This document shows, piece after piece, positions 1-64,000 of a stretch of 64,000 nucleotides of DNA. The notes beneath the pieces are model-generated. The model made no database searches. It saw only the letters and a program-made list of their open reading frames with translations, and was not told where the DNA came from. The translations under genes were made by a program, and so were the position numbers. The stretch comes from an uncultured Pelagibacteraceae bacterium (GTDB lineage Bacteria > Pseudomonadota > Alphaproteobacteria > Pelagibacterales > Pelagibacteraceae): the NCBI GenBank assembly GCA_902631255.1, contig CACOXS010000002.1, positions 56,622-120,621 of the forward strand. Direction: 5' to 3'. Position 1 is the stretch's first letter. Every line of letters begins with the position of its first letter.

Positions 1-681
1 TGTGGCAAACCAGAAATTTTTGGTACTGCCAGGATGATCCTTAAATAATTTTTCTACAATAGGTTTTAGCTTTTTAGTATGAGAAGTTTCATTTATTTTT
101 GGAAATTTTGGGATTGAAATATTTTTTGGTAATTTATTTCTATTATCCTCATCAAAACTCCACTTACCTCCAGCAGGATTCCCATCAGCACCCATTAATA
201 TTCCAGATTTTTTTCTGACATCTTTGTAGAAAGTTGCCATAAATGGTTTTTTGGATTTAGATAAATATTTTTTAAAATCCTCTCTTGAATTTAAAAACAT
301 CGGCGTCTGGATAATATTCCATTTTATTTTTTCTTTATTAACGAATTGATTTATTTTTTTTTCAAAAAACTTATCCTCAACTTCAAAACTGGATATTTCC
401 TTAATTTTTTTTGTGCTAATTAATTTTTTAAGCTTTTTAAAATAACTTTCCTTAAATTCTTTATCCTCTACTTTAGAGTATTCAATTTTAAATTTATTTT
501 TTTTAAGTTCATCTGCGTGAGATCGCATTGATGATAAAAATAGAAGAATTTTTTGTTTATGATGTTTTTCATAAGTACATAGCTCATAATCTTCAGCCAT
601 GAAAAAAAGGTGGTCTTTTTTGAAGCGGTCTAAGTATTTTGATGGAAATAATTGATTGCCCAGTATAAAAAATAACTTCAT
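1..681 (-). CDS. Cryptochrome/photolyase-related protein (FeS-BCP/(6-4) photolyase-like), N-terminal part, runs off window edge
   Basis: Reverse-strand frame open from ATG at 681 to base 1: MKLFFILGNQLFPSKYLDRFKKDHLFFMAEDYELCTYEKHHKQK...GILMGADGNPAGGKWSFDEDNRNKLPK; GGKWSFDxxNR is typical of photolyase-related proteins. Not in ORF track because it is truncated. Confidence 0.85.
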   Translation of the reverse strand, partial: MKLFFILGNQLFPSKYLDRFKKDHLFFMAEDYELCTYEKHHKQKILLFLSSMRSHADELKKNKFKIEYSKVEDKEFKESYFKKLKKLISTKKIKEISSFEVEDKFFEKKINQFVNKEKIKWNIIQTPMFLNSREDFKKYLSKSKKPFMATFYKDVRKKSGILMGADGNPAGGKWSFDEDNRNKLPKNISIPKFPKINETSHTKKLKPIVEKLFKDHPGSTKNFWFAT

Positions 682-708
682 AATTAAATATAACTAATTA
701 AATTTTTT

Positions 709-1419
709 ATGTCAGAAAAATATCTTATTTTTGGTGCGACAGGTTCAATCGGATCGAGTTTGGCTGAACAATTAGTAAATTCTGGAAATAGCGTCCATTT
801 AGTGGGTAGAGATGAAAACGAGGTCAAAAATATTTCAGAGAGATTAGAGTGTCCTTTTACTATCGCAAATGTTTTGGAAGAGGGATTTATAGAAAAAGTT
901 AAAAATGATATTTCAGATGTAAAAGGTGTTGCTTATTGTGTTGGCTCAATTGATTTAAAACCTGTGAGAATGGTAACAGAGCAAGATTTTGTAAAATGTA
1001 TGAAATTAAATCTTTATTCTGCGGTTGAAGTTATTAAGGGGTATCAAGAAAGTTTGAAAAAAAATAAAGGCTCAATAGTTTTATTTTCAACTGTTGCTGC
1101 TCAAAGAGGATTTACCAATCACGCAATTATTGCATCAACAAAAGCAGCTGTTGAGGGTTTAACGGTCTCACTTGCAGCTGAATTTGCTCCAAACATAAGA
1201 GTGAATTGTATTGCACCAAGCTTAACCAATTCAAAAATTGCTGAGCCAATGTTAAAGAATAAAGTCCTAGCAGATGGAATTGCAAAAGCCCATCCTTTAA
1301 AAAGATTGGGGGAGGGTAAAGACTCTGCCTCTTTAGCCAGATTTTTAATCACTGAAGATAGCTCCTGGATAACAGGTCAAATTATTGCAGTAGATGGTGG
1401 AAGATCTAAACTTTCATAA
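709..1419 (+). CDS. SDR-family NAD(P)-dependent oxidoreductase
   Basis: GATGSIG nucleotide-binding motif, C-terminal WITGQIIAVDGG typical of SDRs. Confidence 0.9.
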   Translation: MSEKYLIFGATGSIGSSLAEQLVNSGNSVHLVGRDENEVKNISERLECPFTIANVLEEGFIEKVKNDISDVKGVAYCVGSIDLKPVRMVTEQDFVKCMKLNLYSAVEVIKGYQESLKKNKGSIVLFSTVAAQRGFTNHAIIASTKAAVEGLTVSLAAEFAPNIRVNCIAPSLTNSKIAEPMLKNKVLADGIAKAHPLKRLGEGKDSASLARFLITEDSSWITGQIIAVDGGRSKLS

Positions 1420-1420
1420 G

Positions 1421-2488
1421 GTGAAAAAACTTTTTTTTGTAATTATATTTTTTACATTTTTTTCAACTAATTTATTTGCTCAAAATTTAAAATTTAATAA
1501 ATTAGTTACTCTTAACGACCCATGGGGTTCGTCTTTTTTAAATAATCAAGAACTAATTATTACTGAGAAAAGTGGAAAAATTAAAATCATAGATATACTC
1601 CAAAAAAAAGTTGTTGAAGTTGATCATAACCTAAATTTTCTCGAACACGGACAAGGTGGTCTTTTAGATATCTTATATAAAGATAATTTTATTTATGTTT
1701 CATATTCTGAAAACAGAGGTAATGGGAAAACAAGTACCTCTATTGCTAAAGCTATTTTTGATAAAAAAAAATTAAATTTTAAAAATATTTTTCAAGCTGA
1801 ACCTCCTATTGATTCTGGTTATCATTTTGGTTCAAGGTTAGCAATCAAAGATAATCACTTATTTGCCTCTGCCGGTGAAAGAGGTAAAGGCATGATTGCC
1901 CAAGACCCCTCAAAACATCCTGGGAGTATTATAAGAATTAAACTTGATGGAAGTATTCCAAATGACAATCCTAAATTTGTAGATAAGCCAGATTGGCTAC
2001 CTGAAATTTATCAAATTGGTATCAGAAATCCTCAAGGTCTAACTTTATCATCATACGATGGTAAAATTTATATGAGTAACCATGGTGCCAAAGGTGGTGA
2101 TTGGTTTGGTGAAGTAAAAAAAGGTGAAAATTATGGTTGGAAAATATTAGGCTGGGGAGGAAAAAATTATTCTGGCTTTCCTATTGGTCCAAAATGGAAA
2201 CCTGGCTTTACAAAAGCAATCCAGTATTGGGTGCCTTCAATTGCAACAAGTGCAATTACAATTTATGAAGGAAACGAATTTAATGAATGGAATGGTCATG
2301 CTTTAATTACATCATTAAAAGATCAATCCTTAAGAAAACTAATCTTCAATGATTTGTCTAACATAAAAGAAGATATAATTTTTAAAGATGAGATCGGACG
2401 AATTAGAGATATCCAGGTTCATCCAAATAATGGAAAAATTTACTTTTTGGCGAGCGATAACCTTTGGCTGATGGAGAAGGTAAAATAG
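1421..2488 (+). CDS. PQQ-dependent sugar dehydrogenase (glucose/sorbosone dehydrogenase family), secreted
   Basis: ORF 1394..2488; GTG at 1421 gives signal peptide VKKLFFVIIFFTFFSTNLFAQ; motifs GIRNPQGL, HGAKGGDWFGE, GENYGW. Confidence 0.8.
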   Translation: MKKLFFVIIFFTFFSTNLFAQNLKFNKLVTLNDPWGSSFLNNQELIITEKSGKIKIIDILQKKVVEVDHNLNFLEHGQGGLLDILYKDNFIYVSYSENRGNGKTSTSIAKAIFDKKKLNFKNIFQAEPPIDSGYHFGSRLAIKDNHLFASAGERGKGMIAQDPSKHPGSIIRIKLDGSIPNDNPKFVDKPDWLPEIYQIGIRNPQGLTLSSYDGKIYMSNHGAKGGDWFGEVKKGENYGWKILGWGGKNYSGFPIGPKWKPGFTKAIQYWVPSIATSAITIYEGNEFNEWNGHALITSLKDQSLRKLIFNDLSNIKEDIIFKDEIGRIRDIQVHPNNGKIYFLASDNLWLMEKVK

Positions 2489-2498
2489 ATCTTATTGA

Positions 2499-5036
2499 TT
2501 ATTGATTTCTTATAAGAGGATAAACCTTTGGATTTAAATATTTGATATTAGTTAATAATATTAATACCAACGTTACTAAACCAATGGATAAACCAAGATA
2601 AATCAAAACTTTAAGATCAAACTTCCAGAATAACTCAAATATATTTTCAATAATGAATTTTGAACCAACTACAGCAAACAAAACTGCAATCATTATTACA
2701 GATATAAAAATAATCATAAATTCAATCAGCGAAGAAAAAACAATCTCTTTTCTTGAAAAACCTAAAATTTTAAAAACCAAATTTTGGTATTCTCTTACTT
2801 TTCCTTGAACCATTATTGCACTTGATATTACAATTAAACCAATGACGATAGTGACTGTTGAAATGACAATAACCGCTATGAAAACTTTATTTAAAACATT
2901 AGTTACTTTATTTAAATAATCAGCAATTTTAATCATCGATAAACTAGGGAAAATTTCAAGCATTTTTGTTTCATCAAATTTATTTAAGCTATAAAACTTT
3001 GTGGTTGCTAAATATTCGTGAGGAATATTTTTTGCAAAGTCAGGGTTAAAAAGCATTGCAAAATTTATATTTAGATCTCTATAATCAACTTGTCTAAAGT
3101 TGACTATTTCACCATCAATTTTTCTACCATAGATATTTAAAGTAAATATATCCCCTAATTTAATATTAAAATCTTTTGCAACCTTAGCGTCTAATGATAT
3201 CTGAAGTTGATTTGGTTTAGACAAATCCCACCACTTGCCATCAATAATTAGATTATCTTCAGGAACTTCTTTTGTCCAAGATGATCTCCGTTCACTGCCA
3301 ATAACCCAATAACTATCATTTTCAGGTGTAATATATGTGTTTGGATTTATACCATTAATTTTTACTATTCCTGAAGAAACCATTGGCACAATTTCAATAT
3401 TTGCACCAGGATCCATTGATAAAATTCTTTGTTCAAACTTTTCACGCTCTCCATTTTGAATGCCCACAAAAAAATAATCAGGAGCGATGTCAGGTATTGA
3501 TTTTGCTATCTCTCTTTTAAAATTAGTTCCAACTAATGCCAAAGTCAAAAGTAATGTAACACCAAGGCCTAAAGACATAATTGTAATAGGTGTAATACTT
3601 TTTGATTGTGTAATATTTTTAATAGATATTTTCAAAGGAGTGCTCGAATTAAATTTAAACTTTTTTAGAGAAAATATAATCAACTTTGAAAGTAGAAAAA
3701 AGATAATCAAACAAATAAAAAATGCCCCAAAATACCCAAGACTATAAACAAGATTTTCTGATCTATAAGTGAATATTAAAATCAAAATTGATAACATTAT
3801 AATACTCATGCCAATTAATTTTTTTGAATAATAAAATTGTAAGTTTTGGAATACATTTCTAAATAGACTTGAAGCTTTGACTTGATCGATAGAACTAATT
3901 GTAGGAATCGAAAAAATTATCAAAACTAGTAAACCTATTAAAAATATTTTTAAAAAATTAAAAAAAGAAAAAAATAAATTTATCTTAAGTCCAAAGCTAC
4001 TTGACAAATATTTGTCTGCTAACGGCACAATTAATAAACTACTTAAATATGCTGAAATAGTAATTATAAATAATAGTATTACCAATTGAAGATAATAAAG
4101 TTTTTTAATATTACCGGAATAGAAACCTAAAGCCTTTCTTACTGCTATAGACAAGTTATTTTGATTTATAAAAGACAAAAGAGTATTAGCAATACCAATA
4201 CCAGCAATAAGCATCGCACTTATTGAGACAAGGGATAAAAATTGTGAAAAGTTACCAATTACTCTTTTTAATCCACTTGCTGCATTTTCTGGATATCTAA
4301 TTTTTACCTTTTGATCATCTTTAAAAATATTTTCGATTTTTTTTATGATTATTTCTGGATTATCATTGGAATTAAATTTTACTTTATATTCATAATTTAA
4401 AAAATTTCCTATTCCGCTAAGTTTTAAGATATCTAAAGTTTGTTTACCTGTTAAAACCCAATCTCCAAAAGTCACAAATCCACTTACATCTGGAACAGAT
4501 CTTACCTTACCAATAACAAGAAATTCTTGATCTTGAATTTTTACAATTTCATTTGTTTTGATATTTAAGGTTTTTGATAAACTCTCATTAATTAATATTG
4601 TATAAGGTTCAGTTTGCATTCTTTCATAAGCATCAGCAGGTTCATAAGTTACTTCACCATATAAAGGATACTTTTGGTCAACTGTTTTTATTCTAGTAAA
4701 TAAAGATTTATTTTTTTTTCGATTTGTTGTCGAAAGCATTGTGCTGAATTCAACCATCTCTGATATAGTTGTAAACTCTTCAACTTTATTTAATAAATCT
4801 ATATTTCCTTGATTTCTGTTATAATCAATCTCTAAGTCTCCACCTAAAAGCTCTTTAGCATTTTCTTTGAGTTCCTTTTTTAAACTATCCTCAATAGTAA
4901 ATATTGCACTTAATATAAAAAGACTGATGAACAGGGTGATGATTATACTAGAGATTTTTTTATAGTTCCTTTTTAAATCTCGCAGAGCATATATTAAGAT
5001 AAACTTGTATTGATAAAAATTATTTAATTTTTCCAT
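2499..5036 (-). CDS. FtsX-like ABC transporter permease (YbbP-type)
   Basis: Large multi-TM FtsX/MacB-like permease next to an ABC ATPase; likely start MEKLNNFYQYKF at 5036 rather than 5072. Confidence 0.85.
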   Translation of the reverse strand: MEKLNNFYQYKFILIYALRDLKRNYKKISSIIITLFISLFILSAIFTIEDSLKKELKENAKELLGGDLEIDYNRNQGNIDLLNKVEEFTTISEMVEFSTMLSTTNRKKNKSLFTRIKTVDQKYPLYGEVTYEPADAYERMQTEPYTILINESLSKTLNIKTNEIVKIQDQEFLVIGKVRSVPDVSGFVTFGDWVLTGKQTLDILKLSGIGNFLNYEYKVKFNSNDNPEIIIKKIENIFKDDQKVKIRYPENAASGLKRVIGNFSQFLSLVSISAMLIAGIGIANTLLSFINQNNLSIAVRKALGFYSGNIKKLYYLQLVILLFIITISAYLSSLLIVPLADKYLSSSFGLKINLFFSFFNFLKIFLIGLLVLIIFSIPTISSIDQVKASSLFRNVFQNLQFYYSKKLIGMSIIMLSILILIFTYRSENLVYSLGYFGAFFICLIIFFLLSKLIIFSLKKFKFNSSTPLKISIKNITQSKSITPITIMSLGLGVTLLLTLALVGTNFKREIAKSIPDIAPDYFFVGIQNGEREKFEQRILSMDPGANIEIVPMVSSGIVKINGINPNTYITPENDSYWVIGSERRSSWTKEVPEDNLIIDGKWWDLSKPNQLQISLDAKVAKDFNIKLGDIFTLNIYGRKIDGEIVNFRQVDYRDLNINFAMLFNPDFAKNIPHEYLATTKFYSLNKFDETKMLEIFPSLSMIKIADYLNKVTNVLNKVFIAVIVISTVTIVIGLIVISSAIMVQGKVREYQNLVFKILGFSRKEIVFSSLIEFMIIFISVIMIAVLFAVVGSKFIIENIFELFWKFDLKVLIYLGLSIGLVTLVLILLTNIKYLNPKVYPLIRNQ

Positions 5037-5685
5037 CTTTAATTTTAATTTTTCTGCTTGCGCGGTTAGCAAGTTTTGGGTCGTGTGTTACCATAATTAA
5101 TGAGGAATCCTCCTCTTTAACATACCTAAATAAAATTTTAGAAATCATATCGGAATTTTCTGTATCTAAATTTCCTGTAGGTTCATCAGCTAGAATTAGC
5201 TCTGGCTTCATAGCAATAGCTCTTGCGATAGCGACACGTTGTTGTTCTCCTCCAGATAACTGACTGGGTAAATTATTTAGTCGATGTTTTAAGCCAAATC
5301 TATCTAAAAGAGATTTTGCTTCTTTTTCAGGATTTTTAAATTTATTCAATTCAAGAATTAAGGTTACATTCTCTAGGGCTGTATAATTTGGGATTAGATA
5401 AAAAGACTGAAAAATTATACCAATATTTTTTTTTCTAATTTTTGATACTTCATCCTCACTTAATTTTGTAATTTCGTGGTTTTGAAAGTATATCTTGCCT
5501 GAAGTTGGGCGCTCTAAACCACCAATTAACATGATTAAACTTGTTTTTCCTGAACCACTTTCACCTACTATTGAAATAGTTTCTTTTTTTTTTGTGGTCA
5601 AATTTATATCTTTTAAAACACTGATATTATCTTTACCAGTTTGGTATTTAAGATTTATTTTTTTTAATTTAAGAAGAGCACTCAT
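5020..5685 (-). CDS. ABC transporter ATP-binding protein (LolD/YbbA-like)
   Basis: Walker A GESGSGKTS, signature LSGGEQQRVAIARA, Walker B LILADEPTGNLD; start MSALLKLKKINLKYQ at 5685. Confidence 0.9.
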   Translation of the reverse strand: MSALLKLKKINLKYQTGKDNISVLKDINLTTKKKETISIVGESGSGKTSLIMLIGGLERPTSGKIYFQNHEITKLSEDEVSKIRKKNIGIIFQSFYLIPNYTALENVTLILELNKFKNPEKEAKSLLDRFGLKHRLNNLPSQLSGGEQQRVAIARAIAMKPELILADEPTGNLDTENSDMISKILFRYVKEEDSSLIMVTHDPKLANRASRKIKIKDGKIK

Positions 5686-6304
5686 GAGCAAAAGTTTTAT
5701 TATTAAAATAATTATTATCTGTCTACTAACCATTAATGCATATGCAATCGAAAAGATCGTATTATTTGGTGATAGTTTGATGGCCGGTTATGGTTTGTCT
5801 GATGACAATAGTTTACCAGTCGTTTTAGAAGAGAATTTAGAAGCAAAGGGTTATAATATTCAGATTGTTGATGGCAGTGTTTCTGGTAGTACATCGTCAG
5901 GGGGATTAAATAGAGCTGATTGGACTTTAAGTGAGCCAGATATAGATCTAATAATTTTATGCTTAGGGGCTAATGACATGTTAAGAGGCGTCCAGCCAAA
6001 AGAAACAAAAAGCAATTTAGAAAAAATTATAAAAATTGCTCAAGATAAAAATATTGAAATTATCCTAGCTGGGATGATTGCTCCAACCTCGCATGGTTTT
6101 TCTTATAAAAAAAAATTTGACAAAATTTTTCCTGATTTAGCCAAAAAATTTAAAATAGAGCTTATTCCTTTTTTACTTGAGGGAGTGGCTATGAAGCCGG
6201 AGTTTAATCTAAGTGATGGTATACATCCAAATGAAAAGGGCACCATAATAATAAGTAGAATTTTAGAGGAGACAATTATAAAAACTTACAATAAAAAAAA
6301 TTAG
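5684..6304 (+). CDS. tesA: Arylesterase / acyl-CoA thioesterase I, GDSL family, secreted
   Basis: MSKSFIIKIIIICLLTINAYA signal peptide then IVLFGDSLMAGYGL (GDSL), GANDMLRG, DGIHPN; ORF-track start 5495 lies antisense in the ABC ATPase. Confidence 0.88.
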   Translation: MSKSFIIKIIIICLLTINAYAIEKIVLFGDSLMAGYGLSDDNSLPVVLEENLEAKGYNIQIVDGSVSGSTSSGGLNRADWTLSEPDIDLIILCLGANDMLRGVQPKETKSNLEKIIKIAQDKNIEIILAGMIAPTSHGFSYKKKFDKIFPDLAKKFKIELIPFLLEGVAMKPEFNLSDGIHPNEKGTIIISRILEETIIKTYNKKN

Positions 6305-6309
6305 TTTTA

Positions 6310-7314
6310 GTGGAAAAAAAACCTTATCACCATTTACCAGACGGTACTTTTAGAAATCCTAAGGGTTCACCAAAACCAGATCCTAATGTTAAATGGTCCT
6401 TCAAAATTTTTAATAGAGAGAAAAAAAAGGTTGATATGACAGTTCCCAAAGAACATGTTATTGAAAAAGAGAAAGTTTTAACAGACTTAAAAAAATTTCA
6501 AGAAGACGATTATGTAGCATGGATTGGCCATGCAACATTTTTAATTAAGCTTGGTGAGATAACAATTATTACAGATCCAGTATTTTCAAAAAATGCTGGG
6601 CCACTAATTTTTGGACCTAAGAGATTTACCGAACCAGCACTAAAATTAAACGAAATTCCACAAACAGATATTTTTTTACTCACCCATAATCATTACGATC
6701 ACCAAGATATGACGACGATCCGGAGATTTCCTTTTAAAAATTCTAAAGTTTTACTCCCATTAAAACTTAGTAAATATTTTACCAGAAATGGTTATAACGA
6801 TGTAAATGAAATGGACTGGTATGATAAAATTGAAATAAATGAAAATTTAAAAATTACTTTTTTACCTGCTGTGCATTGGTCAAAAAGAAGTCTCACAGAT
6901 ACTAATAAAACTTTATGGGGAAATTTTTTGATCGAATATAAAGATATAAAGTTATTATTTGGCTGTGACACTGGAGTAGGAAACATTTATAATGATATAG
7001 GTAATAAGTATGGTCCAATTGATCTTACATTTATAAATATTGGTGCCTATAATTTTTATCCAATAATGCCTTATAAAGATAAGTCGGTTTATCACACTAA
7101 TCCAGAAGAAGCTTTAGAAGTTGCAAAAAATTTAAAGAGCAAAAAGGTGATTGGAATGCATTGGGGGACGTTTGTTTTATCTCTAGAACCAATCATGGAG
7201 CCACCTGAAAGATTTAAAGCTGGAGCGGAAAAATATGGATTTAAAAAAGAAGATGCAATTATTTATAAAATAGGTGAATTTAGATCTTTAAAAAAATTAC
7301 TTGATTATAATTAA
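6310..7314 (+). CDS. MBL-fold metallohydrolase (NAPE-PLD/UlaG-like)
   Basis: GTG start; GHATFLIKLG, LLTHNHYDHQD, GMHWGTF motifs. Confidence 0.85.
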   Translation: MEKKPYHHLPDGTFRNPKGSPKPDPNVKWSFKIFNREKKKVDMTVPKEHVIEKEKVLTDLKKFQEDDYVAWIGHATFLIKLGEITIITDPVFSKNAGPLIFGPKRFTEPALKLNEIPQTDIFLLTHNHYDHQDMTTIRRFPFKNSKVLLPLKLSKYFTRNGYNDVNEMDWYDKIEINENLKITFLPAVHWSKRSLTDTNKTLWGNFLIEYKDIKLLFGCDTGVGNIYNDIGNKYGPIDLTFINIGAYNFYPIMPYKDKSVYHTNPEEALEVAKNLKSKKVIGMHWGTFVLSLEPIMEPPERFKAGAEKYGFKKEDAIIYKIGEFRSLKKLLDYN

Positions 7315-7577
7315 TTATCTAAAATTTTCTTTTTAGCTTTTTTAAATTCTTCTTCAGTTAAAACACCATCTTTAAGGAGTTGATTTAATTTATCCAATTC
7401 ATCTGTTAACTTATCATTATTATTAGATAAGTTGTCCTCATGGTCCTGATCTTCTAAACTCTCATTAGATTTATTTTCTCTTTTAGCCTCAAAGCCTTTC
7501 ATAATAGCTGTTCCGCCCAAGTAAAGGACAAATGCTAAAATTGGTATCGTTAATCCAAAAAAAATTATTTTTTCCAT
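7311..7577 (-). CDS. SHOCT-domain small membrane protein
   Basis: N-terminal TM segment and C-terminal LDKLNQLLKDGVLTEEEFKKAKKKIL (SHOCT). Confidence 0.75.
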   Translation of the reverse strand: MEKIIFFGLTIPILAFVLYLGGTAIMKGFEAKRENKSNESLEDQDHEDNLSNNNDKLTDELDKLNQLLKDGVLTEEEFKKAKKKILDN

Positions 7578-7580
7578 AAT

Positions 7581-7784
7581 TTAATCCTCATCATCTTCTC
7601 GCCAATTCTTTTCATACATTAACCATGCAGCATAAATTACTGAGAATGTTCCAACTATCATACCATAATCAAATCCAGTTTGTTTATCATATAAATACCA
7701 ACCCAGTTGTGTCGCGCTAATTGGTGGAACAGTCAGTATGAGCATCAGAAGTGCAATTCTATAGGGGTATTTAGGTTTTTTCAT
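7581..7784 (-). CDS. Small two-TM membrane protein, hypothetical
   Basis: 67-aa ORF, hydrophobic, in line with neighbouring minus-strand genes. Confidence 0.6.
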   Translation of the reverse strand: MKKPKYPYRIALLMLILTVPPISATQLGWYLYDKQTGFDYGMIVGTFSVIYAAWLMYEKNWREDDED

Positions 7785-7821
7785 AACCTATCTTATCAAA
7801 AAAAATTTATTGAATTCAATA

Positions 7822-8667
7822 TTATGATTGCGATCTTTTGAAACAGTCAATCGTATTTTTTAGCAAGCAAGCGATTGTCATTGGACCAACTCCACCAGGT
7901 ACAGGCGTGAGTGCTTTGGCATTTTTTGAAACTTCATCAAATGCAACATCACCAACAATACCTTTTTCAGTTTTATTAATTCCAACATCGATCACTATTG
8001 TATCTTTTTTAACCCAATCACCTTTTACTAGCTCGGGAATACCAACAGCTGCAATAATAATGTCAGCTTCTAGACACTCTGCTTTTAAATCTTTTGTTTT
8101 AGAATGTGTAATTGTAACAGTACAATTTTCTTTTAGTAAAAGTTGAGTCATGGGTTTTCCATTTAAGTTGGATCGACCAACTACAACTGCTTTTTTACCA
8201 TTTAAGTTGGGTTCTATCTTTTTAATTAACAAATAACATCCTAATGGTGTACATGGAACGGAACTCTCATATCCTGATGAAAGATTTCCAACATTCATTG
8301 GATGAAATCCATCTACATCTTTTGATGGATCAATCGCTTCAATAATTTTTTGTTTATCAATGTGTTTTGGTAATGGTAATTGAACTAAAATACCTGACAC
8401 AGAATTATCTTTATTTAGTTCATCTATCTTCTCTAAAATAACATTTTCTTCAACGCTATCTGGATATTTAATCACATCAGATTGAAGTCCAACTTCGGTA
8501 GCAGATTTTTCTTTGTTTCGAACGTAAATCTGACTAGGAGTTAAGTCTCCAATCAAAATTACTGTTAACCCTGGAACTTTATTATACTTGTTTTTGAGAT
8601 CAGATACTTCTTTTTTAAGCTGTTCCCTTAAAAGTGCTGCCTCTTTTTTACCATCTATTAATATCAT
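7822..8667 (-). CDS. folD: Bifunctional methylenetetrahydrofolate dehydrogenase/cyclohydrolase
   Basis: GILVQLPLPKH, DVDGFHPMNVG, VVVGRSNLNGKPM, TPVPGGVGPMT. Confidence 0.97.
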   Translation of the reverse strand: MILIDGKKEAALLREQLKKEVSDLKNKYNKVPGLTVILIGDLTPSQIYVRNKEKSATEVGLQSDVIKYPDSVEENVILEKIDELNKDNSVSGILVQLPLPKHIDKQKIIEAIDPSKDVDGFHPMNVGNLSSGYESSVPCTPLGCYLLIKKIEPNLNGKKAVVVGRSNLNGKPMTQLLLKENCTVTITHSKTKDLKAECLEADIIIAAVGIPELVKGDWVKKDTIVIDVGINKTEKGIVGDVAFDEVSKNAKALTPVPGGVGPMTIACLLKNTIDCFKRSQS

Positions 8668-8674
8668 GAATTTT

Positions 8675-8962
8675 TTATAAAACTGGTTTTATGTAATACT
8701 CCATACACATTTGTATTATCCATATCAACATAAGTAATATTATAGGCGAGATATCTAATGCTCCTAAATTTGGTAAAAATCTTCTAATTCTATTTAAAAA
8801 GGGTTCGGTCATTCTATAAGTGAAGTCTAGAACCATATAAACAAACCTATTCCCAGTATTAAGAACATTAAATGCAATTAACCAACTAATTATAACATTA
8901 GCAACAACTACATAAGAATAATATTTTAATATCGTCCACGCTACTATGTAAATAATAATCAT
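8675..8962 (-). CDS. YggT family membrane protein
   Basis: 95 aa; YSYVVVANVIISWLIAFN, TEPFLNRIRRFLPNLGALDISPIILLM. Confidence 0.85.
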   Translation of the reverse strand: MIIIYIVAWTILKYYSYVVVANVIISWLIAFNVLNTGNRFVYMVLDFTYRMTEPFLNRIRRFLPNLGALDISPIILLMLIWIIQMCMEYYIKPVL

Positions 8963-10044
8963 TTTTTTTCTATATAAATTGAAGAACTTGGAAATGCGAA
9001 AGAGGCCTTGTTGTTTTCAACAATTTGTTTTATTGCAATTGCAAGTTTCTCTTTTACTGAAAGCCACTCGTTCCAACTATCTGATTTTGTGAAACAACGT
9101 ACATACATGTCTATAGAACTATCTGAAAACTTATCGATTCTTACTGCAATTCCTATATTAGTGTCAAAATCGTCACTCTTTTTTATATGATCTTCAATTT
9201 GATCTCTAATATTTTTTAGTTGATCAACTGTAGTGCCATATTGGAGAGTAATAATCCAGCTAATTAACCAGTTTGAAGTTTCGCTCACATTTACTACGGC
9301 ATTTTCTGCAAATTGGAAATTTGGAATTATTGCTAATGATTTATCAAATTTTCTGATTGTTGTTGATCGGAAACCAATTTTTTCAACAATACCCTCTATT
9401 ATTCCATCAACTAAAATCCAATCACCAATTTTAAATCTTTTTTCAACTAACACCAAAATTCCAGAGATTAAATTTTTAAACAAATCTTGAGCACCCAATG
9501 CAACTGCTACTCCAAATAAACCTAAGCCAGCTATAATCGGTCCAATTTTTATTCCCCATAATTCTAAAACTGCCGCAAGTCCTAATACAAATATTAAAAT
9601 TTTTAAAGATTTTATAATCCATCCAATTAGTTCCCTTGTTAATAGTTTATCAAGACCACTTAAAATATAAGAGACTGGTTCTATAATCTGATAAATAACC
9701 CAAAAAATTAATATGGTTATTAGAGTTCTATTTATAGTGTCAACAATTTCTCTACCTTCCATAGAAAACGTCATATAATAACTTGCTATAAAAAAACCTA
9801 AAACAATCGGAAAAAACCTTGCGGGACCAACTAAAGAATTCACAAAAGTATCATCTAATTTATTTGTTGATCTTTTTGAAATTATTTCTAATTTTTTAAT
9901 AACAAGTTTACTAATTAGACCCCTGAAGATTAAAAAAATTAAAAAAATTCCTAAACCAATTAATATTTGAAAAATATCAACACCCAAAATACCTTTGTTC
10001 CATACTGATAAAAATGTTGCAGAAAAATTATTTAACAATTCCAT
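8959..10044 (-). CDS. MscS-family mechanosensitive ion channel
   Basis: GLGLFGVAVALGAQDLFKNLISGILVLVEKRFKIGDWI MscS core. Confidence 0.92.
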   Translation of the reverse strand: MELLNNFSATFLSVWNKGILGVDIFQILIGLGIFLIFLIFRGLISKLVIKKLEIISKRSTNKLDDTFVNSLVGPARFFPIVLGFFIASYYMTFSMEGREIVDTINRTLITILIFWVIYQIIEPVSYILSGLDKLLTRELIGWIIKSLKILIFVLGLAAVLELWGIKIGPIIAGLGLFGVAVALGAQDLFKNLISGILVLVEKRFKIGDWILVDGIIEGIVEKIGFRSTTIRKFDKSLAIIPNFQFAENAVVNVSETSNWLISWIITLQYGTTVDQLKNIRDQIEDHIKKSDDFDTNIGIAVRIDKFSDSSIDMYVRCFTKSDSWNEWLSVKEKLAIAIKQIVENNKASFAFPSSSIYIEKK

Positions 10045-10046
10045 AA

Positions 10047-10745
10047 TTAAATTTTATATAACAAAAACTCTTCTTCTCCAGGATTAAAAAGAAATATTTT
10101 TTTCCATTTTATTTCGTTCAATATAGATGAAGTTTTCTCACCAATACACGATAAATTTGTATTCATCCATAAGCCTTCAAATTCATAATTTTTAACAAAA
10201 CTCAAAAAACTTTGAGCACTATTCTGTGAATAAATATAAACAATATCAGGCATATTCAATTTTAAATCTTTTATAAATCTTTCATTAAATTTTTGATTAT
10301 GTTTTACTTTATAATTAATCACTCTTTTTATTCCATAGCCCTCTTTCATAAGTTGTTGATCCAAATCAACAGATATAATTTCACCACTGACATAAAGTAA
10401 CTTTTTATTTTTTGTCTCGTAAGTTTGCAAAATTAACTCTTTTAAATTGGAGACATTACCCTCTGCAGCAATTGTATTTTGGAATCCTAAGGATCTAGCT
10501 TTTTTCTCAGTTAAGTTGCCAACACAAAAACATTTGATATTTTTGTCTATATTTTTTTGATCTAAATATTTCACTGCATTAGCGCTAGTAAAAATAATTC
10601 CTCCATAGTCAGAAAATTTAATTTCCTCATAATTAACCTTTTCAATATTAATCAGTGGAATATGAGAAACTTGATGACCTAATGATTTAAATTTTAAAAT
10701 CATTTCTGAACAATTTTCTAGTGGTCTTGTTAATAAAATATGCAT
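10047..10745 (-). CDS. hemD: Uroporphyrinogen-III synthase
   Basis: ILLTRPLENC, IIFTSANAVKYL; adjacent to hemC. Confidence 0.88.
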   Translation of the reverse strand: MHILLTRPLENCSEMILKFKSLGHQVSHIPLINIEKVNYEEIKFSDYGGIIFTSANAVKYLDQKNIDKNIKCFCVGNLTEKKARSLGFQNTIAAEGNVSNLKELILQTYETKNKKLLYVSGEIISVDLDQQLMKEGYGIKRVINYKVKHNQKFNERFIKDLKLNMPDIVYIYSQNSAQSFLSFVKNYEFEGLWMNTNLSCIGEKTSSILNEIKWKKIFLFNPGEEEFLLYKI

Positions 10746-10746
10746 T

Positions 10747-11664
10747 TTAATTTTTGTAAGAATTACTTGATTTTATTTTTAAATTTTGCCCAATTTGTTT
10801 ACCTATTTCTTTAAATTTATCAATCTTGTCAGATTTTTTTTCATAGAATCTTTGAGAACCATCTAGTGAAAAAAGTTCTGCCTCAACTACAATTGTCTCA
10901 CCCTCTATTTTTGAATAAACACCTATTGCTGTTTCACAATCTCCCTCTAAAACTTTAAGAACATTTCTCTCAGCATAAGCTCTTTTATATGTTTCATCAT
11001 GATTTATCTTTTTTAAAATTGAAATAATTTTTTTATCTGTTTCACGACACTGGAGTGCAATTATTCCTTGTCCAGCACTTGGTATAATTTCTTGTGCTGA
11101 AAAAATTTCAGCTATTTCATTTTCAAGATTTAAATTTTTAATACCTGCATAAGACAAAATTATTGCATCATAATTTCCATCTTTAAGTTTTTTAATTCTA
11201 GTATCCACATTTCCTCTAATTATTTTACATGTTAGATCAGATCTTAATCTTTTAATTTGAAATTCCCTTCTAAATGAAGACGTTCCTATAATTGATTTCA
11301 ACTTAAGATCATTTAATTTTTTCTTATCATTTGTTATCAAAATTTCTCTTGGATCATTTCTCTCTAAAAAAGAGTCTGTTGTTAGTCCATTAGTTTCTAT
11401 TGCTGGCATATCTTTTAATGCATGAACTGCAATATCGATATTTTTATTCTTTAACTCTTTTTCAATTTCTGTTGAGAACAATCCTTTACCACCTATATCA
11501 GACAATCTAGTATCTTTAACCTGATCACCTTTCGTTGAAATAGATTTAATTTCAATATCATTTGTACCTAAAGTAGTTTTTTTAATAATTTGTTCTTTAG
11601 CTTTTTGAGCATACAACAATGCTAATTTACTACCTCTTGAACCTATGATAATTTTTTTAGTCAT
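10747..11664 (-). CDS. hemC: Hydroxymethylbilane synthase
   Basis: IIGSRGSKLALLYA, GGKGLFSTEIE, ALKDMPA, GDCETAIG. Confidence 0.97.
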   Translation of the reverse strand: MTKKIIIGSRGSKLALLYAQKAKEQIIKKTTLGTNDIEIKSISTKGDQVKDTRLSDIGGKGLFSTEIEKELKNKNIDIAVHALKDMPAIETNGLTTDSFLERNDPREILITNDKKKLNDLKLKSIIGTSSFRREFQIKRLRSDLTCKIIRGNVDTRIKKLKDGNYDAIILSYAGIKNLNLENEIAEIFSAQEIIPSAGQGIIALQCRETDKKIISILKKINHDETYKRAYAERNVLKVLEGDCETAIGVYSKIEGETIVVEAELFSLDGSQRFYEKKSDKIDKFKEIGKQIGQNLKIKSSNSYKN

Positions 11665-11720
11665 AAATTAATTTATTTCTTTCTTGTATTGGAAATGTAC
11701 AATTATTAAAAACTATTTGT

Positions 11721-12794
11721 ATGAGTAAAAAACCCTTAATTCTTGGAATTGAAACTAGTTGTGATGAAACGGCTGCCTCGGTAATAACTGAGAATGACCA
11801 AGGGAAACCTAAAATTTTATCAAACATTGTCTCTAGCCAAACTGACGTTCACAAAGAATTTGGGGGAGTTGTTCCAGAACTAGCAGCCAGATCACATATC
11901 GAAAAAATAGATTTTATCGTGAAGAAAGCTTTGGATGATAGTGGAATAAAAATTAAAGATATTGATGCAGTGGCTTCGACTGCAGGCCCTGGTTTAGTCG
12001 TTTGTTTGTCGGTAGGCTTAAGTTTTGGGAAAGCTTTTGCCTCTTCAATAAACAAGCCTTTTATAGCTGTAAATCATTTAGAAGGACATGCATTGAGTCC
12101 GAAATTAATTTCAAACTTGAATTATCCTTACCTCTTGCTTTTAATTTCTGGTGGTCATTCACAATATTTAAATGTTCAAGGTCTTGGGAAATATAAAAGA
12201 CTAGGAACAACTATTGATGATGCGCTAGGTGAGGCTTTTGACAAAACTGCAAAACTTTTAGGAATAGAATTTCCTGGAGGACCTCAAATCGAGCTTTGGG
12301 CAGATAGAGGTGATCCAAATTCCTATGATCTACCAAAACCTATTATTAACAAGGGTGGTTGTAATTTGTCATTTGCTGGTCTTAAAACTGCAATACTTAA
12401 AATAAGTAAAACGATCAAAACAGAGCAAGATAAATTTAATTTGGCAGCTTCCTTTCAAAAAACAATTGATGAAATATTGAAAAAAAAAACCAAAATTGCT
12501 TTTAATGAATTTGAAAAACAAAATAATATGCAAGATAAAATTTTTGTTGTTGCGGGTGGTGTAGCAGCAAATAAAAAAATAAGATCTATGTTGATAAACT
12601 TGTGTAAAGAAAATAATTATCAAAGTGTTTTTCCACCAATAGAAATATGTGGGGACAATGCTGCAATGATAGCAATGGTAGGTTTGGAAAAGTATAAATT
12701 AAAACTATTTAATCGACTAGATCATCCAGCAAAACCTAGATGGCCATTAGATGAAAATGCATTATTTTTAAAAGGTGCTGGGGTTAAACTTTAA
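11721..12794 (+). CDS. tsaD: tRNA N6-adenosine threonylcarbamoyltransferase
   Basis: LGIETSCDETAASV, HLEGHALSP, LISGGHSQY, VAGGVAANKKIR. Confidence 0.97.
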   Translation: MSKKPLILGIETSCDETAASVITENDQGKPKILSNIVSSQTDVHKEFGGVVPELAARSHIEKIDFIVKKALDDSGIKIKDIDAVASTAGPGLVVCLSVGLSFGKAFASSINKPFIAVNHLEGHALSPKLISNLNYPYLLLLISGGHSQYLNVQGLGKYKRLGTTIDDALGEAFDKTAKLLGIEFPGGPQIELWADRGDPNSYDLPKPIINKGGCNLSFAGLKTAILKISKTIKTEQDKFNLAASFQKTIDEILKKKTKIAFNEFEKQNNMQDKIFVVAGGVAANKKIRSMLINLCKENNYQSVFPPIEICGDNAAMIAMVGLEKYKLKLFNRLDHPAKPRWPLDENALFLKGAGVKL

Positions 12795-13207
12795 TGCAAT
12801 ATTGGTTACTTAAGTCAGAACCTGACGTTTGGTCAATTGACCAACAAAAAAAAGCTGGTATTAAAGGTGCTACTTGGGATGGAGTAAGAAATTATCAAGC
12901 TGCAAAAAATTTAAAATCAATGAAAAAAGGAGATCAATGTTTTTTCTATCATTCGAACATAGGAAAGGAAATTGTTGGTATTGTTGAAGTTATCAAGGAA
13001 GCATATTTAGACAAGACAGATAAATCTGGTCGATTTGTTGCTGTTAAAGTAAAGTTTCTAAAAAAATTAAATAAGCCAGTAAGTCTTGAGGATATTAAGA
13101 AAAACAAGCAATTAAGCCATTTATCACTTATAAAACAAAGCAGACTATCAGTAATGCCAATAGATTCTAAAGGCTGGAAAATTTTATATAACATGGGTAA
13201 GATTTAG
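12794..13207 (+). CDS. EVE domain-containing protein
   Basis: [15 protein letters not shown]...[28 protein letters not shown]. Confidence 0.9.
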
Positions 13208-13218
13208 AAATAATATTT

Positions 13219-15297
13219 ATGCCTAAAAAGAAGAAAAAATCTAAATCAAGAAAAAAAACCTCAAAAAGAAACAAGGTTAAGAAAAGAAAAAAAATTCTTA
13301 AAAGAAAAAAAAAGATTAGAAGTAAGATTAAAAAAGTTAAAATTAATAAAGAAGGCTCAACGCAAGAACTAATTTTTAAAACAAAACCAGAGTGGGTGAA
13401 AAGTGGTTTGATTAATAAGTCTCAATATCAGAATAAATATACCGACTCTATCAAAAATAATAATGCTTTTTGGAAAAAAGAAGGAAAAAGAATTACTTGG
13501 ATAAAACCATATAAAAAAATTAAAGATGTCAAGTATAGTAAAGATGAAGTTAAAATAAAGTGGTTTGAAGATGGGACTTTAAATGCATCTGCTAATTGTA
13601 TTGATAGACATTTAAAAGATAAAAAAGATAAAACAGCTATAATTTGGGTAGGTGATGATCCTAAGGATACTCAAAAAATTTCTTATAAACAACTTCATCA
13701 AAAAGTTTCTAAAGCAGCTAATGGTCTAAAAAAATTAGGGATAAAAAAAGGAGACAGAGTAACAATATACTTAACGATGATACCGGAACTGGCTGTTTTG
13801 ATGTTAGCTTGTTCAAGAATAGGAGCCATACATTCCATAATATTTGGTGGATTTTCAGCAGAGTCTATTTCTGGAAGAGTAAATGATTGTAAATCAGAAT
13901 ACATTATAACAGCTGATGAGGGTGTTAGAGGTGGAAAAACAATTCCCTTAAAAGCAACAACAGATGAGGCATTAAGTAATTGTCCTGATGTTAAAAAATG
14001 TATTGTTGTCAAAAGAACAGGAAACTATGTTTATTGGGATGACAACAGAGATGTTTGGTATCATGATCTAATTAAAGATGTCCCAAGTCATTGTGAACCT
14101 GAGGAAATGAATGCTGAAGATCCTTTATTTATTCTTTATACGTCTGGATCTACAGGTAAACCGAAAGGTGTACTACATACAACAGGCGGGTACATGGTTT
14201 ATGCTTCCATGACTCATCAATACATATTTAACTATAAGCCTAAAGATATTTATTGGTGTACCGCAGATATAGGTTGGGTAACAGGTCATAGTTATATTAT
14301 TTATGGACCCTTATCTAACGGAGCTACTACAATAATGTTTGAGGGAGTACCAAATTATCCGGACAGCTCAAGATGGTGGCAGATTGTTGATAAATATAAA
14401 GTTAATACTTTTTATACTGCTCCAACAGCTATAAGAGCCCTCATGCGAGAAGGTGATGATCCAGTAAATAAAACATCTCGAAAATCTCTAAAATTATTGG
14501 GTACAGTCGGAGAGCCTATTAATCCAGAAGCTTGGATGTGGTATTACAAAACAGTTGGAAACTCAAAGTGTCCAATCGTGGATACCTGGTGGCAAACAGA
14601 AACAGGCGGGATTTTAATTGCACCTCAAACAGGAGCTATACCTTTAAAACCTGGATCAGCAACAAAACCTTTTTATGGAATTAAACCTGTTCTTGTCGAT
14701 AAAGATGGAAAAGAAATTAAAGGTGCAGGAGAAGGAAGACTTTGTATAGCTCAGTCTTGGCCAGGCCAAATGCGAACTGTTTATGGTGATCATCAAAGAT
14801 TTATTGATACTTACTTTTCTCAATTTGATGGAAAATACTTTACTGGGGATGGGTGCAGACGAGACAAAGATGGATATTACTGGATCACTGGACGAGTAGA
14901 TGATGTAATTATAGTATCGGGACACAACTTGGGTACTGCTGAAATTGAAAGTGCTTTTGTTGCTCATCCTAAAGTTGCTGAAGCTGCTGTGGTTGGTTAT
15001 CCACATGACATTAAAGGAAATGGACTTTATTGTTATGTAACTCTTAATGCAGGTGAGACTGAGACAGGAGATCTTGAAAGAGAACTAAAATTATGGGTTA
15101 GAAAACAAATAGGTCCATTAGCAACTCCTGACTTAATTCACTTTACTCCAGGGCTTCCAAAAACAAGATCTGGAAAAATAATGAGAAGAATTCTTAGAAA
15201 GATTGCAGCAAATGAACATGGTCAGTTAGGTGATACTACTACTTTAGCTGATCCAAGTGTTGTTGATAGTTTAGTTGACAATAGAAAAAATACTTAG
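13219..15297 (+). CDS. acs: Acetyl-CoA synthetase with polybasic N-terminal extension
   Basis: [44 protein letters not shown]; first ~41 residues are about two-thirds Lys/Arg. Confidence 0.95.
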
Positions 15298-15917
15298 AAA
15301 CCTAATCTTTCTTGAAATTCTTTCTTAACGACATCCCATTTTAGAATTACTGAATTCAAAACTATTTTACGATCTAAAGTTTTTAGCTCCTCAGCAATTG
15401 GAGCCCACTTATATAAAGATAATGCACTAGGATTAAAAGGAAGATCACTATGATATGTATCCCAATTCATTTTCTCAAATCTTTCATCAAAATTTTTTTT
15501 GGTGTTTTCGATAATATCTAAAGGCATTTTGTTTGAAATTTCATCGTCTAGAATTTTAAAAAAAATTTCTTTAGCCCTATTGGTATCTTCATAGTTTGTA
15601 GTTGCTTTTAAATAAGAGAAGGTAAAAAACGTAAGATCTTGCAAAGCCACAGCATAGATATTCCACTTAGCTAAATTAACTGACTTCATAAATTCATCAT
15701 TTTCAAAATGAAGAACATACCTAGTGCCCATCCTGGTCTTTAAATAACCATACAAAGTAACTTGTGAAACCCAAGCTGATTTTGTTTGAATAAAATCCTC
15801 TAATTCATCTAATGACTTTATTTTTTTTTTAGGGATAAATGCTTTAAAAAGGGCAAATAGATAGATCTTGAAGTCTCTCAAGGTAAGATCTTTCCAGGTA
15901 AGTTTATATTTCCCCAT
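15294..15917 (-). CDS. Conserved-looking hypothetical protein (207 aa)
   Basis: Full-length ORF, no recognised motif; convergent with acs. Confidence 0.7.
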
Positions 15918-16042
15918 AAAATAAGCTATTTTTGATAGTTATAACCCATAAATCGGACTAATTTGAGCAATTTTAACACTTTAAATCTCCTCGATAATGG
16001 TTATGGTTTTTGCCAGTTATAACTAAAAAGAGAGAGGTATAA

Positions 16043-16303
16043 ATGTCAAAACAAGAACAACACTGGGAAAAATCCAGAGGTTTGCTATTCATGACACTAG
16101 CAATCTGGTTTGTATTCTCAATTGGCATCTTCTTATTCGGGGCTGAAATGAATGAAGTTACGGGACCATTTGGTTATCCGTTAACTTATTGGTTCACTTG
16201 TCAAGGTTCTCTTGGTGCTTTCGTAATCCTAATTTTCTGGTTTGCGAACAGGCAGGAGAAAATTGATGAAGAGTTTGGCTTCTCAGAAAGAGGGGATGAC
16301 TAA
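16043..16303 (+). CDS. DUF4212 family small subunit of sodium:solute symporter
   Basis: Two-TM 86-aa protein with FGYPLTYWFTCQGSLGAFVILIFWFANRQ, directly upstream of symporter. Confidence 0.85.
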   Translation: MSKQEQHWEKSRGLLFMTLAIWFVFSIGIFLFGAEMNEVTGPFGYPLTYWFTCQGSLGAFVILIFWFANRQEKIDEEFGFSERGDD

Positions 16304-18118
16304 ATGATCAAAGGTAATTTTATAGACAATTTACCTAAGGTTTATGGAATCTATACAGGTGGTTTTTTAGCTTTCATAATCATTATGTCAATTGCCGAGC
16401 AGATGGGTATGACTGCGAAAACAATCGGAATTTGTTTCGTTGCTTTCACAGTAGCCATCTATGCTATAATTGGTTATCTATCACGTACAGCTCAAGCTGA
16501 TGCTTATTACGTAGCTGGAAGACAAGTGCCAACTGTATTCAATGGAATGGCTACTGCAGCAGACTGGATGTCTGGTGCATCATTCGTTGCAATGGCAGGA
16601 GGTATTTACTTCAAAGGTTACGGATATATGGCACTACTTGTAGGTTGGACTGGTGGATATGTATTAGTTGCATCTTTATTAGCACCTTACTTGAGAAAAT
16701 TTGGTTGTTACACAGTTCCAGATTTTATTGGTACAAGATATGGTGGTAATTTAAGTAGATTCATGGCAGTAGTAGTTTTAACTGTCGCATCATTTACTTA
16801 TGTGACTGCACAAATTAACGCTACAGGTACTATTGCATCTGTTGCACTTGATATTCCATTCCAATACGCAGTTTATGTTGGATTAGTAAGTATCTTACTA
16901 TGTTCAATGTTAGGTGGTATGAGAGGAGTAACTTGGACACAGGTTGCACAATATATTGTACTAATCATAGCTTACTTATTACCAGTATTCTGGATCAGTA
17001 ACAAAATGGGTGCGGGTTTCTTCCCACACTTTATGTTAGCTGATGAAGTATCAAGAATTGCTGAATTAGAAGCTCAGTTTGGTTTTGTGAAAAACTCTGC
17101 TGAAAATCTAAAAGAGGTGCCGAAAGGTTTGGCTGGTATAACTAAAGCTCACTCAGCGGTGAATGCAACGCCTTGGGCGTTTATTTCATTAGCACTAGCG
17201 ATGATGATGGGAACAGCTTCATTGCCTCACGTGATGATGAGATATTTCACTACTCCAAGTGTAAAAGCAGCTAGAAAATCAGTAGGTTGGTCTTTATTCT
17301 TTATCTTCCTACTTTATTCTTCTGCTCCAATGTTAGCGACACTATCTAAGTTGTCATTGATTGATCCAACATTACCAACAGGTATTATTGGTAAATCAAT
17401 TTCAGAAGTTCAAGCGATAGATTGGTATCAAAACTGGAACCAAGCAAACTTAATGTTTGTAAGCGACTTTAACGGAAATGGAACTCTTGAATTAAATGAG
17501 TTTTTCATGGGTGGTAAAGCCGTTGTGTTAGCAACTCCAGAAATAGCTGGATTACCATACGTAATCTCAGGTCTAGTTGCTGCTGGAGGTATGGCTGCTG
17601 CCATGTCAACAGCTGATGGTTTGATTCTAGCAATCGCAAACGCAATCTCACACGATGTTTATTATAAAATCATCGATCCAAAAGCTGAGACTGCTAAGAG
17701 ACTAGTTGTTGCAAGGGTACTACTTGTGGTAATTGGTTTTGCTGGAGCAACTATTGCGGCTCTTGAGATTCAAGGTATCTTAGGTTCAGTCATCTGGGCT
17801 TTTGACTTTGCGATGTCAGGATTATTCTTCCCACTTGTACTTGGTGTATGGTGGAAGAGAGCTAACAAAGAAGGTGCTATAGCTGGTATGTTCTTAGGAT
17901 TAGTTTCTGGTGCTGCTTACCTAGTTTGGGTAAGAACAGGTGGAAGTGGATTCTTAGGTATTACACAGTTAACATTTGGTATCTTTGGTTCAGCTGTCAG
18001 CTTAGTAGCTATGGTTGTTGTAAGTCTAATGACTTCAGCGCCAAACGCTGCAACGCAGAAAATGGTTGATGAGGTTCGAATACCATCAGGTAAATCGATC
18101 CTTGGCAAACAACACTAA
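16304..18118 (+). CDS. Sodium:solute (acetate/monocarboxylate-type, ActP/VC_2705-like) symporter
   Basis: AYYVAGRQVPTVFNGMATAADWMSGASFVAMAG and SSF core; 604 aa. Confidence 0.92.
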   Translation: MIKGNFIDNLPKVYGIYTGGFLAFIIIMSIAEQMGMTAKTIGICFVAFTVAIYAIIGYLSRTAQADAYYVAGRQVPTVFNGMATAADWMSGASFVAMAGGIYFKGYGYMALLVGWTGGYVLVASLLAPYLRKFGCYTVPDFIGTRYGGNLSRFMAVVVLTVASFTYVTAQINATGTIASVALDIPFQYAVYVGLVSILLCSMLGGMRGVTWTQVAQYIVLIIAYLLPVFWISNKMGAGFFPHFMLADEVSRIAELEAQFGFVKNSAENLKEVPKGLAGITKAHSAVNATPWAFISLALAMMMGTASLPHVMMRYFTTPSVKAARKSVGWSLFFIFLLYSSAPMLATLSKLSLIDPTLPTGIIGKSISEVQAIDWYQNWNQANLMFVSDFNGNGTLELNEFFMGGKAVVLATPEIAGLPYVISGLVAAGGMAAAMSTADGLILAIANAISHDVYYKIIDPKAETAKRLVVARVLLVVIGFAGATIAALEIQGILGSVIWAFDFAMSGLFFPLVLGVWWKRANKEGAIAGMFLGLVSGAAYLVWVRTGGSGFLGITQLTFGIFGSAVSLVAMVVVSLMTSAPNAATQKMVDEVRIPSGKSILGKQH

Positions 18119-18129
18119 ATAATTATTTT

Positions 18130-18155
18130 AAGGGGCGATTAATTTCGCCCCTTTT
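18130..18155 (+). terminator. Rho-independent terminator after symporter gene
   Basis: Hairpin AAGGGGCGA-ttaatt-TCGCCCCTT followed by T run. Confidence 0.85.
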
Positions 18156-18187
18156 AATTCAAGTCTTTTTCCAATATAAATTCTTAA

Positions 18188-18544
18188 ATGTCAGCTAATT
18201 TTCACCCAATGGTGTACATTATTGATTACATACTTGGGGTTATAATGTGGACATTAATTGGCAGAGTTGCAATGAATATTTTCCAAAAAGAAGACTCTCA
18301 ATTTTTTTTCATGAAAGTATTCGTAAAATTTACCAATCCATTACTACGTATTTTTAAACCAATTACACCCGAATTTATTATTCAACCGATAGTTCCACTA
18401 TATGTTGCTTGGTTTTTCTTTATGATAAGATTTTATTTTATGCCATGGATTTTAGGATATTCTGTCATGGGAATGTTATCTTTTCCTTTGGAAAGTGAAA
18501 TTTCTAGACAAATTTATCAATTTTTTAATTCAATTAAATTTTAA
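18188..18544 (+). CDS. YggT-like membrane protein, hypothetical
   Basis: 118 aa with TM segments and FTNPLLRIFKPITP, resembling YggT organisation. Confidence 0.55.
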   Translation: MSANFHPMVYIIDYILGVIMWTLIGRVAMNIFQKEDSQFFFMKVFVKFTNPLLRIFKPITPEFIIQPIVPLYVAWFFFMIRFYFMPWILGYSVMGMLSFPLESEISRQIYQFFNSIKF

Positions 18545-18571
18545 AAATTGGTACTAGTAATTTAGTTATCA

Positions 18572-19231
18572 ATGAAAAAAATACAAATATCACCGTCAAT
18601 CCTATCTGCTGATTTTAGTCAATTAGGAAATGAAATAAAACGTTTGGAAGACGCTGGGGCCGATATGATTCATGTAGATGTGATGGATGGGCATTTTGTT
18701 CCAAATTTAACCATCGGACCTCCAGTTATAAAAGCATTAAAAAAACAATCATCAATGATATTTGATGTCCATTTAATGATTTCTCCAGTACACAAATATA
18801 TCGATGCATATTCTGATGCAGGTGCAGATATTATTACTATTCATCCAGAAGCTACAGACGATCTAAGTTCATCTATTTCAAAGATAAAACAGTTAAATAA
18901 AAAGGTTGGAGTATCTTTAAATCCTGAAACTAAAGTTGATGTAATTAGAGAACACTTGAACGAAATTGACTTGGTTTTAATAATGAGTGTTAACCCAGGT
19001 TTTGGTGGTCAAAAATTTATGCCAGAAGTTTTAGTAAAAATTAAAGAGCTAAAGGAAATACAGAAAACTCAAAATCTCAATTTTGATATTGAAATTGATG
19101 GAGGTATCAATTTTGACAATTCAAAAGAGGCAATAGAAGCAGGAGCAAATATACTCGTTTCTGGAACAACAATTTTTAAAAGTAATAATGGAGATATAAA
19201 AAAGAATATCGAACTATTAAAATCAAAATAA
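18572..19231 (+). CDS. rpe: Ribulose-phosphate 3-epimerase
   Basis: ISPSILSADFSQLG, HVDVMDGHFVPNLTIGP, MSVNPGFGGQKF. Confidence 0.97.
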   Translation: MKKIQISPSILSADFSQLGNEIKRLEDAGADMIHVDVMDGHFVPNLTIGPPVIKALKKQSSMIFDVHLMISPVHKYIDAYSDAGADIITIHPEATDDLSSSISKIKQLNKKVGVSLNPETKVDVIREHLNEIDLVLIMSVNPGFGGQKFMPEVLVKIKELKEIQKTQNLNFDIEIDGGINFDNSKEAIEAGANILVSGTTIFKSNNGDIKKNIELLKSK

Positions 19232-19235
19232 CTTT

Positions 19236-20843
19236 ATGGTTTACATAAATCGGTTTTTTTTTAATACTTTCGATAAAATAAGAGAATTATATTTAAATTC
19301 TAGTCTGTACGATAAAAAAATTTCAAAAACTTATTATCAAAATTTGATTTATAAGCCTAGTCCTCATTTACTTTCATCCTTAATTAAATATCAAAAAAAA
19401 AAATTTAGGATTGAAGATTTTGCATTAAATGAAATTTGGGAAAATAAAGAAATAACCAAAAAAAACTTAAGAAAACTTAATAATTTTTATTGGCTTTTTA
19501 GTTTAGATCTTAAGTCTTCAAAAAAAAATACCCAATCAGTTATAAAAAACTGGATGACTTTAAATCATAAATACAATTCAAAAAGTTGGAATTTCGATTT
19601 AACTGCAAAAAGAATTATTGCTTGGTTATCTAGTCATAATCTCACTTATGAAGATGGTAACGGACAATATAAAATTGATTTTAACACTATGGTACAAAAA
19701 CAAGCAAATCACCTCATAAATGAAATTAATAAATCAAAATTTGTTGAAGATAAATTGATAGGTTGTGCATCTATAATATTAGTTGGCCTTTGTTATCAGG
19801 ATGAAAAAAAGTATTTGCCATATGGTTTAAATTTATTAAAAAAAATATCTAAAATTACTCTTGATAATTCTGGTTTTCCTAAATCAAGGAGTATTAAGCA
19901 ATTAATATTTTATTTGAAATATTATATTTTAATAAGAGAGTGGTTTAAAGAATCTCAAATTAATATTCCAGAACATATCAATGAAACAATCTACTATCTT
20001 GGACAAGGTTACGCTTTTGTTTGGCAAAATCTAAAAAGTGATATTCTTTATAACGGTAATAACATCTCAGATAATAATAATTTTGATAATTATCTTCAAA
20101 GACTAGGTTATAAATTCAAAAATGACAATCAAGATTATGGTGGATATATAATTTTGAGAAATAAAAAGATGTGTCTCACTATGGATGCTGGTCCTTCGCC
20201 AAATTCATTTTTTTCTAAAGATTATCAATCTGGAGCTTTATCTTTTGAAATAATTTCTAATGGAAAGAAATTAATTAGCAATTGTGGCTATCATAGTGAA
20301 ACAAATATAAAACTAAATCATTTATCAAGATCAACTGCCGCTCAGAATACCTTAGTAATCGATGATAATTCTTCCTGCAAATTTACAAACAGTGATAAAT
20401 CTTTTTTTGTTACCAGGGGTTTAAAAATTACAAAAAGAGAAACTATTTTTGAAAAAGACTATTGGAAAATAAATGCTTCTCATGATGGATACCAAAAAAA
20501 ATATAATACTATTCATGAAAGAAATATAGAATTTTATCCTGGAGAAGAAACTTTCATTGGTTGTGATAAAATTCTAAAAAAGATTAATAAAAATTATAAA
20601 TTTGATATTCGATTTCATGTAGAACCTGACGTAAAATTAATGAAAACTCAGGACGGTAAATCAATATTAATTGAATTGGAAGATGAGGGATGGAAATTTA
20701 CTTGTGATAATTATGATATAAATATTGATAATGGTTTATATTTCGGTAATAAAAATTCATATATTGATAATCAAAATATATTTATTTCTGGAATTTCAAA
20801 TAACCAGACCGAAGATATTAAATGGCAAATAAAAAAAATATAG
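19236..20843 (+). CDS. Heparinase II/III family protein
   Basis: C-terminal region with MDAGPSPN, SGALSFEIISNGKKLISNCGY, SRSTAAQNTLVIDD; upstream of purH as in many alphaproteobacteria. Confidence 0.8.
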   Translation: MVYINRFFFNTFDKIRELYLNSSLYDKKISKTYYQNLIYKPSPHLLSSLIKYQKKKFRIEDFALNEIWENKEITKKNLRKLNNFYWLFSLDLKSSKKNTQSVIKNWMTLNHKYNSKSWNFDLTAKRIIAWLSSHNLTYEDGNGQYKIDFNTMVQKQANHLINEINKSKFVEDKLIGCASIILVGLCYQDEKKYLPYGLNLLKKISKITLDNSGFPKSRSIKQLIFYLKYYILIREWFKESQINIPEHINETIYYLGQGYAFVWQNLKSDILYNGNNISDNNNFDNYLQRLGYKFKNDNQDYGGYIILRNKKMCLTMDAGPSPNSFFSKDYQSGALSFEIISNGKKLISNCGYHSETNIKLNHLSRSTAAQNTLVIDDNSSCKFTNSDKSFFVTRGLKITKRETIFEKDYWKINASHDGYQKKYNTIHERNIEFYPGEETFIGCDKILKKINKNYKFDIRFHVEPDVKLMKTQDGKSILIELEDEGWKFTCDNYDINIDNGLYFGNKNSYIDNQNIFISGISNNQTEDIKWQIKKI

Positions 20844-22378
20844 TAAAAAGAATAAAATCAGCTGTAATATCTGTTTCAGATAAATCAAACTTAAAACCAT
20901 TATTACAAACTTTAAATAGGTATAATGTTAAACTGATTAGTTCAGGGGGTACATTTAAGGCAATTAGAAAATTAGGCTATCGATGCCTTGAAGTTTCTGA
21001 TTATACTGGTTTTAATGAAATTCTTGATGGACGTGTTAAAACACTACATCCTAAAATTCATGCGGGAATCTTAAATAAAAGAAACAATAATTCTCATAAA
21101 AGAGAAATAAAAAAAAATAATTTTCAAAATATTGATTTAGTTATAGTCAACTTTTATCCATTTGAAAAAACTTTAAACACAACAAAAAATCATAATAAAA
21201 TAATTGAAAAAATTGATATTGGTGGTCCTGCCTTAGTTAGAAGTGCTGCAAAAAATTACAATGACGTTGCAGTAATAACATCAACCAATCAATATTCAGC
21301 ATTGATTGATCAGTTAAAAAGATTTAAGGGTGCAACAAAATTAGAATTTAGAAAAAAATTATCTCAATCAGCCTTTAATGAAACAGCATATTATGACTCC
21401 GTAATTTCAGATTACTTCAATTCAGTCACAAGTGAAAATTTTACAGAGAAAAAGATTATTTACGGAAACTTAATTGAGAGATTAAGATATGGAGAAAATC
21501 CACACCAAATATCTGCTATTTACTCTAAAAATAAAGATTTTAAATTAAGAAAAATTCATGGAAAACAATTAAGCTATAACAATTACAATGATATTTTTGC
21601 TGCTTTAACAATATCCAAAAGTCTACCAAAAAATATAGGCACTGTAATTATCAAACATGCTAACCCCTGTGGAGTTTCTATTTTAAAGGACAAAGTAAGA
21701 AGTTATAAATCTGCATTTGAATGTGATCCTATGAGCGCATTTGGAGGTATTGTATCTTGTAATTTTAAGATTAATAAAAACTTAGCTGTTGAGTTGAACA
21801 AAACTTTTTTAGAAGTAATTATTGCTAATGGTTTTGAAACAAGCGCTCTTAAATTATTAAAATCTAAAAAGAATGTTAGAATTATAGATTCAACAAACTT
21901 TAATTTTGATGATGTTCTTCAAATTAACTCTGTATCAAACTCAATGTTAATTCAATCTCAAGATGACCTTGTTTTTAAAAAAAAGGATTTCAAAGTTGTT
22001 TCAAAGAAAAAACCAAACAAAATACAATTTGAAAATTTATTATTTGCATTCAATATTTCACGTCATGTTAAATCCAATGCTATTGTGCTCGTTGGTGATA
22101 AAACAACAGTTGGTATCGGATCTGGACAACCTAGTAGGCTTGATAGCTGTCAAATTGCAATAAATAAAATGAGAAAGTTCAAAAAAAATGAAAAAGAAAT
22201 TGTTGCGGCATCTGATGCTTTTTTTCCATTCGTTGATGGTATTGAAAAATTAATTCAATCCGGTGTTTCTGCTGTAATCCAACCTAGAGGATCAATAAGA
22301 GATAAAGAAATTATAAAGTTTGCAGATAAAACTGATACTATTTTAATTTTTTCTAAAACAAGACATTTTAGACATTAA
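20822..22378 (+). CDS. purH: Bifunctional AICAR transformylase/IMP cyclohydrolase
   Basis: AVISVSDKSNL, LISSGGTFKAIR, GRVKTLHPKIHAGIL, KHANPCGVS. Confidence 0.97.
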   Translation: MANKKNIVKRIKSAVISVSDKSNLKPLLQTLNRYNVKLISSGGTFKAIRKLGYRCLEVSDYTGFNEILDGRVKTLHPKIHAGILNKRNNNSHKREIKKNNFQNIDLVIVNFYPFEKTLNTTKNHNKIIEKIDIGGPALVRSAAKNYNDVAVITSTNQYSALIDQLKRFKGATKLEFRKKLSQSAFNETAYYDSVISDYFNSVTSENFTEKKIIYGNLIERLRYGENPHQISAIYSKNKDFKLRKIHGKQLSYNNYNDIFAALTISKSLPKNIGTVIIKHANPCGVSILKDKVRSYKSAFECDPMSAFGGIVSCNFKINKNLAVELNKTFLEVIIANGFETSALKLLKSKKNVRIIDSTNFNFDDVLQINSVSNSMLIQSQDDLVFKKKDFKVVSKKKPNKIQFENLLFAFNISRHVKSNAIVLVGDKTTVGIGSGQPSRLDSCQIAINKMRKFKKNEKEIVAASDAFFPFVDGIEKLIQSGVSAVIQPRGSIRDKEIIKFADKTDTILIFSKTRHFRH

Positions 22379-22710
22379 ATCTTGTCAATCTTTGAGGCTA
22401 AGATGAAATCGTTTTCTGATAATCCCTCAATTGCGTGTGTTGAAATGTTTATTTTCGCATAACCCCATCCAAATAAAATTTCAGGGTGATGGCCTTCCTC
22501 TTCTGATATTCTACCTACTTCATTTACAAATTTTTGACTTTCAACAAAGTTTTTAAATGTAAATTTTTTTTCTAAAAAATATATATTTTTCTCATTTTTA
22601 ATAACATCCCATCCATCAATTTTTTTTTGATATTTATGTATTTCACTTATATCAAGCGCAGGTACACCACCTTCACAAGGAACACATTTTTTATCGAATA
22701 GTTCACTCAT
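22375..22710 (-). CDS. phhB: 4a-hydroxytetrahydrobiopterin (pterin-4a-carbinolamine) dehydratase
   Basis: GWDVIKNEKNIYFLEKKFTFKNFVESQKFVNEVGRISEEEGHHPEILFGW. Confidence 0.88.
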   Translation of the reverse strand: MSELFDKKCVPCEGGVPALDISEIHKYQKKIDGWDVIKNEKNIYFLEKKFTFKNFVESQKFVNEVGRISEEEGHHPEILFGWGYAKINISTHAIEGLSENDFILASKIDKI

Positions 22711-22757
22711 TTAATTTACATCCCCATCAAATTAAATTTTTTATTATTTCCTAAAAA

Positions 22758-22832
22758 TGGAGCGGGCAAAGGGGATCGAACCCTCGACCTTCTCGTTGGC
22801 AACGAGACGCTCTACCACTGAGCTACACCCGC
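22758..22832 (-). tRNA. tRNA-Gly (GCC)
   Basis: Reverse complement GCGGGTGTAGCTCAGTGGTAGAGCGTCTCGTTGCCAACGAGAAGGTCGAGGGTTCGATCCCCTTTGCCCGCTCCA: cloverleaf, anticodon GCC, encoded 3' CCA. Confidence 0.97.
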
Positions 22833-22899
22833 AAAAGAAATTAATATAGTGTGTCGTTTTTTTTAATTCAAGTAATATTAATTATGGTATGGTTTTTCT

Positions 22900-23544
22900 A
22901 TGAAAAAAGAAGATTTACCAAAAACAATACCGGTTTTTCCATTAAGTAACTTTATCATTTTTCCAAGAACTACTGTTCCATTAAATATATTTGAGCCAAG
23001 ATATGTCGATATGATTAATGATAGTATGAAGTCAAACAAGCTTATTGGGATGATACAACCTAAAAATTCAGAAGAAAGTGAAGTTAACCCTGAATTATAT
23101 GACATTGGCTGTATGGGCAAAATTACAAGCTTTAGAGAAAATGATAACGGTCAATTTTTGATAGAACTTAAGGGTATAATCAGATTTAAAAAAACAGATG
23201 AAGTAAAATCAAATAAAAAATACAGAGAATGTAATGTAGATTTTAATAATTTTTATGATGATCTAAGTTATCAAAGTGAAAATCTACAATTTTCTGATTT
23301 AAAATTGATATTTAAAGACTTAAAAAATCTTTTTGAAAAAAGAGGATTTATTATTAATTGGAAAGGATTAGAGAAACAAAGTTTAGATGAAACAATAAAC
23401 GCTCTAGCGATGGCATCTCCTTTTACGCTAGAAGAAAAACAAATCTTATTAGAGGCCAAAAATTTAGAACTTAGAAAAACTAAAATTTCAGAAATTTTAA
23501 CTACATATTCTTTTGACAATTATAATAATACAACTGTTCAATAA
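22900..23544 (+). CDS. LON peptidase substrate-binding domain protein (stand-alone Lon N-terminal)
   Basis: IPVFPLSNFIIFPRTTVPLNIFEPRYVDM...GMIQP; no protease domain. Confidence 0.88.
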   Translation: MKKEDLPKTIPVFPLSNFIIFPRTTVPLNIFEPRYVDMINDSMKSNKLIGMIQPKNSEESEVNPELYDIGCMGKITSFRENDNGQFLIELKGIIRFKKTDEVKSNKKYRECNVDFNNFYDDLSYQSENLQFSDLKLIFKDLKNLFEKRGFIINWKGLEKQSLDETINALAMASPFTLEEKQILLEAKNLELRKTKISEILTTYSFDNYNNTTVQ

Positions 23545-23546
23545 AA

Positions 23547-24617
23547 CTAAATTTCAAAACCTCTATTAGCTATATTTTTAAAAGATCTATTTAGGAATTT
23601 ATTCCTTCCTATAAATCTCAATGATTTACTAAGGATATTATTATTCATCTTGCTTTCAAAATTAAAAAATTCGTATACAAAATCAATTCCACTTGAAAAT
23701 AAGTAATTTTTATGTCTTGTGGTATTTTGAAAATCCCCACAAATTGAACTATCTATCTCTAATCCATTCTTTAACTTAAGTTCAATTAAATTAACCAAAT
23801 CTCGAATATCTCTTAAAGTCATATTGAAACCCTGGCCAGCCAAAGGATGAAGGCGATGTAATACATCACCAAAAGCCAGAATATTTTTATGATAATAAGT
23901 TCTCAAATTCGAAGCTTTCAACTCAAAAAAGTTGCTAGTTCCAAAATTTGTAATTGAATATTTGGTATTATATTTTTTAATTAATTCTTTGAGATTAATA
24001 TTTTTTTTACCTTTAATTGAATAAACAACAGAAGTTTCTATTTCTGATAATGGTAAAAATGCCAAAGGTCCATTTTTTGTAAATATTTGAGATGCTACAT
24101 TATTCTGAATTTTTTCGTGTTTTAAAATTGTAGTATACGCAAAACTATCATATTTTTTTTTCAAACTTCTTGCAAAAAACTTCTTTGTAAAATAGTTATC
24201 ATTTTCACAATTGATTATTAACTTATATTTTTTTAAATTTGAAAGATTATAATCAAAATTTTGTTTAAATTTACATAACTTATCTTTTTTTAAACTTTTG
24301 AGTAATTTATTCTGTAATTGATAATTTCTAATTATTGCAAAAACAGTTTTATTATTATTTTCAAAATTCAAAATTTTTTCATTTCTTAGATTGTCTGAAT
24401 AAATTTCAATTTTTTTTATATCCCAAAATAATTTTTTTATATCTAATATTTCTTTATTAAAATACATCAGATTATCATTAGATATACCAATCGTTCGACT
24501 CCTATTAAAATCTGATTTTTTTTTAATTAAAAAAATATCAATAGATAATCCTTTTTTAACTAAAGATTTTGCTAAACTTAATCCAGTTAATCCACCACCT
24601 AGAATACAAAGTTTCAT
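23547..24617 (-). CDS. FAD-dependent monooxygenase, UbiH/UbiF-like
   Basis: MKLCILGGGLTGLSLAKSL, FGDVLHRLHPLAGQGFNMTLRDI. Confidence 0.88.
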   Translation of the reverse strand: MKLCILGGGLTGLSLAKSLVKKGLSIDIFLIKKKSDFNRSRTIGISNDNLMYFNKEILDIKKLFWDIKKIEIYSDNLRNEKILNFENNNKTVFAIIRNYQLQNKLLKSLKKDKLCKFKQNFDYNLSNLKKYKLIINCENDNYFTKKFFARSLKKKYDSFAYTTILKHEKIQNNVASQIFTKNGPLAFLPLSEIETSVVYSIKGKKNINLKELIKKYNTKYSITNFGTSNFFELKASNLRTYYHKNILAFGDVLHRLHPLAGQGFNMTLRDIRDLVNLIELKLKNGLEIDSSICGDFQNTTRHKNYLFSSGIDFVYEFFNFESKMNNNILSKSLRFIGRNKFLNRSFKNIANRGFEI

Positions 24618-24648
24618 ATTAATTTTTAATTTTAACAATAAAAATTAG

Positions 24649-26769
24649 ATGATACAAAGTGGTAAATTTGATTCATCTGATATGGATATAAAAAAACTAT
24701 CAAACACAGCTCTAACATTCATTATAAATAGATTAATTGAAATTTTTGGTATTTGTATTCTTTTAATGGGGTTTTTAATTTTAATTGCATTAATTTCATA
24801 CTCTCCAGAAGACCCAAATTTTATTTTCCCAGAAAATACTATTATAAAAAATGTCTTAGGTTATCAGGGAAGTTTTACTTCAGACTTTATTTTACAATCT
24901 ATAGGCTTAATAGGTTACTTATTACCCGTCACTTATATCTTTACTGGTTTAAACATTTTTAGAAAAAAGGAAATTTTGGTTATCATAGAGAACACCTTTT
25001 TTGTTATAATTTATGTATTATTTGGATCTTTGTTTTTTTCAAAATTTTACTCTGAAAATTTTACACTTTATATTAATGGTAGCGGTGGTTTTGTTGGAAA
25101 TTATCTATCAGAAAACTTTTTAATTAATTTATTAAATAGATATGATGATTTTTCATTTTATTTACTTCTGATACTCACTCTATTATTTTTCATTTTAAGT
25201 ATAAATTTTAATTTAAAAAATTTTATTTCAAGTGTAAAAAAAATATTAAATTATTTATTAAATAAAAACTCTAAAAGTTACACAAATAAAGATGAACTTA
25301 TAAACGAATTTATTCCTCAAGATGAAATAAAAGACATAATACAAGAAGATTTACCGTTTATTAAAGCTGAAAATAATAGGTCTACAAAAACAAAATTTTC
25401 TCTGCCCTCAATTGATTTGTTAAAAACTCCAACCAAAAAAGAAAGAGAAAGTCTTAATAAAAATGAAAATAATAATCCAGAATTTTTAGAAAAAATTCTC
25501 TTAGATTTCGGTGTTAATGGAAAGATTAAAAAGGTGAGTCACGGCCCAGTTGTTACTCTAAATGAATTTGAACCTGCAGCGGGTATCAAAGTTTCTAAAA
25601 TAATTAATCTATCTGATGATATTGCAAGAAATACGAGTTCAGAGTCAGCACGTATAGCAACCATTCCAGGAAGTAATACCATAGGTATAGAACTTCCAAA
25701 TTTAAATAGGGAGAATGTATATCTCAGTGAAATTCTCGATAATTCAAATTTTAAAAAAAAAGAAATCAAATTACCTATTGCTCTAGGAAAAAATATTTCT
25801 GGCACTCCAATAATCGGAGACTTGTCTGCAATGCCTCATTTGCTTATTGCTGGTACTACAGGCTCAGGAAAATCTGTTTGTATCAATACAATTATTTTAT
25901 CTCTTCTTTACAAGCATACTCCAGAAAGATGTAAATTTATTTTAATTGATCCTAAGATGTTAGAACTTTCTACTTATGAAGGTATCCCACACCTACTTTG
26001 CCCTGTCATTACTGAGGCTAAAAAGGCTACCTCTGTTCTTGGTTGGGTCGTTAAAGAGATGGAGAGCAGATATAGGCTAATGACCAAAGAAGGAGTGAGA
26101 AATATTGATAGTTATAATTCAAAACATAAATTACCCATGCCCTACATAGTAGTGGTAGTTGATGAGATGTCTGATTTGATGTTGGTAGCAGGAAAAGAAA
26201 TTGAAAATTATATTCAAAAATTGTCACAAATGGCTAGAGCTGCTGGTATTCATATTATTATGGCCACTCAAAGACCTAGTGTTGATGTGATTACAGGTAC
26301 AATAAAAGCAAATTTTCCAACCCGAATTTCTTTTCAAGTGACCTCTAAAATAGATAGTAGAACGATTTTAGGTGAACAGGGTGCTGAGCAATTGTTAGGA
26401 AAAGGTGATATGTTATATATGTCATCCGCAAATAGAATTGTAAGAATTCATGCTCCTTTTGTCTCGGACACTGAAATTGAGAAAATTAATAACTTTTTAA
26501 GATCGCAGGCAGAACCAGATTATGTAGATGAAATACTAAATTTTGCTGATGAAAAAGAATTTAATGAGTCAAAAAATCAAGGAGAAAAAGATGAACTATA
26601 TCAAACTGCTGTTGAAATAATTAAAACAGAAGGAAAAGCTTCAACTTCATTTTTACAAAGAAAACTTCAAATTGGATATAATCGTGCTGCAAGAATAATT
26701 GATATGATGGAGGCTGAAGGAATAGTAAGTAAAGCAAATCATGTTGGAAAAAGAGATGTTCTTAAATGA
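24649..26769 (+). CDS. ftsK: DNA translocase FtsK/SpoIIIE
   Basis: N-terminal TM helices, Walker A AGTTGSGKSV, C-terminal gamma winged helix. Confidence 0.96.
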   Translation: MIQSGKFDSSDMDIKKLSNTALTFIINRLIEIFGICILLMGFLILIALISYSPEDPNFIFPENTIIKNVLGYQGSFTSDFILQSIGLIGYLLPVTYIFTGLNIFRKKEILVIIENTFFVIIYVLFGSLFFSKFYSENFTLYINGSGGFVGNYLSENFLINLLNRYDDFSFYLLLILTLLFFILSINFNLKNFISSVKKILNYLLNKNSKSYTNKDELINEFIPQDEIKDIIQEDLPFIKAENNRSTKTKFSLPSIDLLKTPTKKERESLNKNENNNPEFLEKILLDFGVNGKIKKVSHGPVVTLNEFEPAAGIKVSKIINLSDDIARNTSSESARIATIPGSNTIGIELPNLNRENVYLSEILDNSNFKKKEIKLPIALGKNISGTPIIGDLSAMPHLLIAGTTGSGKSVCINTIILSLLYKHTPERCKFILIDPKMLELSTYEGIPHLLCPVITEAKKATSVLGWVVKEMESRYRLMTKEGVRNIDSYNSKHKLPMPYIVVVVDEMSDLMLVAGKEIENYIQKLSQMARAAGIHIIMATQRPSVDVITGTIKANFPTRISFQVTSKIDSRTILGEQGAEQLLGKGDMLYMSSANRIVRIHAPFVSDTEIEKINNFLRSQAEPDYVDEILNFADEKEFNESKNQGEKDELYQTAVEIIKTEGKASTSFLQRKLQIGYNRAARIIDMMEAEGIVSKANHVGKRDVLK

Positions 26770-27314
26770 AAAAAATAATACTTGCTTTAGTCTATTTCTC
26801 AATAACTTCTAATGTCTCAGCATCAATAAAAGAAAATATAATTAAAAAATTTACAGATATTAAAAATGTATCATTTGATTTTGAACAAAATATTAATGGT
26901 AAGATTGAAAATGGTAATTGCATAATTGAGTATCCGAAAAAAATTTATTGTAAATATGATTTAAGTAATCAGAAAATTTTGGTTGCAGATGGAAAATCAT
27001 TAGTTATTAAAACATTAAGTAGTTATTACTTTTATCCACTTGAAAAAACCCCTCTGGATACAATTCTTAATAAAGAATATTTATTAAAAAAAATAAAAAA
27101 TTTAGATCAAAGAGAAGTAAATGATGATTTTATAAACTTCAATTTTACAGAGAACGAAAATGAGATAAATCTATTTTTCGATAAGAAAACTTATAACTTA
27201 ATTGGGTGGCAAACAGTAGATATTTATCAAAATATAAGCATTACCTACCTTTCTTCTATTAAAAGAAATCAAAAATTAAAAAAAGAAATATTTAAACTTC
27301 CACAACAAAACTAG
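26766..27314 (+). CDS. LolA-like outer-membrane lipoprotein carrier protein
   Basis: Signal peptide, FDFEQNINGK...GNCIIEYPKKIYCKYD; downstream of ftsK. Confidence 0.8.
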   Translation: MKKIILALVYFSITSNVSASIKENIIKKFTDIKNVSFDFEQNINGKIENGNCIIEYPKKIYCKYDLSNQKILVADGKSLVIKTLSSYYFYPLEKTPLDTILNKEYLLKKIKNLDQREVNDDFINFNFTENENEINLFFDKKTYNLIGWQTVDIYQNISITYLSSIKRNQKLKKEIFKLPQQN

Positions 27315-27315
27315 T

Positions 27316-27819
27316 TTAAATTACGACTGTCTCAGTTTTAAAAACTTTCATACCTCGTGCAATATAATTATTTAATGCATTTTTGTGATCTAATGAACAT
27401 GTATGAACCCAAACTCTCTTGGGTTTTTCTTTAAAGGATTTTTTAATCGCAGCTGATAATAAATATGAACCTAATTTTTTATTTTGATATTCCTCTAGTA
27501 AACCCAAATAGGCTATCTCAACTTCATTTTTATCTGAATGCAAGATTAATTCAAAATAACCTGCTAGTTCATCTTTATCTTTTAATACATATGTTTTAAC
27601 TTTTTGGTCTGAAACATAGTTCAACCATTGTTTTTCACCCCACGCTAATCGATCTACCCAATAATGGCTTTTCCCAATATTTTTGTAAAAAAATTTATTT
27701 AACTGAAAATCGACCGGATCTACAAAATTTATTGAAAAGTCGTCTGATAAATTCGATGAGTCTTTTAAGTCATCCAAATAAGATATTTCTAAATAATTTC
27801 TCTCAACTTTTTTATTCAC
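27316..27819 (-). CDS. GNAT-family N-acetyltransferase
   Basis: VEIAYLGLLEEYQNKKLGSYLLSAAIKKSF acetyl-CoA-binding motif. Confidence 0.8.
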   Translation of the reverse strand: MNKKVERNYLEISYLDDLKDSSNLSDDFSINFVDPVDFQLNKFFYKNIGKSHYWVDRLAWGEKQWLNYVSDQKVKTYVLKDKDELAGYFELILHSDKNEVEIAYLGLLEEYQNKKLGSYLLSAAIKKSFKEKPKRVWVHTCSLDHKNALNNYIARGMKVFKTETVVI

Positions 27820-28181
27820 TGCACCATCTTACCAACTGGTTCGCCACCAAATATGTGGAAATGAAGATGGGGTACTTCTTGACCACCATGTTCACTTATA
27901 TTTACTAAGGCTCTATATCCCTTACCTATATCGACTGAAATACCAAGTTTCTTCGCTACTATATTAATACCTTTTAATAATCCTACCATCTCATCAGATG
28001 AAGCTTTATTACTGAAATCATCTAAATCTATATATTTTCCTTTTGGAATTACTAATGCGTGAATTTTTTTTTGAGGATTTATATCGTGAAAAGATAATAC
28101 AAATTCATCTTCGTAAATTTTTTTACAAGGAATTTCACCTCTTAAAATTTTTGCGAAAATGTTATCATCATCATAGATCAT
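27816..28181 (-). CDS. HIT family protein (HinT-like)
   Basis: NIFAKILRGEIPCKKIYEDE...GGQEVPHLHFHIFGG. Confidence 0.93.
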   Translation of the reverse strand: MIYDDDNIFAKILRGEIPCKKIYEDEFVLSFHDINPQKKIHALVIPKGKYIDLDDFSNKASSDEMVGLLKGINIVAKKLGISVDIGKGYRALVNISEHGGQEVPHLHFHIFGGEPVGKMVQ

Positions 28182-28522
28182 TGTAAAACTTTGAGTTCTT
28201 GGTTTATGCTGGTTATTTTTCCACCTTTTAAATTAGCATCAACAATCGCACATTCATAATAAGCAAATGAGGTTTCCTCTGCAATTTGCTTCATCTCTAA
28301 ACATTTTGACTCATTTTTAACTAGCAAATGTTCTGTTAATTCAGGGGGATCGCCTAAATACATCATAAGAGCTATAACATCTCCTTGTCTCTCAAAATCT
28401 GCTTTTTCCTCTAATTCAGTTACTCTATCAGAAACTCCAATTTCAAAATTTGTAAAAGCTACGTAACCTTTATAGAAAACGAAACCTAATATTAAAAAAA
28501 ATACTATCTTAATTTTGCTCAT
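28178..28522 (-). CDS. Hypothetical, single N-terminal TM
   Basis: 114-aa ORF in his/hit operon with 1-4 nt overlaps. Confidence 0.65.
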   Translation of the reverse strand: MSKIKIVFFLILGFVFYKGYVAFTNFEIGVSDRVTELEEKADFERQGDVIALMMYLGDPPELTEHLLVKNESKCLEMKQIAEETSFAYYECAIVDANLKGGKITSINQELKVLQ

Positions 28523-28800
28523 TAACTTTTATTTTTTCTATTTTCTAACTCAACCTCAATATCTTCAATTTTGATGTTATTTGCTTCTAGATAAATTATC
28601 AAATGATAAAACACATCAGCAGCTTCATGTATTTTATTAGTATCTTTGTCTACAGCCTCGATTAATTCATGTATTTCCTCTAAAACTTTTGATTTACTAA
28701 GCGATTTATCTGATAGTAATTTATTAGTATAAGATCCGTCGACTGGCTTTGCTTTTCTTTCGCGTGCAAGTTTAAACAAATTTCTTAGTGTGCTTAACAT
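28522..28800 (-). CDS. hisE: Phosphoribosyl-ATP pyrophosphatase
   Basis: SYTNKLLSDKSLSKSKVLEEIHELIEA...HEAADVFYHLIIYLE; start MLSTLRNLF at 28800. Confidence 0.9.
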   Translation of the reverse strand: MLSTLRNLFKLARERKAKPVDGSYTNKLLSDKSLSKSKVLEEIHELIEAVDKDTNKIHEAADVFYHLIIYLEANNIKIEDIEVELENRKNKS

Positions 28801-28801
28801 T

Positions 28802-29557
28802 CTAAATTCTAACAGGAATTCCTTTTGAGTCCAAATATTCCTTAGCCTCTTGAACTGAATGTTTTCCATAGTGAAAAATTGAGGCTGCTAAAACTGCACT
28901 AGCATTTCCTAATTTAATACCATCAACCAAATGATCTAAGTTACCAACACCTCCTGATGCAATTAAAGGAATATTTACATTTGATGCAATATTATTCATT
29001 AATTCAACATCATAACCTATTTGTGTTCCATCTCTGTCCATAGAGGTTACAAGTAATTCTCCTGCCCCATTATCTTCCATTTTTTTGGCATACTCTAAAG
29101 CATCAAGACCACTATTGTTTCTCCCTCCATGAGTAAATATTTCCCACTTATCTCCATTTTTCTTTGCATCAATTGCAACAACAATACATTGTGAACCAAA
29201 CTTTTTTGAACTTTCTATAACAACTTTTGGATTTTCAACGGCTGCAGTATTAATAGATACTTTATCGGCACCACAATTTAATAATTTATTAATGTCCTCT
29301 ATACTTCTTACTCCGCCACCGACAGTTAACGGAACAAAGCATTTTTTTGATGTTCTTTCAACCACATCATAAATTATATCTCTATTTTCATTGGAAGCAG
29401 TAATATCTAAAAAACAAATTTCATCTGCACCACCATCAGAATAAATTTTTGCTTGTTCAACTGGATCACCTGTATCTTTTAAATCAACAAAGTTAATCCC
29501 TTTAACTACACGTCCGTTTTTAACGTCTAAACAAGGAATTATTCTATTTTTAAGCAT
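28802..29557 (-). CDS. hisF: Imidazole glycerol phosphate synthase cyclase subunit
   Basis: [36 protein letters not shown]. Confidence 0.97.
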
Positions 29558-30266
29558 CTTCTTTAACCAGTTCTTCTAATTTAATATCTCCATCATAAAT
29601 AGCTTTACCGACTATTATACCCTCAATATTTTTCAAAATTTTAGCTTTTTTAATGTCATCCATTGATGACACGCCACCAGAAATAATCACAGGACAATTT
29701 GATTTCTCCGCAACTTTTGAAGTCTCCTCAAAATTTGGGCTTTGTTTCAAACCGTCTCTATTGATATCTGTATAAATCAATCTGCTAACACCATAACCAT
29801 TTACTTCTTTTAAATAATCTAGAGTCGATAGATTAGAATTTTCCTGCCATCCAGATACTAATAAATATCCATCTTTGGCATCTAAACCCAAAGCAATTTT
29901 ATTTGGAAATTTTTCGCATGCTTCTTTTAAAAAATTTTTATCTTTTATTGCGGCACTGCCTAAAATTACTTTTTCAACTCCAGCATCAGTATACTTTTTA
30001 ATACTTTCAAAGTTTCTCACACCTCCACCAACCTCAATTTTGAGGTCAAATTTATTTACAATATCTTTAATAATATCTAAATTAGTAGTTTCGCCAGTTA
30101 AGGCTCCATCCAAATCGACTATATGTAAATTTTTGAAGCCATGATCTTTATATTTGCTAGCTTGTTCAACTGGAGACATTTCATACTCAGTTTTATTATC
30201 AAAGTCTCCTTTAACTAATCTCACACATTTTTTATCTTTAATATCAATCGCTGGAAATATTTTCAT
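29550..30266 (-). CDS. hisA: ProFAR isomerase
   Basis: [33 protein letters not shown]. Confidence 0.96.
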
Positions 30267-30406
30267 TTACTATTTTTCAATTTTACATCAGTGGAAATTG
30301 TAAATTCTTTATTCAAACTTTTTTTCTCTTTATTATCTCCATTTTGTATGTTTTGACATGAGGTGAGAAAAAAATAACAAAGAATTATTGAGAGAAATTT
30401 ATTCAT
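30263..30406 (-). CDS. Small predicted lipoprotein (47 aa), translationally coupled to hisA
   Basis: [47 protein letters not shown]; lipobox LTSC; TGA overlaps hisA ATG (ATGA). Below the track's length cutoff. Confidence 0.65.
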   Translation of the reverse strand: MNKFLSIILCYFFLTSCQNIQNGDNKEKKSLNKEFTISTDVKLKNSK

Positions 30407-30413
30407 AAATTTA

Positions 30414-30665
30414 CTAATTAAATAACTCTAAAGTTTTTTGAAAATTATATATTCTTCTATCAAATCTAATATCACATACTTTTATTGGTCTAATCAAATA
30501 TAATCCGTCTAATGATTTTACTCTACTTAAAGCAACATATGTCATACCATTAGCAAATGAACCAGTATCAAAATCAATTATAGCTTTTCCAAAAGTTTGA
30601 CCTTGACATTTATGTATTGTGGCAGTCAAAAACGATAACTCAAGAAAAATTAAAGTCTTGATCAT
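30414..30665 (-). pseudogene. C-terminal remnant of a superfamily 1 helicase (Pif1/RecD-like)
   Basis: Only motif V-like [17 protein letters not shown] and motif VI-like [18 protein letters not shown]; no Walker A/B in 83 aa. Confidence 0.75.
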
Positions 30666-31300
30666 TTATTTTTAAATTTATTTTCCTCTTTTATTTTTTC
30701 TTCTTCAGATTTTTCATCTTTACTTTTTTTAAAAGCTTTTACTCCTAAAAAACCTACTAAAGCACCTACACCAGCTAAAACAATTCCCCCGTTAAGAGCA
30801 ACTCCAATCCCAACTATTTTTCCTGCAACACCTAGTGAACCACCTAGAGCCGCACCGATAGCACCACCACCAATTGCACCTATTCCTTCTTTTGTTGTAA
30901 CAATGCCAGTAGCTTTACCTACTGGAGATTTTTTTAGCTCATTGAGTTTTTTAATTGCCTCCTGTTTCATGGCAAGTGCTTCTGCTTCTTTTCTTTGTCT
31001 TTCAGCTTCTTCCATTTCTACTTTTTTTTTTCTCTCTTTTTCAGCACCAAATGCGGACACGATTAGAATTATCAAAATAATATTTATGATTACAGGTCTT
31101 AACAAATTTAAAATTAAACCAATATTATCTTCGGGGTATTTTTGTTTGAATTCTAAAAAATTTTCATACTCATAAGGAATGTAAAATGCTGAAAATATCA
31201 ATGCTATGAAAATGAAAATTACAGGAACTTTAGGACCAAGTTTTTCAACAAGTTTGCCAATTAACGTTATTCTGGCTATTTGTCTTATTAACCAATTCAT
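30662..31300 (-). CDS. Hypothetical membrane protein, charged coiled coil plus glycine-rich hydrophobic C-terminus
   Basis: Two N-terminal TM segments, [33 protein letters not shown], then [31 protein letters not shown]. Confidence 0.65.
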
Positions 31301-31302
31301 AA

Positions 31303-31929
31303 TTATAAATTTATAAAATTTTTTATTACTTGTAATCCTATTTTATCACTTTTTTCAGGATGGAATTGTGTTCCAAAAATATTTTCTTTCTCAACTGAGC
31401 AAACAATATTCGATGAATAATCTGTTGTTGCTGAAATTACATTTTTATCATTTGGTAAAAATTCATAACTATGGACAAAATACATGTGTGAATTATTTTC
31501 AATATTTTCAAAAATCTTACTTTGTTTTACAATATTTATCTGGTTCCAACCAATATGGGGAAGTTTATATTTTCCATTTTGATTATCTATTTTTGTGACT
31601 TTTCCTGATATCCAACCTAAACCTTTAGTTTCAGTTTCTTCATAACCAGTATCAGCAAACATTTGTAAACCAACACAAATTCCAAGAATTGGTTTTTTAT
31701 CATTTATTGCAAATTCATTTAAAGTTTCTGTAAGACCATTAATTTTATTTATAGCTTCTACACAACTTTTAAATGAGCCCTGCCCTGGTAAAACTACTTT
31801 GTCGCTAGACTTAATTTTATTTAAATCAGCAGTAACCTCAATATTTACCTTATCTTTGGCTACTTCTTTAAAAGAGTTTATCGCCGAGCTGATATTGCCC
31901 GAGTTGTAATCAACAATAGTAACTTTCAT
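31303..31929 (-). CDS. hisH: Imidazole glycerol phosphate synthase glutaminase subunit
   Basis: VDYNSGNISS, VLPGQGSF, PILGICVGLQMF, GTQFHPEKS. Confidence 0.96.
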   Translation of the reverse strand: MKVTIVDYNSGNISSAINSFKEVAKDKVNIEVTADLNKIKSSDKVVLPGQGSFKSCVEAINKINGLTETLNEFAINDKKPILGICVGLQMFADTGYEETETKGLGWISGKVTKIDNQNGKYKLPHIGWNQINIVKQSKIFENIENNSHMYFVHSYEFLPNDKNVISATTDYSSNIVCSVEKENIFGTQFHPEKSDKIGLQVIKNFINL

Positions 31930-31934
31930 TAATA

Positions 31935-32525
31935 TTATAGTGAGCCTTTGGTAGATGGAATTGATTTACTATTCCTAGGGTCTATCTCTAATGCAGCTCT
32001 CAATGATCTTGCTAATCCTTTGAAACAAGACTCAATGATGTGGTGACTATTATCACCATAAATATTTTCTACGTGCAATGTAATTCCTGCTGCTTGAGAA
32101 AAAGCCTGAAACCACTCTTTAAAAAGTTCTGTGTCCATCTCACCTAGCTTTTCAACTTTTAAATTTACCTTCCAAATTAAATAAGGTCTGTTTGAAATAT
32201 CAATTGCAACACGCGATAAAGTTTCGTCCATCGGTATCATTGCATGTGCGTATCTTCTAATACCAACAGACTTTTTTAACGCTTTTTTCAAGGCCTCACC
32301 GATTGCTATACCGGTATCCTCGGTTGTGTGGTGAAGATCAATATGCGTATCTCCTTTAGCTTTTATACTCATGTCGATTGACGAGTGCTTGGATAACTGC
32401 TCAAGCATGTGATTAAGAAATCCTATTCCAGTATCAATCTTATACTTACCTTTACCATCAATGTTGAGATCAACACTTATACTGGTCTCTTTTGTTTTTC
32501 GACTAATTTTACCTTTACGCTTCAT
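31935..32525 (-). CDS. hisB: Imidazoleglycerol-phosphate dehydratase
   Basis: [50 protein letters not shown]. Confidence 0.97.
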
Positions 32526-32617
32526 AATTTAAAAAGAGGTATACATATATTATCCAAATATGGCAATAATACTAAACTTGGGCTTGAACTATCAAATTTA
32601 GTATCCATTTATAAGCT

Positions 32618-33133
32618 ATGACAACAATTGTTTTAGTAAGAAAAAATAATGAAGTAGTAGTTGCTGGTGATGGACAGGTCAGTATGGGAAATACTGTTGT
32701 TAAAAGTACTGCGTCAAAAGTTAGAAAAATTGAAAAAAGAGATGTTGTCGCTGGATTTGCAGGTTCAACCGCAGATGCTTTAACTTTGTTTGAAAGATTA
32801 GAGGCAAAAATAGAAAAGCATGCAGGAAACTTATCCAGAGCCGCTGTTGAATTGGCAAAGGATTGGCGAACAGATAAATATTTAAGAAGACTTGAAGCGC
32901 TTATGGCTATTGGTGACAAAGATAATAGTTACATCATCTCTGGAACTGGGGATGTGCTAGAGCCAGAGGGTGATGTCATTGGAATTGGATCTGGTGGCAA
33001 TTACGCATTAGCTGCTGGAAAAGTTTTAATGGGTACTGACATGAGTGCTGAAGAAGTAGCAAAAAAAGCAATTGAAGTTGCTTCAGAAATTTGTGTTTTT
33101 ACAAATAATAATATTAAGGTTGAAAAAATTTAA
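32618..33133 (+). CDS. hslV: ATP-dependent protease HslV peptidase subunit
   Basis: [28 protein letters not shown]. Confidence 0.97.
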
Positions 33134-34506
33134 TGGAAAATTCAAACGTTACACCTCTTGTTCCAAAAGATAAGAATTCTAAAGATAACGAAAATTTAGT
33201 TAGTTCATTATCACCAAGAGAAATAGTTTCAGAGCTAGATAGATTTGTTGTAGGTCAAAATAAAGCTAAAAAAGCTGTTGCCGTTGCTTTAAGAAATAGA
33301 TGGAGAAGACAAGCTTTAAAAGGTGAAATGAAAAATGAAGTATTACCCAAAAATATACTTATGATTGGACCAACTGGGGTTGGCAAAACTGAAATATCTA
33401 GAAGATTATCAAAACTTGCTGAGGCACCTTTTGTGAAAGTTGAAGCAACAAGATTTACAGAAGTTGGATATGTAGGAAGAGATGTCGAGCAAATAGTAAG
33501 GGATTTAATTGAAATTGCTATTTCAATGGAAAAAGTAAAAAAAAGAAAAGAAGTTTATGCAAAAGCTCAGAAAATGGCAGAAGAAAAAGTTTTAGATGCC
33601 TTAGTTGGAAAAAAAGCAAGTACAGCAACTAGAGAGAGTTTTAGAAAAAGATTGAGAGATGGTGACTTAGATAACAATGAAATTGAAATTGCTGTAAGCG
33701 ACACCGGGGGTAGTGGTACTTCATTTGAAATTCCAGGAATGCCGGGGGCAAATGTTGGTATGATCAATATTGGAGAGATGCTTGGAAAGTCAATGGGGAC
33801 GAAAGAAAAAAAGAAAAAAATGACTGTGAAAGAATCTCATGAAATTTTGATTAATGATGAGTCTGATAAATTAATTGAACAGGATAAAATTATTAAAGCA
33901 GCAAAAATTTCAACAGAAAATAATGGAATAGTTTTTTTAGATGAAATTGATAAAATTTCTGGCAGAACCGATAGAGTTGGTGGAGATGTATCAAGAGAAG
34001 GAGTACAAAGAGATTTATTACCTCTTATAGAGGGTACAACTGTTAATACAAAATATGGTCCTATTAAAACAGATCATATTTTATTCATTGCATCAGGAGC
34101 TTTCCAGCTTGCTAAACCCTCAGATTTATTACCTGAATTACAAGGTAGATTACCTATAAGAGTAGAATTAGAGGCTTTAACAAGTGAAGATTTTAAAAGG
34201 ATTTTAAAAGAGCCTGACTATAGTTTAATCAAGCAATATGTGGCTTTATTAAAGACAGAAAATGTAGATTTAGAATTCGCTGAGGATGGCATTAATGCCA
34301 TTGCAAATATAGCATCTGAAGTAAATGCAACAGTTGAAAATATTGGGGCTAGAAGACTACATACAATTATTGAAAAAATATTAGATGAAATAAGTTTCAC
34401 CGCAACCGATAGAGCTGGTGAAACAATTATCATTAATAAAGAATATATAGATAAAAATTTAGATACGCTTGTTAAAGATACTGATCTATCAAAATTTATT
34501 CTTTAA
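33133..34506 (+). CDS. hslU: HslU ATPase subunit
   Basis: [45 protein letters not shown]. Confidence 0.98.
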
Positions 34507-34513
34507 AAAAATA

Positions 34514-35350
34514 TTAAAGATAGTTAAGTTCTTTCATTTCATCACCTAATTCTCTCTCCAAATTCTCCTTAACATTTTTATCTAAAAGTTTTTTCCAATC
34601 ATTTTTAATTCCCATATTGAAAAACTTTATATTTTCTCCGGTTTGTTTATTTTTCTTAGCCTCAACAAAATTCTCTTTTGACTCCAATTTTTGCATGTTT
34701 TCAAATACTGTTGTTTTAACAGTATTTTCAAATTTTTCTCTATCAAACGTGAATTTTGCACGGCCAAGATGTGTAATAAATTTCAAAATATTTAGAAAGG
34801 TTTTTTCTGTATCATTTATCAAATCCTCATATCTAACCAACAAATATTTATTAAATCTTCTGAAAACTTTCCAAGAATTGTAGTGATATTTCCATGAACC
34901 CAAGTAAGTTGTACAGTGTCTGTCATCTTTTTTTAAAACTTGGTGCGATAATAATGTCTCAAGAGATTCTTGTGGAGTTTTTTGAAAATGGTGTGAGTGA
35001 GAGGTAACAATATTTCTTGGGTCTCTTACTATATATATCACTCCGAGCGTATTGTGCCGATCTGTAAATTTAAATGTTTTGGTGTTCATGAAACAACTAT
35101 GTGTTTTTAAGAATCTAATAGAATTTTTTTTGTTAAAAATCTTTTGAGTATTGATGTAATTTTTGTACATTTCTTCATCATTGTTAGTATCAACACCTAT
35201 GTGTTTAAATAATGAATTATCCGGAAACTGCTTGATATTTTTTAATAATTCAAAATTAAATACACCATCTTTGGAAAATATATATGATGATAACAAAGAT
35301 CTTACGAAAGTATTTCCACTTTTTGGATATGATGCCAACCAAACTATCAT
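34514..35350 (-). CDS. Sulfotransferase-domain protein
   Basis: MIVWLASYPKSGNTFVRSLL (PAPS 5'-phosphosulfate loop), YIVRDPRNIVTSHSHH (3'-phosphate motif). Confidence 0.88.
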   Translation of the reverse strand: MIVWLASYPKSGNTFVRSLLSSYIFSKDGVFNFELLKNIKQFPDNSLFKHIGVDTNNDEEMYKNYINTQKIFNKKNSIRFLKTHSCFMNTKTFKFTDRHNTLGVIYIVRDPRNIVTSHSHHFQKTPQESLETLLSHQVLKKDDRHCTTYLGSWKYHYNSWKVFRRFNKYLLVRYEDLINDTEKTFLNILKFITHLGRAKFTFDREKFENTVKTTVFENMQKLESKENFVEAKKNKQTGENIKFFNMGIKNDWKKLLDKNVKENLERELGDEMKELNYL

Positions 35351-35392
35351 TTCTTAAATCATTATATGTTTAAAATATTTAGAATATATAGA

Positions 35393-35803
35393 TTATTTCT
35401 TTTTTAAAAAAATATAAAAAGCTCCAGTTCCCCCATCAACTATGCTCGCGTCACTTATATTCGATATCATTTTCATTAACTCTGGATTATTTTTCAAAAA
35501 ATTAGGTATAGAATACTTTAAGATACCTAAATCTTTAGATACATACGGATTCTTTTCATTTTGAGAGTGAAGCCCTTTACCAGTAACAATAATTAATTTA
35601 TGAATTCTATCTTGATAAGATTTTTTAATAAAATTTTCAACAATTTGATTCGCATCATCAAGAGTTTTACCATGAAGGTCTAATGATCTAGTTTTTTTAA
35701 TTTTTGTTTCTGTTTGAAAATTATCCTTATCGGGTAATTTTTGGTCGTTTGATAAAAATTCGTCCCAGTTTTTTTTATCTTTTTCTGAAATTTTACTATT
35801 CAC
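35393..35803 (-). CDS. Smr/MutS2-domain protein
   Basis: LDLHGKTLDDANQIVENFI...LIIVTGKGLHS. Confidence 0.88.
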   Translation of the reverse strand: MNSKISEKDKKNWDEFLSNDQKLPDKDNFQTETKIKKTRSLDLHGKTLDDANQIVENFIKKSYQDRIHKLIIVTGKGLHSQNEKNPYVSKDLGILKYSIPNFLKNNPELMKMISNISDASIVDGGTGAFYIFLKKK

Positions 35804-36400
35804 TTAATTAAGAGTATTCACCAACAACCAATTTGGATTGTTTGATCTCATATCTCTCGAAAAAGTCCAAGTATCATAAATAGTTTTAATTTTATCAGGA
35901 CTGCCTGAAACAATCTTTTTTTCTTTATCTCTAATACATGTGATTATCTCACTTACAAAGTCTACTGTAACCTGAAGAGCTTTATCGATTTTTTTATGTT
36001 CTTTTATATCTGCTGATTTTATCCCAATAAATGTTATTTCAGCATAATGGCCTCTATCACCTCTTTCTTTAAGAGCTTTATTAAACTCATCATAAATTTC
36101 TTTACTTAATAAAGGTTTGCTGGCTATTAATTTGTTATCATTATCACTAAAATCAGTTATGATAGTTTCATAAGCAATTTTTGCTCCTTTTAAAAATTCA
36201 CTTTGAGCTTTTTTATCAAAGTTCTCTTTTTGTTTTAAATTACTTTCTTGATGAACTTCTTTTAAAATTTCTTGAAATCTTTGCGGATTTTTACCCTCAA
36301 AGCCAGTTCTTTTTCCAAGAATACCTCTTAGCCTCAAAAAAATAAACCCAGCTATCATTGCTAATAGTATGATGTCAATGTATTCGAAACTATAATTCAT
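35804..36400 (-). CDS. Tim44/TimA-domain protein
   Basis: N-terminal TM, FLKGAKIAYETIITDFSDND, C-terminal TWTFSRDMRSNNPNWLLV; likely start MNYSFEYIDI at 36400. Confidence 0.85.
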   Translation of the reverse strand: MNYSFEYIDIILLAMIAGFIFLRLRGILGKRTGFEGKNPQRFQEILKEVHQESNLKQKENFDKKAQSEFLKGAKIAYETIITDFSDNDNKLIASKPLLSKEIYDEFNKALKERGDRGHYAEITFIGIKSADIKEHKKIDKALQVTVDFVSEIITCIRDKEKKIVSGSPDKIKTIYDTWTFSRDMRSNNPNWLLVNTLN

Positions 36401-36458
36401 AATAGTTAATCTAATTACTCTGTTGAATAATTTCAACTAACAATTAGATTAAAGACAA

Positions 36459-36884
36459 ATGAACTCAGTATTAATTGCCCTTATCTTAGTTCCCATTGTG
36501 GAGATTTATCTATTTATTAAGATTGGTGGTCAAATAGGTGCGTTTAATACAATATCACTTATATTCATAACAGCGATAATTGGTGTGATTTATGCAAGAT
36601 ATGAAGGCTTAAATACTCTCAGATCTGGTTTTTCACAATTAATAAAAAATGAAGCACCAATCTATGAAATAATCTCTGGGGCCGCTATAGCGTTTGCAGC
36701 CCTACTATTAATAATTCCTGGTTTTGCTACTGACTTATTTGGATTTCTATTAATATTTCCATTAACCAGAAAATTATTTTTTGGAAAAATTATCAAAAAA
36801 TTTAAGAGTGAGACAAAAATTAAAAAACCATATATAGAAGGTGAGTTTGAGGACATTGAGGAAGATGATGAGCGAAAATTATAA
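36459..36884 (+). CDS. FxsA family membrane protein
   Basis: VPIVEIYLFIKIGGQIGAFNTI, LLIIPGFATDLFGFLL. Confidence 0.9.
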   Translation: MNSVLIALILVPIVEIYLFIKIGGQIGAFNTISLIFITAIIGVIYARYEGLNTLRSGFSQLIKNEAPIYEIISGAAIAFAALLLIIPGFATDLFGFLLIFPLTRKLFFGKIIKKFKSETKIKKPYIEGEFEDIEEDDERKL

Positions 36885-37290
36885 AATAATGAGTAAGTTT
36901 ATAAAAGATATCTCAGGAGAGACACCTGACGTTGAGACATATTTATATGTGAAAGATTTTATTTCTAAATACCAATTAAATATTGAAATTAATTCAAAAC
37001 CTTTAAAAACACAAATTATCGAAATAAATACTTTGTTAAAATTTCATGATATCACGGAAAGCAAGAAAAAATCACATTTTGAAATGACTTATACATCTGT
37101 AATAAAACTCAATGAAGAAATTAAAGATAAAAAAGTTTTACAAAAAATCATACTATGTGATGTGCAGAAAGAAATTTATCCTGAATTAGAAAAGGCTCTA
37201 CTTAATCTTTTACACACATCAGGATATCCAAATATTAAATTTGAAAAAAAGGTTGATTTTGAAGAACTTTACAACAAAAAATTTAGTTAA
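36865..37290 (+). CDS. secB: Protein-export chaperone SecB
   Basis: FIKDISGETPDVETYL, C-terminal INFEKKVDFEELYNKK-like; ATGATGAGC start inside fxsA 3' end. Confidence 0.82.
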   Translation: MMSENYKIMSKFIKDISGETPDVETYLYVKDFISKYQLNIEINSKPLKTQIIEINTLLKFHDITESKKKSHFEMTYTSVIKLNEEIKDKKVLQKIILCDVQKEIYPELEKALLNLLHTSGYPNIKFEKKVDFEELYNKKFS

Positions 37291-37948
37291 AAAAATTTTT
37301 CTTTAAATTAATTTTCAAATATTGTTCATGATTTTTTTTTTCTTTTTCAGTAGGTTTAATAATTTTTTTAAAATAAGAAATATTTGTTTTGGACATATGA
37401 TTATTATCATTAATTTCATTGGAAAAATTTAGTCTTGGTTCTTTTTGATCTATTAAATTGATATAAACTTTTGATAATAAGTCACAATCGATTAGTGCTG
37501 TATGTTTTTTTCTCTTAGAATTATCTATTCTATACCTTTTGCAGAGAGCATCTAGACTATTAGAAGATCCTGGAAATTTATCTCTAGCTAAAGTAACTGT
37601 ATCTATAATTTCATTATTAATTAAATCTTTACCTGCTATTTTTAGTTCATTATTTAAATGCGATAAATCAAATTCAGCATTATGAATAACTAGTTTTTTT
37701 CCTTTTATATAAAGTAAAAAATCATCTGCTATTTCTTCAAATTTTTTTTTATCAGACAGGAATTCATCTGTGTATCCATGAGTTTTTAAAGCCTTTTCAG
37801 AAACTTTTCTCTCAGGATTTAAATAACAATGAAAATTATTATTTGTAGGAAGAAAATTTTCCAGTTCGATGCATCCTATCTCAACTATTCGGTGACCTTC
37901 TCTGATGGACAATCCAGTTGTTTCTGTATCTAAAATTACTTCTTTCAT
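37283..37948 (-). CDS. dnaQ: DNA polymerase III epsilon subunit
   Basis: ILDTETTGLSIREGHRIVEIGCIEL, HNAEFDLSHLN. Confidence 0.95.
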   Translation of the reverse strand: MKEVILDTETTGLSIREGHRIVEIGCIELENFLPTNNNFHCYLNPERKVSEKALKTHGYTDEFLSDKKKFEEIADDFLLYIKGKKLVIHNAEFDLSHLNNELKIAGKDLINNEIIDTVTLARDKFPGSSNSLDALCKRYRIDNSKRKKHTALIDCDLLSKVYINLIDQKEPRLNFSNEINDNNHMSKTNISYFKKIIKPTEKEKKNHEQYLKINLKKNFFN

Positions 37949-38518
37949 TTAATGTATTTGCTTTAGAATATATTTTATCTGTTTTTTTATAAATTTATTT
38001 GTAAAGTTATTTTTAATAATAAATTTTGATTTTTTTTTCTTATAATCAAGCGGTAGTTGTATTTTTCTAAATTTATCAATAATTTTATAATTAAAATTTT
38101 TCCTTTTCTTAAGTCTCTTTAGAATTTGCATTTTTTTAGACTCGACAAATATCAAAATATCTTTTTTTCTATTTATTTTGTTCTCTAATAATAAAGGAAT
38201 ATCCAAAATAATAAGTTTTTTTTTTTTATTTTTTTTTATAAAAATATTCATTTTCTTTCTTATTTCAGGATGAATTATTTGAATAATCTTTCTTAAATTA
38301 TTTTTATTTGCCAATATCGTTCTTGATATTTCTTTTTTTTTTATTGGAAAATATGTGATGTATTTAGGTAGAGCCTTATTTAGTTTAATAAAAATTTTTC
38401 TGCTTTTTTGGTATAATTTGCTAACTTCGTTATCAGCATTAAAAACTGGATAACCAAATGACTTGGCTATAAAGCTTTTTCCAGATCCTATGTCTCCTAA
38501 AATTCCAATCCTAATCAT
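37949..38518 (-). CDS. coaE: Dephospho-CoA kinase
   Basis: IGILGDIGSGKSFIAKSF, VFNADNEV, ILDIPLLLE. Confidence 0.93.
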   Translation of the reverse strand: MIRIGILGDIGSGKSFIAKSFGYPVFNADNEVSKLYQKSRKIFIKLNKALPKYITYFPIKKKEISRTILANKNNLRKIIQIIHPEIRKKMNIFIKKNKKKKLIILDIPLLLENKINRKKDILIFVESKKMQILKRLKKRKNFNYKIIDKFRKIQLPLDYKKKKSKFIIKNNFTNKFIKKQIKYILKQIH

Positions 38519-39305
38519 TTTCTAAAAGTTTAAATGTATCTGTATTAACTTTTGGTTCTATCTTATGCCATAATTTAAATGCTTCAAAAGCCTGGTAAAC
38601 AAACATAGTTTTTCCATTTTCTGTTTTACATCCTAACATTTTTCCCATTTTTAAAAAACGAGTTTCATGAGGATTATAAATTACGTCATAAAATAATTTA
38701 TCATGTCCTAAACTTGAAAAATCTAAATTTATTGTTTCGTTATTTAAACCAAGACTTGTTGCATTTATTACCATATGGAAATCGGTTAAATTCCCCCACT
38801 CTAAAATTTTAAGATCTTTAAATAAAACTCTCAAATTTTCTGCCTTCTCTTTGGTTCTGTTACTAATTATTATCTCTTGAACATGCATTTTTTTTAAAGC
38901 AAAAATTATTGAAGGGACTACACCGCCAGCCCCCAAAATTAAAACTTTCTTGCCCTTTATACTAAAATTTAACTTTTTAATTGCAGTGTCAAAACCAGCT
39001 ATGTCTGTATTATGCCCAACTAAATCACCATTATCATAAGTAATTGTGTTTACTGATTGAGTCTGTTCTGCCTCTGGGCTTAATCTATCTAAAAAAGGAA
39101 TAACTGTTTTTTTAAAAGGGACAGTTACATTGCAACCGGCTATTTTTTGTTCCTTAATTTCTTGAATAAAATTTTTGATCTCATGAACCTCTAGCTTAAT
39201 TTTGTCATACGTAGCATCAATATTATTTTCTCTTAACCAACAGTTTTGAAGTTTAGGAGATAAAGAATGGTCAATTGGATTTCCTATTACTAAATATTTT
39301 TTCAT
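38511..39305 (-). CDS. aroE: Shikimate dehydrogenase
   Basis: VIGNPIDHSLSPKLQN, GCNVTVPFK, DVIYNPHETRFL. Confidence 0.95.
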   Translation of the reverse strand: MKKYLVIGNPIDHSLSPKLQNCWLRENNIDATYDKIKLEVHEIKNFIQEIKEQKIAGCNVTVPFKKTVIPFLDRLSPEAEQTQSVNTITYDNGDLVGHNTDIAGFDTAIKKLNFSIKGKKVLILGAGGVVPSIIFALKKMHVQEIIISNRTKEKAENLRVLFKDLKILEWGNLTDFHMVINATSLGLNNETINLDFSSLGHDKLFYDVIYNPHETRFLKMGKMLGCKTENGKTMFVYQAFEAFKLWHKIEPKVNTDTFKLLEND

Positions 39306-39886
39306 TCGTAATTGCTTAAGTATTGTTTTATTTTTTTAATTGGTAAACCCATAATAGTATCTTCGTCACCTTCTATATTTAAGAATAACTTCCTTCCTTC
39401 TCCTTCAATTTGGTAAACATTATAAGCATATAGGGCTTCATCTGTAACGTTTGATAAATAACTTTTAAGCTCATCTAGACTAAGTTGTTTCATAGTTAAA
39501 GTTGCTTTATCAGTGTAATTCCAAATCATGACACCATTTTGAGAAATACAAACTGAACTTATAAGATTGTGTTTTTTTCCATTAAGCTTTTTTAAAATTT
39601 CTAAAGCTTGATCTCTATTTATAGGTTTAGATATTAATTCGCCTTCTAAATCTATTACGCTATCAGCGCCTATAACTAAAAAACCCTGGTTTTTTTGACT
39701 AACCTTGTTTGCTTTCAATTCAGCTAAATTTTTTGATATTAATTCGGGAGATGCTTTTTCTTTAATTAAACTTTCTTTGACAATATCTTCATCTAAATTA
39801 GAATTTTTTACCTCGGTGGATATATTGTTATTATCCAAAATTTGCTTTCTTACTTTGCTTTTTGAGGCAAGTATAATTTTAACCAT
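39302..39886 (-). CDS. maf: Maf family nucleotide pyrophosphatase
   Basis: IILASKSKVRKQIL, LVIGADSVIDL, EGDEDTIMGLP. Confidence 0.93.
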   Translation of the reverse strand: MVKIILASKSKVRKQILDNNNISTEVKNSNLDEDIVKESLIKEKASPELISKNLAELKANKVSQKNQGFLVIGADSVIDLEGELISKPINRDQALEILKKLNGKKHNLISSVCISQNGVMIWNYTDKATLTMKQLSLDELKSYLSNVTDEALYAYNVYQIEGEGRKLFLNIEGDEDTIMGLPIKKIKQYLSNYE

Positions 39887-40703
39887 TTTTTTTATATATT
39901 TCGTATATCTTTATGATTGATGCAGCAGTTTCCTCGACTGATTTTCTAGTAACATCTATCATCGGCCACTTATATTTTTTAAAAGTTTTTTTAGCATCCT
40001 CAACTTCTTTTTTAATTTTAGATAAATCTGTATAAGATCTATTATGAGTTTCTTTTAATGAATTCATTCGATTTTTTCTAATATCAACTAACCTTTCTGC
40101 TTCTGTGCTCAATCCAACAATACAAGTAAAGTTTGGGTCTTCTTTTAAAATTTCAGGAATAGAATTTTCATTTACTAGGGGAATATTGGATATTTTAAAT
40201 CCCTTGTTTGCAAGATAAATTGAAGTTGGTGTTTTACTCGTTCTACTGACCCCTAGCAAAATAATATCTGATTTTTTGATATCTTTGACCAAATTACCAT
40301 CATCATGATTCATTGTAAATTGAATAGCCTCAATTCTTTTGTAATACTCATCATTTAACATGTATTGGCCACTAGGCTGGTGGGATGCTTTCTGGTTAAG
40401 TAGTTTTGAAAAACTCAAAATTAAATCTCCAAGAACACCAAAGCAAGGTATTTTTTTTTCTTCGCTGTTTCTTGCAAGGTGTTTTGCAAGACTGCTATCC
40501 ACGATTGAATATAAAATAATAGAGTTTTGATTTTCTTGAGCATTCGATAAAATTTTTAAAATTTGGTTTTCTGTTCTCGTAAATGAATACGTGTGTATTT
40601 TGTAATTTATATTTTTAAATTGGGCTTTAATTGCAGTAAAAATTCTATCTAACGTTTCACCTGTAGAATCAGATATAAGATAAATTTGATAAGTATTACT
40701 CAT
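39879..40703 (-). CDS. ppsR: Pyruvate,phosphate dikinase/PEP synthase regulatory protein (DUF299)
   Basis: IYLISDSTGETLDRIF, ILLGVSRTSKTPTSIYLANKG. Confidence 0.93.
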   Translation of the reverse strand: MSNTYQIYLISDSTGETLDRIFTAIKAQFKNINYKIHTYSFTRTENQILKILSNAQENQNSIILYSIVDSSLAKHLARNSEEKKIPCFGVLGDLILSFSKLLNQKASHQPSGQYMLNDEYYKRIEAIQFTMNHDDGNLVKDIKKSDIILLGVSRTSKTPTSIYLANKGFKISNIPLVNENSIPEILKEDPNFTCIVGLSTEAERLVDIRKNRMNSLKETHNRSYTDLSKIKKEVEDAKKTFKKYKWPMIDVTRKSVEETAASIIKIYEIYKKNG

Positions 40704-40984
40704 GTATAAAATGTTAATAGTTTTTTTTTATTTGAACAAAATTAATAATTTTTATAAATTTTAAATTTATGTTGTAAAACATGGCTTTTATTAACATTAT
40801 TAAACATCTGTATAAAGTTTTTCATTAAATTGAAATATTGGTAATAAGCTTCAATATTACTTATATTTATATAAAAAATTTAACTTAAAATGTTAATAAC
40901 TAGCTTATAAAATGTATATAAAATTTAATCCACATATTTCACAGTTCATACTACAAATACTATTAAATAAATTTTAATACTAAT
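40704..40984. other. Candidate chromosomal replication origin (oriC)
   Basis: 281-bp very AT-rich gap between ppsR and hemE, the Caulobacter/Rickettsia origin position; near-consensus DnaA box TAATCCACA at 40926-40934; repeated TATAAAATGT and AAAATGTTAATA; gene orientation diverges from here. Confidence 0.7.
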
Positions 40985-41986
40985 ATGTCTGATATTAAAA
41001 AAGTAATTAAAGATAAAAGAACAGATTTAAATCCTATATGGATTATGAGACAGGCTGGAAGGTATTTACCGGAATTTAGAGAAATAAGAAAAAAAAATAC
41101 TGATTTTATCAAATTATGTTTAAATTCTAGTTTAGCAGCTGAAATAACACTGCAACCTCTAAAAAGGTTTAATTTAGATGCAGCTATAATTTTTTCGGAT
41201 ATATTAATCTTACCATATGGTTTAAAGCAACAAGTAGAATTTAAAAAGAATGTTGGCCCCATTCTTGGTGATTTTAACATTGATCAAATATCTAAAATTA
41301 CAGAAAATGATTTTATCAAAAGAGTTGATCCTGTTTATAAAGCTATAAACCTGGTTAAAAATAATAAATTAACAGAAAACAAGTCCACCATAGGTTTTGT
41401 TGGCGCTCCTTGGACATTGTTGGTTTATATTTTGAATAAACAATCCCCAAAAATAAAACTTAAGAAAAACTTTTTTAATAATAACTCTTTAATTGAACAA
41501 ACATTAAAAATAATATTTAAATTTTTAAAAGTTCATATTAAAAACCAAATCAATAATGGCGCAGAAATAATACAAATTTTTGATAGTTGGGCTGGATTAT
41601 TAGAAGACAAAGATCTTGATTTTTATATTTATAATCCAACTTGCTCTTTAGTTGAATTTACTAAATCTTTAAATGTTCCGGTAATTTGTTTTCCTCGGGG
41701 TATAAAGAATTACAAAAAATATTGTGAAATTGTTAAACCTGACGCTATCTGTATAGATTACGAGGTTGACCCAATAAAAATTGAAAAAGAAATTGATATT
41801 CCTGTGCAAGGTGGCTTGAACCCCAAAATTTTGCTCACTGGCAGAGAAAATCTTAAAAAAGAAACAATAAAATATCTAGATATTTTTAAAGACCATCCAT
41901 ATATATTTAATCTAGGCCACGGGGTCCTACCAGAAACAGACCCAATCATGATGGATTATTTAGTTAAAACAGTAAAGAACTATTAA
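40985..41986 (+). CDS. hemE: Uroporphyrinogen decarboxylase
   Basis: PIWIMRQAGRYLPEFRE, FVGAPWTLLVYI, NLGHGVLPETDP. Confidence 0.97.
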   Translation: MSDIKKVIKDKRTDLNPIWIMRQAGRYLPEFREIRKKNTDFIKLCLNSSLAAEITLQPLKRFNLDAAIIFSDILILPYGLKQQVEFKKNVGPILGDFNIDQISKITENDFIKRVDPVYKAINLVKNNKLTENKSTIGFVGAPWTLLVYILNKQSPKIKLKKNFFNNNSLIEQTLKIIFKFLKVHIKNQINNGAEIIQIFDSWAGLLEDKDLDFYIYNPTCSLVEFTKSLNVPVICFPRGIKNYKKYCEIVKPDAICIDYEVDPIKIEKEIDIPVQGGLNPKILLTGRENLKKETIKYLDIFKDHPYIFNLGHGVLPETDPIMMDYLVKTVKNY

Positions 41987-42984
41987 TGAAAAAAGAATTA
42001 AATCACCCACCCGTTAATTTTGGCAAAACAGGAGTTTTGATAATAAACCTAGGAACGCCCGATTCAACAAGTTGGTTCGATATTAGAAAATATTTAAAAG
42101 AATTTTTATCTGATAGAAGAGTAATAGAAATTAACCCAATCATTTGGAGAATTATATTAAATGTTTTTATTTTAAATTTAAGACCATCTAAAACTGCTAA
42201 GGCTTATAAAGAAATTTGGATGAAGGATGAAAATATCTCACCTCTTCTCTATTATACACGCCAGCAAGCCAAAAAATTATCAAACTTAATTTTTGAGAAA
42301 AATATAGTTGTTGATTATGCCATGAGGTATGGAAATCCAAGTATTAAAGGAAAAATAAAAGATTTACATGAGAAAGGATGCGAAAACTTAGTTATACTTC
42401 CTCTATATCCCCAATATGCTGCTGCAACAACCGCAACTGTTTGTGATGAAGTATATAGATCACTTATGAAAATGAGATGGCAACCATCTATAAAAATAAT
42501 ACCTCATTATGAGTCACATCCTTTGTATATTGATGCACTGGTGAACTCAATAAATAAAAAAGTAAAAGAAATAAATTGGAAGCCAGATTTAATATTGGCA
42601 TCGTATCATGGTATACCTCAAAAATATTTTGATAAAGGAGACCCGTATCATTGTTATTGTCAAAAGACGACTAGACTAATTTCAGAAAAATTTAATTCAA
42701 TAAAAATAAAAACAACATTTCAATCAAGATTTGGTCCTCAAAAATGGCTTGAGCCTTATACAGATAAAACTTTAGAGAGATTGCCAAAAGAAGGTAAAAA
42801 GAATATTCTTGCAATATGTCCTGGTTTTTCTTCAGATTGTGTTGAGACTTTAGAGGAAATTCTTATTCAAGGTAAAGAAAGTTTTTTAGAGTCCGGTGGT
42901 GAAAATTTCGACATGGTTCCATGCTTAAATGATAATGATGATCATATCGCTTTATTAAAAACTTTAATTCAAAAGAGTCTGTAA
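41986..42984 (+). CDS. hemH: Ferrochelatase
   Basis: GVLIINLGTPDS, LPLYPQYAAATTA, SYHGIPQKYFDKGDPYHCYCQKT. Confidence 0.97.
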   Translation: MKKELNHPPVNFGKTGVLIINLGTPDSTSWFDIRKYLKEFLSDRRVIEINPIIWRIILNVFILNLRPSKTAKAYKEIWMKDENISPLLYYTRQQAKKLSNLIFEKNIVVDYAMRYGNPSIKGKIKDLHEKGCENLVILPLYPQYAAATTATVCDEVYRSLMKMRWQPSIKIIPHYESHPLYIDALVNSINKKVKEINWKPDLILASYHGIPQKYFDKGDPYHCYCQKTTRLISEKFNSIKIKTTFQSRFGPQKWLEPYTDKTLERLPKEGKKNILAICPGFSSDCVETLEEILIQGKESFLESGGENFDMVPCLNDNDDHIALLKTLIQKSL

Positions 42985-42987
42985 TAA

Positions 42988-43422
42988 ATGAATTCTTATT
43001 TATTGTTCAAATCTCTTCACTTGATAGCGGTAATTTCTTGGATGGCTGGTCTTTTGTATCTTCCCAGAATATTTGTTTACCATTCTCAAAATAACGATAA
43101 ACCATTAGTTTCAGAAGTATTTAAGGTTATGGAAAAAAAACTTTTTTTTTACATTATGACTCCTGCTATGACACTATCTTGGATATTTGGATTGATACTA
43201 ATTCATGAAATAGGTTTCGGACAATTAGGTCAAAAATGGATGATTTTAAAATTAGTTTTTGTGGTTATCTTAACTTTGTATCATTTTTATCTTGGAAGAA
43301 TTCTTGGACAGTTTAAGTTAGATATGAATAAACATTCTCATAAATATTATCGATATATTAATGAAATACCCACTTTACTGCTTATTTTGATCATATTTGT
43401 TGTGATTTTTAAGCCTATCTAG
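42988..43422 (+). CDS. hemJ: Protoporphyrinogen oxidase HemJ-like
   Basis: FKSLHLIAVISWMAGLLYLPRIFVYH; follows hemH. Confidence 0.88.
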   Translation: MNSYLLFKSLHLIAVISWMAGLLYLPRIFVYHSQNNDKPLVSEVFKVMEKKLFFYIMTPAMTLSWIFGLILIHEIGFGQLGQKWMILKLVFVVILTLYHFYLGRILGQFKLDMNKHSHKYYRYINEIPTLLLILIIFVVIFKPI

Positions 43423-43484
43423 GGTTGAATAATTTAAATTAAAATATATATTAACTATATTATTAAGTCCTTAATAATTTATTC

Positions 43485-44753
43485 ATGAACATACAAGAAC
43501 TAAAACTCAAATCATCGGAACAGCTTATTACTCAAGCAGAAGAGCTTGGCATTGAAAATGCAAGTACTTTAAGAAAGCAAGAGATACTTTTTGCAATTTT
43601 AAAAAAAGTGGCAGAAAAAGAGGAGATTACTGGCGCAGGTGTATTACAACTACTTCAAGATGGCTTTGGTTTTCTGAGAGCTATGGAGTCAAATTATTTA
43701 CCTGGTCCAGATGATATTTATGTAAGTCCAAGTCAGATTAGAAAATTTGGTTTAAGAACTGGAGATACTGTGGAAGGACCGGTTAGAGCCCCAAAAGAGG
43801 GAGAAAGATATTTTGCATTATTACAAGTAAGTAAAATTAATTTCGAAGAACCTGACAAATCCAGACATAAAATAGCTTTTGATAACTTGACGCCCCTTTA
43901 TCCAGACAAACAACTCGTTATGGAGGTGGAGCAAGTAAAACCTGACAAAAAACAAGATTTAACTCCAAGACTTATAGATCTTGTAAGTCCCATCGGAAAA
44001 GGTCAAAGGTCAATTATTATTTCACCGCCAAAGGCTGGTAAAACTATGATTTTACAGAGCATAGCCAACTCAATAGCAAAAAATTATCCAGAATGTTATC
44101 TAATTGTCTTGTTAATTGATGAGAGGCCCGAGGAAGTAACTGACATGCAGAGAACTGTAAAAGGAGAAGTAATTAGTTCAACTTTCGATGAACCTGCACA
44201 ACGTCACGTAGCTGTTGCTGAGATGGTAATAGAAAAAGCTAAAAGACTAACAGAACACAAAAAGGATGTTGTTATATTATTAGATTCAATTACTAGATTA
44301 GGAAGAGCTTATAATGCAGTAATACCAAGTTCTGGTAAAGTTTTAACAGGTGGTGTTGATGCAAACGCTCTTCAAAGACCCAAGAGGTTTTTTGGTGCAG
44401 CAAGAAATATAGAGGAGGGTGGATCGTTAACAATTATTTCTACAGCATTAATAGACACTGGAAGTAGGATGGATGAAGTAATTTTTGAAGAATTCAAAGG
44501 AACTGGTAATAGTGAGACAGTTCTCGATAGAAAAATTGCTGATAAAAGGATCTATCCAGCTATTGATATTACGAAATCAGGCACAAGAAGAGAAGAATTG
44601 TTATTTGATAAAAATGATTTACAGAAGATGAATGTTTTGAGAAGAATAATTGCACCAATGGGAACTATGGACGCTATTGAGTTTATCAATTCAAAACTTA
44701 AAGTTACAAAAAACAATGCTGAGTTCTTTAATTCAATGAACAAACCAGCATAA
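43485..44753 (+). CDS. rho: Transcription termination factor Rho
   Basis: [44 protein letters not shown]. Confidence 0.98.
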
Positions 44754-44795
44754 TTTAATTTCCCAATACAACATAATTGAAGCTATAATATTTGA

Positions 44796-46127
44796 ATGAC
44801 TATTTACGCTTTATCAACTGGTCCGGGTGTATCTGGTGTAGCAATTATAAGAATTTCTGGCCCGGAGGTGTCAAAAGCAATTAAATTACTTACCAAGAAA
44901 GATCTACCTGCTCCTAGAATAGCTACTCTTCGAAAAATAAACAATATTAATACTTCTGAGTTGATTGATGAAGGTATTATTATCTGGTTTCCTGGTCCTG
45001 AGAGCTACACAGGTGAGGATATGGCCGAGTTTCATGTTCATGGGGGGAAGGCGATTGTTTTAGCATTACAAAACGAATTGTCTAAGATAGAAAACTTCAG
45101 ATTAGCTGAGCCAGGAGAATTTACAAAGATAGCATTACAAAATGGAAAAATTAATTTGTTAAAAGCTGAAAGTATAGGTGATTTAATTTCAGCAGAAACC
45201 GAAATGCAGAGATTGCAAGCTGTAAAAATTATGGAAGGTAAGTCAGCTGAGAAATTTAATGATTTAAGAGAAAAGTTATTAAAGATCTTATCTTTTGTTG
45301 AGGCAAAAATAGATTTTCCCGAAGAAGATTTACCTGATGAAAATATTAAACAGATTAAAAAAGATACAACTGAAGTTCTTAACAAAATTAAAAAAATTTT
45401 AGATGACCAAAAGATCGGTGAAATAATCCGCGAAGGGTTTAAAATTGCTATCGTTGGTCCGACCAATGCTGGGAAATCTTCATTATTAAATAATTTATCA
45501 AATAGAGATGTAGCGATAGTGTCCGAAATTGCTGGGACAACAAGGGATGTAATTGAAACACATTTGAATATTGATGGTTATCCAGTTATTATTTCAGATA
45601 CAGCGGGCATTAGGAATTCTAAAGATGAAATAGAGAAAAAAGGAATTAAATTATCCTTAGATAGAGCAGAAAAAGCTGATTTAAAATTAGTGGTAGTAGA
45701 TGCTAAAAGCATTGATTTTAGCGGATTTTTAAACGATCTACTAAAAGATAATGCAATTTTAGTTATAAATAAGTCAGATCTTATCAATGGTGAATTAGAT
45801 CTGGAGGTAAATAAATTAGACCATGTGTTAATTTCATTAAAGGAAAACAAGAATTTAGATAAATTAATTTCAAAGATCAAAAATAAGTTAAAGAAAAAAT
45901 TTATTATAAATAACGATATATTAATTACTAGAGAAAGACATAGGCAACACCTAGTTCATTGTTCAGATAATTTGAAAAATTTCCTAGAAAAAAATGATAA
46001 AAAAGATTTTGACAAAGCCGCTGAAGATTTGAGGTTAGCTACTAGAAATTTAGGAATGATTGTTGGAAAGGTCGATGTAGAGGAAATATTAGGTAGTATT
46101 TTCAACGATTTTTGTATTGGAAAATAA
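44796..46127 (+). CDS. mnmE: tRNA uridine-5-carboxymethylaminomethyl modification GTPase
   Basis: TIYALSTGPGVSGVAIIRISG, AIVGPTNAGKSSLLN, C-terminal CIGK. Confidence 0.97.
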   Translation: MTIYALSTGPGVSGVAIIRISGPEVSKAIKLLTKKDLPAPRIATLRKINNINTSELIDEGIIIWFPGPESYTGEDMAEFHVHGGKAIVLALQNELSKIENFRLAEPGEFTKIALQNGKINLLKAESIGDLISAETEMQRLQAVKIMEGKSAEKFNDLREKLLKILSFVEAKIDFPEEDLPDENIKQIKKDTTEVLNKIKKILDDQKIGEIIREGFKIAIVGPTNAGKSSLLNNLSNRDVAIVSEIAGTTRDVIETHLNIDGYPVIISDTAGIRNSKDEIEKKGIKLSLDRAEKADLKLVVVDAKSIDFSGFLNDLLKDNAILVINKSDLINGELDLEVNKLDHVLISLKENKNLDKLISKIKNKLKKKFIINNDILITRERHRQHLVHCSDNLKNFLEKNDKKDFDKAAEDLRLATRNLGMIVGKVDVEEILGSIFNDFCIGK

Positions 46128-46166
46128 GATCCTTGTAAAATTTTTTTTCAAATATAAGTTTACATC

Positions 46167-48038
46167 ATGAAAAATGAATTTTCATTTGATGTTGTTGTAA
46201 TAGGAGGAGGCCACGCAGGTTGCGAGGCAGCAGCAGCTTCAGCTCGTCTAGGAGTAAATACTGCTTTATTCACTCATAACAAAAATACTATTGGTGAGAT
46301 GTCATGTAATCCCGCAATCGGTGGTTTGGGCAAAGGTCATTTAGTCAGAGAAATAGATGCATTAGATGGTGTTATGGGAGAGATTGCAGATAAATCAGGA
46401 ATACAATTTAGGTTACTAAATAGAAGTAGAGGACCAGCTGTTAGAGGTCCAAGAACTCAATCTGATAGATCATTATATAAGCAATTTATGCAAGAAAAAC
46501 TTGTAAACTATTGTAATTTAAGCATTTTTTCAGATCCTGTAATACAGTTTATTTTTTCAAATAATACAATAAATGGATTTTTAACGTCAAAAGGTAACAA
46601 GATTAATTGTAATAAAATAATACTTACAACAGGAACTTTTTTGAATGGGTTGATACATATTGGTGATGAGCGTACTCCCGCGGGGAGATATAATGAAAAA
46701 CCTAGTACAGGTTTAAGTGAACAATTAGAAAAATATAAATTTAAAATGGGGAGACTGAAAACAGGCACTCCTCCTAGAATCGATGCAAGGACAATTAATT
46801 TTAAAAATTTGGAAAAACAAGCAGCGGATGATAATCCTTTCTTTTTTTCCTTCTTAACGAAATCAACAATCAATAAACAAGTGTCTTGTTCGATGACGTA
46901 TACTAATAAAAAGGTGCATAAGATAATTGAGAAAAATTTGTCAAAGAGTGCGATGTATTCTGGTAGCATTCAAGGGGTGGGTCCTAGATATTGTCCTTCA
47001 ATAGAAGATAAAATAGTTAAGTTTGCTGAAAAGACGAGACATCAAATATTTTTAGAGCCAGAAGGGCTTAATGACCACACAATTTATCCAAATGGAATAT
47101 CAAATTCTCTACCTGAGGTAGTACAAGCCGAAATACTCAACAATATCAATGGTTTAGAAAATGTAAAAATGATAAGACCAGGATATGCTATAGAATATGA
47201 CTATGTAGACCCTAGGGAGCTCTTTTTAACTCTTGAGACAAAAAAAATTAAAAATTTGTATTTAGCCGGTCAGATAAACGGAACCACTGGATATGAGGAG
47301 GCTGCAGCTCAAGGTCTTGTAGCTGGTGTTAACGCAGCTTTGTCATTTATGAATAAAGAGCCATTCATTCTAGATAGGTCCGATGCTTATATTGGAGTAA
47401 TGATAGATGATTTGGTTACTAAGGGCGTAGCAGAGCCCTATAGAATGTTTACTTCAAGAGCTGAGTATAGATTAAGTTTAAGAGCAGATAATGCTGATTT
47501 AAGACTTACCAACAAAGGTATTAAAATTGGCTTAGTGTCAAGTGATAGAAAGTTAAAATTTGAGGATAAATTTGCTAAAATGAGTGAAATATCCCTTCAA
47601 ATGTCTAGTTTAAGTATATCTCCAACAAAAGCGGATAAACATGGTATTAAAGTTGCTAAGGATGGTATTTTACGTTCTGCAGATGAAATCTTAGTACAAA
47701 AAGATGTTAATATGAATAAAATGCGAGAGATTTGGCCTGAAATTAAAGATTTTGGAACAGAAATTGACGAGCAATTAGAAATTAACTCTCATTACAGAGG
47801 TTATTTAAAAAAACAAAATGCAGATATCATAGCTTTTAAAAGAGATGAAAACCTCATTATTCCAGATAATATTGATTATGATCAATTTTCCGGCTTATCT
47901 AACGAGGTAAAAGCTAAATTCAAGAAAATACGACCAAAAACTATGGGACAAGCACTGCGAATAGATGGTATCACCCCAGCAGCTGTATATATTTTGTTGT
48001 CACACGTTAAAAGAAAGTCTATTAAGCATATAGCTTAA
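46167..48038 (+). CDS. mnmG: tRNA uridine-5-carboxymethylaminomethyl modification enzyme
   Basis: [44 protein letters not shown]. Confidence 0.98.
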
Positions 48039-48682
48039 TGGATTCGATAATTTCTAAAAATTACTCTCAAATACAAAAATTCAATGTTTCACGTGAAACT
48101 TGTAATGATTTTGAAAGCCTAATAGGCATGATACAAGAGAAAAATAGAGAAATTAACATAATTAGCCAAAAAACTTCTGAAAAAGAGGCTATTAGAGAAA
48201 GACATATTATTGATTCTGTGCAAATAATTGATTTTATTGATTTAAACAGTAATACAACCTCTGATTTAGGATCTGGAGGTGGAATGCCTGGATTAATAAT
48301 AGCAATCTTAATGAAGAGATTAAAAAAAAGCATGAAAATTAAACTTTTTGAAAAAAGTTATCATAAATGTGTCTTTTTAAAAGAAGTCTCAAAAAAATTA
48401 AAATTGAATACAGAAATAATACAAAAAGATATTTTTAAAATTAAAAATATTGAAACTGGAACTATTATGTCTAGAGCCTTTAAACCCATGCCTATAATTC
48501 TTGATCTTATACAAAAAAATTTTGGGAAATATAAAAATATAATTTTATTTATGGGTAAAAGTGGAAGAAAAATTTTAAATGATACGCTTGAAATTTGGAA
48601 TTTGGATTATGAGGAAAAAAAAAGTTTAACAAGTAAAGACTCGTTTTTGTTAAATATAAAAAACATGGAAAAAAAAATTTAA
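48038..48682 (+). CDS. rsmG: 16S rRNA m7G527 methyltransferase
   Basis: FNVSRETCNDFESL, RHIIDSVQI, DLGSGGGMPGLIIAI. Confidence 0.95.
   Translation: MDSIISKNYSQIQKFNVSRETCNDFESLIGMIQEKNREINIISQKTSEKEAIRERHIIDSVQIIDFIDLNSNTTSDLGSGGGMPGLIIAILMKRLKKSMKIKLFEKSYHKCVFLKEVSKKLKLNTEIIQKDIFKIKNIETGTIMSRAFKPMPIILDLIQKNFGKYKNIILFMGKSGRKILNDTLEIWNLDYEEKKSLTSKDSFLLNIKNMEKKI
48085..48100. promoter_or_regulatory. parS centromere site
   Basis: tgtttcacgtgaaact: palindromic core GTTTCACGTGAAAC exact, 15/16 to TGTTTCACGTGAAACA; 0.6 kb upstream of parA. Confidence 0.95.
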
Positions 48683-49476
48683 TGAAAATTATTTCAATAA
48701 TAAATCAGAAGGGTGGAGTTGGCAAAACAACAACAGTGATTAATCTTGCTTCAGCATTAACACAGCAAGGAAAAAAAATTTTAGTTATTGACTTAGATCC
48801 ACAAGGAAATGCAACAACTGGTCTTGGCTTATCTAATTTGGAAAAATCAAGCGAAACTATTTATAGTATCTTAAATGGAAGTATGTCTATTTCAGAGGTA
48901 ATTAAAAAAACCAAATTTGATAATCTTGATTTGGTAACTTCGAATGTTGATTTGTCTGGTTTAGAGGTTGAGACAGCTGGGGATAGTGACAGGGCATTTA
49001 TTTTAAAAGTTAAATTAGCCGCTTATTTAAATGATTCCAGAGGATCATATGATTATATACTCATAGATTGTCCACCTTCTCTTAGTTTATTGACTGTGAT
49101 GGCTCTTGTATGTTCAAACTCACTCATAGTCCCTCTTCAAACAGAATTTTTCGCCTTAGAAGGTTTAACTCAATTAATGAAAACAATTGATCGAATAAAA
49201 ATTAAGTTAAATCCTAATTTAGAAATTCAAGGGATACTTTTGACGATGTATGACAGAAGAAATAAATTATCATCACAAGTTGAACAAGAAGCAAGAAATT
49301 ATTTTAAAGAAAAAGTATATCAAACTGTAATTCCACGTAATGTAAGATTATCCGAAGCCCCATCTCATGGTGTTCCTGTCTTAATTTATGATAAAAATTG
49401 TCCTGGCAGTAAATCATATTATAGTTTTACAGATGAATTTATTAATCAAGAAAGCCAAATTGGGAGTGCAGCTTAG
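48682..49476 (+). CDS. parA: Chromosome-partitioning ATPase ParA
   Basis: IISIINQKGGVGKTTTVINLASAL, IDLDPQGNATTGLG. Confidence 0.97.
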   Translation: MKIISIINQKGGVGKTTTVINLASALTQQGKKILVIDLDPQGNATTGLGLSNLEKSSETIYSILNGSMSISEVIKKTKFDNLDLVTSNVDLSGLEVETAGDSDRAFILKVKLAAYLNDSRGSYDYILIDCPPSLSLLTVMALVCSNSLIVPLQTEFFALEGLTQLMKTIDRIKIKLNPNLEIQGILLTMYDRRNKLSSQVEQEARNYFKEKVYQTVIPRNVRLSEAPSHGVPVLIYDKNCPGSKSYYSFTDEFINQESQIGSAA

Positions 49477-50315
49477 TGAATAAGATTAAAAAGGGATTGG
49501 GTAGAGGATTGTCTTCATTAATTGGAGAAACTAAAATTGAAGACAAAACAAACAAATTATCAACTGGTGATCTTTTTCCAAATAAATTTCAACCTAGAAA
49601 AGTTTTTGATGAGGATAGTTTAAATGATCTAGAAAAATCAATTAGAGAAAGGGGTATTATTCAACCAATTATTGTTAGAAAATCTGATGAAAATTCTAAG
49701 TATGAGATTATAGCTGGTGAAAGACGTTGGCTTGCAGCTCAAAAAGCAGGACTTCATGAAGTACCTGTTGTCGTTACTGAAGCGGATGATTTAAAATCTT
49801 TAGAATTTGCAATTGTTGAAAATGTTCAAAGGAATGATCTTAATCCTTTAGAGGAAGCTCAAGGTTACCAAAAACTTATAAATGATTTTTCTTACGATCA
49901 AGAAAAAGTATCAAAATTTATTGGAAAAAGTAGAAGTTACATTACCAACTGTTTAAGAATATTGACTTTACCCAGTGATGTTTTGAGTTTAATTGAAAAA
50001 AAAAAGTTATCTCCTGGGCATGCAAAAATATTGGTTGGTCTTGATAATGCAAGTTTTGTTGCACAAAAAATTATTGAAAAAAAACTCTCTGTCCGTCAAT
50101 CAGAAAATTTTGTTAAAATTTTTAAGAAGAAAAAAAGTTCTCATATAAAATCAATTGATCCTAATATTCAAAATCTTGAAAAATTAATTTCTGACAAGAT
50201 TGGTTTACATGTTTCAATCAAAAATAATAAGAAAAATAAAGGGACAATTACTTTTATTTATCATGATATAGATCAATTAAACAAAATAATTGAGATTATT
50301 AAATCTAATTATTAA
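49476..50315 (+). CDS. parB: Chromosome-partitioning protein ParB
   Basis: GTG start; GLGRGLSSLIG, NKFQPRKVFDEDSLNDL, IVENVQRNDLNPLEEAQGY. Confidence 0.97.
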   Translation: MNKIKKGLGRGLSSLIGETKIEDKTNKLSTGDLFPNKFQPRKVFDEDSLNDLEKSIRERGIIQPIIVRKSDENSKYEIIAGERRWLAAQKAGLHEVPVVVTEADDLKSLEFAIVENVQRNDLNPLEEAQGYQKLINDFSYDQEKVSKFIGKSRSYITNCLRILTLPSDVLSLIEKKKLSPGHAKILVGLDNASFVAQKIIEKKLSVRQSENFVKIFKKKKSSHIKSIDPNIQNLEKLISDKIGLHVSIKNNKKNKGTITFIYHDIDQLNKIIEIIKSNY

Positions 50316-51297
50316 TATCTGAGCACCCTTTTTCTAAAATAAAGTTAGTTATGATTAGTATTGAATTGCTATAGTTTTTTTTGGTTTCAAGTTCGATGTT
50401 ATTAATATTTTTTATAAGTTTTTTTATTTTATCAGGTTTCCATTTATTAAGTTGAATTTTAACAATATCTTTATCTTTCCAAAAAATTGGCGGTTTGGCT
50501 GAATTTATTGTTTTGTTGATATCTTTATTTTTTTCAAATTCAATTGCGAGCTTGAGAATTCTTTTTGCCTTCGATAAAAAAGTTCTAAGAATTGTTATAC
50601 TATCTTCACTATTATAATTATTTTCATTTATAATATTCATTATTTTATTTTTATTTTTTGCTAAACAATTATCTATTAGTTCTGATAACCCAAAATTTTC
50701 ACTTAAGTTAACTAATTTTAATATTTCTTCGGATGATATTTTTTTTTTATACTTTGCATAATTTTTAATTTTATCCATTTCAATTTTTAAATAACTCCTG
50801 TCTCCATTACATTTTTCAATAATTAAGTTAATATTTTGTTGCGAGATTGAAATCTTTTCATTTCTAAAATAATTTGTAGCTAACTTTGAGAGTGTATCAC
50901 TATTGTCTGGATATGTAGGAATACAAATTAGATCTTTTTGTTTTTCAAATAAGGATCTTATTTTAGATTTTGTTTCGAGAATTCCTGCATTAATTATTAC
51001 TTTTACATTGTTAATATTTCGATTAATTAAATCTTGGATAATCTCATGAATCTTGTCTGATGCTCTGTTTATAATTATTATTTTTTTATTTTCAAATAAC
51101 GAACCAGATAAAATATTTTCATAGAAAGTTTCAATTTCATCTTTAATTTGTTTTTCGTCATAATTGTAAATTTTTCCAATATCTTTATTTATTATCTCAT
51201 TGATACACTCTGATTTTAAACCCTCATTTTTTCCATATAATAGGTAAAAAATCGTATCATTCTTGATTTTACTTAACTCAAATGTTTTTAATATCAT
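50305..51297 (-). CDS. holA: DNA polymerase III delta subunit
   Basis: FYLLYGKNEGLKSECI; HolA-like organisation next to lptE and leuS. Confidence 0.85.
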   Translation of the reverse strand: MILKTFELSKIKNDTIFYLLYGKNEGLKSECINEIINKDIGKIYNYDEKQIKDEIETFYENILSGSLFENKKIIIINRASDKIHEIIQDLINRNINNVKVIINAGILETKSKIRSLFEKQKDLICIPTYPDNSDTLSKLATNYFRNEKISISQQNINLIIEKCNGDRSYLKIEMDKIKNYAKYKKKISSEEILKLVNLSENFGLSELIDNCLAKNKNKIMNIINENNYNSEDSITILRTFLSKAKRILKLAIEFEKNKDINKTINSAKPPIFWKDKDIVKIQLNKWKPDKIKKLIKNINNIELETKKNYSNSILIITNFILEKGCSDINN

Positions 51298-51752
51298 TCA
51301 ATAATTGCCAATCTAAGAATTATTTTTTGTGATATTATATTTGCAATATTTTTTTTTATATTACGCTCGTAATTTTTTTCCTCATATTTGTCAGTCATTT
51401 TCTTAAAATTAAATTTTTCATTTACGATGAAGTTTTCAGAAGTTTGATTTCTTTTTATAACAAATGTTGTTGTTACGTTCGATTGATAATCTGTAATAGT
51501 TCCAGCGCTATTTCTTGCTAAAATATTTTTTGCGTATTTTGTATCAAAATTTATATTAATTATTTTATTTTCATGATTTTTGCTATTTCTTTTCAAGTTT
51601 GAAATCAATATATTATTTATGTATTTATCGCCAGAGTAATCATTTATAATTATTTTGTAATTTAATTTGGTTTGATTAGAATAAACTGGTTTATAGTCAC
51701 AATGACTTAATAAATTTAATGATATGATAATTAAAAAAATTTTTTTTAGCAT
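51294..51752 (-). CDS. lptE: LPS assembly lipoprotein LptE-like
   Basis: Lipobox LLSHC followed by DYKPVYS; conserved position between leuS and holA. Confidence 0.8.
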   Translation of the reverse strand: MLKKIFLIIISLNLLSHCDYKPVYSNQTKLNYKIIINDYSGDKYINNILISNLKRNSKNHENKIININFDTKYAKNILARNSAGTITDYQSNVTTTFVIKRNQTSENFIVNEKFNFKKMTDKYEEKNYERNIKKNIANIISQKIILRLAIIE

Positions 51753-54287
51753 TCAAATAATTATGTTCAAAATTTTATCTTTTATATAAATTTTTCTTTT
51801 AATTTCTTTCTGATCTAAATATTTGATTATTTTCTCATCATTCTTAATAATTTCAAAGAGTTTTTCTTCATTAATATTTGGCTTTGTTTGTACTAATCCT
51901 CTTTTTTTTCCATTAATTTGTATAACAATATTTACTATTTCATCTTTTAACATCGCTTTATTGAAATCTGGCCATTTAAAATTTTGAAATTTAATAATGC
52001 TCAGACATTCATTAGCAAAGTGTGGGAGAATAGGTGTCATTGTAATTAAAATTTTTCCATAATTTTCCACAAGTGTATTTTTTGTGTAAGGCTTTTCTAT
52101 TTGTTTGTTCAAAAAGGAATACATCTCATAAAGATTGGCAACAATTTTATTATAGCTAAAATTTTCAAGGTTATCGTGAACCTTCTTAAGATATTTGTTA
52201 GTGTATTTATTTATTTCATCATCGTAATCATTATTATGATTCTTTTTAATTTCGTTTACTAATTTTTCATTTAATTTCCACAGTTTTTGAATAAATTTAA
52301 ATGACGAAACAATCCCTTCTTCAGACCACTGAATATCTTTTTCAGGAGGACTATCCGACAAAATAAATAATCTGGCTGAGTCTGCTCCATAATTAGAAAT
52401 TATATTTTCTGGGTCGATTGTATTTTTTTTTGATTTAGACATTGACTCGGAAGGTCCAACCGATATCAATTTTGACTTATCTTTTTTAAGATATTTTTTT
52501 CCGTCTATAATCTCAATCTCATTAGGACTTACCCAATTGTTATCAGGGTCTTTATAAGTTTCATGACAAACCATACCTTGAGTAAATAGTCCGTTGAAGG
52601 GTTCTTCAATTTTAAAATCATTATTTTCATATGATAATGCTTTCATAAAAAATCTAGAGTAAAGTAAATGTAAAATTGCATGTTCTACACCACCTATATA
52701 TTGATCCACAGGCATCCAGTAATTAATATCTTCTTTTTTAAAACCATATTCGGTTTCGCTTGGAGAACAAAATCTTAGATAATACCACGATGAGCAAACG
52801 AAAGTGTCTAGAGTATCGGTTTCTCTTGTCAATTTTTTTCCATCAATAATTATTTCTTTCCAATCATTTTGAATATTGAGTGGATTACCTTTAACATTTA
52901 TCTCTATATTTTCTGGAAGTTCTACAGGCAACTTTGATTTTGGTATTGGATATGCATTATCATTTTCATCATATGCAATTGGGATTGGACAACCCCAGTA
53001 ACGCTGTCTGGATACACCCCAATCTTTAAGTCTAAAATTAATTTGTTTTTTGCCCAATTTTTTGTCTTCTAAAATTTTAATTGTTTTAAGAACAGACTCT
53101 ACTGGAGCCTCTAAACCGTTAAGTAAATCTGAGTTAATTATAATTCCAGAACCAGAATAAGCTTCTTGCTCAACTTTAAAAGTATCATATTGATCATTTG
53201 GTCGAACAACTGTTTTAATTTCAAGATTATATTTTTTTGCAAAATCAAAATCTCTTTGATCATGTGCCGGACAGCCAAAAACAGCACCAAAACCATAATC
53301 CATTAAAACAAAATTAGCAAAATATACAGGTACTTTTTGTTTTGGGTTAAGTGGGTTAATGGCTTTAAGGTCAGTTTTAAATCCAATTTTTTCACCCACT
53401 GCAATAGCTTCCTCAGTAGTACCAGTTTTCGAACATTCTTTTTTAAATTTAATAAAATTCATATCATTTTTGTAGAACTTCGAAATTTCATGATCAACAG
53501 ATAGAGCTAAAAATGAGAAACCAAAAAGAGTGTCTGGCCTAGTTGTGAAACATTTTACACTACTAACAGGTAAATGACCCTCAATACTGAAATTGATTTC
53601 GCATCCAAATGATTTTCCAATCCAATTTTTCTGCATTGTTTTAACTTTTTTTGGCCATGAGTCTAATTTATCCAAGCCATCTAATAATTCTTGAGAAAAT
53701 TTTGAAATATTAAAAAACCATTGGTTTAATTTTTTTCTTTCGACTATAGCCCCTGATCGCCACCCCTTACCATCAATGACTTGTTCGTTAGCCAGAACAG
53801 TTTCATCTACTGGATCCCAATTGACATAATTTTCTTTTCTGTAAACGAGCCCTTTTTGGAATAATTCTAGAAAAAATTCTTGTTGATGTTTATAATAGTC
53901 TTTATCACATGTGGATATTTCTCTGTCCCAATCAATTGAAAGTCCAAGTTTTTTTAATTGCATTTTCATATTATTAATATTTCTTTTAGTCCAAGTTTTT
54001 GGATCAAGATTATTTTGTTTTGCAGCATTTTCAGCTGGCATACCAAATGAATCCCAGCCCATTGGATGTAATACATTGTAACCTTGTAGTGATTTATATC
54101 GTGCTAAAACATCGCCTATAGTATAATTTCTTACGTGACCCATATGAATTTTTCCTGATGGATAGGGAAACATCTCAAGACAATAAAATTTTTTTTTTGT
54201 TAGATCAGTTTCAACTTTAAAACTTTTATTTTTATCCCAGAAGTCTTGCCATTTTTGTTCAACGATTTTGAAGTTGTATCTGTCCAC
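51753..54287 (-). CDS. leuS: Leucyl-tRNA synthetase
   Basis: [40 protein letters not shown]. Confidence 0.98.
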
Positions 54288-54306
54288 TTATAAAAAATAT
54301 TTTAGG

Positions 54307-54873
54307 CTATTCCCCGGGGGTACCCATTACATAAGGTTGAAAATTTTTATCTTTTGATTGCTTTTTGAAAATAGTTGCTTTTGCAAGTATTTGTTTGGTG
54401 ATTTCTTTTTTTAATTGTCCATCTTGTTTATTGATGCTGCAATTATTTGGTGCAATACATTTTTTATAAAAAATATCAACGTCTAAAGCATCAGATCTAA
54501 TTTCGTTACTTAAAAATCTTATTGTAATTTTAAGAGACTCATCAGCATTACCTTGTTCTGAATACCAATCAGTTATTATAATTCCACCACTATAATTTGC
54601 AGAGGTTAATGGCATAAAATCTAAAACATCAAGAGAAGCTCTCCACAATTCATTAGAACTTGCGAATTCAAAATTTGTATCCTTATTTCCTGACATTGCA
54701 GTGCTCAAACGAAAACCCTTACCCTCCTCTATATTTTTCTTAACTCTTAATTTTGGATCAGGTGGATTTTTTCTAGCATCCCCAGGTTTAAAAAATCCTT
54801 TTCCACATGATGATAAGCTAAAAATTGTTAATAAACTTATTATAAGTATTTTATTGATCCAAATATTTGACAT
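54307..54873 (-). CDS. DUF3576-like predicted lipoprotein
   Basis: Lipobox LSSC; NELWRASLDVLDFMPLTSANYSGGIIITDWYS; upstream of leuS. Confidence 0.8.
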   Translation of the reverse strand: MSNIWINKILIISLLTIFSLSSCGKGFFKPGDARKNPPDPKLRVKKNIEEGKGFRLSTAMSGNKDTNFEFASSNELWRASLDVLDFMPLTSANYSGGIIITDWYSEQGNADESLKITIRFLSNEIRSDALDVDIFYKKCIAPNNCSINKQDGQLKKEITKQILAKATIFKKQSKDKNFQPYVMGTPGE

Positions 54874-55075
54874 TTTCGATTTCTAAAATGAAATTTAAAA
54901 TAATATACAATTAAATTTTAAAATTTATGAAAATAATACAAATATAAATGTTGTATAATTGCAACACTTTATAATTTATTTAACAAAACTAGGCATTTAT
55001 AACGTTTTTTGTGACTAAAATGATAGTTTGCTCATGTTTATTATTAATAATTAAACAAATAAAGGAGTAATTAAT

Positions 55076-56035
55076 ATGAACAATTTAAGAAAAATCGGAT
55101 TATCAGCTTTAGCTGGTTCTCTTGCTACTTTTTCTGCGAACGCTGCTGATATGTCAGTAAGCGGTGGAGCGTCAATATCTTTTGACGATACTAACAGAGG
55201 ATTTGGTGATAGAGGAAATGGCTTCTACATGGGTGATAGTCTTAAGTTTAACGCATCTGGTGAAACAGATAATGGTATTGGCGTCGCAGTCTACTATGAA
55301 ATCGACGGTGGTACATTAGACGATTACAACATGAAACTATCAGGTGACTGGGGAACTTTAACGTTCGATGGTCATGGTGGTTCATCTGCATTCGGTGCAG
55401 TAGATGACAAAACTCCAAATGCTTACGAAGAGGCTTGGGATGTTATCGACACTAATGGTGCTACAGCTGGTGGAACTCCAACAGTAATCAATGGTGGTGG
55501 TGGAAATAACATGTTTATTTACACTTCTCCAAGCATGGGTGGAGCTACTGCTACAGTTGCATACAGAAATCATGAGAGTGATGCTGCTGAGTCATACATG
55601 GACTTCGCGGTAGCAATATCTCCAGAAGCAGTCGAAGGTTTAACTCTTGGATTTGCTAATTCAGATAACACTGTTGCATCAGCTTCTAACCAAGATGATG
55701 ATGAAACTACTATGTACGCTACATATGCATTTGGTGCAGTTACAGTTGGTGTTCAACAATCAGACTTAGATAGCACAGCTTCAGGTTCTGATTTAGAATC
55801 AATTTCTTATGGTGTTACATATGCAGTAAACGATGATTTCTCAATCGGTTACAGCTACCATGAACTAGAAACAGAGTCGACTACTGATTCAGATCAAGAG
55901 TCAACTGGTGTTTCTTTCTCATACACTTCAGGTGGAATGACAATTGGTGGTGCTATGAACGAAGTTGAAAACATGGGTGGAACTGCCGCAACTGATAGAG
56001 AAGGTTACGAGTTCACTTTATCATTTGCATTCTAA
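55076..56035 (+). CDS. Porin-like outer membrane beta-barrel protein
   Basis: Signal peptide ending SANA/A, acidic amphipathic beta strands, terminal EFTLSFAF aromatic residue; AAGGAG RBS. Confidence 0.9.
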   Translation: MNNLRKIGLSALAGSLATFSANAADMSVSGGASISFDDTNRGFGDRGNGFYMGDSLKFNASGETDNGIGVAVYYEIDGGTLDDYNMKLSGDWGTLTFDGHGGSSAFGAVDDKTPNAYEEAWDVIDTNGATAGGTPTVINGGGGNNMFIYTSPSMGGATATVAYRNHESDAAESYMDFAVAISPEAVEGLTLGFANSDNTVASASNQDDDETTMYATYAFGAVTVGVQQSDLDSTASGSDLESISYGVTYAVNDDFSIGYSYHELETESTTDSDQESTGVSFSYTSGGMTIGGAMNEVENMGGTAATDREGYEFTLSFAF

Positions 56036-56055
56036 TTTAATTAGAAAACAAATTT

Positions 56056-56088
56056 AAAAAGGGCCCCTACTCAGGGGCCTTTTTTTTT
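56056..56088 (+). terminator. Rho-independent terminator after porin
   Basis: GGCCCCT-actc-AGGGGCC followed by nine T residues. Confidence 0.92.
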
Positions 56089-56617
56089 ATTCAAAAAATG
56101 AAATTCCTGCAAAACCAGAAATATTCAATAATCTAAGTTTTTTTAAATTTTCTTTTGATATTCCACCTAAAGCAACAATTTTTTTTTTTGAATATCTAGA
56201 AATTATTTTGAATTTATTTATTCCAAGAAAATTATTATTTTTTTTGAATAATGACGAGATGAATATACCCTGGACCTTTTGAAGTTCTTTTATTCTTATC
56301 TCTTTTAAATTATGAGCAGATCCCAAAACAATAAACTTAGAATAAGTTGAATAGTTTAAATGATCAAATTTATTATTAAAAGATGGTAAATAAACACCAT
56401 CCAATTTCAAGTTCAGAGCCATTTTGAAATTATTTGCTAATAAAAATTTATTGCCATTTTTTTTAAGATAAGCCTTAAGTCTTAAAATTTTGTCAACATC
56501 AAATTTTAAAGATTTATAATCTCTGTAGATAAATGTAGTTGTTTTATCTTGTTTATTGATAATATTTGTATCAAAAGAATTTATAAAGTAATATTTTTTC
56601 AGTATTTTATCATGCAT
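56087..56617 (-). CDS. Thiamine-phosphate synthase-like (ThiE/TenI family)
   Basis: NNFKMALNLKLDGVYLPS, FIVLGSAHNLKEI, KKKIVALGGISKENLKKL. Confidence 0.75.
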   Translation of the reverse strand: MHDKILKKYYFINSFDTNIINKQDKTTTFIYRDYKSLKFDVDKILRLKAYLKKNGNKFLLANNFKMALNLKLDGVYLPSFNNKFDHLNYSTYSKFIVLGSAHNLKEIRIKELQKVQGIFISSLFKKNNNFLGINKFKIISRYSKKKIVALGGISKENLKKLRLLNISGFAGISFFE

Positions 56618-57271
56618 AAAACTGTTCAAAATTTAATAGATATCCAAAAAGAAATTAAATTAAGTTTAGATACTCTACAAATCAATAAAGTACCAAAAAT
56701 TATTGCAGTATCAAAGACTTTTGGAATGGATAAAATATTACCCTTAATTGAACATGGTCACTTAGATTTTGGTGAAAATAAAGTACAAGAGGCAATAGAA
56801 AAATGGAGCGATGTAAAGTTAAATAATAAGAACTTGAAATTACATTTGATAGGTGGGCTTCAAACAAATAAAGTAAAACTAGCTGTAAAATTGTTTGATT
56901 TTATTCATTCAGTAGATAGCGAAAAGCTCGCAAAAAAAATATCTGAAGAACAAATTAAACAAAAAAAAAATTTAAAGATATTTATTCAAGTGAATATTGG
57001 AGATGAACAGCAAAAATCTGGTGTCAATAAATCATCAGTGTCTGATCTATATTCGTATTGTAAAACTCTTAATTTAGATGTGGCTGGACTAATGTGTATT
57101 CCTCCATTTGAAAAACCATCAGATAAATTTTTTAAAGAAATGAATATGCTAAGTAAAAATTTAAATTTAAATGAACTGAGCATGGGAATGTCCTCTGATT
57201 ATTTAGACGCAATAAAAAATGCTGCTACATATGTAAGAATTGGATCTAATATTTTTGGGCAAAGAAGTTAG
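56612..57271 (+). CDS. YggS-family PLP-binding protein
   Basis: PKIIAVSKTFGMDKI, DFGENKVQEAIEKW, HLIGGLQTNKVK, MGMSSDYLDAI. Confidence 0.93.
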   Translation: MHKTVQNLIDIQKEIKLSLDTLQINKVPKIIAVSKTFGMDKILPLIEHGHLDFGENKVQEAIEKWSDVKLNNKNLKLHLIGGLQTNKVKLAVKLFDFIHSVDSEKLAKKISEEQIKQKKNLKIFIQVNIGDEQQKSGVNKSSVSDLYSYCKTLNLDVAGLMCIPPFEKPSDKFFKEMNMLSKNLNLNELSMGMSSDYLDAIKNAATYVRIGSNIFGQRS

Positions 57272-57774
57272 TTTATTTGAATTTTTGTTTTTTTATTAAT
57301 TAATTTTAACATTATCAAAAAATCTTTTTTTTGTATCCCTATACACCCTGCAGTAGGCTTATAGTTATTTGTTAAATGAATAAAGATACAACTGCCTTTA
57401 AATTTAATAGGTCTTAAATAATTATATTTTATCGGTATTATTAAATCGTATTTGTGATCTTTCCTATAAAGTTTTTCACATTTAACCTTTTTTTTTAAAG
57501 TAATTAGTTTATTGTAATTTTTTTGATTTAACGGATCATCGCACCAACCCATTTGTTTTTTAATTTTAATACATCTTAGTTTTGTTAAAGGTTTTTTAAT
57601 TCTATCTGATCTGTAATATAAGTTTTCAATAGAAAAACGACCAATTGGTGTTTTTTTATCACCTTCTCTCTTGTTTCTACTTAAACCGTTTTTACCAATG
57701 CAACATTTAAAATAAAAATCATCAATTTTTAGTGAGTGTTTATTTTTGATATAATTTATCATATTATATTTCAT
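57268..57774 (-). CDS. L,D-transpeptidase (YkuD) family protein
   Basis: GDKKTPIGRFSIENLYYR, CIFIHLTNNYKPTAGCIGI; start ambiguous (57786, 57774 or 57762). Confidence 0.82.
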   Translation of the reverse strand: MKYNMINYIKNKHSLKIDDFYFKCCIGKNGLSRNKREGDKKTPIGRFSIENLYYRSDRIKKPLTKLRCIKIKKQMGWCDDPLNQKNYNKLITLKKKVKCEKLYRKDHKYDLIIPIKYNYLRPIKFKGSCIFIHLTNNYKPTAGCIGIQKKDFLIMLKLINKKTKIQIN

Positions 57775-58341
57775 ATGAATTCGCATAACCTTGTAATTTA
57801 TGAATTTGATGAATTATATAAGATTTTTGAAGAAATTAAAAAAGATATAAATTTTGATTTTGAAAGAATTAATAAACAGGAATTGTTTAATTTAAATCTT
57901 AAATCAAATTGTCTAATACTAACAAAAAAAGAAATATCAGGATTAAAAAATCAAATAGTTTTTGAAAGTTTCCCGATTTCAATTTTTAAATTACTAGAAA
58001 AAATCAATATTGAATTTATTAAAAAAAATTTTCATGAGCAATCTGAGATTTTGATTGGAAAGTATAGGTTTAACATAAATTCGCGTAAAATGTATTTTAG
58101 GGAAAATGAATTGAAACTAACGGAAAAAGAAATTAGTTCAATTATATACCTTTTCAAAGCTGCGAGGCCTATTAGAATTCAAGAGTTGCAATCAGAAGTT
58201 TGGGGATATCAATCTCAACTAGAAACTCATACAGTCGAAACTCATATTTATAGATTGAGAAAAAAAATTTATAAAGTTTTTAAAGATGAAAATTTTATTT
58301 TAAGTAAAAAAAATGGTTACGAAATTAAAAAAAAAGAATAA
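57775..58341 (+). CDS. OmpR/PhoB-type winged-helix regulator with divergent N-terminal domain
   Basis: C-terminal ELKLTEKEISSIIYLFKAARPIRIQELQSEVWGYQSQLETHTVETHIYRLRKKI. Confidence 0.85.
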   Translation: MNSHNLVIYEFDELYKIFEEIKKDINFDFERINKQELFNLNLKSNCLILTKKEISGLKNQIVFESFPISIFKLLEKINIEFIKKNFHEQSEILIGKYRFNINSRKMYFRENELKLTEKEISSIIYLFKAARPIRIQELQSEVWGYQSQLETHTVETHIYRLRKKIYKVFKDENFILSKKNGYEIKKKE

Positions 58342-58432
58342 GTATGCTAAAGATCTTTTTTCAATCAAATATAAGCCTAGAGTAATTAAGCCTAAAAAGG
58401 GTAAAGGAAGTTTTAGGAGAAAAAAGCGTTAA
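58313..58432 (+). CDS. arfA: ArfA-like alternative ribosome-rescue factor (39 aa)
   Basis: MVTKLKKKNKYAKDLFSIKYKPRVIKPKKGKGSFRRKKR*; matches the ArfA DPLFxxRVxKxKKGKGSYxRK signature; overlaps both neighbours; absent from ORF track due to length. Confidence 0.8.
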   Translation: MVTKLKKKNKYAKDLFSIKYKPRVIKPKKGKGSFRRKKR

Positions 58433-59358
58433 AGTCTTGCTCCAATTTGTTGAATTACTTTTGATGATAATTTAGTTCCTTGTTCTAAACACTGCTCGGC
58501 AGAAAAATTGTTTATAAAACCATGCAAATAACCAGCGGCAAAAAGATCGCCAGCACCTGTTAAATCTTTGATTGAGAGATTTTTGTAAGCTTTTACTTCA
58601 GTTATCTCATCCTCAAAAATTGATATTGCCCCCTTATCTCCACGAGTAACTACAATGTGTTTTTTAATTTCTTTTGCAAAAGTGATCACATCATTAAAAT
58701 TTCTAGCATTGATTAATGCCATAATTTCACTTTCATTTGCAAAAGTTAAATCTAATTTTACTTTTACTAAATCTAAAAAATTTTGTTTATGTCTTTCCAC
58801 ACAAAATAGATCTGACAATGACATTGCAACTTTATTTGAATTTTTTATTGCTTTTTCAAATGCTTTTTTTGGCTCACCCTCATCCCACAAATAACCTTCT
58901 AAAAAAATTAATTTACTTTTTTTGATAATTTTTTCATCCACATCATTTTCATTTATTTTTCCAGCAATACCTAAAAAAGTACACATGGTTCTTTCAGAGT
59001 CTGGGGTTACTAAAATAAGACATGTGCCCGTTGGAAGACTTTCTTTTTGTTTTTCGTAAAAGTAATTTACATTTTCCTCCTTTAATCCTTTCTCATATTT
59101 TTTGCCAAAATTGTCATCAGATATCTTTCCGATAAATCCAACGTCATTTTTAAGTTGAGATAAGCCTACTATTGAGTTAGCAACAGAGCCCCCGGAGATA
59201 GTTTTTTCAACTTTAAGATTTGCTAATATATTTTTGAATTCTTTTTCATCAAAAACTAACTTCATAGTACCTTTTGTAAGATTGTTTTTTGTGAGAAAAC
59301 TTTCATCTACTTTACAAATGACATCAATTATTGCATTTCCAATACCAAGAATTTTCAT
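58429..59358 (-). CDS. PfkB-family carbohydrate/adenosine kinase
   Basis: GIGNAIIDVICKV, GGSVANSIVGLSQL, KDLTGAGDLFAAGYLHG. Confidence 0.93.
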   Translation of the reverse strand: MKILGIGNAIIDVICKVDESFLTKNNLTKGTMKLVFDEKEFKNILANLKVEKTISGGSVANSIVGLSQLKNDVGFIGKISDDNFGKKYEKGLKEENVNYFYEKQKESLPTGTCLILVTPDSERTMCTFLGIAGKINENDVDEKIIKKSKLIFLEGYLWDEGEPKKAFEKAIKNSNKVAMSLSDLFCVERHKQNFLDLVKVKLDLTFANESEIMALINARNFNDVITFAKEIKKHIVVTRGDKGAISIFEDEITEVKAYKNLSIKDLTGAGDLFAAGYLHGFINNFSAEQCLEQGTKLSSKVIQQIGARL

Positions 59359-59359
59359 A

Positions 59360-60013
59360 TTAGGCTTTTTTAGTTTTTACAGGTTTTTTTCTTTTAGGAT
59401 AACAAGTAGTACAAATTTTACAAGTTACTCCATAACATTCTCTTGCTTTACAAAATTCCCTTCCATAATATATGATTTGAAGGTGAAGTTTGTTCCAACT
59501 TTTTTTTGGAAAAAGTCTTTTCAAATCTCTCTCAGTTTGAACAACATTTTTTCCATTTGTTAAACCCCATCTCTGAGCCAATCTATGTATATGAGTATCT
59601 ACTGGAAACGCGGGATATCCAAAACCTTGTGACATTACAACCCCAGCAGTTTTATGACCAACACCAGGAAGATTTTCTAATTCCTCAAAAGTTTTTGGCA
59701 CTTTACCATCATGTTTTTCGATAAGTATTTTTGATAAATTGAAAATACTTTTAGCTTTTATTCTAAAAATACCAATTTTTTTGATTAATTTTTCAATTTT
59801 TTTTCTCCCCAGTTTAACAAAGTGTTTAGGTTTATAGAATTTTGGATAGATATTTTTAGTTACGTTATTTACATTTACATCTGTACATTGTGCTGAAAGA
59901 AGGACAGATATTAAAAGTGTAAATACGTTTCTACTCTTAAGAGGAACATAAATTTTTGGGTATGTTTTGTTTAAAATTTTAAAAACTGTCTTTGCTCTTT
60001 GAATTTCATTCAT
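59360..60013 (-). CDS. nth: Endonuclease III
   Basis: LLSAQCTDVNVN, LPGVGHKTAGVV, C-terminal CYGVTCKICTTC 4Fe-4S motif. Confidence 0.96.
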   Translation of the reverse strand: MNEIQRAKTVFKILNKTYPKIYVPLKSRNVFTLLISVLLSAQCTDVNVNNVTKNIYPKFYKPKHFVKLGRKKIEKLIKKIGIFRIKAKSIFNLSKILIEKHDGKVPKTFEELENLPGVGHKTAGVVMSQGFGYPAFPVDTHIHRLAQRWGLTNGKNVVQTERDLKRLFPKKSWNKLHLQIIYYGREFCKARECYGVTCKICTTCYPKRKKPVKTKKA

Positions 60014-60789
60014 TACTTGAAATTCATCAAATTTCTCATTGAATAAAGACCTGTTTTTTTATTAATAAGCCATTTTGCTGCTGTCAAAGCACCTTCAGAA
60101 TAAAGTTTTCTATCAAATGCCTCATGATTCAAAGTAATTATTTCTTTCCCATTTGAAAATTTTACTTCGTGTTCACCAATAATTTCGCCTTTTCTTATAG
60201 AGTTAAAATTTATCTTTTTTCCATAGGGGAAAGTTTTTTTGTTTAAATATTTTTTTCCTATCAAATTGTAATAACTTTTACTTCTACCCACAGCTATTCC
60301 TTTACCTAACATTAATGCTGTTCCTGATGGATAATCTTTTTTATGTTTATGATGAATCTCAAAAATTTTACTCAAAAAGTTTTTTCCTAATGAACTTGAG
60401 GCAATCTCTGTTAAATACATTAAAAGGTTTATACCTAAACTCATATTTCCCGCTTTTAAAATTGGTATTTTTCTTGAAAAATTTTTGATTAAATTCTCCT
60501 CTTTTTTGGTAAAACCAGTAGTTCCAATAACTACTTTTTTTTTTAATTTTGTGGCTATTTTTAAAACTTCAAAAGTACATTTTGGGACTGTAAAATCAAT
60601 AATTAGGTCTACATTTTTAAATAAAGCCTCTGAATTCAGGTCTACCTTTATACCATTAATCTTTTTATTAGTTTTTTTACTTTCTGTAAGAGCAACAAGT
60701 TTGAAATTTTGATCCTTTCTAACAGATTTAATTAATTGTTGTCCCATACGACCCATACAGCCGGTCAATAATAGTTTAATTTTTTTCAT
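60013..60789 (-). CDS. dapB: 4-hydroxy-tetrahydrodipicolinate reductase
   Basis: LLTGCMGRMGQQL, IGTTGF, EIHHKHKKDYPSGTAL. Confidence 0.95.
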   Translation of the reverse strand: MKKIKLLLTGCMGRMGQQLIKSVRKDQNFKLVALTESKKTNKKINGIKVDLNSEALFKNVDLIIDFTVPKCTFEVLKIATKLKKKVVIGTTGFTKKEENLIKNFSRKIPILKAGNMSLGINLLMYLTEIASSSLGKNFLSKIFEIHHKHKKDYPSGTALMLGKGIAVGRSKSYYNLIGKKYLNKKTFPYGKKINFNSIRKGEIIGEHEVKFSNGKEIITLNHEAFDRKLYSEGALTAAKWLINKKTGLYSMRNLMNFK

Positions 60790-60956
60790 TTAAAGATAAA
60801 GATAGAAACTATCACAATGAATACAACAATTATAGACCAAATAAATAGATTTTTGATAAATCTTTTTGATTTTGAGTTTGATCTCAAAAATTCAGGAAGC
60901 ACCAAAAATAAAACTGCTATTAAAAAAACGGCTGGAACAATCTCTTCTAATCTCAT
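60786..60956 (-). CDS. Small two-TM membrane protein (56 aa), coupled to dapB
   Basis: MRLEEIVPAVFLIAVLFLVLPEFLRSNSKSKRFIKNLFIWSIIVVFIVIVSIFIFK*; TGA overlaps dapB ATG; below track cutoff. Confidence 0.7.
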   Translation of the reverse strand: MRLEEIVPAVFLIAVLFLVLPEFLRSNSKSKRFIKNLFIWSIIVVFIVIVSIFIFK

Positions 60957-60959
60957 TTT

Positions 60960-62096
60960 TTAACTATTCCAGAAACTTTTCGCCTTTTGAAAGAATTTTT
61001 TTATACTTGGATTAGATTTTTCATTTTCAATTTTTCTAAAACGTTCTAACAAATCCTTTTGTTCTTTATTTAAGAATACTGGTACCTCAGTTTTAACTTG
61101 AACATATAAGTCACCAAAATCACCTCTTCGCATAAATGGCATACCTTTACCTTTTAATCTAAATTGTTTACCATCTTGTGTTCCGTCTGGTATTTTAATC
61201 TTTGCTTTTTTTCCATCAATTGTAGGTATTTCTATTGTTGTACCGAGAGCAGCATCGGCAATTGAAATTGGGAATTCAAAAAATAAATTTACATCCGATC
61301 TTTTAAATAACTCATGAGATTTAACATTTATAAATAAATATAAATCTCCACTGGTACCCCCTCTTGTTCCAGCTTCACCTTTGCCAGCAAGTCTTATTCT
61401 CGTACCATCATCTACACCTTTAGGTATTGTTACAGATACTTTTTTGTTTGTTTGTCTATTACCTTGTCCATTACAATCTCCACATGGGTTGGTTATTTCT
61501 TCACCACTGCCAGCACATTGAGGACAAGTTTGTTGAACTGTAAAGAAACCTTGGTTAGATCTAACTCTTCCGTTTCCTCCACAATAGGTACATCTATCTG
61601 GACTTGAACCTGGTTTAGAGCCATTTCCTTTACAAGTATTACATTTTTCAGATGTAGAGAATTGAATGTTCTGTTTTTTTCCAGTGTATGCTTCCTCTAG
61701 AGTAATTGATAAATCATATCTTAGATCTGAACCTCTGTTATTTGAACTTCTTCTTGAACTTCTTCTGCCTCCACCACCAAAGTCTCCAAAAAAATCTTCG
61801 AAAATATCAGAGAAATCTGCACCGCTAAAACCTCCAAAACCACCAAAACCACCTCTACTACCGCTACCATTTTCAAATGCAGCATGTCCAAAGTTATCGT
61901 AGTTTTCTTTTTTAGATTTATCAGAGAGTACACCATAAGCCTCACTGGCTTCTTTAAATTTGTCTTCTGCAGATTTATCCCCAGGATTTTTGTCAGGGTG
62001 ATATTTAACCGCTAACTTTCTATAGGCTGATTTCAGTTCGTCGGGACTTGCGCTTTTGCTTACTCCTAAGACATCATAATAATCTCTTTTAGCCAT
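60960..62096 (-). CDS. dnaJ: Chaperone DnaJ
   Basis: J domain with HPD, G/F region, four CxxCxGxG zinc motifs. Confidence 0.98.
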
Positions 62097-62124
62097 GTAT
62101 ATAACCTGGACAAATAGATGTCAG

Positions 62125-64000
62125 TTAAGCGCTTTTTTCTTTATTCTCGTCTTTTACTTCCTCAAAGTCCGCATCAACAACATTATCGTCTTTCTTTCCC
62201 TTTTCATCTTTTCCATCATCTTTACCAGAATCTGGTTTTGTGCTTTGTTGTGACTTGTAAATAGCCTCTCCTAGTTTCATTGAAGCTTGTACTAATGCCT
62301 CTGTTTTCTTCTTAATGTCCTCAATATCTTCACCTTTAAGAGATTCCTTTAATGCATTTGACCCATCTTCAATTGCTTTTTTCTCTGCATCTGAAACTTT
62401 AGATCCATGCTCTTTTAGATTTTTTTCAGTTGAATGAATTAAAGTGTCTGCCTGATTTCTAACATCAACAGATTCTCTTTTTTTCTTATCTGCTTCTTTA
62501 TTAGCCTCAGCATCTTTCACCATTTTTTCAATTTCTTCATCACTTAATCCACCAGAGGCTTGAATTTGAATTTTTTGTTCTTTACCAGTGCCTTTATCTT
62601 TTGCAGACACATTAACAATTCCATTAGCATCTATATCAAAAGTCACTTCAATTTGAGGAACTCCTCTTGGTGCTGGAGCAATACCAACTAGCTCAAAATT
62701 ACCAAGTAACTTATTATCTGTTGCCATTTCTCTTTCACCCTGAAGAACACGTATCGAGACTGCTGGCTGGTTATCTTCAGCAGTAGAAAATACCTGACTT
62801 TTTTTTGTAGGTATTGTTGTATTTTTTTCAATAAGCTTTGTAGAAACCCCACCTAGAGTTTCAATTCCTAGAGATAATGGTGTTACATCTAATAAAAGAA
62901 CATCTTTTACGTCACCTTGTAAAACGCCAGCTTGTATTGCTGCACCCATTGCAACGACTTCATCAGGATTAACACTTTTGTTTGGTTCTTTGCCAAAGAA
63001 GTTTTTAACCTCAGAAATGACTTTTGGCATTCTAGTCATACCTCCAACCATTACCACTTCATCAACTTCGCTTGCTGAAATTCCAGCATCTTTCAAAGCA
63101 GTTTTGCATGGTGGAATAGTTTTAGCAATTAAATCTTCAACTAAAGCCTCTAACTTAGCTCTAGTCATTTTTAAATTTATGTGTTTAGGACCAGTTTTAT
63201 CAGCAGTTATAAATGGCAAATTAATATCTGTTTGTTCTGCTGCTGAAAGTTCAATTTTTGCTTTTTCAGCTGCTTCCTTTAATCTTTGTAATGCTAACTT
63301 ATCAGTTTTTAAATCAATACCACTATCTTTTTTGAATTCAGAAATTAAATATTCAACAACAGCATTATCAAAATCTTCTCCACCTAAAAAAGTATCACCA
63401 TTTGTGGATTTTACCTCAAAAACTCCATCACCTAATTCAAGAATTGATACATCAAAAGTTCCTCCACCTAAATCATAAACTGCAATCTTTTTATTTTGTT
63501 TCTTATCCAAACCATAGGCTAGTGAAGCTGCAGTTGGTTCATTGATAATTCTTAAAACTTCTAATCCAGCTATTTTTCCAGCATCCTTAGTAGCTTGTCT
63601 TTGTGCATCATTAAAATATGCGGGGACAGTTATTACCGCTTTTGTAACAGCTTGACCTAAATATTTTTCAGCAGTCTCTTTCATTTTTTGAAGAATAAAA
63701 GCAGAAATTTGTGAGGGTGAATATTTTTCACCTTTAGCCTCAATCCACGCGTCACCTTTTTCAGAATTCACAATTTTAAAAGGTGCAGCCTCAATATCTT
63801 TTTTAACAGTCGGGTCCTCAAAATTTCTACCAATCAATCTTTTAACTGCAAAAATTGTATTTTCTGGATTTGTTACTGCTTGTCTTTTAGCAGGTTGTCC
63901 TATTAATTTGTCTTTTTCATCAGTAAAAGCTACAACTGAAGGTGTAGTTCTTGCACCCTCTGCATTTTCTAGAACTTTTGCCTGGCTTCCTTCCATAATA
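62125..64000 (-). CDS. dnaK: Chaperone DnaK (N-terminus beyond window)
   Basis: [51 protein letters not shown]; frame open to window edge. Confidence 0.98.

Follow-up and report, generated by a model that had tools for sequence, protein, structure and literature searches.

The 64,000-nucleotide stretch analysed here (the window; contig C2 of a draft genome of 719 kb in 33 contigs, 57% complete) has its nearest relatives among single-cell genomes of Pelagibacteraceae (SAR11, Pelagibacterales), and it raises the question of where this group, among the most abundant marine bacterial groups, starts to replicate its chromosome. In the literature searched there was no paper mapping a SAR11 origin, and prediction databases (DoriC, for instance) may already list the spacer considered here. 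The original prediction placed a probable oriC in the gap between ppsR and hemE. Taken as a whole, the evidence is best explained if this gap, at positions 40704–40984, is the SAR11 chromosomal oriC, which it very probably is.

The ppsR–hemE spacer and its conservation

The spacer and its flanking genes were delimited as follows:
39879–40703, minus strand: ppsR (DUF299/COG1806), left flank; NF003742, 304 bits against a cut-off of 225
40704–40984, no strand: candidate oriC, the divergent ppsR–hemE spacer, marked by conservation, skew and box cluster
40985–41986, plus strand: hemE, right flank; TIGR01464, 308 bits against a cut-off of 303

As predicted, the spacer was 281 bp long and the largest gap in the window (the next-longest listed gap has 202 bp), and it was among the most AT-rich gaps, with 85.4% A+T against 70.8% in the window; two much shorter gaps were richer. 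The predicted order of genes, with ppsR–maf–aroE–coaE–dnaQ transcribed leftward and hemE–hemH–hemJ–rho–mnmE–mnmG–rsmG–parAB rightward, was likewise found, and family models backed the names of ppsR and hemE. Elsewhere in the window, an ORF at 34514–35350 that adjoins an HslU-like gene has a sulfotransferase-type look (it starts MIVWLASYPKSGNTFVRSLL).

Retrieval by HemE gave 61 SAR11 loci, 55 of which had a usable ppsR-to-hemE spacer, besides the window's own, and the divergent gene pair was kept in all 55. Spacer length in the usable loci and in additional genomes of the order was 255–291 bp, mostly 281–284 bp. Among 30 other Alphaproteobacteria carrying ppsR, hemE was divergent beside it in 28, at a distance of approximately 331–899 bp, which places the SAR11 spacer below all 28. 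The suggestion of a minimal origin thus held for length and failed for the number of DnaA sites, as described below. There was no match to ppsR in 12 genomes of the second family of the order, and no relative of the HemE query in viral contigs. HemE of the second family (L133–L137; G010, G012, G002, G001, G007) was itself divergent.

Mean identity of the spacer in 18 close genomes was 93%, compared with 66% and 69% at four-fold degenerate sites of hemE and ppsR, respectively, and a 20-mer at 40784–40803 showed zero variation in this clade. A further conserved element was located in the middle of the spacer:
40841–40872, no strand: conserved block GTAATAAGCTTCAATATTACTTATATTTATAT / GTAATAAGCTTCAATATTACTTATAT, 96–99% identity over most of it in the close clade

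This block may be a promoter, a bending site or a weak DnaA site. The inverted-repeat words that had been pointed out, AATATTG at 40834 and CAATATT at 40852, were present and were kept only within the window's own clade; they were rejected as a structural element because of their absence outside it.

DnaA-box-like sites, the trio-like run and regulatory inputs

The original prediction recognized one near-consensus DnaA box, TAATCCACA at 40926, and direct repeats TATAAAATGT (40705 and 40906) and AAAATGTTAATA (40708 and 40887), all of which were found in place, and it described DnaA boxes as sparse. That description was wrong: the repeats, which contain the 9-mer TTATTAACA or CTATTAACA, are themselves variants of the DnaA box, and nowhere in the 64 kb window are such words denser than in the spacer. 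The following sites were identified:
40712–40720, minus strand: site A, DnaA-box-like, CTATTAACA; a fixed site, with TTATAAACA, CTATTAACA or TTATTAACA in relatives
40788–40796, plus strand: site B, DnaA-box-like, TTATTAACA; within the invariant 20-mer
40839–40847, minus strand: site M, weak DnaA-box-like, TTATTACCA; TTATTCACA or CTATTAACA in some relatives
40891–40899, minus strand: site C, DnaA-box-like, TTATTAACA
40902–40910, minus strand: site C2, weak DnaA-box-like, TTATAAGCT; TTATAAACT or TTATTAACA in relatives; 11 bp from C
40926–40934, plus strand: box D, upstream DnaA box of a candidate basal unwinding system (BUS), TAATCCACA; one mismatch to TTATCCACA
40935–40943, plus strand: box E, downstream DnaA box of the BUS, TATTTCACA; TTATTCACA in most SAR11
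40948–40965, plus strand: DnaA-trio-like run ATA-CTA-CAA-ATA-CTA-TTA; 4 nt after box E and 13 bp after D

Words of the form YTAYHMACR numbered 2.95 per SAR11 spacer versus 0.28 in dinucleotide shuffles, and sat at fixed positions and in fixed orientations across SAR11 spacers. One position alternated among TTATTAACA, TTATCAACA, TTATTCACA and TTATAAACA in relatives, and many relatives had TTATTAACA, TTATCAACA or TTATTCACA at the position of site B. Box words were most densely clustered in the spacer not only in the window but also in four of five sampled genomes (G140, G032, G139 and G021, within the stretches sampled), the exception being G048 with few box matches; since the pattern was framed after the data had been seen, these ranks are supportive and do not amount to a blind test. 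D was the only box of the window spacer within one mismatch of TTATCCACA, and half of the close clade had either D or E off consensus. When the SAR11 spelling TTATNMACA is used, the spacer contains several DnaA boxes, as expected of a hemE-type origin. SAR11 DnaA retains the elements RRSR...RPRQ and SLPEIG...RDHTT, which we take to be the base-contact elements seen in E. coli DnaA. Their retention suggests that SAR11 DnaA may tolerate weaker boxes with an unchanged reading head.

At the hemE edge of nearly all SAR11 spacers, two adjoining 9-mers were followed by four bases and then a series of NTA triplets; the window's version consists of TAATCCACA, TATTTCACA, GTTC and the trio-like run to 40965. 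Most SAR11 had a good downstream box (TTATTCACA) and a weak upstream one, whereas the reverse was found in the window's clade. Some other Alphaproteobacteria showed TTATCCACA followed by CTAC-rich trios between ppsR and hemE. Relative to the TTATNCACA strand, the SAR11 trios follow the boxes on the 3' side, as they do in B. subtilis and E. coli. In the BUS, tandem DnaA boxes are followed after about 4 bp by DnaA-trios with a middle adenine conserved on the complementary strand, the spacing reported most often between the better box and the first trio is 13 bp, and the published rule asks for a DnaA box (at most 2 mismatches) with three or more consecutive NAN trios no farther than 16 bp away (PMC8287927). 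Starting 13 bp after TAATCCACA, the window has ATA-CTA (two NTN), the off-pattern CAA, and ATA-CTA-TTA (three NTN); strictly read, its three-trio run starts 22 bp past D and 13 bp past E, which has 3 mismatches. Because CAA breaks the NTN pattern, the window copy is borderline under the strict three-trio rule. Many relatives conform to that rule, with an unbroken run of at least three trios after TTATTCACA and 4 nt. Anchoring took whichever trio phase scored best downstream, and NTN triplets are frequent where DNA is AT-rich; the evidence therefore lies in conservation across clades, not in the pattern.

The original prediction reported no TTAA-N7-TTAA motif for CtrA. One does occur, at 40963–40977; it is the sole match in the spacer and was not conserved in relatives. 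No protein passed the CtrA family cut-off in nine SAR11 genomes, and one of 14 control genomes had such a protein; the model was built for Rhodobacterales, so that absence of CtrA from SAR11 is probable and not proven. Control by CtrA was rejected on these grounds, with neither a gene over the cut-off nor conserved sites. The spacer contained no match to the strict IHF consensus WATCARNNNNTTR and no GANTC; a CcrM homologue has been reported for SAR11 (PMC3973325). Given this apparent absence of CtrA, and with neither its sites conserved nor a strict IHF site present, initiation in SAR11 appears to be free of the CtrA gating seen in Caulobacter. The OmpR-type regulators of SAR11 resembled PhoB, two other regulators and one receiver-less protein. 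The ORF at 57736–58341 encodes an OmpR-type DNA-binding domain without a recognizable receiver domain, and in those complete SAR11 genomes that were tested, homologues of its product were encoded 17–28 kb away from the origin.

The spacer might be oriC and its TTATTAACA words nevertheless bind a protein other than DnaA, either CtrA-like or another repressor. The two differences between TTATTAACA and TTATCCACA, the half-site TTAAC, which is also part of CtrA sites, and the conserved response-regulator-like HTH protein encoded near the origin speak for such a protein. The same words, however, occupy the trio-adjacent position of BUS box E in other genera and are exchanged for TTATTCACA at fixed places; variation at site A is greatest at position 5, which corresponds to the N in the known box TTATNCACA; and no CtrA exceeded the family cut-off in the nine SAR11 genomes. 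We consider binding by another protein unlikely, although it is the strongest of the alternatives.

With the words assigned to DnaA, the best explanation of the computed location, conservation, box cluster and box–box–4 nt–trio layout is a mechanism in which DnaA would bind about seven TTATNMACA-type sites (A, B, M, C, C2 and the tandem D–E) and would be loaded rightwards from D–E onto the trio-like run at 40948–40965. The duplex would then open at this run, immediately ahead of the hemE start codon, helicases would be loaded there, and the neighbouring parS and parAB would segregate the new origins. A more specific proposal, which we advance tentatively and rate somewhat below an even chance, is that this is a streamlined hemE-type origin that has shed its CtrA, IHF and CcrM inputs, and that its DnaA, with the known base-contacting residues unchanged, recognizes a relaxed box TTATNMACA. 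If this proposal is true, initiation would be set by DnaA alone.

Chromosome-scale position of the spacer

Because the window's own genome is so incomplete a draft, GC skew was taken from relatives, using 19–20 stretches of 20 kb, about 30% of each genome, from five complete SAR11 genomes; GC skew partly tracks gene orientation. In G140 (1,308,759 bp), the cumulative minimum fell at the stretch boundary 335,000/335,001, with the ppsR–hemE spacer at approximately 335.5–335.7 kb, and the maximum at approximately 0.97–1.0 Mb, near the point opposite the minimum. In a two-arm fit, the inflection coincided with the spacer (offset 0.00) in three of the four same-genus genomes, G140, G139 and G048; in the fourth, G032, skew was diffuse and the best fit lay 132 kb off the spacer. 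Skew, proposed as a genome-wide check on the original prediction, thus agreed with it on the sampled stretches of three of the four same-genus genomes. The cumulative GC skew of the window itself also bottomed out at the spacer.

A putative partitioning site was found to the right of hemE:
48085–48100, plus strand: parS-like site TGTTTCACGTGAAACT, in the 5' part of rsmG

This palindrome has one mismatch and lies directly ahead of parAB. In every complete SAR11 genome checked, the parS core was confined to one location, 7–10 kb from hemE in the window's genus, so that parS is close to both parAB and the candidate origin, as in a ParABS system.

The genus g6 (G020, G021; L130, L131, L198) separates the spacer from hemE. 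Its sole HemE match was distant (approximately 30% identical) and far from ppsR, and in G021 ppsR faces rho, with hemE-hemH-hemJ absent there; hemE was probably lost and replaced in this genus. The skew inflection of G021 remained at ppsR, parS remained with ppsR in both G020 and G021, and the ppsR–rho spacer of G021 kept TTATAAACA words and the arrangement TTAACCCCA-TTATAAACA-TGAC-CTA-ATA. Since boxes, trio layout and skew stay at ppsR without hemE, the conserved elements belong to the origin and not to hemE regulation. This result bears on the view that the spacer is merely a divergent promoter region, conserved for the regulation of ppsR and hemE. A divergent spacer must house both promoters, and the block at 40841–40872 could be one of them; that view, however, is contradicted by the elements kept in G021 and leaves the skew, the distance to parS and the top-ranking box cluster unexplained, and we regard it as very improbable.

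An origin at dnaA, as in many other bacteria, is the least probable alternative and hardly credible: dnaA lies 60–72 kb from the spacer, at a near-constant distance in all complete genomes tested, and the diffuse skew of G032 takes in dnaA, but skew fits favoured the spacer over dnaA in G140, G139, G048 and (at ppsR) G021, the G032 stretch with dnaA had no leading box cluster, and parS adjoins the spacer. At 60–72 kb from dnaA, the candidate origin is not dnaA-linked. The assignment of the spacer as a probable oriC is therefore supported by skew, parS, conservation, the box cluster and the retention of these elements at ppsR without hemE.

Comparison with known origins

The spacer represents a compact version of the hemE-type origin already known; its new features are the spelling of the boxes, the conserved box–trio module, the constant length and the absence of a CtrA input. 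A fixed origin of approximately 280 bp with an anchored parS offers a defined starting point for estimating growth rates from metagenome coverage, and a small, apparently CtrA-free alphaproteobacterial origin is a test case for how initiation is set by DnaA boxes and trios alone.

Between hemE and COG1806, the origin of Caulobacter crescentus carries five DnaA boxes and five CtrA sites together with a single IHF site, and CtrA sites are not universal in hemE-type origins, some members being without them (PMC1914354). The original prediction likened the arrangement to Caulobacter Cori and the Rickettsia hemE origin, and the same flanking genes were indeed found. Like Cori, the SAR11 spacer lies between hemE and COG1806 (ppsR), is AT-rich and has several DnaA boxes (PMC1914354); unlike Cori, it is 281 bp long, its boxes are mostly TTATNAACA, and SAR11 has no conserved CtrA, strict IHF or GANTC site in the spacer and no CtrA gene over the cut-off. 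The origin of Rickettsia prowazekii shares the hemE–COG1806 flanks and an AT-rich genome, but the Rickettsia origin is described as exceeding 400 bp and has reported CtrA sites (PMC1914354), compared with 255–291 bp and no conserved CtrA sites in SAR11. With the Bacillus subtilis-type BUS, the SAR11 module shares tandem boxes, a gap of about 4 nt, a trio-like run, and a distance of 13 bp between the better box and the first triplet (PMC8287927). It differs in that the downstream box is mostly better than the upstream one, the trios are mixtures of ATA and CTA, and the layout adjoins hemE and not dnaA.
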